37,562 nucleotides of DNA from Candidatus Heimdallarchaeota archaeon (lineage in GTDB: Archaea; Asgardarchaeota; Heimdallarchaeia; Heimdallarchaeales; Heimdallarchaeaceae), in contig JAEOSZ010000019.1 of the NCBI GenBank assembly GCA_016840095.1, positions 1-37,562 of the forward strand. The letters run 5' to 3'. Within the stretch, counting starts at the first letter, position 1. Each line of letters begins with the position of its first letter. Under the pieces are notes generated by a model. That model did no database searches and had not been told where the DNA came from. It worked only from the letters and a program-made list of their open reading frames with translations. Shown one piece after another: positions 1 to 37,562 of this stretch. A program made the translations under genes and the position numbers.

Positions 1-947
1 AGAGTAGTTCCATGTCCATTTGCTATAGGATCAAGTGTTGCATACCACAGTGGTCTTCCAGCTGCAAGAATTCTTCCTATGTAAAAGTGAGGAGTGATAA
101 GTATCCAAGGAATTGATAAAAGCAAAGTTGATAACAAAAACGGACGAAGGAATTTTTTCACAGCAATTCTCAGATCATATTTTTTCCATATCATTGAAAA
201 AATTGGTATAACTAAGAAAAGAGGCATTTGTTTTGTTAACCAAGCCAAAGTAAGAGAATATGCTGTTAATCTGTACCGTTTCTTCAATACAAGAAAGAAT
301 GCAAGAAGTGTGAAAAAAGTCATTTGAGGGATATTTAGATAATAAGTATCAACATAAAGTAAGTTTAACGGCATGAAAATGAATGCAAAAACACCAATAA
401 TTCCAATGAGATGTTTGTATACTTTTTTATCTTTCAGGAAACTGAAATTTATTATAATCAGATAAACCATCACTGCTGATAGAGCATCAAAATTGATAGC
501 AGTCCATTTAACAGATTCTTCAATGAGGATATTGTTTGGCATTCCTGGATTGAACAATTGAACTAGTAATGATGTAAAATATAGGCCATAGATGAATATA
601 GGTCCATACACATAAAAGTCAAGTTCATCTGTATAACGCAAATAGGGATTCCATCCATTTCGGAAAGCATCTAAGTATGATTCATAATAATAATTTGCAT
701 CATCATATATCTCGAAATACCAGAACTCTGCACCGTTTACTGGCTCACCCAAAGTATAAGTAAAAGTCATACCAATATTACTGTAAATCCACTCAGAAAT
801 GTTTATTTTTATTAGAATTGCAGAAACTAAGATGCTTGCGATGAGGATAATAACAACTAGATGCTCAATATCAAACCTGAATGTAAAATTCTTAAATGTA
901 AATACCTGTTTGTCCTCTTTCTCTCTTAATTCAGCCATACAATTCAT
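1..947 (-). CDS. GT-C-like polytopic membrane protein (3' end cut by window edge)
   Basis: The minus frame stays open from 947 to the window edge (about 315 codons) with no stop, so the C-terminus is missing. It begins with a short charged cytoplasmic segment, then a first membrane helix at about residues 22-42, an acidic/aromatic outer loop (FEIYDDANYYYES, YVYGPIFIYG) and further hydrophobic helices. It aligns by eye with the protein at 24747-26147: shared landmarks are Y.YGP.F.Y, FNP, NFDALSAVM/LFDALNSVM, LTKQ and SIPWI...P..Y.G, so the two are paralogues. The layout is that of GT-C glycosyltransferases or mannosyltransferase-like membrane proteins acting on lipid-linked sugars outside the membrane, but I see no decisive catalytic motif. 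ATG 947 sits about 25 bp after a TTTAAAATAG box; an in-frame ATG at 938 is the alternative start. Confidence 0.75.
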   Translation of the reverse strand, partial: MNCMAELREKEDKQVFTFKNFTFRFDIEHLVVIILIASILVSAILIKINISEWIYSNIGMTFTYTLGEPVNGAEFWYFEIYDDANYYYESYLDAFRNGWNPYLRYTDELDFYVYGPIFIYGLYFTSLLVQLFNPGMPNNILIEESVKWTAINFDALSAVMVYLIIINFSFLKDKKVYKHLIGIIGVFAFIFMPLNLLYVDTYYLNIPQMTFFTLLAFFLVLKKRYRLTAYSLTLAWLTKQMPLFLVIPIFSMIWKKYDLRIAVKKFLRPFLLSTLLLSIPWILITPHFYIGRILAAGRPLWYATLDPIANGHGTT

Positions 948-1026
948 TCTAAAAAACCTTTGAACTATTTTAAACTTATTGAAGAATAGATGAAGTTATT
1001 CACTAGTTTTTGAACGAAGTTAATGC

Positions 1027-1034
1027 TTATAAGA
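1027..1034 (+). promoter_or_regulatory. TATA-like box for the PAS-domain gene
   Basis: TTATAAGA lies about 28 bp before ATG 1059, the spacing expected for an archaeal leaderless transcript. It falls inside the 12-codon N-terminal extension that would exist if ATG 1023 were used, and so argues for the downstream start. Confidence 0.4.
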
Positions 1035-1058
1035 CCTACTTGTGTTTTTGTCTTATCT

Positions 1059-1949
1059 ATGAACTCCAAAGACTTAGCTGAAACTTTAGCAAAAATTGAC
1101 AAAAATGAAGGTTACCAATGGATACTTGATCACCTGCCTTTTGGAATCTCAGTTCAAACTGTAGAGCGACAAATATTGTATGAGAATGCTGCAGTGAAGG
1201 ATTTAGTTGGTTCTTATGTATATAGATATTGCTTCAATAGATGGCATTATCTAGAAGGAAAAGGAGATGAACCTTGTGAGGATTGCCCTGCAACAATTGG
1301 TTTTGATGACAAAAAAATACACAAAATATTCCGTAAAACACTAGATAAAAATAACAAGGACTTATACTTAGAAATTCAATTTATACCCGTGTTTGAAGAA
1401 AATGGAGAAATTGAAAAGTTCATAGAAATCATAAGAAATGTTACTATTCTGGATAAAGCGAAAGTTCTCGCATATACTCCAATTGAAGAAATAACAAGCT
1501 CAGTACAAAGCTCAATTGTGAAATTCGGTGATTTAGGAGGAGAAATTATCTCAACCGATAATCTGGATTTTGCTAAAAATGAAAATCTAGATGAGATTAT
1601 AGTTAAACTTACAGTTTACATTTTTAGTGGAGTCATCCAAGGTTTTGAAGAACAAGTTGGTTTGTTTGGTCCTTTTCCAGTTTTAGATAAAACTAATTAT
1701 CTAATGGAAACATTTCTTTTCAGGATAAAAGATGATAAAGCCAAAGATCCAAGATTAAAAGGAATGCAACCTTGTATGATTTTGTTGTTCTTCCCCAGAG
1801 AATATTATTTTGTTTTTGAAAAAAGGAATATTATTGAAGATTTTATTCAAAAGAAGATTGATGAATGGGATAATTTGCAAGTAATAAATGAGCAAACACA
1901 TGAAGAATTTTCTGAAGAATTGAGATTTTTATTAGAAAGACAAATCTAG
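1059..1949 (+). CDS. PAS-domain protein with Cys-x-x-Cys motif and uncharacterised C-terminal domain
   Basis: With ATG 1059 the product is 296 residues. Residues about 20-135 read as a PAS sensor fold: a short helix, LPFGISVQ..., the ILYENAAVKDLVG segment, then a Cys58 ... Cys73-x-x-Cys76-Pro pattern (EPCEDCPA). That pattern is common in a subgroup of bacterial and archaeal PAS domains and could bind metal or sense redox. The end of the fold (YLEIQFIPVFEENGEIEKFIEIIRNVT) is typical of PAS beta strands. Residues about 150-285 are a separate alpha/beta domain that I cannot name; its pattern is faintly longin/roadblock-like, which is only an impression. There is no kinase, GGDEF or HTH, so it is a stand-alone sensor or adaptor. 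ATG 1023 would add 12 hydrophobic residues. Its end overlaps the convergent nitroreductase stop by 4 bases. Confidence 0.75.
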   Translation: MNSKDLAETLAKIDKNEGYQWILDHLPFGISVQTVERQILYENAAVKDLVGSYVYRYCFNRWHYLEGKGDEPCEDCPATIGFDDKKIHKIFRKTLDKNNKDLYLEIQFIPVFEENGEIEKFIEIIRNVTILDKAKVLAYTPIEEITSSVQSSIVKFGDLGGEIISTDNLDFAKNENLDEIIVKLTVYIFSGVIQGFEEQVGLFGPFPVLDKTNYLMETFLFRIKDDKAKDPRLKGMQPCMILLFFPREYYFVFEKRNIIEDFIQKKIDEWDNLQVINEQTHEEFSEELRFLLERQI

Positions 1950-2575
1950 ATTATATCTAGTAAGAAATCCTCTACAGTTCTCTCATCAGCTGGAGGTTCT
2001 TCATCAGCATAACCTATTGGTATACATGTGAAAAACTCATTTGAATTATTTATACTAAACAGCTTATTTATTGGAGTTTTCGAAGCACTGGGAAGTTCAA
2101 AATACAGCGATCCTAAACCTAATGCTGTAGCTTCAAGAAGCATATTTTCTACACAAAGAAAGACTGAATCTCGAAGTGAATTGTATAAATAACCATTGGA
2201 CACTAAGTGTGGAACATTTCCGTCAGTAAATGAATGTGCGCCTTTCTCTAAATCCAGAAATACAAATATAAAAACAGGGGCTTTTTTTATACCATCAAGA
2301 TATTTCTTATAATTTTCATACAACTCTGTTAGAGAAATTCCTTTCTTTTTTGCTGCTTCTTTCTTCCAGCGAACTATAGACTCAAGAGTTAATGCAAAGA
2401 ATTCATTAATTTTATCTCTATCATCTAAAATTAGGAATTTAAAGGGTTTAGTGTTACCTGAGGATGGGGCCCAAATACCGGCTTCAATTATACTATTTAT
2501 TTCTTTCTTGGATACTTTATCAGGTTTAAAAATCCTAATTGAACGTCTTTTCTTAATTGTATCCAGTATTGACAT
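1946..2575 (-). CDS. Nitroreductase-family FMN oxidoreductase
   Basis: 209 residues with the family hallmark near the N-terminus, KKRRSIRIFKPDKV (residues 8-21; the basic residues contact FMN phosphate), followed by IIEAGIWAPSSGNTKPFKF (about 29-47), the usual second FMN-contact segment. The C-terminal third contains ENMLLEATALGLGSLYFE (about 143-160), the standard helix leading to the second flavin-binding strand, and IPIGYADEEPP. Length fits the single-domain NfsB-like group. Such enzymes reduce nitro compounds, quinones, flavins or enones with NAD(P)H; the physiological substrate cannot be read from sequence. Its stop overlaps that of the convergent PAS gene by 4 bases. Not obviously in an operon. 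Confidence 0.9.
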   Translation of the reverse strand: MSILDTIKKRRSIRIFKPDKVSKKEINSIIEAGIWAPSSGNTKPFKFLILDDRDKINEFFALTLESIVRWKKEAAKKKGISLTELYENYKKYLDGIKKAPVFIFVFLDLEKGAHSFTDGNVPHLVSNGYLYNSLRDSVFLCVENMLLEATALGLGSLYFELPSASKTPINKLFSINNSNEFFTCIPIGYADEEPPADERTVEDFLLDII

Positions 2576-2664
2576 TAACTAAAAATCTCTATATACACTT
2601 ATTAATTACATTATTTGTTAAAAAATTGAAAGATTAGAAAAGAGAATAGATATTACTTTATCTC

Positions 2665-3087
2665 TTAACTATCGTATCTTTTTCCACCATAGGATGATCT
2701 GTTGTTCCATCTACGTGGAATGTCATGTTCTTCAGTTGATATATTATTTGATTCTTCTACAGATTCAACTTTATCCTTTGAATCTTCGATAAAACCTTGT
2801 CTCCCTAAAGATAATCTGATGTTTCTTTTGAATAGAATAGTTTTTGCTGATCGAAATTGGTATGTTTCTTCACTCTTGATTTTTTCAATTTGCTCATTCC
2901 ATGCTGAGAAATAAACAACACCTGAATCATCTCCAATGAGAACATCCATTACTTGGTGTTCTTCTCCAGAATTTCTGCTGGTTACTATTCGAACTTCACC
3001 TAACTCTAAAACTTTTGCTACTAGATTAACATCTCTAATGTTTGGAGTTAGTTCTCCAACTTTCATGAATTTGATTTCTTCACTCAA
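2665..3087 (-). CDS. Single-stranded DNA-binding protein, OB-fold (crenarchaeal SSB/SOSS-B type)
   Basis: 140 residues in two parts. Residues about 8-100 form one OB fold: KVGELTPNIRDVNLVAKVLELGE at the start closely follows Sulfolobus-type SSB (VGNL.PNM..VNV..RVLE), then VLIGDDSGVVYFSAWNEQ with the conserved GD.(T/S)G and Trp, and FRSAKTILFKRNIRLSLG for the last strands. Residues about 100-140 are an acidic then Arg/Gly/Ser/Tyr-rich flexible tail (RRWNNRSSYGGKRY), as in archaeal and eukaryotic SSB/SOSS-B proteins, where tails recruit partners. It should bind ssDNA in replication and repair. The first codon is TTG (3087) preceded by GTGA; ATG at 3066, just before KVGEL, is a reasonable alternative start. 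Confidence 0.85.
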   Translation of the reverse strand: MSEEIKFMKVGELTPNIRDVNLVAKVLELGEVRIVTSRNSGEEHQVMDVLIGDDSGVVYFSAWNEQIEKIKSEETYQFRSAKTILFKRNIRLSLGRQGFIEDSKDKVESVEESNNISTEEHDIPRRWNNRSSYGGKRYDS

Positions 3088-3347
3088 TTTTATTCACTTC
3101 AATATTATTATTGTTAGATGCAGAAAAATCTCTTTAGATTATTAACAAGCAGATAACCAAGTCAAGCTTGAAAATAGTTTAAATCGATATTTTTTGCTAA
3201 AATACATCCGAAGGATTCTACTATAAAAAGAATCTGTTTTTACAGAAATTGAAAACTCTTTAATCTTCATTTCTTAGCTAAATTTGGCTGTAATGATAAT
3301 TCTCAATGCAAGTAAAATGTTAAATATTCTTAATGTTTGAATTTGAT

Positions 3348-4280
3348 ATGAAATATGGCTACTATGTACGAACAGTCCTTGAATATCCAGAAATTAGAGA
3401 TTTAACTATTCGTGCAGAACAAATGGGTTTTGAATCAGCTCACGTTAACGATCACTTGATTGGGTTTGATGAAAAACAAGGGAAGAAGGAACCGTATCTA
3501 GAAGCATTAATGTTAATGAGTTCTTTAGCAGTTGAAACAAAGAAAATCAAGTTAGGACATATTGTTTTGTGTAATTCTTTCAGAAATCCAGCATATCTTG
3601 CTAAGATGATTAGCACATTAGATCATATCTCGAATGGTAGAGCACTTTTATGGTTAGGTGCAGGATGGTATGAGGAAGAGTATAAAGCATATGGATATCC
3701 ATTTCCTGACCCTAAAAGAAGAGTTGATGAATTGGAGGAATCTTTGACAATATATAAAAAATTGTTCACAGAAGATTCAACTGATTTTGAAGGAAATATT
3801 TGGAAATTAGAAAATAGCAGAAATTATCCAAAACCTATACAAAAACCTTATCCTCAGATAGTCTTGGGAACTACTGGAAAGAGAATGACAGAAATTGCTT
3901 GTCGAGAAGCAGATGGAATCAATCTTCCTTATGTAAAATTTGATGATTTGCCTAAAACAATAAGCAATATTCGAAGCTTACTTGAAAAATACAACAGAAA
4001 CACTGATGAATTTGAAATATCTTATTTTGGAGGTATTAATCTAGTTAATAACCAAGAAGAAATTGATAATCTTGTAGAAGGTATCATTGATAGAGCAAAA
4101 GAAGATTCCAAACCTACAAGAGAAGAAGTCTTAAAGAATCAATTCATTGGGTATCCAGAAGATATCAAGGAAAAACTAAATAAATATGAAGATTTGGGAA
4201 TAAGTAAAATGGTTATTGCTATCAGAAAATCTGAAAGCATTGAAGATCCAATGAAATTATTCCATGCTAAAATTATGTAA
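3348..4280 (+). CDS. LLM-class flavin/F420-dependent oxidoreductase
   Basis: 310 residues from ATG 3348. It is a luciferase-like monooxygenase (TIM barrel): MKYGYYVRT start, AEQMGFESAHVNDHL (the strand-2/helix unit with a D-H pair), ALAVETKKIKLGHIVLCNSFRNPAYLAKMISTLD-type segment, then ISNGRALLWLGAGWYEEEYKAYG, which is the family signature, and P.PKP.QKP.PQIVLGTTGKRM before the final strands. In archaea such proteins usually use coenzyme F420; the cofactor is inferred, not seen. ATG 3333 gives five extra residues, but a TTAAATATT box centred near 3323 lies about 25 bp before 3348 and supports the inner start. The ACP gene follows after 11 bp, so the two are probably co-transcribed. Confidence 0.88.
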   Translation: MKYGYYVRTVLEYPEIRDLTIRAEQMGFESAHVNDHLIGFDEKQGKKEPYLEALMLMSSLAVETKKIKLGHIVLCNSFRNPAYLAKMISTLDHISNGRALLWLGAGWYEEEYKAYGYPFPDPKRRVDELEESLTIYKKLFTEDSTDFEGNIWKLENSRNYPKPIQKPYPQIVLGTTGKRMTEIACREADGINLPYVKFDDLPKTISNIRSLLEKYNRNTDEFEISYFGGINLVNNQEEIDNLVEGIIDRAKEDSKPTREEVLKNQFIGYPEDIKEKLNKYEDLGISKMVIAIRKSESIEDPMKLFHAKIM

Positions 4281-4291
4281 GAGGTTAGAAG

Positions 4292-4534
4292 ATGTATTCG
4301 AGCATATTAACTAGGTTAAGATTAATAATCGCAGAAATGGCAGAAGTTAGAAGCCATGTAATAACTACTAACACATATTTTGAAGATGATCTAAATCTAG
4401 ATAAGGACAGTTTGAGAGAACTCAAAGCTAGACTGGAAGATGAATTTGATATCAAGCTTCCTAAAAGTGTATTCAAAGAATTTAACACAGTTGGAGAAAT
4501 TGTTGGTTTTATAGAAGCAGAAATGGGGAGATAA
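4292..4534 (+). CDS. Acyl carrier protein-like protein
   Basis: 80 residues with the complete outline of a carrier protein: an amphipathic first helix, then YFEDDLNLDKDSLRELKARLEDEF, IKLPKSVFKEFNTVGEIVGFI. Ser40 of the DSL triplet is the expected 4'-phosphopantetheine attachment residue, followed by a helix 2 rich in Leu and Glu and the acidic helix 3/TVG.IV.(Y/F)I ending that ACPs share. A GAGGTTAGAAG stretch just before ATG serves as the ribosome site. It starts 11 bp after the LLM oxidoreductase, so the oxidoreductase may act on an ACP-bound or related substrate. ACPs are rare in archaea, which lack classical fatty-acid synthase; the role could be polyketide-like or fatty-acid-related synthesis. 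No phosphopantetheinyl transferase is in the window. Confidence 0.85.
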   Translation: MYSSILTRLRLIIAEMAEVRSHVITTNTYFEDDLNLDKDSLRELKARLEDEFDIKLPKSVFKEFNTVGEIVGFIEAEMGR

Positions 4535-4553
4535 AAAATAGAAAATAAAAGAA

Positions 4554-5828
4554 TTAGAGAATTTTTTCTCCTTCTTCTAAACTTAACATTGTAAAACCAC
4601 TTATCATCTTAGGATAGAAATCAGTGGCTTTTTGAGGCATTCTTTCATGATTCTTAGAAACTTTTAGAACTTCATCAGCAAGTGTTGGATTGAGGATGAA
4701 AGCAACTTTGTATTTACCATTATCAACTTCTTCAACAGCTTCATTCCACCATCTTTCGTAGAAAATATCATCATCTATATGAAGATCTTTTAATCCCATA
4801 ATTCCATGGAAAATCATATCTCTTAAGATAACTACATCAAGATTTTTGAATTCCTCACTAGCATCGCTTACATATCTGTTAATTGCTGAGATATCCTTCA
4901 TAATCAAAGAAACAGCTCTTCCATCTTGATACATAACAAATGAATGTTTATCCTTATTTTCTTCTAAGAATTTTGGTATTTCAGTTTTCATAATTTCGTT
5001 CATATCAAAGAACATCTTTAGTTCATTCATTTTTCCTTCAGAAACATCTTCTTTAGCTAAACAGCGATGAGTTGCTAAGATATTTAATCCTTCATCTTCA
5101 ACTGGAACAAGATATGTCATTCTGAATTCATATGCAGCATATTCATTTTGATCTGCAGCTTCGTTTCTTCGCATATTTCGATATGTGATAGCTGTTTCGT
5201 ATCTGTGGTGCCCATCTGCTATTACTAATTGTTGGTCTGCAAAGACATCTTGGATAACTTTGATTTTTGCTTGATCAGAAACTTTCCATATCCTGTTATA
5301 CACACCTAAATCGTCTTTAGCTTTAATTAATGGTTCTTCTTTAGCCACTTCATCAAATATCTCTATTGTTTTTTTATCAGGATCAGAGTAAAGTATAAAT
5401 CCAGTTTCTAATGTATGCCTTGTTGTCTTAAGCATATTCAGTCTATCTATTTTTGGACCTTTGTGTGTTTTCTCATGGGGAAGAACAATGTTTTCTTCAA
5501 ATGGATGGAGTCTTAGAGCTCCTATGAAGCCTTTTCTAATGTATTTCTTGCCAAATAATTCATATTCTTGAAAATAAACGTAAATTCCAGGTACCTCATC
5601 TTTTTCTAATATTCCTTCAGCTAACCATTGATCTAACCTTTGTTTTGCGATTTCATACCTGTTTTCTTCAATCGGTAAGGTGAGTCTACAATAGTTATAT
5701 TCTGACTGAGCATAGTATGCGTTTTGCATTTCTTCATCTATTTTGTCATACGGCTGGACTATTAGTTTCTCAATGTCCCCGGCCTTGGCAGTATATCTAA
5801 TTGCTTTGAATGGTTTAATGTCTACCAT
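4554..5828 (-). CDS. DUF1015-family protein (possible serine-pathway enzyme)
   Basis: 424 residues from ATG 5828; a TTG nine bases upstream is the longer option. The product shows the full DUF1015 pattern: VDIKPFKAIRY at the start, VQPYDKID, the strand motif GIYVYFQEY, ALRLHPFE and VLPHEKTHKGPK in the middle, and VIADGHHRYETAITYR (about residues 202-217). The DGHHR box recalls ParB/Srx-fold nucleotide-dependent enzymes, to which free-serine kinases (SerK, SbnI) also belong. I recall DUF1015 genes sitting next to serA and serC in clostridia and other anaerobes. Here serA and its aminotransferase are only 3 kb away on the same strand, though separated by the actin and panE-like genes. A role as a serine/phosphoserine enzyme is therefore a reasonable inference, not established. 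Its 5' region is shared head to head with the actin gene. Confidence 0.85.
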   Translation of the reverse strand: MVDIKPFKAIRYTAKAGDIEKLIVQPYDKIDEEMQNAYYAQSEYNYCRLTLPIEENRYEIAKQRLDQWLAEGILEKDEVPGIYVYFQEYELFGKKYIRKGFIGALRLHPFEENIVLPHEKTHKGPKIDRLNMLKTTRHTLETGFILYSDPDKKTIEIFDEVAKEEPLIKAKDDLGVYNRIWKVSDQAKIKVIQDVFADQQLVIADGHHRYETAITYRNMRRNEAADQNEYAAYEFRMTYLVPVEDEGLNILATHRCLAKEDVSEGKMNELKMFFDMNEIMKTEIPKFLEENKDKHSFVMYQDGRAVSLIMKDISAINRYVSDASEEFKNLDVVILRDMIFHGIMGLKDLHIDDDIFYERWWNEAVEEVDNGKYKVAFILNPTLADEVLKVSKNHERMPQKATDFYPKMISGFTMLSLEEGEKIL

Positions 5829-6025
5829 ACTTATCAAGCTTGCACATCAGAATCTCTATTTTAATTTTTTTGTTAGAAGATGAAAAGAAACATACTCATT
5901 CTTATGATAATGAACAAAGCATCAAAAAACTTCAAATGATATACCATTTTTCAACGATATACCTTTTTTATGATATATCCTTCGATATTCTTAATAACTC
6001 AACTAAGAGAAGTTATCTCTGAATA

Positions 6026-7495
6026 TTGGTGATAAAAATAGCAGCAATCGACAAATCTGAAAAACCACAACATTGTGGAAAGAAAATGCAGAGACTCTAC
6101 ATCCGGAAAGGAACCAAAAATAGAAAGTGGATACCTGTTGGATATTATTGCAACCTCTGTTCAAAAGTAATAAAAAACAGAGAACTGGTTTTATATCAAA
6201 GTATAGAGGAACTTCGTTCTAGACAAGAATTAGTAGATAATGTTACTAATAAGCAAAAAATTGTACTTGATATTGGTGATAAACTAACCAAAGTAGGATT
6301 TGCTGGTGAAAAAGAACCTAGGTTCATATTTGATACTAGATTATATATTGATCAAAACAACAAGTCATTCATTCAAAAAGCTGATAAAATAGAAACTAGC
6401 AGAAAAGTAAAGCATCAAAAATCCCTACTAGAAGGAAACGGAGAGCAAATTGTTAATTCTGATGATATGGTTCTATTTTTAACACATGTTTTTGAGAAAC
6501 TTGGAACAAAACCTCAAAACAAAAGCATCATGCTAATTGAAAAAAGCTACAAAAACAACTATGTAGAATATTACTATGGAAGGCATGAAGAAATCAAAGA
6601 AACCACTTTACCAGAAGAAATCAAAGAGAGGTTATCAAACAAACCAAAAATCGAAAAAGTCAATTATGATAAATACATAAAATATCCAAGAAGAGAATTA
6701 GCTTCGATCTTCTTTGATTACTTTGATATTGCAAGAATCTACTTCTCAAATGGAGAACTTCTTTCATTGTACTCAAATGCCATGGTTACTGGTTTAGTTG
6801 TAAACATAGGTGTGAGAACAACACGTATTATCCCAGTTTTTCAAGGATTTATTGTTACACAAGCAATTAGCACAAGAGAGTTTGGAACCGAAGATGTTGA
6901 GAAAAGAATTCATGAGCATCTAAACACCCAAAAAAATGTACAAGGAAATTCTGAACATATTAAGTATCTGATAGAAAAACAGTTGCGTTTGGCTTCGGAA
7001 GAATATTGTTACATTTCTCTTGATCCGTCGATTGAACAAGAAAAGTGGTCAGAAAATGCGAAACTGATTAAGCATATCAATTTGTTTAATGATAATTATG
7101 TTAAGCTTGATCAAATAAGGTATTTGGCAACAGAGATACTTTTTGAAAAAGAGGAAATGAGTACTTCAACAAGAAAAGGAAATCTTGTAGATGCAGCAAT
7201 AGAAACAATACAAAAAGCCAATATAGATCTAGAAAAGGATTTGTATGAAAACATTCTCTTAACTGGTGGTGGAACCTTTTATAAAGGATTCAAAGAGAGA
7301 TTTCAAACGGAATTAGAAACAAAAGCACCTGAAAGTCTTGAAGTTAATGTACGACTAAAACCTAATAGATTAATTTCATCTTGGATAGGAGGATCTATTC
7401 TATCAAATTTAAAAACGTTTGAAACTAAAAATCTGTGGGTTACAAAGGATGAATATGAAGAAAGAGGTTCATCTGCAGTAGATAGATGTATTTAG
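6026..7495 (+). CDS. Zinc-ribbon/actin-family fusion protein (Asgard ARP-like)
   Basis: 489 residues, against about 375 for actin. Residues 14-50 form a zinc ribbon (H16, C17, C42-x-x-C45, with RLYIRK...WIPVGYYC as in archaeal ribbons); about 51-75 is a linker. Actin follows: phosphate-1 loop LDIGDKLTKVGFAGE at 81-95 with the Asp11 equivalent D82; NSDDM at 144-148; LLSLY at 245-249; phosphate-2 region TGLVVNIGVRTTRIIP at 255-270; adenosine loop LLTGGGTFYKGF at 411-422; C-terminus WIGGSILSNLKTF at 453-465, then W.TK.EY...G. This is eukaryote-type actin/Arp rather than MreB or ParM. Ungapped alignment with actin puts G243, N260 and R267 at Gln137, Asp154 and His161, so hydrolysis may be weak or lost. 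About 35 extra residues lie near 176-215. The start is TTG 6026 or GTG 6029; no ATG fits. Confidence 0.92.
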   Translation: MVIKIAAIDKSEKPQHCGKKMQRLYIRKGTKNRKWIPVGYYCNLCSKVIKNRELVLYQSIEELRSRQELVDNVTNKQKIVLDIGDKLTKVGFAGEKEPRFIFDTRLYIDQNNKSFIQKADKIETSRKVKHQKSLLEGNGEQIVNSDDMVLFLTHVFEKLGTKPQNKSIMLIEKSYKNNYVEYYYGRHEEIKETTLPEEIKERLSNKPKIEKVNYDKYIKYPRRELASIFFDYFDIARIYFSNGELLSLYSNAMVTGLVVNIGVRTTRIIPVFQGFIVTQAISTREFGTEDVEKRIHEHLNTQKNVQGNSEHIKYLIEKQLRLASEEYCYISLDPSIEQEKWSENAKLIKHINLFNDNYVKLDQIRYLATEILFEKEEMSTSTRKGNLVDAAIETIQKANIDLEKDLYENILLTGGGTFYKGFKERFQTELETKAPESLEVNVRLKPNRLISSWIGGSILSNLKTFETKNLWVTKDEYEERGSSAVDRCI

Positions 7496-8547
7496 TCTTT
7501 TATTCCCCATATCTCTTTTGTTTTTTCTTCTAGTTTTACTAGTTCTTCTAAAGAAGGTTTTTTCTTTCCAGCTTCAAATTTATGCACTTCATCTTGAACA
7601 TATTTGTTGAGAAGGGTAGTAACACCAAACTTCTTACCTTGTTCAACTAGATAACCATTCAGAAAGTCAATTTCAGTTCTTTTTCCACTCTCAATAGATT
7701 GAAGACTAGAAGATCTTAGATTCTTGTACTTTTTTCCAATCATCTTTAGAACTATTTGCTTGTAAATATGCTTGAAAGAGAATCCATGAAGTTCTTTCTT
7801 GGTTAAAGCAAGAGAATTTAGATTTAGATTATTTAATCTCTGCAATTGAACACCTTTAGCTTTACCTACTTCTACTCCTTCCGTCATAACTGTTAAAAAA
7901 GCAAGTCTTGTATATTTCCGCTCAAGCATTTTGCCTAGAGTCATACCACTAATTACACCAAATGAAGCAACTGATACATTGATCAATAATTTGGTAAATT
8001 TCTCATTCATAATATTCTCAGAATAAGAAGTTGGAACAGTTTTTGAGAGTAGATTAACAAGTTTATCGTCTATTGGTTTCTTTGGACCTTCTTTTCTACC
8101 TATTACCATTTCTCCAAGAGAGGTTTTTATTGCTTCTGCAGGCCCATTTCTAGATGCACCAAAGCTTACAACACATCCAAGCAATTTTCTTCCATCTATC
8201 TGCTCAGCTAGTTTCTCCTCGAACATACCATTAGTCATTGTAACTAGTGTGTAATCTTTGTTCAATTTAGATTCAATTCTATCATATGCATCTTGAATGT
8301 CAGTTAGTTTTGTAACAATAAATACAAGATCAAGTTCTTCTGGTAGATTTTCTATAGTTAGAACTGGCATAATATTATCTTTAACTATGTATTCTCCACT
8401 TATCCCTGTAACCTTTACACCCCGATTTTCTATCATGTCCAAGGTCTCTTGATGCTTGCACACAACATAAAGAGGAAAATCATTTTTGGCTAAATCTGCA
8501 GCAATTACAGTTCCAATAGCTCCAAGACCAACTAGTGCTGCTTTCAT
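7492..8547 (-). CDS. 2-dehydropantoate 2-reductase (ketopantoate reductase)-family protein
   Basis: 351 residues. The N-terminal Rossmann domain begins MKAALVGLGAIGTVIAADLA, with the G-x-G-x-x-G nucleotide loop at residues 7-12. LDLVFIVTKLTDIQDAYD (about 74-91) gives the conserved (V/T)K of the family, TMTNG (about 104-108) the substrate loop Asn, and MNEKFTKLLINVSVASFGVISG the start of the C-terminal helical domain with the catalytic-type Lys. The C-terminal domain has the usual SSSLQSIESGKRTEIDFLNGYLV motif, with the S-x-x-D/E substrate-binding residues. The reaction would be NADPH-dependent reduction of ketopantoate to pantoate for CoA synthesis, but paralogues act on other 2-keto acids. 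A T-rich terminator separates it from serA, and a CTTTTAATAC box about 25 bp before ATG suggests its own leaderless promoter. The stop overlaps the convergent actin gene by 4 bases. Confidence 0.85.
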   Translation of the reverse strand: MKAALVGLGAIGTVIAADLAKNDFPLYVVCKHQETLDMIENRGVKVTGISGEYIVKDNIMPVLTIENLPEELDLVFIVTKLTDIQDAYDRIESKLNKDYTLVTMTNGMFEEKLAEQIDGRKLLGCVVSFGASRNGPAEAIKTSLGEMVIGRKEGPKKPIDDKLVNLLSKTVPTSYSENIMNEKFTKLLINVSVASFGVISGMTLGKMLERKYTRLAFLTVMTEGVEVGKAKGVQLQRLNNLNLNSLALTKKELHGFSFKHIYKQIVLKMIGKKYKNLRSSSLQSIESGKRTEIDFLNGYLVEQGKKFGVTTLLNKYVQDEVHKFEAGKKKPSLEELVKLEEKTKEIWGIKD

Positions 8548-8582
8548 AAAGTTTCAATCATTAGCTATGTATTAAAAGTTTC

Positions 8583-8609
8583 TAAAATAAAAGACAAAAA
8601 AATAAAAAA
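8583..8609 (-). terminator. T-rich archaeal terminator after serA
   Basis: Read on the minus strand, the bases just after the serA stop are runs of T broken by single A, G or C bases. Archaeal RNA polymerase terminates at such U-rich tracts without needing a hairpin. It would separate serA from the downstream panE-like gene. Confidence 0.45.
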
Positions 8610-8616
8610 GGGAGAG

Positions 8617-9540
8617 TTAAAGCTCTTTAAACGATTCAATAACTCTTTCAGCTGCTTGAACGCTAGCTCTCATATTTCCTTCCTTAGTTTGAGCTCCAAT
8701 ATGAGGACTAATAATAACATGTTCATGTTTTAGAAGAGGATTATCTGTATCAGGAGGTTCTTTTTCAAATACATCTGTACAGTAATATCCTAGTTGTCCA
8801 GATTCAAGTGCTTCAAATGCTTCTTGTTCGTTTACAATTCCTCCTCGAGCACAGTTTACAAGAACAGTTCCTGTTTTCATCAAGTTAAATTGATCTTTTC
8901 CAATCATGTTTTTTGTTTCATCTGTTAATGGAAGATGCAAACTTATATAATCTGCATTTTGGAGAATTTCTTCCATTGAACCCTTCATGTCAATAACAGG
9001 ATTTTCTGGAGCAAATTTATCGTATCCAATGGCATTCATTCCAAGAGCTTTACATTTTACAGCCAAACTTGTTCCTATTCTTCCAGTTCCAATTAATCCA
9101 AGTGTTTTACCATCTATTTCTCTTGAAAATAGTTCTTTCTTCATAGATTTGAATTTAGAGGGATCACCTTTTATTTCACATGTTCCCTTGACAACATCTC
9201 TTGTTGAAGCAAGTATCATTGTTAAAGCTAATTCAGCTACAGAATTTGTAGTGGCTGCAGGAGTATTCACAACTTTTATTCCTCTTGCCATTGTAGTTTC
9301 AAGATCAATATTATCTAGACCAACACCAGCTCTTCCTATAACTTTTAGGTTTACAGCTTTCTCTAGAAGATCTCCTCTAACTTTTGTTGCTGATCTAACA
9401 ATAATTGCATCATATTCTCCAATTATTTGGGGTAGTTCCTCTTTGGGTATGTCCCATCCAACTTTCACTTCAAATCCAGCTTCTTCTAAAATACCGATGA
9501 CTTTCTCATTTAGTTTATCAGATAGAATTACTTTTGGCAT
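8617..9540 (-). CDS. serA: D-3-phosphoglycerate dehydrogenase (short form)
   Basis: 307 residues, the length of the short PGDH type that lacks ACT and regulatory domains. The split substrate domain opens with KVILSDKLNEKVIGILEEAG; IIVRSATKVRGDLLEKA and GRAGVGLDNIDLETTMARGI are diagnostic. The nucleotide loop is LIGTGRIGTSLA (about 149-160) with an acidic residue at the end of the next strand (GYDKF) for NAD. Catalytic Arg232 (NCARGGIVNE), Glu261 (DVFEKEPP) and His280 (SPHIGAQT) are all present. It oxidises 3-phosphoglycerate to 3-phosphohydroxypyruvate, the first step of phosphorylated serine synthesis. The aminotransferase gene ends 10 bp upstream on the same strand and an AGGTGA site lies just before ATG, so the two form an operon. 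Confidence 0.92.
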   Translation of the reverse strand: MPKVILSDKLNEKVIGILEEAGFEVKVGWDIPKEELPQIIGEYDAIIVRSATKVRGDLLEKAVNLKVIGRAGVGLDNIDLETTMARGIKVVNTPAATTNSVAELALTMILASTRDVVKGTCEIKGDPSKFKSMKKELFSREIDGKTLGLIGTGRIGTSLAVKCKALGMNAIGYDKFAPENPVIDMKGSMEEILQNADYISLHLPLTDETKNMIGKDQFNLMKTGTVLVNCARGGIVNEQEAFEALESGQLGYYCTDVFEKEPPDTDNPLLKHEHVIISPHIGAQTKEGNMRASVQAAERVIESFKEL

Positions 9541-9550
9541 TTTTTATCAC

Positions 9551-10630
9551 CTATAGTCCCCAAATTTCTTCAATAGCACTTAATAGTTCTTTCAAACCTT
9601 CTAGAGTGTGATCGCCCATGTGACCAATTCTAAAGTTCTTTCCCTTGAATGGTCCATAACCATTTGCTATTACTAAACCTTTTTCTCCTAAAGCTTTGTT
9701 TAGAGCATCGACATCCTTGTTCATTACTCTATTGTCAACTGTTGTTACTGTTACAGATCTATAACCTTCTTCAGCAAAAAGACCAAAACCATGTTTTAGA
9801 GCCCATTCGTGTGTATAGTCAGCCATTTCTTTATGTCGTTTATAGATATTTTCTGCTCCTTCTGCTAACATTTCCTTAAGTTTGTAATCTAATGAAAATA
9901 ATAAGGAGATATTTGGTGTTGAAGGTGTCTGTTTCTTTTTTGCATAGTATCCAAGTATTTCTTCTAGATTAATATATAGTCCTTTATCAGGAACTTCTTT
10001 TGCTCTGTCTAATGCAGCTTGAGATACAATTCCTACTGCAAGTCCTGGAGATATTGCAAAACATTTCTGTGTTGATGCAAATACTAAATCTGTTCCCCAT
10101 TCATCTGGCAATAACATATCGCCTGCCATTGCAGACACAGCATCTACTACCAATAGTGTTTCTGGGTAGTTTTTCAACAATTCACCTATTGCTTTAAGAT
10201 CACATTTTACTCCAGTACTGGTTTCGTTATAACAAACTGCTACAACGTCATAAGAGTCAGTTTCAACTTTTTCCTTTATCATGTCTACAGTTACAGCTTT
10301 TCCCCACTCAACTTCAAATAGTTCTGCTTCCTTTCCACTTTGTTTAATTGCTTTATGCATTCTTGAGGAAAAAGAACCATTGACACAACAGAGTGCTTTC
10401 TTATCTGGTCTAACTAAGTTTCTTGCTGTAATATCCATGAACAGTGTTCCTGAAGCTGTTAAGACTAACACATGTTGTTCAGTTCTGAAGAATTCTCTTA
10501 ATTGAGTTAAAACGCTATCATATAGCTCTGTGAAATCTTTACTTCTATGTCCAAACAGAGGTTTTGCTTGTTGTTTTAATACTTCTTCTTTAACCTCTGT
10601 AGGTCCAGGTATCCATAATTTTTTGTGCAT
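9551..10630 (-). CDS. Class V aminotransferase (phosphoserine or alanine-glyoxylate/serine-pyruvate type)
   Basis: 359 residues, fold-type I PLP enzyme of class V. The N-terminus WIPGPTEVKEEVL and FGHRSKDFTELY match the alanine-glyoxylate/serine-pyruvate aminotransferase group. LTASGTLFMD (about 57-66) is the phosphate-binding turn, ETSTGVKCDL follows, Asp163 (VVDAVSAMAGD) contacts the PLP ring nitrogen and Lys189 in ASTQKCFAISPGL is the Schiff-base lysine. Beside serA it most likely converts 3-phosphohydroxypyruvate plus glutamate to phosphoserine, as class V enzymes of this branch are thought to do in organisms lacking classical SerC; this role is inferred from context. It is first in the operon, with its own TATA box and AGGTGA site. 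No phosphoserine phosphatase gene is recognisable nearby. Confidence 0.9.
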   Translation of the reverse strand: MHKKLWIPGPTEVKEEVLKQQAKPLFGHRSKDFTELYDSVLTQLREFFRTEQHVLVLTASGTLFMDITARNLVRPDKKALCCVNGSFSSRMHKAIKQSGKEAELFEVEWGKAVTVDMIKEKVETDSYDVVAVCYNETSTGVKCDLKAIGELLKNYPETLLVVDAVSAMAGDMLLPDEWGTDLVFASTQKCFAISPGLAVGIVSQAALDRAKEVPDKGLYINLEEILGYYAKKKQTPSTPNISLLFSLDYKLKEMLAEGAENIYKRHKEMADYTHEWALKHGFGLFAEEGYRSVTVTTVDNRVMNKDVDALNKALGEKGLVIANGYGPFKGKNFRIGHMGDHTLEGLKELLSAIEEIWGL

Positions 10631-10634
10631 TATA

Positions 10635-10678
10635 TCACCTTGTTTATCACGAATATAGAATTATACTATATAAAAAAA
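10635..10678 (-). promoter_or_regulatory. TATA box and Shine-Dalgarno site of the aminotransferase-serA operon
   Basis: On the minus strand a TTTATATAGT box (about 10665-10674) precedes ATG 10630 by about 40 bp, and AGGTGA (10635-10640) sits 4 bp before the ATG. This is a led transcript with a conventional ribosome site, unlike the many leaderless genes nearby. Confidence 0.6.
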
Positions 10679-10697
10679 GGTTATTGTCAAGAGATAC

Positions 10698-11207
10698 TTA
10701 ATCTTCAGTAGAAGGTAATTTGTATAATAGTTGTTCAATTGGTCCTTTATCTATCTTAATCGGAAGTCTGTATCCACTTGAACGTCTATTTAACCACAGT
10801 TTTACACCTGAATAAACTAGAGAGGAAAATTGCAGTGCGACAGTAAAAATTAATGAAAATATTAGTATGTCACGAGGTTGTCCTTTGAAAAACAGCAAAT
10901 ATGATGAAACAGGTAGAATCAATAAACATATTGATGTCAAAGGTAAGCCAACAAAAAGGTATAGTGTTTCATTCCAGATTTGGAGAAAAGTTTTTCCTCC
11001 CTTTTCTTGCATTACAGAAATTAGAAAAACCATGAACAGTAGAACTGCTGCAATAGCTAATAGAATGAAACCAATAGCACTCAACCAAGTATTATTGAAA
11101 TACATATTCACTACTAACAGCAGTATGCCAACAATTAGGAAAAAGAATCCAAGGAATATTCCTTCACTGAAAACATTTTCTTCATTGTTTTTTATTGCTG
11201 AAAGCAT
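10698..11207 (-). CDS. Small polytopic membrane protein, function unknown
   Basis: 169 residues with four predicted membrane helices: about 18-38 (GIFLGFFFLIVGILLLVV), 41-66 (WLSAIGFILLAIAAVLLFMV), 83-107 (LFVGLPLTSICLLILPVSS) and 114-135 (ILIFSLIFTVALQFSSLVY). The ends are hydrophilic; the C-terminal 35 residues are basic then acidic (LNRRSSGYRLPIKIDKGP) and likely cytoplasmic. I recognise no family motif. It lies upstream of the aminotransferase promoter on the same strand but is separated by that promoter, so it is probably an independent transcript. A real gene rather than chance: the hydrophobic blocks are regular and the reading frame is uninterrupted. Confidence 0.65.
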   Translation of the reverse strand: MLSAIKNNEENVFSEGIFLGFFFLIVGILLLVVNMYFNNTWLSAIGFILLAIAAVLLFMVFLISVMQEKGGKTFLQIWNETLYLFVGLPLTSICLLILPVSSYLLFFKGQPRDILIFSLIFTVALQFSSLVYSGVKLWLNRRSSGYRLPIKIDKGPIEQLLYKLPSTED

Positions 11208-11308
11208 TAAGATATTTTCTTGTACACTCCTTTAAATATTTTTCATTATCAAAAAAATTTAGAGAGATTCTTAATAATAATGACAGTTTTCTGTAGATTT
11301 TTTCCGAG

Positions 11309-11322
11309 CTTTATAAATAAAG
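11309..11322 (+). promoter_or_regulatory. Palindromic TATA-like element upstream of the Usp-like gene
   Basis: CTTTATAAATAAAG is a perfect inverted repeat (6-bp arms, 2-bp centre) and also a good TATA box. It is about 100 bp before the likely ATG at 11425, so use of this box would give a 5' leader of some 75-85 nt. The rest of the 11208-11409 gap is T/A-rich with a GTTTAAAC palindrome near 11356-11363 and no other feature I can support. Confidence 0.35.
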
Positions 11323-11424
11323 TCCTTAGAATCAAGAATTTTTCTAACTAGAACCGTTTAAACTAGGTTTTTATTTGTGATTATTATGGTAAGGTTTTTT
11401 AGGTAAAGTTTGGAATTGAGTGTG

Positions 11425-13068
11425 ATGGCTATTCAAGATAAAGACAAACAGAAGGAAGCCTTAGAAAAAACACTTCAAAAGTTCTCAGAATTACTACCTT
11501 CTGTTAATCCTGAAGTATCACCTGCTGAAAGAGCATTAGTTATTATTGATGGAACAGCTAAATCTAAAACAGCTGTTCTATGTGCAGGAGAACTAAACAG
11601 GCATTTTGGAACCAAAATTGACGTTATTTGTTTCTATACTGAACAACCTCCAATAAAAATAAAAGCATCTAAAGAAAGCTATGAAGATTCTCTGGCTTTT
11701 GCTTATGAGCACCTGAAAAGCGAGGATTTCGAGATTAAAGGTGAAGTTGTTGAGAATCTAGAGAACCTAAGATCTATACTTGATAATGTGATTAACACAT
11801 CAGAATATGATATTATAATAGTCCCATCCTCATTTATCGGACTTAAAGAGGTTAAAGTTGAAACAAATGGTGAAGATGATACAGAAGCAAGTATAACGGT
11901 TTTAGGAAGTTTATTTGACTACCTATTAGAAGACGTTAAAGAGATACCTGTCCTCTTGATTGAAAGCGAAAAGATTAATCTTGATTTATTGTGGAGGAAT
12001 ATCTGTTTATTCTTTACCAATACTATACAGTTAAACTATCTTATAGAAAAAGCGATTAAGTATAGTCTGAAGAAATCAGAGATTCATTGTCTGATCAATA
12101 TTGATCCCAGTTATCATGACGATAAAAGTGAAGATGAAATTGAAGCTCTTGTTAAAAAATCTAAAGAGGATTTAGAGAGATTCGAAAGAGCAAATTCAGA
12201 GGTTTTCAGAGAAGCTTCACGATATGTTGATTCGCACGTTCTTTCTACAGATAAAATCGATGTCTTCAAAAACGAATTAGCAACTTTTGGGAAAGATACT
12301 GGTATTATTATGATTTACATGCCTACTAAACATACAAGCCTTTATGGTTTCTTTACAGACTTACTAGAAGATCCAGAAATCTCTATGCCTATTCTTATAG
12401 CTAAAAGAAAAATAGTTGTTAAGAAAGAAGAAGTCAAAGAAGAAGAAGGAGACAAAGTGTCCGAAGAAAAAGAAGAAGTAAAAGAAATTCCAAAAGAAGA
12501 AGAGAAAGAAGAGGAAAAAATAGTCATAGATGAATCCTTAAAAGAATCAATCAAAGAAGAAGTGAAAAAGGATATCTTGGGAATAACTGATAAGGAAAAG
12601 GAAGAAGAAATTCCAAAGGAAGAAGAGAAAGAAGCTAAGAAAGTTAAAGAAGTTAAAGAACTTAAAGAAAAGGATAAAGAAGAGGAGGAAGAGGAAATGA
12701 CAGAAATGGACGAAATCAAAGAAGAAGTGAAAGAAGAAGTCATTGAAGAGATTAAAAAAGAAGTCGTCAAAGAAGTTAAAGCTGAACCCAAGAAAGAAGT
12801 CAAGAAAGAAGTAAGTAAGGAACTTAAGTCTGAAGAGAGTATGGAAGAGCTGAAAGAGACGATTATTGAAGAAATCAAAGAAGAGATCAAAGAAGAAATT
12901 AAGTATGAATTGAAAAAGGATCTCAAAGAACCCAAGAAAGAATTGAAAGAAAAAGTCATGGAAGAAATCAAAGAAATCAAAGTTCCAGATGAAGAAGTGG
13001 AAGAAGAAATTTCTGAAGAGGAAAAAGAAGAGGAAGAAGCGGTAGTTTCTAGAAATGACTTTGAATAA
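11425..13068 (+). CDS. Tandem Usp-like protein with long Lys/Glu-rich C-terminal tail
   Basis: 547 residues from ATG 11425; TTG 11410 and GTG 11422 are in-frame alternatives. Residues about 30-175 and 180-330 are two alpha/beta domains of universal stress protein type: ERALVIIDGTAKSKTAVLCAGEL with IDVICFYTE, then DIIIVPSS and VLGSLFDYLLEDVKEIPVLLIE; the second repeat ends TSLYGFFTDLLEDPEISMPILIAKRK. The G-x-x-G-x9-G-S ATP motif is incomplete, so nucleotide binding is uncertain. From about residue 333 to the end some 210 residues are almost only Lys, Glu, Ile, Val and Asp in short repeats of the KEEVKEE type, predicting a long charged single helix or coiled coil. The next gene is an ion permease, so a regulatory partner of that transporter is one reading. 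The coding strand of the tail is nearly all purine. Confidence 0.75.
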   Translation: MAIQDKDKQKEALEKTLQKFSELLPSVNPEVSPAERALVIIDGTAKSKTAVLCAGELNRHFGTKIDVICFYTEQPPIKIKASKESYEDSLAFAYEHLKSEDFEIKGEVVENLENLRSILDNVINTSEYDIIIVPSSFIGLKEVKVETNGEDDTEASITVLGSLFDYLLEDVKEIPVLLIESEKINLDLLWRNICLFFTNTIQLNYLIEKAIKYSLKKSEIHCLINIDPSYHDDKSEDEIEALVKKSKEDLERFERANSEVFREASRYVDSHVLSTDKIDVFKNELATFGKDTGIIMIYMPTKHTSLYGFFTDLLEDPEISMPILIAKRKIVVKKEEVKEEEGDKVSEEKEEVKEIPKEEEKEEEKIVIDESLKESIKEEVKKDILGITDKEKEEEIPKEEEKEAKKVKEVKELKEKDKEEEEEEMTEMDEIKEEVKEEVIEEIKKEVVKEVKAEPKKEVKKEVSKELKSEESMEELKETIIEEIKEEIKEEIKYELKKDLKEPKKELKEKVMEEIKEIKVPDEEVEEEISEEEKEEEEAVVSRNDFE

Positions 13069-13086
13069 AATAGAATAAATATAACC

Positions 13087-13106
13087 GTTTGATTAGCAAA
13101 TCAAAC
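13087..13106 (+). promoter_or_regulatory. Perfect hairpin between the Usp-like gene and the permease
   Basis: GTTTGATT and AATCAAAC form 8-bp perfect arms around a 4-base AGCA loop, 19 bp after the Usp stop. It could be an RNA processing or stability hairpin, a terminator, or an operator for the downstream gene. Confidence 0.45.
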
Positions 13107-13115
13107 CTTCACAAA

Positions 13116-13132
13116 ACCAAGGGAATCTTGGT
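13116..13132 (+). promoter_or_regulatory. Second perfect hairpin in the same gap
   Basis: ACCAAG and CTTGGT form 6-bp perfect arms around the 5-base loop GGAAT, 9 bp after the first hairpin and 37 bp before the permease start. Two stems in a 100-bp gap look deliberate; no run of T follows either, which argues against simple termination. Confidence 0.4.
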
Positions 13133-13160
13133 ATAAATCTTAAAGAGAATGAGCAGTATT

Positions 13161-13165
13161 GGTGA
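13161..13165 (+). promoter_or_regulatory. Shine-Dalgarno site fixing a TTG start
   Basis: GGTGA lies 4 bp before TTG 13170. An in-frame TAA directly precedes that TTG, and the next ATG would delete the first membrane helix, so the permease must begin at TTG. Confidence 0.6.
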
Positions 13166-13169
13166 TTAA

Positions 13170-14681
13170 TTGGTAAGTGTACTAGATAATTATGGATGGA
13201 TAGTAACAATCGTAATAGTACTCATTGTCCTTGCCACTATTTTACTACTTATGAAAGAGGGAGTAGATGCAACAAAAATAACAGTAACAGGAGCAGTAGT
13301 TGTTGCTTTAATTTATATGTTTTTCATGAACTGGGAATTGGGTTTTCAGGAGAATCTCAGCTATCAACATGTTCCTCATAATTTCCTAGAAGCACTAGCT
13401 CAAACGATCAATGTTGAAGCCATACTCATTATTTTCTCAGTAAGCATTATTGTAGCAATCACACGTGGAGCTGGATTCTTTGATTTCATCTCTTTATCCA
13501 TTGTAAAACTAACTAAAGGTGACCCAAGAAAATTAATGATTGCTTTAGGTGGTTTAACATTTTTTGTATCAATGTTCTTTGACAACCTATCAGCAATAAT
13601 TCTCCTTGGATCTTTAACTGTAGTTATCTGTAGACAACTAGAGTTAAGGTTAAGACCCTTCATACTTTTTGTTGGAATTAATACTATTATTGGTGGTCTT
13701 CCCACTCCTGTTTCATCTTTACCAAATATTATCTTTTTCAATTTACTTAAACCAGGTACATTGGCAAAAAATATTAGTTTTATTTCTTTCATGGGTTATA
13801 TGCTTCCAATATCAATTTTCTTCTTTGGAATAGCTACAGCTTTCTTTTTCTTTATCTATAGGAAAGACATCCTTATTGAAGTTCCTGATGAGAAAAAGGA
13901 ACAATTACGAAGAATCAATCCATGGTCAGGTATTGAGAACAGAATGAACATTTGGAAATCATTAATTATCTTAGGCTTACTTTTTGTTGGCTTCTTACTG
14001 ACAAGTATACAAGTTGATGTCACATTAATAGGTGCTGTAACAAAATCAATGTCCTCTATACAAGATGTTTCTACTAGCTCCCATGGTTTTACAAAAACCA
14101 TCTTTGAATTCCCTGATGTAGCATTTGTTGCATTAATAGTTGCAATCATAGGTATTTTTCTCTTTAGAACTGATTTGAAGCATTACATTGAAGACGGTGT
14201 AGAATGGGAGATGATTGTTTTCTTCATTGCTCTCTTTGTTTTAATGGGTGTTTTAACCGCTTCTGGAGCCTTATCTCCACTTACTAACATTATGACCAGA
14301 TTTTTAACAACGGATCCTTCAACTGGTAAAATTGCAGTAGGAGGACAACTAATTGTAGCAGTAATTATAGGAGTTGTAGGTTTACCGATAACAGGATTTC
14401 TGAACGGTTCTTCAGCAGCATTAATATTTTCATATATTTTCCAAACCTTACCAAGTGGAATTCTTCCAGGGCTTTGGATAGGATTTGTTTTAGGAGGAAA
14501 TATTGGAGGTTCTCTTTCACCACTAGGATCAATTACGATTTTAATGGCTCTTGAAATACTAAATCGAGAAGGTGACAGAATGTCCTTTTTACAATATATA
14601 GTGAAAATGTTGCCACTCACTTTATTATTTGCGGTACTTAGTATAGGTTATTCTCTGTTCTTGATAGGTGTAGGATTGTAA
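13170..14681 (+). CDS. SLC13/ArsB/NhaD-type (ion transporter superfamily) permease
   Basis: 503 residues with about eleven membrane helices. Two halves each carry a re-entrant-loop motif: FFDNLSAIILLGSLTVVI with INTIIGGLPTPVSSLPNIIFF in the first, and VIIGVVGLPITGFLNGSSAALIFSY with LGGNIGGSLSPLGSITILMAL in the second. These correspond to the paired N-x-x loops of DASS/ArsB/NhaD carriers. A hydrophilic loop (about residues 230-262, EVPDEKKEQLRRINPW) separates them, and WEMIVFFIALFVLMGVL is the usual helix of ArsB-like proteins. Likely an Na+- or H+-coupled anion carrier or Na+/H+ antiporter; arsenite versus antiport versus dicarboxylate cannot be told. The start is TTG, fixed by GGTGA and an upstream stop. 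It follows the Usp/KE-tail gene after 101 bp. Confidence 0.88.
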   Translation: MVSVLDNYGWIVTIVIVLIVLATILLLMKEGVDATKITVTGAVVVALIYMFFMNWELGFQENLSYQHVPHNFLEALAQTINVEAILIIFSVSIIVAITRGAGFFDFISLSIVKLTKGDPRKLMIALGGLTFFVSMFFDNLSAIILLGSLTVVICRQLELRLRPFILFVGINTIIGGLPTPVSSLPNIIFFNLLKPGTLAKNISFISFMGYMLPISIFFFGIATAFFFFIYRKDILIEVPDEKKEQLRRINPWSGIENRMNIWKSLIILGLLFVGFLLTSIQVDVTLIGAVTKSMSSIQDVSTSSHGFTKTIFEFPDVAFVALIVAIIGIFLFRTDLKHYIEDGVEWEMIVFFIALFVLMGVLTASGALSPLTNIMTRFLTTDPSTGKIAVGGQLIVAVIIGVVGLPITGFLNGSSAALIFSYIFQTLPSGILPGLWIGFVLGGNIGGSLSPLGSITILMALEILNREGDRMSFLQYIVKMLPLTLLFAVLSIGYSLFLIGVGL

Positions 14682-14704
14682 ATTTTCATTGATACAAATT
14701 CTCC

Positions 14705-15523
14705 TCACTTTTTACAATCTGGTATAGGAATACCTCTTCCAAATGCTCCATAATATAGACATACTTCTGAAGCTGACTTTGCAGCTCTTTTCAATGCTTC
14801 TTCAATTTCTGTTTTTCTCTGATACTCAACTAGAAATCGAGCTATGAATCCATCGCCAGCTCCTAACGTATCAATCACTTCTACATTGATACTAGGTTGA
14901 TGATACATATTTCCATCAAAAAGATATGCTCCATATTCTCCTTTTGTACAAATAATGATTTCAGGTCCCTTGGAATGCAGTTCTTCCATGAAGGTTTCCA
15001 GATTTTCAATCTCTTTATTTGAAATCGAAAGTATTGCAACATCCACAAAAGGAACAAATTTGTTTAGATATTCAGATGTAAATTCATCAGTAAAATCAAA
15101 TGAAAGAATTGCATTAGATGATTTTAGGGACTCTAGATATAAATCAGTTTTTCCATAATAGCTGGTATGGATAAGATCATGCTTCAACAAAAATTCTATA
15201 TCCTCAGTTGCTATTTTGAATTTTGAGCTTGCCCCTCTTCTTGTATTCCCAAATCTCCTTTCTCCATCTTGCAGAAATATCTCTGTATAGTTAGTTACAT
15301 CATCTTTGATATGAGTATGAGCTGTATTTACTCCTTCTCTATTTAAGGAGTTAAGAATTAATTCACCATATACATCTTTCCCTATCCATCCAGTATAGCT
15401 AGTTTCTATACCATATCTCTTAGCTAATACAGCAACATTAACCTCATTCCCTCCAGGATACATCTTACTCATATTTACATACTTATCTACAGTATTATGT
15501 CCTACAGTTGCTAGTTTAACCAT
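14705..15523 (-). CDS. frlD: PfkB-family sugar kinase, fructoselysine 6-kinase-like
   Basis: 272 residues of the ribokinase/PfkB family. The first signature YPGGNEVNVAVLAKRYG lies at 22-38, and the C-terminal signature IDTLGAGDGFIARF at 217-230 carries the catalytic base Asp224 and the anion-hole Gly residues. The start MVKLATVGHNTVDKY, the short length, TSYTGWIGKDVYG, HTHIKDDVTNYT, and the FG......F segments resemble E. coli FrlD more than ribokinase or phosphofructokinase. It would phosphorylate C6 of a fructosamine such as fructoselysine. Its ATG overlaps the stop of the SIS gene in a TAATG arrangement, so the two are translationally coupled. The symbol is by resemblance and partner gene; substrate specificity is inferred. 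Confidence 0.72.
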   Translation of the reverse strand: MVKLATVGHNTVDKYVNMSKMYPGGNEVNVAVLAKRYGIETSYTGWIGKDVYGELILNSLNREGVNTAHTHIKDDVTNYTEIFLQDGERRFGNTRRGASSKFKIATEDIEFLLKHDLIHTSYYGKTDLYLESLKSSNAILSFDFTDEFTSEYLNKFVPFVDVAILSISNKEIENLETFMEELHSKGPEIIICTKGEYGAYLFDGNMYHQPSINVEVIDTLGAGDGFIARFLVEYQRKTEIEEALKRAAKSASEVCLYYGAFGRGIPIPDCKK

Positions 15524-16542
15524 TAGTAATCAACCTTACCCATATATCTTCTAATTGATTTATCATGTCCCCGAGCTTCTGAAAAATAATCCATCAAACG
15601 TCTAGTTGCTGCATCTAAAACAATAGCAGAAACAAAGGGACGAATATCTTTATCGATTCCTTCTAATTTATAGTCTTTTGAATCAAAATTGATGAACCCT
15701 CCACAGTATTTTTCTCCAAATCGTTTTACTCTTTCTGCTTCTTTGCGATGAGGTGTTTCATCAATTAGATTTATTACAGGAAAAGATTCATCTACAAGTT
15801 CAAATGGTCCATGAAAGAATTCAGCAGCTACTATAGGAGTAACATGCATCCAAAACATCTCCATAAAGGAATTATAAGCTAACATATATGCAGAATGAAA
15901 CATAGGTCCTGCTCCAACAACAAACATAGAATCATGAGAAGAGTATTCCTTTGTAAATTCTTGAATTCGTTTTTCAGTTTGTTCCAGAGCAGAATGTAAA
16001 GCAGAAGGAAGGTTCCTTAAAGATGAAATCAACTTATCATGGATATCCCAATTGTGTGGTTCGGCTTCTGAAAAATAACCACTCACTAAAGCACTTGTAA
16101 CAATGAACCGGGAATAATCTCCTAGTTTTGTATCTCCAAATAGAAGCTTTTGGTCTACATTCAGACTTAAAGGAGTATCAGCTAATCTGGTAATTCCAAT
16201 ACTATAACATGGTTTATTTTTACAATATTTTGCGGCTTTAACTATTTCAGGAGTAGTTCCAGAATAAGAACCTAGAATAACAACCGTATGTTCATCAATG
16301 AACTTTGGATCTTGATGAATAAATTCTGCAGGATAGTAAGAATAGCATCTTGTTTGAGTGCTTTTCTTCTCTATCCAATAGGTAATTGTAGACATAATGC
16401 GATAAGGAGCACCACAGCCAACGAAAACTAGTTTGGAGAATCCTTTCTCAAAGAGAATTCGTCCAAGTTCAGCTGCTTCATCAATTAGAGAAACTGCATT
16501 ATCTAAATAATGTATAAATTGAATTTTATCAATAGATTGCAT
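15523..16542 (-). CDS. frlB: SIS-domain sugar isomerase/deglycase, fructoselysine-6-phosphate deglycase-like
   Basis: 339 residues with two SIS domains. The first holds VFVGCGAPYRIM (39-50) and the phosphosugar loop GSYSGTTPEIVKAA (91-104). The second starts MFVVGAGPMFHSAYMLAYNSFMEMFW and contains AAEFFHGPFELVDES (239-253), whose Glu241 and His244 are the catalytic residues expected for this branch and for GlmS-like isomerases. The end RRYMGKVDY matches FrlB-type proteins. No glutaminase domain is present, so it is not GlmS. It should split fructosamine 6-phosphate into glucose 6-phosphate and the amine. A CTTATAATTT box about 25 bp before ATG indicates a leaderless promoter for the frlB-frlD pair. 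No dedicated transporter gene is adjacent. Confidence 0.75.
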   Translation of the reverse strand: MQSIDKIQFIHYLDNAVSLIDEAAELGRILFEKGFSKLVFVGCGAPYRIMSTITYWIEKKSTQTRCYSYYPAEFIHQDPKFIDEHTVVILGSYSGTTPEIVKAAKYCKNKPCYSIGITRLADTPLSLNVDQKLLFGDTKLGDYSRFIVTSALVSGYFSEAEPHNWDIHDKLISSLRNLPSALHSALEQTEKRIQEFTKEYSSHDSMFVVGAGPMFHSAYMLAYNSFMEMFWMHVTPIVAAEFFHGPFELVDESFPVINLIDETPHRKEAERVKRFGEKYCGGFINFDSKDYKLEGIDKDIRPFVSAIVLDAATRRLMDYFSEARGHDKSIRRYMGKVDY

Positions 16543-16743
16543 CGAAATTCATTTTCATATTATTGAAATAAATTATAAGATTTGTTCACTTATCTTCTTT
16601 CGAAAATACCAAAAAAAACCGATTAGTTTTGAATTGTCATTTATTTCTTAAAGGAAGAAAGTTTACTTCTGTTTGGATGTCTTGACTCATCTAATAGAAA
16701 CAATGTAGACATGAAATAAAAAAGGATTTTGAAGAAGGAAGAA

Positions 16744-17796
16744 CTAGTTTTTCTCCATCCATGTTCTTCCGTTCCAATGGGTCATGTCTTTAGTAGCTTT
16801 TCCATCTGGTTTCTTACCAACTGCTAATTCTTCTTCAGTTAACCAGTACATGGAAGGATGTTCAGTATTGTAGAGGATATTGTATGCTTGTGGCATATGT
16901 TCAACTATTACATGAGCGCTTATATCACCCTCGTAGATTTCACCATCATGTTCCATTCCAATTGGGCTTTCTAGCTCTACTTCGACCTTCTTTGCATGTT
17001 TATATTCTGTTCCTTTAAGATTCAAGTGCTCTCCTTTGAAAATCTTTTGAATGCCTAAAAGTGTCTGAAACTTAGTCATATCTCTTGAGATAAATACATC
17101 AAAGAAGTCATTTTGAGGATGTGCATGAACACAAGACAACATACCACCTCCAAGAGATTTTCCTATACCAATTGCTATTAGCATCAATCTGAAATCCATT
17201 GGATCCCCATCATCTAGAATGATTGTTCCTTTTCTTTGTTTTACTGTAGCTAATTTTTTCAAAGCAAGGAAAGTATATTTTGATGGACCTTTTATCCATT
17301 TCATCTCTCCTTCCAAGTTTCCTATATTCACTAATGATGAAATTCCAAAATCGAAACTATTCCCAAAGTATACTTCAAATTTAGTATCAGGATATTTAAC
17401 ATGTCCAATTGAAGAGGGTGAAACAGCTGTTTTTTCTAGCAATGTTCTAGCTGCATTTTCCGGATTCCATGGAATCCCCATAAAAGTGCATAAATCATTT
17501 CCTGTTCCAAAAGGCAAAACACCAAAAGCAACACTTTTTCGTTTCTGTTCAGAGAAACTCATTATACCATTTATTGCTTCATTTACAACTCCATCTCCAC
17601 TTGCAACAATTATTCTATTAAAACCATCATTAATTGCTTGTTTTGTAAGTTCTTGCCCTTGTGCTCTGTTTGTAGTAAAAACAACATCATAATCAATCCC
17701 ACTTTCCTTAATCACTGGTTCAGCTTTTTCCCACCTTTTGGGACACAAACCTGATCCAGCATTTGGATTAACGATAAATTTCCATTTAAAAGCCAT
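16744..17796 (-). CDS. Diacylglycerol-kinase-family lipid kinase (YegS/BmrU/sphingosine-kinase type)
   Basis: 350 residues. The N-terminal catalytic domain starts FIVNPNAGSG (nucleotide loop), then IIVASGDGVVNEAINGI, the family's GGDGT-x-NEV equivalent with Ser and Val replacing a Gly and Thr, and FGVLPFGTGNDLCTFMGIP, the conserved G-T-G-N-D. The C-terminal beta-sandwich contains FGNSFDFGISSLVNIG, IGIGKSLGGGMLSCVHAHPQNDFFDVF (the usual ...GGG....P.A..DDG..D equivalent) and IGMEHDGEIYEGD. Such enzymes phosphorylate lipid alcohols with ATP at the membrane; in an archaeon the substrate is probably an archaeol-type lipid or unknown. About 40 residues longer than bacterial YegS at the C-terminus (WLTEEELAVGKKPDGKATKDM...). 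It reads away from the BtrH/C39-like gene. Confidence 0.88.
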   Translation of the reverse strand: MAFKWKFIVNPNAGSGLCPKRWEKAEPVIKESGIDYDVVFTTNRAQGQELTKQAINDGFNRIIVASGDGVVNEAINGIMSFSEQKRKSVAFGVLPFGTGNDLCTFMGIPWNPENAARTLLEKTAVSPSSIGHVKYPDTKFEVYFGNSFDFGISSLVNIGNLEGEMKWIKGPSKYTFLALKKLATVKQRKGTIILDDGDPMDFRLMLIAIGIGKSLGGGMLSCVHAHPQNDFFDVFISRDMTKFQTLLGIQKIFKGEHLNLKGTEYKHAKKVEVELESPIGMEHDGEIYEGDISAHVIVEHMPQAYNILYNTEHPSMYWLTEEELAVGKKPDGKATKDMTHWNGRTWMEKN

Positions 17797-17875
17797 GAAA
17801 GCTATTTTTATTCAACCTACTTATAAACTCTTCATCATTCTCTGTTTATATAACGATGGAAATAGTTTTCCAAAA

Positions 17876-17889
17876 AGCTAAAATTAGCT
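17876..17889 (+). promoter_or_regulatory. Inverted repeat in divergent promoter region
   Basis: AGCTAA and TTAGCT flank two A residues as a perfect palindrome between the divergent lipid-kinase and BtrH/C39-like genes, just upstream of a TTATAAAT box (about 17899-17906). Position suits a regulator site; by chance such repeats do occur in AT-rich DNA. Confidence 0.3.
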
Positions 17890-17930
17890 AAAAACTTAAT
17901 TATAAATCAAACCTAGTTAGAAGTGATAAT

Positions 17931-18926
17931 ATGAGTGATGATGATTTTGTCTTACCTGTACTTCCAGAATATCAACCTTGTTGGATTTCCTATTTAGGAG
18001 CAGCTTCAGGAATTCTGAGATCTTTAGGAAAGATGGTAGGTATTGATCAAGTTGGCGGATACAGTGGCTGGTCGTTTTTAGTCAATATTCATACAAAAGA
18101 TCTCTGTCCTTCAGGACCTACAGCTCACAAAGCATATGGAGAGATTATTAAGGGAACAGAAAGCTTAGGATTCAATGTATCTGGAATAAATCAACCCGAT
18201 CTAATTACTGAAGATGAGGGAGAGGTTAAACAAGATGTTTTATTTGAAAGATTCTTCACTAAATTGAAGCAAGATCTTAACAAACTGAACAAACCAGCAA
18301 TCATTTGGGGAATTCCTGTTCCAGAATATGGAATAGTTTATGGTTTCAGTGGTGATTCGTACATAGTAAGTACCCTTAGGCATTTACACAATCAACCAGA
18401 AGACCCAATAAAATTCAATGAATTGCAAGCTCCAGGTGGTTTACACGCATTCTACTTCACTGATGAGAATGAAGGGATAACTGAAGAGAAAAATAAAGAA
18501 GCAATAGAGAGAGCCATAAGAATGGCAAAAGGAGATGGATTTACTGTTCCAAATTATGTTGCTGGTCCGATGGCATTTGATGTCTGGGCTTCTATTTTGG
18601 AAAAAGGAGAATTTGACAAAAACTCTTACCATGGGAATAGCTATAATGCTGCATGTACCCATGAGGGTTTGCATGTCTCAGCTGAATTCCTATATAGTTT
18701 AGCAATAGAATTTTCTGGAACACAAATGGAAGATTTTCTTAAGAAAGCTTCAACAGAATATGAAGAAGCAGCTGACCTTATGAAAGAATTTGTTGAAATT
18801 TTTCCATTTGGATTTGAAGGAAAATTATCTAAAGATAACTGTCTAAAAGGTGTTGAACTACTAAGAACTATCAAACCCAAAATAGAAAAAGCTATTCATT
18901 TCATGAAAGATGCAATTTCAAACTAG
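17931..18926 (+). CDS. BtrH/C39-like domain protein, function unknown
   Basis: 331 residues, no signal peptide. The start LPEYQPCWISYLGAASGILRSLG resembles the beginning of papain/C39-like BtrH_N proteins, where an N-terminal Cys-containing helix is followed by a long insertion; Cys18 would be the candidate nucleophile and His/Asp partners may lie around GLHAFYF. PNYVAGPMAFDVWASILEKGEF (about 203-224) carries the G..A(F/Y)..W...L motif I associate with this group. The last third is helical (SAEFLYSLAIEFSG..., EYEEAADLMKEFVEIFPFG). A hydrolase or acyltransferase is possible, but the family call is from memory of pattern only. ATG 17931 is preceded by AAGTGAT and a TATA box. Confidence 0.5.
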   Translation: MSDDDFVLPVLPEYQPCWISYLGAASGILRSLGKMVGIDQVGGYSGWSFLVNIHTKDLCPSGPTAHKAYGEIIKGTESLGFNVSGINQPDLITEDEGEVKQDVLFERFFTKLKQDLNKLNKPAIIWGIPVPEYGIVYGFSGDSYIVSTLRHLHNQPEDPIKFNELQAPGGLHAFYFTDENEGITEEKNKEAIERAIRMAKGDGFTVPNYVAGPMAFDVWASILEKGEFDKNSYHGNSYNAACTHEGLHVSAEFLYSLAIEFSGTQMEDFLKKASTEYEEAADLMKEFVEIFPFGFEGKLSKDNCLKGVELLRTIKPKIEKAIHFMKDAISN

Positions 18927-19126
18927 AATTTTATTCAACTTTAGCCTGCCATTCAACATTTTGTTTGCCCTACTTTACGAAAAAAGTATTTTTAAGAGCA
19001 AAATAGGTGAAATTTTCAAGAAACTTCCAAAAATCTACAGCTTTCTTACTTAGGTAGTTGTTTGTTAAAGATAATAATAGAAAGAATCAATTTTCATTAT
19101 AGAGCTTCTAAAAAAAGCATAAAAAT

Positions 19127-19387
19127 CTACTCAAGAGGCCATCTATTCTCCTCTAATGGATTCCCACATTTTCTACAAACATTATGTTTGAATTGAGGAT
19201 AACCAAATTTATCTAGTCCATTCTCAATTTTTATTGCTTGAGTACAGATAAAATCAAAATTACAATGAGAACAATGAAAGTAAGTAACAGGTTTTTTTAA
19301 CATCGGCGAAATCATCTGTCTAGGGCAAGAAGACCGCCCAACTGCCTTAGAACAATCACAAACCAGATGATTTCCTACGACAGTCAT
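19127..19387 (-). CDS. Small eight-cysteine (zinc-binding) protein, copy 1
   Basis: 86 residues with cysteines at 10, 12, 21, 39, 42, 48, 71 and 74 plus His7 and His38. The last four form HC-x-x-C ... C-x-x-CG pairs, so two structural zinc sites are likely. The copy at 36880-37203 has all eight cysteines and both histidines at exactly the same positions, plus shared CDC.K.V, IKIE, D..G.P, LE and WP. No DNA-binding or catalytic motif is seen. The gene stands alone; a TTATATATG box lies about 40 bp before ATG 19387. An uncharacterised family. Confidence 0.75.
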   Translation of the reverse strand: MTVVGNHLVCDCSKAVGRSSCPRQMISPMLKKPVTYFHCSHCNFDFICTQAIKIENGLDKFGYPQFKHNVCRKCGNPLEENRWPLE

Positions 19388-19458
19388 GAGTTAAATCCAA
19401 ATGACCCCAATAAAAGATTTTGCATATATAAAAAAGAGAAAAAAAGAAACAAAAGTGA

Positions 19459-19926
19459 TTAAGGAATGTTAATCGGTATACTACCTAAATCTTGAGCTAA
19501 GAAGTTCAAAGGAATTCCGATATATATAGGTACTACAGTAATTAATGCTTCCAGAGATATAGAACCGCCTCCTGTTATAAGAGCGACTACATCAAGCTCA
19601 AAATTAACAGTAAATTCTACCGTCTGGTTGGTACCTAATTTCACAGTTGCTTCTATAGGATCACCAAAAGTTGATGACCCATTCATAATTACAACATCTA
19701 ATCTTGCTGATTTAGGTATGTAACCAAGTTTCGGTGTTGAAACCGTTGTTGTCACATCAACGGAGCTATTATCAGGTGCTAGAGTGATTACAGGAGTTGA
19801 ATAGGAGAATGCTCCCGGATTATCGTTGAAAGTTTTCCAACTCAAATAAACATCTATACCAATAACTGCGCCCCCAGCTAAAATCAACAGAAAAATGACC
19901 AGAAAAACTTTTACGCCAGTTTTCAT
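19459..19926 (-). CDS. Membrane-anchored LEA2/WHy-like surface protein
   Basis: 155 residues. Residues 6-26 (KVFLVIFLLILAGGAVIGIDV) are a signal anchor, leaving about 125 residues outside the cell. These are beta-rich: VITLAPDNSSVDVTTTVSTPKLGYIPKSARLDVVIMNG, then FGDPIEATVKLGTNQTVEFTVNFELD. That alternation of a strand, a x-x-N..., and a second amphipathic strand is the layout of LEA2/WHy domains, common in archaeal surface proteins. Asn-Ser-Ser and Asn-Gln-Thr sequons suggest N-glycosylation. The family call is from pattern, moderately sure; function unknown. A small orphan gene between the Cys-rich gene and the DegV operon, on the opposite strand to DegV. Confidence 0.6.
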   Translation of the reverse strand: MKTGVKVFLVIFLLILAGGAVIGIDVYLSWKTFNDNPGAFSYSTPVITLAPDNSSVDVTTTVSTPKLGYIPKSARLDVVIMNGSSTFGDPIEATVKLGTNQTVEFTVNFELDVVALITGGGSISLEALITVVPIYIGIPLNFLAQDLGSIPINIP

Positions 19927-20020
19927 AACTAATTAAGGGCAACCCAACAATATAAACGTTTGCAGATTGCAAAAGACTCAATCACTTCCTAAATAATTGG
20001 TTGAAGGTTGCCAACTAATC

Positions 20021-20042
20021 TTTATATATTACTAAAGGAGGT
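20021..20042 (+). promoter_or_regulatory. TATA box and strong Shine-Dalgarno site before the first degV-like gene
   Basis: TTTATATATT (20021-20030) is followed by AAAGGAGGT (20034-20042), nine bases before ATG 20052. The box is too close to the SD for a standard +25 initiation that includes it, so initiation may use a further upstream TATA, or the true start of transcription lies nearer. The SD is the strongest in the window. Confidence 0.45.
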
Positions 20043-20051
20043 TAAAGCTTT

Positions 20052-20927
20052 ATGACTAAAAATTTTGGAATCATTACTGATTCTGGTGCTGATTTCAGTT
20101 TAGATTATATGAAAGAAAATGATGTAGTTCTTATACCAACTAGAATTATGATTGGTGAAGCAGAATATATCGATCGCAATAATATTACTAGAGATGAAAT
20201 CATTGATTTGATGCTCAATGAAAAGGTTAAAACATCTACTTCAGTAGCTACTCCTGCTGATTTTCATCAAATAATTTCAGATACTCTTGAAAAACATAAT
20301 CAGGTTCTCTTTATAGGTATTAGTACTAAAATGTCTGCAACCATACAAAATGCACTTTTAACCGCTAAAAGATTGAAAACTGAGAATTTTACTGCTTTTG
20401 ATACAGAGACTGTATCTTGGGGTATGACATTTCTCCTTGATCATGCAGTAAGAAGAAGAGACCAAGGGATCTCATTAGATAGGGTTATTGAAGAACTAAA
20501 TCAAATGAAATCTAATCTTAAACTTTTCTTCATGGTAGATACTCTTGAGTATCTAAGAAGAGGAGGTAGGATAGGTGCAGCAAAAAGTCTTCTTGGAACA
20601 CTTATAGGAGCTAAACCTCTACTTACTGTTGAAGATGGAGAAATATCAGCTGCAGAAACAGTCAAAAGTTTTGAAACAGGAATGGAATTCTTTGAAAGAA
20701 TACTAGATGAAAAAACTAAGGAATACGAAAACTATGTTATAGCAATTATCTATGGAATTGAAACTCCAGAATTTATAGATTTTTCACAAAAAGTTAAAAC
20801 AAAATATGCTCCTCTAGTTTTTCACTATGCACCAATCGGTGCTAATATCATCAGTCATGCTGGACCAAAGTTATTCGGTTTTGGTATTATTAAAATTCCA
20901 GATGAAGCAATAGAAGCTTACAAATAA
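20052..20927 (+). CDS. DegV-family fatty-acid-binding protein, copy 1
   Basis: 291 residues matching DegV throughout: IITDSGADF at the start, TSTSVATPADFHQII (the T-S-x-P/x fatty-acid carboxylate contact), VLFIGISTKMSATIQNA (the S(S/T)..SGT..SA equivalent), AFDTETVSWG (DS...S.G), MVDTLEYLRRGGRIGAAKSLLGTLIGAKPLL (family signature) and YAPIGANIISHAGPKLFGFG at the end. DegV proteins bind a fatty acid in a cleft; in Firmicutes a FakB subunit delivers it to the kinase FakA. DegV is uncommon in archaea. The second copy at 31581 is a paralogue of the same length. No FakA-like DAK domain is in the window, though a lipid kinase is 2.3 kb away. ATG is fixed by AAAGGAGGT. Confidence 0.9.
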   Translation: MTKNFGIITDSGADFSLDYMKENDVVLIPTRIMIGEAEYIDRNNITRDEIIDLMLNEKVKTSTSVATPADFHQIISDTLEKHNQVLFIGISTKMSATIQNALLTAKRLKTENFTAFDTETVSWGMTFLLDHAVRRRDQGISLDRVIEELNQMKSNLKLFFMVDTLEYLRRGGRIGAAKSLLGTLIGAKPLLTVEDGEISAAETVKSFETGMEFFERILDEKTKEYENYVIAIIYGIETPEFIDFSQKVKTKYAPLVFHYAPIGANIISHAGPKLFGFGIIKIPDEAIEAYK

Positions 20928-20987
20928 GTTTCTAGCTTTCTTCATTTTTCGATAAAGTATTTATTCTATAATTACTATTCATTTCTA

Positions 20988-21527
20988 ATGACCTATTCAA
21001 TTAAAGATTTTACTTCATTAAAACAAATTCCTAACCAAAGGTTAGAAAAAATATTAGTTCTCCTTATAGAAGAGATTGATGTAAATTATGTAGATAAAAG
21101 AGATCAACCTTTAACTTGGAGTATTAATCACATGTATTCTTGTTCTCATTTGAGTAAACTTGTAGCTCTGACAAGAGGTTTAGAACCAGAAATTGCAGGA
21201 ATTGCAGGAGCAATTCATGATTTATACCTCATTAGAACAGGAATTTTTAAAGAGCATGGTCCTAAGGGAGAAGCTTTAGTTCGGGAATTTCTAACTGATT
21301 ATAATGTTGCATTTGGAGAAGAATTTGGATTAATTTCTGAAGATGAATTCGAGAAAATATGTCTAGCAACAAAATTCCACACTGATAAGAAAAATCAATC
21401 TGATAACAAATTCATTGAATTGATTAAAGATACTGATGCCTTTGATAGATTACTCCATGGTCATAAAATACCAGAACACTATCAACCTAGATGTAAAGCA
21501 GTTCTAAAAAATCTAAATCTTAACTAG
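20988..21527 (+). CDS. HD-domain metal-dependent phosphohydrolase-like protein
   Basis: 179 residues with the HD outline: His54 (SCSHLSKLVAL), His77-Asp78 (GAIHDLYLIRTG), His90 (FKEHGPKGEALV) and KFHTDK later, then IKDTDAFDRLLHG with the last Asp. The spacing H ... HD ... H ... H ... D fits the five-residue HD metal site, so two metals are probable. Likely a nucleotidase or phosphodiesterase, substrate not predictable. No companion domain. A TTTATTCTATAATTA stretch lies about 30 bp before ATG 20988, and the spacer from degV is 60 bp. Confidence 0.75.
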   Translation: MTYSIKDFTSLKQIPNQRLEKILVLLIEEIDVNYVDKRDQPLTWSINHMYSCSHLSKLVALTRGLEPEIAGIAGAIHDLYLIRTGIFKEHGPKGEALVREFLTDYNVAFGEEFGLISEDEFEKICLATKFHTDKKNQSDNKFIELIKDTDAFDRLLHGHKIPEHYQPRCKAVLKNLNLN

Positions 21528-21625
21528 TACATTATATATTACCAAATATTCAAATAACATTTTTAAAATAGTAAAGATTTCTTGGCTATATTCGGTTCTA
21601 GAAATCAAATAAAGTAGGGTAATCT

Positions 21626-24229
21626 ATGAAAAAATATCCAAAAACTATTATAAAATTTTCATTAATATTGATAGTTACAGTTGGGCTATTAACAGCTCTT
21701 TCAATACCTTTAGGTCTTTATCCAAAGTTGGGAAGTTTCCTATTTCCAGGTGAAGGTAGCATTTGGTCGATTCCTCAGGAAATCTCCGTGCAAGAAACTC
21801 TCAAAGTTGCAGGGCTGGAAAATGAAGTTACAGTGTATAGAGATCAATGGGGAGTTCCTCATATTTATGGTGAATCTGAGAAGGATATCATGTTTGCATT
21901 AGGATATGTACAAGCTCAGGATAGACTATTTCAGATGGATATGGCGAGAAGAGCTACTAGAGGGAAATTATCTGAGATATTAGGTCCTAGTATGCTGGAA
22001 TCTGATCAATTCAGCTTAAACAAGCTCAAAGACTATTGGGCTATTCAAACTTATGAATACATGAGAGATAGTCTGGACCTAGCTGATATTGAGATGTTTA
22101 GTATTCTAAATTCTTATACAGATGGTGTAAATTATTATATTGAAAATGCTAAAACATTACCACTGGAATTTCTTTTCTTAAGCTATCAACCAGATTTATG
22201 GTCACCAATTGATTCCTTAGCTTTTGTCAAATATATGTCAGAAATGCTTACTTGGGATTATACAGATTTTACAACTCTTAGAATTCATGATGCTATAGGT
22301 AGAGAAGCTTTCAATGAATTATTCGGTTATCCTCTACCCTATCAAATCCCTGTAACATCAAATTATGGCAGTTATTTAATGAATACTCAAAACATAGATG
22401 AACAAGAAGTAACTTCTTCAGATATATCACATCAAATATCAGAGTTAGTATCTCAGTTTATGAGTGACATAATTAATATTCCAGGAGAGAAAGAATTCAT
22501 TGAACAAAGTTACCAAGTTGGATCAAATAATAATGCTGTCAATGGTAGCAAAACACTTTCTGGAAAACCTATTCTTTCCAATGATATGCATCTAAGCTAC
22601 AATCTTCCTGGAATTTGGTATGAAGCTCATCTTGTTGACCAAAGCCCAGGATCAGATTTCAATGTGTACGGATTTTATCTAGCTGGTGTCCCCTATCAAA
22701 TTGTTGGTCACAATAATTATGTTGGTTGGGGAATGACAAATACTGGAATTGACGTTCTAGATTGGTACTATTACAAAGGAATTAATGATACCCATTATTG
22801 GTACAATGATACAGAAACAGCTTATGAAACAATAGAATATAATATTCCTATCAAAGGACAAAATCCTGATAATTTCATCATTAAAACTACGGTGCATGGT
22901 CCAGTATTTACGAACCTTTTTGACACAAATGTTTACTCTGATTATGTTAATGATGTTATTGCTTGCAAGTGGATTGCACAAAATGTGAGTTTTGAGTTTA
23001 AAACGATTTATGGCTGGTCTCATGCAAGAAACAAAGGAGAATTTGATTTAGCATCAAGTCATTTTACAACTCCAGCACAAAATGTTATCTACGGAGACAT
23101 AGATGGTAACATTGCAATAAGACCTACAGGTAAAATGCCATTACGAGATGATACTAGTATCCCTGGATGGCACTATGGAAACGGTTCTATGCCGTATAAC
23201 GGTTCAGCAGCTCAAGGAGAGTGGCAAGGATTTATCCCATTTGAAGAAATTCCTCACACTGTAAATCCTGATCAAGGATTTATTGTTTCTGCAAACCAAA
23301 TTACAGCAGGACCAGATTTTCTCAATAACTACACCATCCAGAATCCTTTGGATATTGCTTCAGGTTACCGTGCTAGAAGAATCAATGAATTACTAGCAGA
23401 TGCTGAAGATTTAACAATAGAAGATCTAAAAGAAATCCAATTAGATGTTTATTCTACTCGAGCAGGAAACTTTACTCCAATATTTATTGATGTTTTAGCT
23501 CCTATTTCAGCAAAAACATCTACTGAGCTAGCTGCTTTCAACCTTCTTGATAGTTGGGATTATATAATGGATAGAGATTCCGCAGCCGCTTCTGTTTATT
23601 ATATCATATCAGAGATATTTCTAGAAGAAACCTTCAAGGACGAAATGGATCAAGCTGAATGTCCAAGAACACCAAATCATGCTGTACTTGAATGGCTATC
23701 TGTAAATAATGTATCTTCAATTTGGTTTGACAATATCACAACTCCAGAAGTAGAAACAAGAGATGAGATAATCATCAAATCATTTAGAATTGCAGTAGAT
23801 GCACTGGAAGAATTCTTCCAAACAGATGATGTAACAGAATGGAAATGGGGTGAAATAAACCAACTAAAAATCCCTCACATTACTGGATTGTCATCACTAG
23901 GTTATGGACCAATCCCTGTTGATGGATCTGATTCAACACCAAACGTCATCTGGATGAGATCAGTTTGGAGGGATGGAAAAATATTTGTTTCTGAAGCAAG
24001 GGGAGGTGCTTCTGAAAGATTGATTATTGACTTTTCAAATCTAAATAACACTTTGTCAGTTATTCCTTCTGGACAAAGAGCAATTTCTTTTTCAAAGCAC
24101 TATACAGATCAGCTAGAACTGTTTCTTAATGGAGAATATCATGTGCAGTATTTTACCTCTGATTCAGTTGAAAAATTCAAAGAAGAATGGATAGAAAGTA
24201 CTATTCACTTCAAACCAGGAGGTAGCTAA
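21626..24229 (+). CDS. Secreted penicillin acylase-family (S45) Ntn-hydrolase
   Basis: 867 residues, the size of S45 amidase precursors. Residues about 8-30 are a signal anchor. RDQWGVPHIYGESEKDIMFALGYVQAQDRLFQMDMARRATRGKLSEILG (start of the A chain, about 72-120) is the family signature. A spacer runs to about 298, then the chain is expected to be cut before the N-terminal nucleophile Ser300 in QVGSNNNAVNGSKT, followed by LSNDMHL (Asn319, Asp320, His322). The B chain contains GWGMTNTG (about 367-374), IDGNIAIRPTGKMPLR, and QITAGPDF equivalents, and ends in SEARGGASERLIID. It cleaves amides outside the cell: penicillin, acyl-homoserine lactone or long-chain acyl amides; substrate unknown. The next gene starts 1 bp after its stop. 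Confidence 0.9.
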   Translation: MKKYPKTIIKFSLILIVTVGLLTALSIPLGLYPKLGSFLFPGEGSIWSIPQEISVQETLKVAGLENEVTVYRDQWGVPHIYGESEKDIMFALGYVQAQDRLFQMDMARRATRGKLSEILGPSMLESDQFSLNKLKDYWAIQTYEYMRDSLDLADIEMFSILNSYTDGVNYYIENAKTLPLEFLFLSYQPDLWSPIDSLAFVKYMSEMLTWDYTDFTTLRIHDAIGREAFNELFGYPLPYQIPVTSNYGSYLMNTQNIDEQEVTSSDISHQISELVSQFMSDIINIPGEKEFIEQSYQVGSNNNAVNGSKTLSGKPILSNDMHLSYNLPGIWYEAHLVDQSPGSDFNVYGFYLAGVPYQIVGHNNYVGWGMTNTGIDVLDWYYYKGINDTHYWYNDTETAYETIEYNIPIKGQNPDNFIIKTTVHGPVFTNLFDTNVYSDYVNDVIACKWIAQNVSFEFKTIYGWSHARNKGEFDLASSHFTTPAQNVIYGDIDGNIAIRPTGKMPLRDDTSIPGWHYGNGSMPYNGSAAQGEWQGFIPFEEIPHTVNPDQGFIVSANQITAGPDFLNNYTIQNPLDIASGYRARRINELLADAEDLTIEDLKEIQLDVYSTRAGNFTPIFIDVLAPISAKTSTELAAFNLLDSWDYIMDRDSAAASVYYIISEIFLEETFKDEMDQAECPRTPNHAVLEWLSVNNVSSIWFDNITTPEVETRDEIIIKSFRIAVDALEEFFQTDDVTEWKWGEINQLKIPHITGLSSLGYGPIPVDGSDSTPNVIWMRSVWRDGKIFVSEARGGASERLIIDFSNLNNTLSVIPSGQRAISFSKHYTDQLELFLNGEYHVQYFTSDSVEKFKEEWIESTIHFKPGGS

Positions 24230-24230
24230 A

Positions 24231-24656
24231 ATGAGCATCAAAAATACTTTCATTCGAGGATTTCGAAGAACAATTGAAGAAGAGAAACTTTTCCTAGGTA
24301 TAGCTATTAGTTTTGTTCTTGCACTAATATTTTCATTAACTACTTTATGGCATTTTTCTCTTCTGGCAGCAATTATAGGAGGTTTATTTTATTCTAAGAT
24401 GAGTAAAGGAGCATTAGCTGGCCTTATTGGAGTAGGTGGGGCATGGTCAATTGTTATAGTAATCGAACTAATTGCTACAGATATATCTGTACTGTTAAAT
24501 CAAATAAGTGGAATAATTATTGGTAGCACATCATTAGGATGGTTATTCATCATAATAGTGATTTTAGTTGCATTAATATTTGGAGCTTTAGGAGGATCTT
24601 TAGGAACAGGAATAATGATTATTATATTCGAAAGAAAAAGAAAAGAAGATGAATAA
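24231..24656 (+). CDS. Small membrane protein co-transcribed with the S45 acylase
   Basis: 141 residues with about four hydrophobic helices: residues 21-40 (LGIAISFVLALIFSLTTL), 45-55, 61-87 (GLIGVGGAWSIVIVIELIA) and 105-128 (LFIIIVILVALIFGALGGSLGTG). A basic N-terminus (IRGFRRTIEEEK) and basic C-terminus (FERKRKEDE) face the cytoplasm. ATG follows the acylase stop by one base, so it is translationally coupled and probably assists membrane anchoring or processing of the acylase; no family recognised. Confidence 0.65.
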   Translation: MSIKNTFIRGFRRTIEEEKLFLGIAISFVLALIFSLTTLWHFSLLAAIIGGLFYSKMSKGALAGLIGVGGAWSIVIVIELIATDISVLLNQISGIIIGSTSLGWLFIIIVILVALIFGALGGSLGTGIMIIIFERKRKEDE

Positions 24657-24746
24657 TTTCCAATCAATTTGGTAAAAATACTAACTGATTTATCTTTGAC
24701 TTATTTGTAGGTAAATCTTATTAGTATTCATTTTTTAGTTTTAAAG

Positions 24747-26147
24747 ATGAACATTAAGATCTTGAAGGCTAAACTTAGTAGAGAGTTTAAGCTTAGAAAA
24801 CAACTGCTCAGTTATATTCTACTTGCTGTTGCGATTTTTTCAATATCTTTTAGCATTCATTTCTTAATATCTGAATGGTTCATTGATTTCAATGAAGGAA
24901 TGCCAGCTTATGACCACCCTTCTGGACCTTTATGGGAAGCGGTAAGTGATGGTGAATTTATTTATCCAGAATATGTATATGCCTTCAGGTTTGAAAATTG
25001 GGATATATATGATTCCTCATACGATTTCCCTTTAGATGTTTATTACTATGGACCTTTTTTTGTTTATGTCTTGACTTTTATTTCTTTATTCATTGGCCTG
25101 TTTAATCCAAGTTTATCAAATACTGAAATTTCCTATAATACGGTATTTTTTTCCTCGCATCTGTTTGATGCTTTGAACTCGGTTATGATTTTTCTAATAT
25201 TAATTAAAATTAAGAATGATGGAGAGATAAAAAGGAGAAGAATTCTGCTTTCTAGCTTTTTGGCAATTTGTTATAATCTTATGCCAATGGTCCTTTTTTA
25301 CAACGGCATAATGGGACTTAATTCCTATATGTTTACTTTTTTTACTTTATTATCACTATACTTCTATTGCGAAAGAAAAACAGTACTCTCAAGTGTTACC
25401 TTAGCTCTTTCTTTTCTTACAAAACAGACTTCTCTCTTCTTCTTACCAGTATGGTTTCTAATCCTAGCTAGAAATGACTTAAAAGAGAGTATTAAATATT
25501 TAGTGACATTTTTGATCGCATACATCTATCTCTCAATTCCCTGGATATTCATGCACCCTGCCTACTATAACGGAGTCCTGTTTGCTCAAGGATATTCAGG
25601 AATAGTTGATCTTTCTCTTGACTATCTTCGTCCAGCAAATCTGTTCCACTCCTTATTTTATCTAGGAGCAACTAAACTTGCTACGGGTTATTATTGGTTA
25701 AACAAATTCTACATCCCATTCATTATCTTCTCATTGGTTTTCTATCGAATATCTCTTTTGAAAGGTGATTTGTTGAACAAAGATTTCTCTAGTTTCTTCT
25801 CGTTTAATGCGATTTATATCATTGGGATTCATGTTTTCCTTTCGAGAGGTATATACAAAAATTACTATCCTTTTTTGTTTCCATTTATATTAATTGCTAT
25901 CTCTGAATGGGTTCTCAATATGGAGAAAAACTGGAAAATAATTCTTGTGTCACTAACCGCTGTAATATGGTTAGTAGGAGTTAACATCCTCATTATATGG
26001 TTGATTAAATGGCTTCATCCTCTGCTCATTTTACTTTTTTGGTTACCTCTATTTTTCACTTATAACAAGGATATGCATCTTGCTTTGTTCAAAAAAGAAA
26101 ATTACATAAAAACCAGAAGTTACTTCAGCTCACTTCTTCAAAGCTAG
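24747..26147 (+). CDS. GT-C-like polytopic membrane protein, paralogue of the gene at the left edge
   Basis: 466 residues with about ten to twelve membrane helices; first at 21-42 after a basic N-terminus. The outer loop contains acidic and aromatic residues (FNEGMPAYDHPSGPLW, SSYDFPLDVYYYGPF). Shared landmarks with the truncated gene at 1-947 are Y.YGP.F.Y, FNPS, DALNSVM, SFLTKQ, and SIPWIFMHPAYYNG. GT-C glycosyltransferases have this layout and use dolichol- or polyprenyl-linked sugars; which sugar, and whether it is catalytic at all, cannot be read. It lies after the acylase operon; a TTTTTTAG stretch upstream may be its promoter. Confidence 0.7.
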   Translation: MNIKILKAKLSREFKLRKQLLSYILLAVAIFSISFSIHFLISEWFIDFNEGMPAYDHPSGPLWEAVSDGEFIYPEYVYAFRFENWDIYDSSYDFPLDVYYYGPFFVYVLTFISLFIGLFNPSLSNTEISYNTVFFSSHLFDALNSVMIFLILIKIKNDGEIKRRRILLSSFLAICYNLMPMVLFYNGIMGLNSYMFTFFTLLSLYFYCERKTVLSSVTLALSFLTKQTSLFFLPVWFLILARNDLKESIKYLVTFLIAYIYLSIPWIFMHPAYYNGVLFAQGYSGIVDLSLDYLRPANLFHSLFYLGATKLATGYYWLNKFYIPFIIFSLVFYRISLLKGDLLNKDFSSFFSFNAIYIIGIHVFLSRGIYKNYYPFLFPFILIAISEWVLNMEKNWKIILVSLTAVIWLVGVNILIIWLIKWLHPLLILLFWLPLFFTYNKDMHLALFKKENYIKTRSYFSSLLQS

Positions 26148-26195
26148 AGATTATTGAGAAAAACTAAGAATATCTGAAGAGAAATATCCCCCAAA

Positions 26196-27011
26196 CTATT
26201 CACTTTCATCCAGTTCTAAAGAGGTTATATCACTCCCCTTTAATCCTACAGTCTCGAAAATTAATTCTTCCGTTTCTCCACCTATACTGATACCTCTATT
26301 CTTCGTAAGTGTCCAGATAATAAACAAGAATGGTGTTCCTGAGTTAAATTCAATAAGAGTGTTAAAAAGAAGTACAGTAACTAAATCTGTAGCAGGTCTT
26401 ATTCCAGCTGCTAGTAAAGAAATTTCCATTCCAAAATGCACAATCACCCCTATTAGTACAAGATAGCCTATCTGCTTCCAAGTTACTGACTTAAATGGTT
26501 CCCAAATATATTTGAAAAGAATTATTGCTGAGAATCCTCCAAGAGCCATACCTATTTGTAGCCACCTTCCTGAAACCATTTCTCTAACTATGAAAACTGT
26601 ATCATCTGCTAAAGGTAGAATTTTGGGGAAGAAAGCAACAAAAAACCAACCAATATAAAGAAACATGGTCCAGTACATCTTCTTTCTCCATCCCTTCGCG
26701 CTAAACATAACTGCTACATAACTAAATTCAATCATCCCATATGTAAATGAGAAGTAAATCAAAAATAGCAGCGGTCCCCATGCAGGTCCTAAATTTGTGA
26801 AGAAATCTGGTAAGGAGTAGATCTTTCTTGTTCCTTTAACCGTGTACCAAAGAACATAATCAAATAAGAAAACAACAACTGTTCCAAATAAACCAATTAA
26901 CCATTGAAGGATGTACTTCTTGCGAATAAGAAAAGCCATCCAAATAATGCAAAAAAGGATATCTAGAATGATAAATTCAGCACCAAAGTTTCTTACAACT
27001 TCATGGACCAT
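26196..27011 (-). CDS. Seven-helix membrane protein, function unknown
   Basis: 271 residues with about seven hydrophobic helices (roughly 13-30, 36-56, 76-107, 112-130, 153-172, 181-200 and 209-235). The loops carry Trp- and Phe-rich turns such as KGTRKIYSLPDFF and GPAWGPLLFLIYF. The last 30 residues are acidic and cytoplasmic. No catalytic motif or family is recognised; it could be a heptahelical or CaaX-like fold. ATG 27011 reads MVHEVVRNFG. It is 43 bp upstream of, and co-directional with, an SDR gene, though these are separate gene products with no clear link. Confidence 0.6.
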   Translation of the reverse strand: MVHEVVRNFGAEFIILDILFCIIWMAFLIRKKYILQWLIGLFGTVVVFLFDYVLWYTVKGTRKIYSLPDFFTNLGPAWGPLLFLIYFSFTYGMIEFSYVAVMFSAKGWRKKMYWTMFLYIGWFFVAFFPKILPLADDTVFIVREMVSGRWLQIGMALGGFSAIILFKYIWEPFKSVTWKQIGYLVLIGVIVHFGMEISLLAAGIRPATDLVTVLLFNTLIEFNSGTPFLFIIWTLTKNRGISIGGETEELIFETVGLKGSDITSLELDESE

Positions 27012-27053
27012 AGTGTTATGAAAATAATAGTTTTTCTTAAAGCTTTTGCAAAT

Positions 27054-27860
27054 TTAGATGAAATTCTTGATGAGATAATCAGTCCATTTTGAAGGGAAAA
27101 ATTCTAAGAGTCTTCTTTGCTTATTGTTCTTAACTTTGTATCTTAGTTTTGGTTTCTTCTTATGGAGAGCTTTGTAAACTGCTCTAGCTACATATATTGG
27201 ATTAGCATATTTTTCTTTTTCAAGAACTGTCCAAACTCTTGACATTTCAACTTCAAATTCAGAATCCTTGAGATACTTGCGATAACTTTCAACAGTTTTT
27301 TCTGGTAAACTTGTGTCAATTGCTCCAGGTTGAATCGCAATTACTTTCATATCGAGAAAATCAAATTCACGTCTTAAGGAATCAGTGAAAGCTTCAATTG
27401 AATATTTAGTCATAGAGTATGGTCCATTAAAGGGAAAAGCGATTCTACCAACTTCAGAACTCATGTTAATAACTCGCCCTCTTTTAGCTTTAAGTAAATG
27501 AAAGAATGCTTTAGTTACTCTCACAAATCCTAATACATTTACATCGAAAATCTTCTCAAAATCAGCTACTTCAACCTCTACTAGTGGGCCTCCAAAAAAC
27601 AGTCCTGCATTATTGACTAGACAATCAATTCCATCTGTAATTTGTTCAGTTGCTATCACAGCTTCCTCAATGCTTCTTGAATCTGTAACATCCATAACAA
27701 TACTGTGAATATTCTTTTTAGAGTTATATTTCTCTAAACCTTGAGAATCATAATCAGCAGCAATAACTACTTCACCTTTTTGAACTAAGAATTCTGTTAT
27801 TGCTTTACCAATACCATGAGCTGCACCTGTGACTAAAGTAATTTTTGAATCTCTTTTCAT
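27054..27860 (-). CDS. Short-chain dehydrogenase/reductase (SDR)
   Basis: 268 residues, classical SDR length. TGAAHGIGKAI (about 11-21) is the TG-x3-G-x-G nucleotide loop, followed by an acidic residue at the second strand end (AADYDS) favouring NAD. NNAG at 83-86, catalytic Ser135 in NMSSEVG, Tyr148-x-x-x-Lys152 in PYSMTKYSIE are all in place, so the enzyme should be active. IQPGAIDTSL follows, and the C-terminus is basic (KKKPKLRYKVKNNKQRRLLEFFPSKW), as in 17-beta/retinol-type SDRs. Substrate unknown, probably a lipid or steroid-like alcohol or ketone. ATG 27860 has a GGTTAGA stretch before it. Confidence 0.9.
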   Translation of the reverse strand: MKRDSKITLVTGAAHGIGKAITEFLVQKGEVVIAADYDSQGLEKYNSKKNIHSIVMDVTDSRSIEEAVIATEQITDGIDCLVNNAGLFFGGPLVEVEVADFEKIFDVNVLGFVRVTKAFFHLLKAKRGRVINMSSEVGRIAFPFNGPYSMTKYSIEAFTDSLRREFDFLDMKVIAIQPGAIDTSLPEKTVESYRKYLKDSEFEVEMSRVWTVLEKEKYANPIYVARAVYKALHKKKPKLRYKVKNNKQRRLLEFFPSKWTDYLIKNFI

Positions 27861-27927
27861 TCTAACCAGCAGTTCTTAGGTTTAATGACTTGAATATAAA
27901 ACTAATGTAAAATGATAACCCAGATCT

Positions 27928-29928
27928 CTACTCTTGAACTCCTTTTCTTATCCATATTAGCATTGAAGACTTACCACTATTACCCCAAGAATAGTAGGGT
28001 CTAGCAATCAAATACTTATTATCATTAATCTTTAGTTTAAGGAGGATTTTTCCTTCTGAATTGAAGTAAACTGGTTTATTTCCACGATTTACTTTTCCTT
28101 TTAGTACCTGTAAATCAGGATTATCAACGCTTTCAAAGCAGTAGATTAGTGGTCCTCTTGAAATTGCTATTCTATTTTTATTCTCCTTAACTTTTTTGTG
28201 AGATTCATGAATTTTAATTGGCATAGGAAAGATTATCTCAATTATGTTCTTTAATTTCCATTTTTCTTTCAAACTAACATAGTATGATCTAAAAGGAGAT
28301 ATCCCCGAAGCGGTATTTACTTCTTTCAATTCAAAATCATATTCATCTAGCTCTTTTCCGTTTACTTTTATTTCTGGATTTTTTGTCCAACTTGGAATTC
28401 GTAGATTTAAGAAGTAGTTCTGTTCCTCTTTGCATTGTAAATCGATTACTATTTTTCCCTCCCATGGCATTTCACTCTTTAGTTCAATATCAATTTCTGA
28501 TTCTTCTTGCTCAGTTAAAGGGATTGTTGTCTTATTGCCAATATATTGATGAATCCATAGATTAGTTTCATCATAACTATAGATGTACTTTGCCAAATTA
28601 CCCAGGGTTCTGGATATATTGGATGGACAACATGCAGTCTTATACCACTCTTTTCTCTCAACTGATTGATCTACCTCTAGAGGATTCCTATAGAAGTATT
28701 TTTTTCCGTTTTCAGACATTCCAACTAGTACTGCATTGTACAGCTGCCATTCAAGTAAATCAGCATATTTAGCATCTCCTGTTGATAAAAGCATTTCCCA
28801 ATTCCAGTAAACTGAACCTATGGCTGCACAAGTTTCATTATATGCATCCTTATTATTTAGCTCATAGTCTCTTCCAAAACCTTCAGTGAGTGGAAGAGAA
28901 CCAATTCCACCAGTAATATACATTTTTTTCTTTACCATTTCGTCCCAAGATCTTTGAAGAGATTTCAACAATTTTTTTTCTCCAGTTTCCTGAAAAATCA
29001 TTGTTGCAGCAGTCACAAGATATCCCCATCTTACACAGTGTCCTATAGGCTTTTTTTGACGTCTGAAAGGTTTATTCTGTTGAAGATATTTTCCTGAAAA
29101 TGCTGAGAAATAGAATCTTAGTTGATGTTTTTTTGAATCAAGTTCTGGCCACTCACTAAATAAAGATTCATTAGTTACTTCTGTACCATAATATGATTCT
29201 TTCTGTTTATTTACTGCTTCATTTCTCTTATTATGTGAAAAATTTTCTTTAAAAATCTGAAATCCGAAGAATAGAAATTTACCTCTTGCATCTATAAAGT
29301 TCTGTGCAAGCTCTAAATATTTCTCATCGTTTGTAAATCTATAAAGTTTAATAAGCGCAGTTTCAATTTCAGGATGACCTGGTGTTTCCTTTGGTGAAGG
29401 ATTACTAAACTCATCAACAAGTAAATCTGCAATTTTTTTACCTATGCTAAAGAATTTCTCTGATTTCGTTATTTTGTATGCTATTATAGATGCTTCAATT
29501 AGATGGCCAAGAATGTAAAGTTCATGCTCAATTTGATGATTAATCCACCTTTTGTCTGGAAAATGGATTTGGTTGTAAGTGAAAATATAGCCATCTTTTT
29601 CCTGAACTGATATTACTAAATTAAGATAGTCAGTAAGCAGTTTGAGAAGTTCGTTATTATCTTGAGATTGAAGAATTATAGCTGCTGCTTCTGCCCATTT
29701 ATGTGCATCTGAGTCTACATAGAAATAACCTTCACGGAATTTAGTTGATTCACCATTTAGAATTCTAAAATTAGTGATTGTTCCTACTTCTTCTAATTTT
29801 TTCCATTGATGAAATATAGCAGATTCTCTATTGATTTTTATTTTTTCAGACCAGAACTCATCTGTTATATCAATCTGCTTAATGGGTATTTCATCAGATA
29901 TTTTATATTTAGATAACTCCTTAATCAC
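27928..29928 (-). CDS. GH127-family beta-L-arabinofuranosidase-like glycoside hydrolase
   Basis: 666 residues, the usual size of GH127 (DUF1680). The catalytic barrel holds ITGGIGSLPLTEGFGRDYEL (about 338-357), YNETCAAIGSVYWNWEML (363-380) and ACCPSNISRTLGNLAKYIY (432-450). In the Bifidobacterium enzyme HypBA1 the acid/base is Glu322 and the Zn/nucleophile site is Glu338, Cys340, Cys417 and Cys418. Here Glu349, Glu365, Cys367, Cys433 and Cys434 occupy the same relative positions, so the zinc-thiolate mechanism appears intact. The C-terminal part is beta-sandwich. No signal peptide, so it acts in the cytoplasm on imported sugars. The GTG 29928 start is 25 bp after a CTTATAG box (leaderless). 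No sugar transporter is nearby. Confidence 0.85.
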   Translation of the reverse strand: MIKELSKYKISDEIPIKQIDITDEFWSEKIKINRESAIFHQWKKLEEVGTITNFRILNGESTKFREGYFYVDSDAHKWAEAAAIILQSQDNNELLKLLTDYLNLVISVQEKDGYIFTYNQIHFPDKRWINHQIEHELYILGHLIEASIIAYKITKSEKFFSIGKKIADLLVDEFSNPSPKETPGHPEIETALIKLYRFTNDEKYLELAQNFIDARGKFLFFGFQIFKENFSHNKRNEAVNKQKESYYGTEVTNESLFSEWPELDSKKHQLRFYFSAFSGKYLQQNKPFRRQKKPIGHCVRWGYLVTAATMIFQETGEKKLLKSLQRSWDEMVKKKMYITGGIGSLPLTEGFGRDYELNNKDAYNETCAAIGSVYWNWEMLLSTGDAKYADLLEWQLYNAVLVGMSENGKKYFYRNPLEVDQSVERKEWYKTACCPSNISRTLGNLAKYIYSYDETNLWIHQYIGNKTTIPLTEQEESEIDIELKSEMPWEGKIVIDLQCKEEQNYFLNLRIPSWTKNPEIKVNGKELDEYDFELKEVNTASGISPFRSYYVSLKEKWKLKNIIEIIFPMPIKIHESHKKVKENKNRIAISRGPLIYCFESVDNPDLQVLKGKVNRGNKPVYFNSEGKILLKLKINDNKYLIARPYYSWGNSGKSSMLIWIRKGVQE

Positions 29929-29991
29929 ATCTCAAAAATACATTAGCACTATAAGAAATTTTGTAAAAATAAGAAAAGGATAAAAAAGAAT

Positions 29992-31086
29992 TTACTTCTT
30001 TTTCTTCATAAATCGTGGATCGATTTCTTCTCTTTGAGAAGCATCTTGATAGTTTTCTTTAGCTTGTTCTTTTGCTTCTTCAAGAGTTTCGTCAGAATGA
30101 CATATCCATCTCAAGTGAGTAGAAGCTGGTTTTCCGCACCATGGACAGAATAGATCATCTAAATATTCTATAATTCTGTTATGAGCAGATAAATTCCTTC
30201 TATGTTTTCCTCTCTCCTCGATAATTGGTTTTGTAAGTATCTCTGCTGCTTTCTTCTTTCCAACTGAAACCGCTTTTTTCACTGTTTCTATTTCGTCTTT
30301 TGGAATTTCTATGCTATATCCTTCTTTTGAGTCACCTATAACTTCTACAGGAATCCCTTCTGTTAAAATTGCTTCTTGCTCATCTCTAGGTACTTTCTTA
30401 ATTTGGGATACGAATTTACTAGCCTCATCTTTACCCATATCTTGTTCAACGATTTTCTCATAGGTACTTTTCTGTAAACTAGGATCACTAATTGTTGATA
30501 ATCTTGAAAGAATCCTTTCTGGTATTCTCTCATCCGCAGGTTTACCTAACTCTTCAGAAATAATATCTGGAGCAACGCTAGCAGCTTCTAACCATAATCG
30601 TAAAGTGTTAGATTTAATATGAATCTTTGCACAAATCTCATCAATTTTTTCTTCAGTTGGTATTAATGAAAGGTTTCTAGATTTTTTCCTTTCAATACTG
30701 TTAATAATATTTGCAAGACTTTTAGGAGTTTGAACAATACCTTCACTTCTAAAGACCTCCATAACTCCTCTACCTTTCTCAATCATGTAAAGGTCTTTTC
30801 GATGAATATTTTCTATTAAAGATTCTATTCTTTGTTGACTCTCATCAATCTCTTTTACAATTGCATATATCTTGTTCAATCCTGCAAATTGTGCAGCTCT
30901 CCATCTTCTTTCTCCAGCAATTATCTGATAAGATTCATCTCCAGTTTGTCTGACTAAAATAGGATTTAGCAGATCATATGCTTTAATTGAATTAGCCAGT
31001 TCTTCAATAGCATCTTTATCGAAGGTTTCTCTTGGCTGAAAAGGGCTTGGACTTATTTTTTCTACAGGAATTTGCACGATTTCCAT
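29992..31086 (-). CDS. ParB-like protein with C-terminal zinc finger
   Basis: 364 residues. The N-terminal ParB/Spo0J nuclease-fold domain is complete: IPVEKISPSPFQPRETFD, IAGERRWRAAQFAG (GERR at 58-61, the CTP/DNA arginine box), IENIHRKDLY (91-100). A central HTH-like helical segment follows (about 145-200). Residues 300-345 carry a finger: Cys314-x-x-Cys317, His324, Cys329-His330 (FCPWCGK...THLRWICH). Archaeal chromosomes usually lack canonical ParB, so it may be a regulator, segregation factor or nucleoid protein. No ParA is in the window. GGTGA precedes ATG and overlaps the stop of the small upstream gene. Confidence 0.85.
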   Translation of the reverse strand: MEIVQIPVEKISPSPFQPRETFDKDAIEELANSIKAYDLLNPILVRQTGDESYQIIAGERRWRAAQFAGLNKIYAIVKEIDESQQRIESLIENIHRKDLYMIEKGRGVMEVFRSEGIVQTPKSLANIINSIERKKSRNLSLIPTEEKIDEICAKIHIKSNTLRLWLEAASVAPDIISEELGKPADERIPERILSRLSTISDPSLQKSTYEKIVEQDMGKDEASKFVSQIKKVPRDEQEAILTEGIPVEVIGDSKEGYSIEIPKDEIETVKKAVSVGKKKAAEILTKPIIEERGKHRRNLSAHNRIIEYLDDLFCPWCGKPASTHLRWICHSDETLEEAKEQAKENYQDASQREEIDPRFMKKKK

Positions 31087-31092
31087 TTAATT

Positions 31093-31314
31093 TCACCCAT
31101 GTTCTTTTATTAATTCAAAAGCAATATCTTTCCAAGGGTATTGCTCTATCACCCAACTATCTTCTTCTGTATTGATACAGAGAAGTTTAACACTTTCACC
31201 ATTACCATTTTTCACTACTTCTTTCATCTGAGTTATTGCCTCTGGTCGAGTAGTGAATATCCATTTTTCTGTACCAGCATCTAGAACATAGAATTGATTA
31301 TCATCTAATTTCAA
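31093..31314 (-). CDS. Small ParB-partner protein, unknown
   Basis: 73 residues from TTG 31314. An AGGTGA site lies 5 bp before that codon; its GTG would be an upstream in-frame start giving 76 residues, but using it would place the start inside its own SD. The product is alpha/beta: MKLDDNQFYVLDAGTEKWIFTTRPEAI, then KLLCINTEEDSWVIEQYPW. It ends 6 bp before the ParB ATG and its stop is part of the ParB SD, so the two are a tight operon. No family recognised. Confidence 0.6.
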   Translation of the reverse strand: MKLDDNQFYVLDAGTEKWIFTTRPEAITQMKEVVKNGNGESVKLLCINTEEDSWVIEQYPWKDIAFELIKEHG

Positions 31315-31331
31315 AGTTTTCACCTAGATTC

Positions 31332-31540
31332 ATCGTAGAACGCATTCTTGGGATGTTTTACATTATAATTTTCATGAATCACTTAAAAAGTGATTGTATT
31401 ACTACGATACAAAAACGTATTAAGAACTTTTTTGTCGGGAAGATTTTAGGATCGGAGTAATTTACAAATTTCTAAATAGGTTTGTACAGTTTAGACATGA
31501 AAAATATTTTTCAGAAGAAATCAATTTTTTACTCGTAGTA
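31332..31540. repeat. Three copies of TCGTAG near the ParB/DegV divergent region
   Basis: ATCGTAG (31332-31338), its reverse complement CTACGAT (31402-31408) and TCGTAGTA (31533-31540) lie within 210 bp. The middle copy matches the last over 8 bases on the opposite strand (TACTACGA, 31400-31407). The sites surround an inverted repeat and both promoters, as expected of a regulator or ParB-type binding cluster, but the motif is short. Confidence 0.3.
31377..31395. promoter_or_regulatory. Perfect 8-bp inverted repeat between ParB operon and second degV-like gene
   Basis: AATCACTT and AAGTGATT around a 3-base AAA centre. It is about 60 bp upstream of the small gene start and 185 bp upstream of DegV. 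A dimeric regulator or the neighbouring ParB-like protein could bind here. The gap of 257 bp holds no gene that I can see. Confidence 0.45.
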
Positions 31541-31580
31541 TCAACTAAAAGAATATTAATCCCTTTCGTATAGCACTCTT

Positions 31581-32453
31581 GTGACTAACTCGTATTCGAT
31601 TGTGATAGATTCACCATCAGATTTCCCTAAGAAATTAGAAGAACAACATGATATATTCATTGTTCCAGCTAGAGTACTTATAGGTAGAACAAACTATGCA
31701 GACGGAGTAGGAATTACCCGTGAAAAAATTTTGCATGATCTTGTTAATTCAAAAGAAGATATCAGATCTCAGGAAGCTCCTCCTGGTAATTTTCTCGAAG
31801 TTTTCGAAAAAGCAATGGAAGTTTCAGATCATATTCTATATATTTCTATTAGTCATAAACTAAGTAAGTCTTATCATAGTGCAACAATTGCTGCTAGAAA
31901 ATTTAGAGGAAGAATTACGCTTATTGATACTCTTTCTATTTCTCATGGAGTCACTATGATGGCTCATCATGCACTGCTAAGAAGAGAACAAGGTATGGAA
32001 CTAGCTCCTCTGGTTGGAGAGATTACTGAAATGATGAACAATACACGAGTTTATGTCTTAGTTGAAGAACTAAAATACCTCTATAAAGGAGGTAGAATTG
32101 GAAGAGCTCAACAAACTATTGGATCATTGTTAAACATGAAACCTATGCTTCATCTAGTGGATGGAGAATTAGATGCTTTAATGAGTATTAGAGGAGCAAA
32201 AGCTGGCTACAAATTCATGGAAGAAAAGGTTATAGAGCATGCAGGGGAGTTCGGAGATTTTGCTTTATCAGGATCTTATGGATCAGATAATAAAAAGTTT
32301 GAAGAACTATCAAATTCTCTCAATGAGAGATTGAACCCTTTAAGCTACCTCTACGAATCTATAGGTCCAGCTGTTTCTTGCAATGTTGGACCAAAAGTAG
32401 AAGCATTCTTCATTACAAAATTACCTAAAAATTCAGCTGATTTATACAAATAA
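31581..32453 (+). CDS. DegV-family fatty-acid-binding protein, copy 2
   Basis: 290 residues. Same plan as the copy at 20052: IVIDSPSDFPKKLE, VPARVLIGRTNYADG, RSQEAPPGNFLEVF, ILYISISHKLSKSYHSA (the S.(L)S.(T/S)..SA lipid loop), LIDTLSISHG, LVEELKYLYKGGRIGRAQQTIGSLLNMKPML, and SIGPAVSCNVGPKVEAFF at the end. The two copies share the order of every motif but have diverged strongly, which suggests an old duplication or different fatty-acid preference. The start is GTG 31581, 26 bp after an AATATTAAT box, so probably leaderless. It runs divergently from the ParB operon. A minus-strand methyltransferase ends 10 bp after its stop. Confidence 0.88.
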   Translation: MTNSYSIVIDSPSDFPKKLEEQHDIFIVPARVLIGRTNYADGVGITREKILHDLVNSKEDIRSQEAPPGNFLEVFEKAMEVSDHILYISISHKLSKSYHSATIAARKFRGRITLIDTLSISHGVTMMAHHALLRREQGMELAPLVGEITEMMNNTRVYVLVEELKYLYKGGRIGRAQQTIGSLLNMKPMLHLVDGELDALMSIRGAKAGYKFMEEKVIEHAGEFGDFALSGSYGSDNKKFEELSNSLNERLNPLSYLYESIGPAVSCNVGPKVEAFFITKLPKNSADLYK

Positions 32454-32462
32454 GAAGAACTT

Positions 32463-33278
32463 CTATTCTTTTATTGCCTTTATTGTGAAAACCATAGGAA
32501 GATTGTATTTGTCATCTTTGAATGTCCAAATACCTTTATTTTTCTCTTCCATGAATGGATATTGAGGAAAGAAGGTATATGGGTACTCTTTTACTTCTTG
32601 AATCTTTAATCCAACTTTAATTAGTGATGTAATAATATCCCCAAAAGTATGTTGCCAATTATAGTTGTCAACATTTAGAAGTAAGTTTTCTTGTTCTGTG
32701 TAGGTATATTCAGAAGTATAATGAAGAGGTTCTTTCCCATAGAAATAGGGATACTTGTATTCCAGCTTATCTTTGTTCTCATCATCAAAAATCCATAAGA
32801 ATGGATGAAATTCTGCTATGAAAAATGTACCTCCTTTCTTCAGATATCTTGAAATCAATTTAGCCCATTTTTCTAAATCAGGTAACCAACATAATACACC
32901 ATAAGAAGTAAAAACAATGTCAAATTCCTCATCTAGTTTAGAAGGAAGGTCATAAATATTTGAACAAATAAATTTAGCAGGAAGTTTGAGATGTTCATTA
33001 AGTTCATTTGCTAAATCAATTGAATTATTAGAAAAATCCACTCCTGTCACTTCAGCTCCTAATCTAGCCCAAGAAAGAGTATCCATTCCAAATTGACATT
33101 GAAGATGTAGTAAAGTTTTGTTTTCAACTTCTCCTAAACCCACCAATTCTATCTCATGTAAACTGTTTTGTCCTTTTAGAAAACCTTCCAAATCATAATC
33201 TGAGGATTTTGCATGAATCTTACATGCTTCATTCCATCTAGCAAGATTAGCTTTCATAAATTCATCCAATTTAATCAA
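32463..33278 (-). CDS. Class I SAM-dependent methyltransferase
   Basis: 271 residues. KTLLHLQCQFGMDTLSWARLGAEVTGVDFS (about 54-83) is motif I with an unusual HLQCQFG in place of LDxGCGxG, a variant common in a group of uncharacterised methyltransferases, and VTGVD is the acidic ribose-binding strand end. FDIVFTSYGVLCWLPDLEKWAKLI (about 119-142) is motif II-III, and YLKKGGTFFIAEFHPF (about 146-161) is motif IV. The C-terminal half is aromatic and may close the substrate pocket. Substrate unknown. TTG 33278 is used here, with a TTTAAGAAATT stretch about 25 bp upstream; ATG 33257 is the alternative. Confidence 0.88.
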   Translation of the reverse strand: MIKLDEFMKANLARWNEACKIHAKSSDYDLEGFLKGQNSLHEIELVGLGEVENKTLLHLQCQFGMDTLSWARLGAEVTGVDFSNNSIDLANELNEHLKLPAKFICSNIYDLPSKLDEEFDIVFTSYGVLCWLPDLEKWAKLISRYLKKGGTFFIAEFHPFLWIFDDENKDKLEYKYPYFYGKEPLHYTSEYTYTEQENLLLNVDNYNWQHTFGDIITSLIKVGLKIQEVKEYPYTFFPQYPFMEEKNKGIWTFKDDKYNLPMVFTIKAIKE

Positions 33279-33335
33279 ATGAAATGACTACTAATTTCTT
33301 AAATGATTAACGATAGGAGAGAAAAAAAGAAGAAA

Positions 33336-34118
33336 TTACTCTTTTGGAAGTTTAGCTTCTCTTGTTGCAGGATTGAATTCAATTGCACCTAATTCTTCTA
33401 AAGCTGTTAAAGCTGATTTAGTAACAACAGCTGTAGAATCAAGTAAGTCAGCCAACTCATTAATTGTCATGCTTTTGGGATGTGCTTCAGCTAGTGCAAG
33501 GTAAATCTTCCCTTGTTCAGTAGAATTAAGGATAATTCGAATACTTTCATTCTGAGCTCTCACAGGTTCCTCTTTTGCTTTGAAGTCTGTAAACTCTTTT
33601 TGAGTTGATGCTAAATCTTTTTTCAACTCTTTCTTGAGATTATCAGTTTGTTTAAATGTCAATTCTAAGTTTTCATAATCAGCTTGAAGTTTAGCAAGTT
33701 TATTGACAGTTTCTTCATATTGTTCTTCGATTTTCTTAAGATTCTTTTCTTTTTCACTTATGATAACATCTTTTTCTTTGATTTGAGTTCTTAAGTCCTC
33801 TAGAAGTACATCTTTTTCTGCTGCTTTCTCTAGCTCTGATTCAAGTTCTTCCTGAAAAGCATTAAATTCACTTATTGTTTGTTTTAGTAATTTCTCTTGT
33901 TCTTTGAATTTTTCAGTAAAACTAGTATTTGTTGATTTGAGTTCAATTTGAACACTTTTCAATCCATTATCGGCATCTTTAGAAGATTTTTCTAATTTTT
34001 CTAATTTTGAATCCTTCTGTTTCTTTTCATCATTGAGAAACTTCTCAAGTGTCCTAATTTTAATCTCTATATTCTTAATATCGTCAGTTAATTCTTCATT
34101 GCTTTTCTTTTTAGGCAT
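33336..34118 (-). CDS. Coiled-coil protein with C-terminal winged helix
   Basis: 260 residues. Residues about 5-185 are heptad-rich coiled coil with few Pro or Gly (IEIKIRTLEKFLNDEKK, LRTQIKEKDVIISEKEK, LAKLQADYENLELTFKQ). Residues about 190-258 are a winged helix: ESIRIILNSTEQGKIYLALAEAHPKSMTINELADLLDSTAVVTKSALTALEELGAIEF, which reads as helix-helix-turn-helix-wing. ATG 34118 is fixed by AGGTGATATT. A DNA-binding coiled-coil protein is a nucleoid or transcription factor candidate; no close family is known to me. It is followed by two small paralogous genes on the same strand further upstream. Confidence 0.75.
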   Translation of the reverse strand: MPKKKSNEELTDDIKNIEIKIRTLEKFLNDEKKQKDSKLEKLEKSSKDADNGLKSVQIELKSTNTSFTEKFKEQEKLLKQTISEFNAFQEELESELEKAAEKDVLLEDLRTQIKEKDVIISEKEKNLKKIEEQYEETVNKLAKLQADYENLELTFKQTDNLKKELKKDLASTQKEFTDFKAKEEPVRAQNESIRIILNSTEQGKIYLALAEAHPKSMTINELADLLDSTAVVTKSALTALEELGAIEFNPATREAKLPKE

Positions 34119-34234
34119 AATATCACCTAAGAATGTATATTATACACTTACAGAAAGACATGTTTTAAAGATTGCTTAAAGGGAAAAGAGGAATTTCAAA
34201 ACAAGGAGAAGAAAAAGAAAGTAGAAGTGTAAAG

Positions 34235-34498
34235 TTAATGAAATGTTCCAATAACCTTAAACTTCATTGCTAATGCTGCAGTTCTTTCTTTTTCTAGTTC
34301 TTGCTTGATTTTATAGTTTAGATAAGCTTCATATCCTGGACAGTTTCTATTATCATATTGACATTCAAATAGTGTCTCAGCGAGTTGATCTATTATTTTT
34401 ATGACTTTGTCTTCATTTTCAATATCAATATTAGACAGTACTTTCACATTCTTGAAGGATTTGATTAGCTCGCTTCTATATTCTGATTTCAGTGCCAT
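34235..34498 (-). CDS. 87-residue paralogue, copy 2 of a tandem pair
   Basis: The minus frame is open to 34786, but the real start is ATG 34498, preceded by GAGGTGG. The extra 96 codons overlap the neighbouring gene in another frame and are an artefact. The protein (MALKSEYRSELIKSF... ending KVIGTFH) aligns with copy 1 at 34602-34865 over its full 87 residues: both start M.LK...R.ELI.SF, contain I.(Q/D)QLAE-like helices and end with E......A.. K segments. Mostly helical and charged. Function unknown. Confidence 0.7.
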   Translation of the reverse strand: MALKSEYRSELIKSFKNVKVLSNIDIENEDKVIKIIDQLAETLFECQYDNRNCPGYEAYLNYKIKQELEKERTAALAMKFKVIGTFH

Positions 34499-34601
34499 CA
34501 CTACCACCTCTATTATTCTATTATTTCTGTTCTTATTAACTATCAACCACAACTTGTGAGTACAACTTGTGTCATTTTCATACATTAAAAAACTAAAGAG
34601 G

Positions 34602-34865
34602 TTAAAGGAAGGAACCTTTATGCAAAAGAAGCTTAGACAGGGATGCGTTTTGCTCTTTCTTAAGAGCGGTGCGGAGGAGATGATTCTCATACTTATCATG
34701 ATCTGATGAGTACTCGTGTGCAAGGTTATAATTATACATATTCTCTGCGACCTGTGTAAGAATCTGGAATAAGTTCTCTTCTTCAACTATCTCGAAATTA
34801 TACAGTTCTTTTAATGCTCTGAAACTCCTTATCAATTCATTTCTTTGATCTACTTTCAATACCAT
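34602..34865 (-). CDS. 87-residue paralogue, copy 1 of a tandem pair
   Basis: ATG 34865 with AGGTGA eight bases before it; a GTG inside that AGGTGA gives a 91-residue version and is likely a caller artefact. The product MVLKVDQRNELIRSFRALKEL... is exactly 87 residues, as is its neighbour at 34235, and both begin at aligned Met codons. Helical, with a hydrophobic central helix (NLFQILTQVAENMYNY). No family known. The two copies have diverged to perhaps one third identity by eye, so the duplication is old and both are kept. Confidence 0.7.
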   Translation of the reverse strand: MVLKVDQRNELIRSFRALKELYNFEIVEEENLFQILTQVAENMYNYNLAHEYSSDHDKYENHLLRTALKKEQNASLSKLLLHKGSFL

Positions 34866-35062
34866 TTCATTTTTCACCTGATATTTCTTATTCCTTAGAG
34901 AGATTTAATATCAATTTTCTCACTCTCTGAGAACTCATTCCTATAGACATATATAAAGATTACTTATTGTGCGAATGTTGTTTGTATTTAGAAGAACTTA
35001 TTCTTGTCTCAACGAAAGTTTAATATATGTTTTTGCGAACAAATTATTGGGTGAAGTAAAAT

Positions 35063-35986
35063 ATGAGCACACCAGAAGCATTTAACGACGTTCCTGATGC
35101 CGACAAATACGAAGAAGTTTTCAACATAAAGCAAGTTGAAATCGTTAAAGATCGCGACAGAGTTGAAATGTTCTATGATCAAGGCTATTGGCCGATTCTG
35201 GCAATTTTGAGAGATGGACGTTTAACAGTTAGAGAAATTACAGAGAAATCAAATGAATTAATTGTGAAAAAAGAACGACCTAAACTCAAAGAAAAATTAG
35301 ACAGTTGGGAAATCCCAACTGATAAAGAAAAGTTAGAAAAACTCCTAAAAAAAATTTCTGATTGGGAAATTCTACAAGTTAAAATCTCTGAAAAAGATGA
35401 TACTAAAAAGGAATATATCAGAGTTTTGGATGATGATAAAATTGCAAAATTAGTTAAGAAGGAAAAGCTTTCCGAAAACGATGAGAATCTTATCAAAGAT
35501 GTTACTTTGTTGTATAAGCTTGATAATCATAAAAAATCAGATAAAACAATTTATCGTTATGTTAACGAACTCACACAGTCTGGATTACTTATAAAGGCAG
35601 GTCAACGAGTTATCACTGGTAAAACAGCTACTGAAACACTGTATACACGTAAAGCTAAAATTTTTCTATTGCGTCAACAGGAACATGATACTTGGCAATG
35701 CACAGATTGTAAAGCAACACTCTCAAAAGTAGGAGCATTAATCGGGTTATCTAAAAATATGGATCCTCCATCAGTAGATGATCTAGCTAACCTAATGTCA
35801 AACGTTGATGTTTTTCATGAAGATGAACAAATTAGATTATTCGAACAATATGAAAAAGAAGTTCTTGAAATCATAAAGGATTGTAGTTTCAAGGAAACCT
35901 CACATATTCTAAGTACTTTTAAAACAGTTTATCTTTTGTTAAATTATAAGGAATTTGAAAATGAACTAAAGAAGTGCTGTAATTAA
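35063..35986 (+). CDS. Winged-helix protein with inserted charged domain, copy A
   Basis: 307 residues. QGYWPILAILRDGRLTVREITEKSNELI (about 40-67) starts a helix-turn-helix that is interrupted by about 75 charged residues (PTDKEKLEKLLKKISDWE... KKEKLSENDENLIKD), and then KSDKTIYRYVNELTQSGLLIKAGQRV continues the recognition helix and wing. The C-terminal part has a Cys-x-x-Cys pair (WQCTDCK) and a helical domain. The copy at 36081 lacks the insert but shares ILRD, V.EIT.K, DKT.YRY...L..(V/S)GL...AGQRV..G.T.TE.L. GGGTGAAG precedes ATG, and a TTTAATATATG box lies about 30-45 bp upstream. Probably a transcription factor. Confidence 0.72.
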   Translation: MSTPEAFNDVPDADKYEEVFNIKQVEIVKDRDRVEMFYDQGYWPILAILRDGRLTVREITEKSNELIVKKERPKLKEKLDSWEIPTDKEKLEKLLKKISDWEILQVKISEKDDTKKEYIRVLDDDKIAKLVKKEKLSENDENLIKDVTLLYKLDNHKKSDKTIYRYVNELTQSGLLIKAGQRVITGKTATETLYTRKAKIFLLRQQEHDTWQCTDCKATLSKVGALIGLSKNMDPPSVDDLANLMSNVDVFHEDEQIRLFEQYEKEVLEIIKDCSFKETSHILSTFKTVYLLLNYKEFENELKKCCN

Positions 35987-36080
35987 TCTCTAAGCCCTCT
36001 TTATTCTCGACAATTTCTTTTTATCTACAAAAACGAAATTATTTTGATTAAACCATTATTATTAGAGAAATATTAAATAC

Positions 36081-36815
36081 ATGATTTTCTTTGATTACTT
36101 GTCTATGATGGGAAATGATGATCAGAGTAATCCAGAATTTAAAGACTTCATTGATCCAAATTTCAAGCAAGAAGGTTTCAAGATAATTGAAGGAGTAGAA
36201 GCAATTGAATTCTTCAGTGATTCAAATTACAAAATGGTTTTAACTATTTTACGTGACAAACCTATGTCAGTGAAGGAAATTACTAAAAAATATAACCAGA
36301 TTATTGAAGAAAAAAGTAAGCAACTCAAATGGACCAAAAAAGAAAAGGAAAACAGATTAAGAACAGATAAAACTCTTTACAGATATATCAAAGATTTGCT
36401 TAGAGTTGGTTTAGTGGTTCAAGCTGGACAAAGAGTTGTAATTGGTAGAACAATTACGGAAGCTCTCTTCTCAAGATCAGCTCTTATTTTCTATTCTGAT
36501 GAGGGATCAATAGAATGGTGGAGAAGTAAGGCAGGGGATGAAGTAATAGAAACGACTGCAGAATTGCTAGAGCTTTACCTTGAAATCCCTAAACCTTCAT
36601 TGGATTGTTTAAAGGGAATCGTAACTAAAATTGTAGAATACAATCAGACTGAATTCTTCAATGTGTTTGAGAACAAAGTAGAGAGAGCCAAAAAAGTAGT
36701 CTACTCATCAGAAGGCCCAGAAATAGATAGAGCAATAAGAATTGTTGATTTAATACTTACAATTTTAAAATCAGCAGAATATGAAAAAGAATTAAAAGAC
36801 TGCCTTGGAATCTAA
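36081..36815 (+). CDS. Winged-helix protein, copy B
   Basis: 244 residues. SNYKMVLTILRDKPMSVKEITKKYNQII and RTDKTLYRYIKDLLRVGLVVQAGQRVVIGRTITEALFSR form one continuous winged helix with a short charged loop where copy A has its insert. The C-terminal helical part (ETTAELLELYLEI..., EYEKELKDCLG) is shared in outline with copy A. ATG 36081 is 20 bp after a short A/T-rich box; ATG 36105 or 36108 are possible alternatives. Lies 94 bp after copy A; tandem duplication. Confidence 0.7.
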   Translation: MIFFDYLSMMGNDDQSNPEFKDFIDPNFKQEGFKIIEGVEAIEFFSDSNYKMVLTILRDKPMSVKEITKKYNQIIEEKSKQLKWTKKEKENRLRTDKTLYRYIKDLLRVGLVVQAGQRVVIGRTITEALFSRSALIFYSDEGSIEWWRSKAGDEVIETTAELLELYLEIPKPSLDCLKGIVTKIVEYNQTEFFNVFENKVERAKKVVYSSEGPEIDRAIRIVDLILTILKSAEYEKELKDCLGI

Positions 36816-36847
36816 TTTTCCTTTAAATAGGACCTTCTTACAAGGTA

Positions 36848-36857
36848 AATATATATA
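36848..36857 (+). promoter_or_regulatory. TATA box for the second eight-cysteine gene
   Basis: AATATATATA lies about 27 bp before ATG 36880, so a leaderless transcript is expected. Confidence 0.5.
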
Positions 36858-36879
36858 GTAGTTTTTTCAAGCGTTAAAT

Positions 36880-37203
36880 ATGACAGAGATAGCATATCAT
36901 CTAAGATGCGATTGTAAGAAATCAGTGAATGCTTATTCCTGTCCAGTAGGGTTGCTTAAACCTACAACAAAACACAATTACGATTACTATCATTGTCCAT
37001 ATTGTGACTATGACTATATTTGCGATCATTCAATCAAAATAGAATTTGATTATGACGACAAAGGTTTACCTATGCAAAATACTATTGTGTGTTCTAGATG
37101 TGGTTCTCAACTGGAAGCTTATTTATGGCCTAAACTAATAGAAGATCTTGGGGAAGGGGATTATAACACTAGATATGTAAGTATTTACCGTAGAAACTAT
37201 TAA
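36880..37203 (+). CDS. Small eight-cysteine (zinc-binding) protein, copy 2
   Basis: 107 residues with Cys at 10, 12, 21, 39, 42, 48, 71 and 74 and His at 7 and 38, positions identical to the 86-residue copy at 19127-19387. It has an extra C-terminal tail (KLIEDLGEGDYNTRYVSIYRRNY) with basic end. The shared core ends (W)P at residues 83-84. Two zinc sites are likely. It follows the winged-helix pair by 64 bp and has its own TATA box. Function unknown; family not known to me. Confidence 0.75.
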   Translation: MTEIAYHLRCDCKKSVNAYSCPVGLLKPTTKHNYDYYHCPYCDYDYICDHSIKIEFDYDDKGLPMQNTIVCSRCGSQLEAYLWPKLIEDLGEGDYNTRYVSIYRRNY

Positions 37204-37419
37204 AATATATATTTTTAAACCAAAAGTGTAATACGGAGACATTATTTTACTTACTTAAAACATATAAAGAGGTTAATTATATCTATATGAAAAAAAAACT
37301 AATTTAACGAATTCGAAAGTTGAAATATCCATTTTACTAGAAGATGGAGAGATGAGATGACAATATGTTTTTGAAACTAATGTGAAGGTTTTTATCCAAT
37401 ACTTTACCTTTTTCCCTAG

Positions 37420-37428
37420 TTTTAAAAG
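37420..37428 (+). promoter_or_regulatory. TATA-like box before the right-edge gene
   Basis: TTTTAAAAG is 24-32 bp before ATG 37452, the right spacing for leaderless transcription. The 248-bp gap before this gene otherwise has only A/T-rich sequence and no gene I can support. Confidence 0.4.
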
Positions 37429-37451
37429 GTACTAGTATCTTGTTAGTATAA

Positions 37452-37562
37452 TGAAAAGAGGTCTTTGTTATTTACTAGTTCTATTTGGGATAGTTCTTGT
37501 TGTATCATCTGCATCAAATACTAGTGCGTATTCATTTAGTTTGGAGATGGAAACAGATATCA
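37452..37562 (+). CDS. Secreted protein, 5' end only (cut by window edge)
   Basis: Thirty-seven codons are visible: MKRGLCYLLVLFGIVLVV then SSASNTSAYSFSLEMETD. A basic start, a hydrophobic core at 5-18 and a small-residue region give a signal peptide, with cleavage likely between about residue 21 and 26. Rest of the gene and function are outside the window. Confidence 0.55.

Follow-up and report, generated by a model that had tools for sequence, protein, structure and literature searches.

The window, the whole stretch of 37,562 nucleotides of Heimdallarchaeota DNA that was analysed, encodes an actin-related protein that combines the loss of catalytic residues, an N-terminal ribbon of nucleic-acid type and a promoter array found at one place in the genome. 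Asgard actins and actin-related proteins (Arps) are known, and this combination was absent from the literature matches listed. We put at about 50% the probability that its family serves as an actin-related adaptor that neither hydrolyses ATP nor polymerises and that likely binds nucleic acid through its ribbon. The preliminary description recognised the fusion; neither the promoter array nor the lost active site features in it. The coding features are as follows.

6026..7495, + strand: reading frame (CDS) of the zinc-ribbon actin-related protein
6065..6172, + strand: N-terminal ribbon, residues 14-49, three predicted strands, zinc itself presumed
6071-6076 and 6149-6160, + strand: predicted metal ligands H16 and C17, and C42 and C45, respectively
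6173..6250, + strand: linker, residues 50-75, variable and partly helical (mean pairwise identity 32%)
6251..7492, + strand: actin fold, residues 76-489

The CDS encodes 489 amino acids from a TTG codon at 6026, or 488 codons from an alternative GTG start at 6029. The draft genome that contains it has 3.44 Mb (165 contigs, 89% complete, 7.8% contaminated). As had been proposed, the C-terminal part belongs to the actin family: it has the actin fold and matches Pfam PF00022 with an E value of 1.8e-60 and 205 bits, above the curated cut-off of 27, while NCBIfam returned actin relatives only, all below threshold. The family counts 32 homologues besides this protein. A further search, in which the best 7991 candidates were scored, gave at least 29 rows. 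The named close homologues come from Candidatus Heimdallarchaeota or Heimdallarchaeaceae, bar one partial protein of 267 amino acids (P0124, 50% identical) labelled Candidatus Thorarchaeota, which could reflect spread beyond Heimdall archaea or a binning error. The 33-row family alignment leaves out the partial proteins P0014 and P0035-P0037, and the partial P0123 and P0124 are absent from it too.

The ribbon shows a basic HC...CxxC pattern N-terminal to the actin part and is intact in all 17 genomes that carry the gene, with its four Cys/His ligand positions (H, C, C, C), which would presumably hold zinc, kept at 17/17 loci. A frame artefact or a mis-called start was ruled out by an in-frame, conserved ribbon at every one of these loci. 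At two of them (L068 and L079, from G011 and G016) a non-standard ATT codon is the probable start, and a gene caller would consequently miss the first knuckle of the ribbon. Structure prediction gave a three-stranded beta ribbon both with the rest of the protein (strands 21-26, 34-40 and 47-49) and for the ribbon modelled alone (22-28, 34-41 and 48-50), with pLDDT values of 72-92 across the block. Eight to nine of its 36 residues are Lys or Arg. The ribbon is also the best conserved part of the protein, with a mean identity of 70% as against 49% for the actin part; of 528 protein pairs, 527 are more identical in the ribbon than in the actin part.

Residues 1-75 matched no Pfam or NCBIfam family above cut-off, and a Foldseek search with the ribbon only returned 0 matches at E values up to 1e-3. 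Across 227 Asgard genomes, a ribbon profile gave 17 strong matches, every one on the ribbon-actin gene; 15 further genomes gave weak matches only (E 7.6e-4 to 0.019), several of them with internal stops. Just two short proteins, P0121 and P0122, matched the profile. A free-standing ribbon family was considered and rejected, because P0121 is a fragment of the same fusion and the strong Asgard matches all fall on the ribbon-actin gene. The other protein, P0122, has 76 amino acids with the same ribbon and an unrelated tail, and may be either a free-standing ribbon or a frameshifted fusion.

Upstream of the gene, between it and a divergent neighbour, lies a short array of near-palindromic sites.

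4554..5837, - strand: DUF1015 protein, divergent neighbour
5936..5948, + strand: promoter array copy 1 (ATGATATACCATT), GRTATAYC from 5938
5954..5966, + strand: promoter array copy 2, GRTATAYC from 5956, 18 bases on
5970..5982, + strand: promoter array copy 3, GRTATAYC from 5972, 16 bases on
5988..5997, + strand: TATA-like stretch (TTCTTAATAA) just downstream of array copy 3, its role presumed
7492..8547, - strand: ketopantoate reductase-like protein (ApbA/PanE), convergent neighbour

Three GRTATAYC copies with the exact start-to-start spacing of 18 and 16 bases stand upstream of the gene in 15/15 gene-bearing genomes of the genus. In the two genomes where the gene sits at another place, motif copies are kept: G021 has five, the first three 18 bases apart, and G023 has a pair 17 bases apart. 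Counted without the form GGTATACC, the motif reaches a density of 16.7 per kb over 180 bases upstream of the gene (51 matches in 17 genomes) as against 0.08 per kb elsewhere in the same loci. Allowing up to two mismatches, we find the triple in 17 of the 227 Asgard genomes, namely in the 15 promoters of the genus, in the G021 promoter (two mismatches) and in a deletion scar in G007, and its reversed control pattern in one of the 227. There is one array per genome. No array was found in G008 and G020, which have lost the gene, although DUF1015 is still there (in G020 its first part only, at a contig end), which indicates that the array goes with the actin gene and not with its divergent neighbour. 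The three-copy array likely controls the ribbon-actin gene.

A regulon was considered and rejected. In 56 relatives, a looser motif pair turned up at nine further places (seven genomes), and its reversed control in two genomes; all nine fall within reading frames of 231-486 codons and were attributed to chance or coding sequence. Ten gene-bearing genomes together hold 14 occurrences of the strongest single site, ten of which are at the ribbon-actin promoter. The other four, together with four in five genomes that lack the gene, fall in open frames of 190-922 codons; the reversed control gave ten matches in the same 15 genomes.

Within the genus, the gene stands beside DUF1015 and, where the contig permits, the ketopantoate reductase-like gene; 2-hydroxyacid dehydrogenase and class V aminotransferase genes are further neighbours. 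G021 has phosphoglycerate kinase and an endonuclease/phosphatase-family protein instead, and no neighbour is common to the genus, G021 and G023. A function based on an operon was therefore rejected, and none was read from the neighbours. Elsewhere on the contig, a small acyl-carrier-type protein (PF00550, 4292-4534), of a kind unusual in archaea, adjoins a luciferase-like monooxygenase (PF00296, 3333-4280); homologues of the two are present in 13 and 14, respectively, of 18 loci compared. The contig also encodes a penicillin-amidase-type acylase (PF01804, 21626-24229), a GH127 beta-L-arabinofuranosidase (PF07944, 27928-29928) and a protein with a ParB N-terminal domain (PF02195, 29992-31086, - strand).

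In a different explanation, the ribbon serves for protein-protein docking, to RNA polymerase or the ribosome for example, and a separate, dedicated transcription factor binds the array. We regard this explanation as possible but rather improbable: no regulator among the neighbours travels with the actin gene, and G021 and G023 keep motifs of the array type and none of the genus neighbours.

The actin part of the adaptor that we favour is altered at the following positions.

6551..6673, + strand: insertion of 41 residues, shared by the family, in subdomain 1 between actin residues 110 and 111
6752..6826, + strand: replaced catalytic region, with Q137 to G (6752-6754), A138 to E, D154 to N (6803-6805), D157 to V, G158 to R and H161 to R (6824-6826)

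For comparison we used 38 canonical actins, 35 from the Asgard genomes searched and three database proteins, leaving out one stop-split sequence and keeping one partial. D154, D157, G158, K213 and H161, each present in 38/38 canonical rows, are found in 0/33 family rows, and Q137, likewise universal in the canonical set, in one of 33; at H161 all 33 rows carry Arg. In contrast, the Asp and Gly of the P1 loop, G156, E214, G301 and G302 are kept in 33/33. Similarity to the canonical consensus is 0.47 for the family overall. Over contact residues that we take to form each surface, it falls to 0.14 in the D-loop, 0.17 in the sensor loop, 0.14 in the hydrophobic plug and 0.23 in the pointed face, and rises to 0.76 in the barbed-end cleft, a value reached by 0.1% of random residue sets. 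The P2 loop plus Q137 scores 0.23, and the W-loop 0.84 (0.3% of random sets). Decay of the actin part is one-sided: the catalytic residues, the D-loop, the sensor loop, the plug and the pointed face have been lost or exchanged, and the barbed-end cleft is conserved. Judged by the catalytic positions Q137, D154 and H161 and by the D-loop, sensor loop and plug, the protein falls outside canonical actin and lokiactin. Together with the basic and strongly conserved ribbon, the lost catalytic and filament residues support the targeted, scaffold-like Arp envisaged in the preliminary description.

An intact barbed-end cleft and W-loop would also suit a cytoskeletal Arp that caps ordinary Heimdall actin or polymerises together with it, with a ribbon that serves only for stability or docking, and a further actin gene is present in 16 of the 17 gene-bearing genomes (none was found in G023). 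We consider such a role unlikely, as the lateral contacts and the plug are gone and the most conserved piece of the protein is the ribbon, not the actin part.

For the adaptor we infer a sequence of steps, given here in order of decreasing confidence. The protein would not hydrolyse ATP, although nucleotide may still be held, the P1 loop and adenosine residues being kept. It is predicted not to polymerise: it has lost the pointed face, the D-loop and the lateral contacts, and the 41-residue insert sits at a lateral contact. The barbed-end cleft could grip a single partner, either the pointed end of an ordinary actin, much as dynactin Arp11 caps the pointed end of a filament, or a helix, as nuclear Arps hold an HSA helix; the product of the further actin gene is a candidate. 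The basic ribbon would target the protein to DNA or RNA. Lastly, the ribbon-actin might bind the array and regulate its own promoter. With one array target per genome, moving with the gene, it is the simplest candidate for the array-binding protein, and autoregulation is favoured over a separate factor solely by that single target and by an array that moves with the gene as the neighbours do not. The near-palindromic form of the sites argues against autoregulation, and we doubt, more than we believe, that the ribbon-actin itself binds the array. Less probable again is that this one protein links actin with the chromosome, its ribbon reading the array at its own promoter while its cleft holds an ordinary Heimdall actin filament by the pointed end. 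Were this long shot true, an archaeon would feed the state of actin into gene control or tether DNA to actin. The array offers an immediate and cheap DNA-binding assay.

Whether other Asgard genomes hold the same fusion, a question raised by the preliminary description, was answered by finding it in 17 of 227, all in two families of one order. A pattern scan of genome contigs with a single protein gave 35 matches, none of them confirmed, and phage records gave no match at E values up to 1e-5. We built a tree of 39 rows that included 14 of the 33 family proteins, 11 of the 38 canonical actins, six of seven eukaryotic proteins (five actins and one named Arp1, with nuclear Arps not among them) and four of seven members of one Arp group. 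The ribbon-actin family came out as a single, long-stemmed clade (100/100), and the canonical and eukaryotic actins as another (95/96); the other Arps lay on long branches of unsure place.

The gene has also been lost. Between DUF1015 and the ketopantoate reductase-like gene, the gap without an actin gene measures 96 bases in G008, 101 in G020 and 229 in G007. In the G007 scar (L155, contig C159, about 6174-6402), 145 bases resemble the G011 promoter (88%), array included, and 75 bases the 3' end of the G011 gene (95%); the last 30 bases of the gene remain in G020. Both neighbour trees place G008 as sister to the window's genome, and the one neighbour tree that includes G007 and G020 joins them to the gene-bearing G010 and G011. 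If the ancestor had the gene, as the scars indicate, these placements imply at least two losses in the genus, counted from G007, G008 and G020 and excluding G012, G015 and G018, where contigs end or neither neighbour was found. Loss in such close relatives makes the ribbon-actin look like a dispensable, lineage-specific protein. Heimdall archaea are close relatives of the eukaryote ancestor, and the fusion had been taken to suggest that actin relatives with new jobs arose before eukaryotes; with its confinement to two families, its own long-stemmed clade and its loss in close relatives, this is not supported.

A partition device like ParMRC, with actin motor and DNA adaptor in one protein and the upstream repeats as centromere, would account for an actin homologue with repeats and one array per genome, but is extremely unlikely given the lost motor residues, the repeated loss of the gene and an array that stands directly upstream of a TATA-like box, as expected of a regulator site. 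ParM/ParR/parC is likewise an actin homologue with upstream repeats; it differs in being a filament-forming ATPase with an adjacent adaptor gene, whereas in the ribbon-actin the motor residues are lost, no neighbour is kept outside the genus and the repeats are placed as in a promoter.

With lokiactin and other canonical Asgard actins, the ribbon-actin shares the actin fold, the barbed-end cleft, G301-G302, E214, the P1 Asp and Gly and the C-terminal Cys. Unlike them, it lacks Q137 (bar one of 33 rows), D154, D157, H161 and the canonical D-loop and H73 loop, and has the 41-residue insert and the N-terminal ribbon. Among the matches listed from open-licence PMC literature (titles and starts of abstracts) the fusion was unreported, which is weak evidence of absence. 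Asgard genomes with Arps beside lokiactin have already been reported, and Lokiarchaeum ossiferum has four actin homologues, three of which cluster with Arps (PMC9834061, in excerpt). The Arp groups met here also have changed active sites. In a second divergent Asgard group (L129-L135, the Arps of genus g11), H161 is replaced by Arg and Q137 by Asp, each in 6/7, and these proteins too are likely without normal ATP hydrolysis. However, 0/11 Arp loci compared match the ribbon profile, and their barbed-cleft similarity is 0.40-0.62 as against 0.76 in the ribbon-actin family.

Dynactin Arp11 follows the same one-sided logic, the barbed face usable and the pointed face not. We know of no ribbon in Arp11, nor in the nuclear Arps Arp4 and Arp8. 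Human Arp8, a monomer that fails to polymerise, carries Glu at Q137 and Ser at H161 and retains D154, G156 and D157 with ATP bound (PMC3510490, in excerpt). The ribbon-actin resembles Arp4 and Arp8 in having an actin fold with insertions at filament contacts, and goes further than Arp8 in its active site, where D154 and D157 are lost, and in adding a ribbon. The ribbon-actin makes testable whether non-filament jobs of actin relatives, linked to chromatin or RNA, arose in archaea independently of the nuclear Arps.
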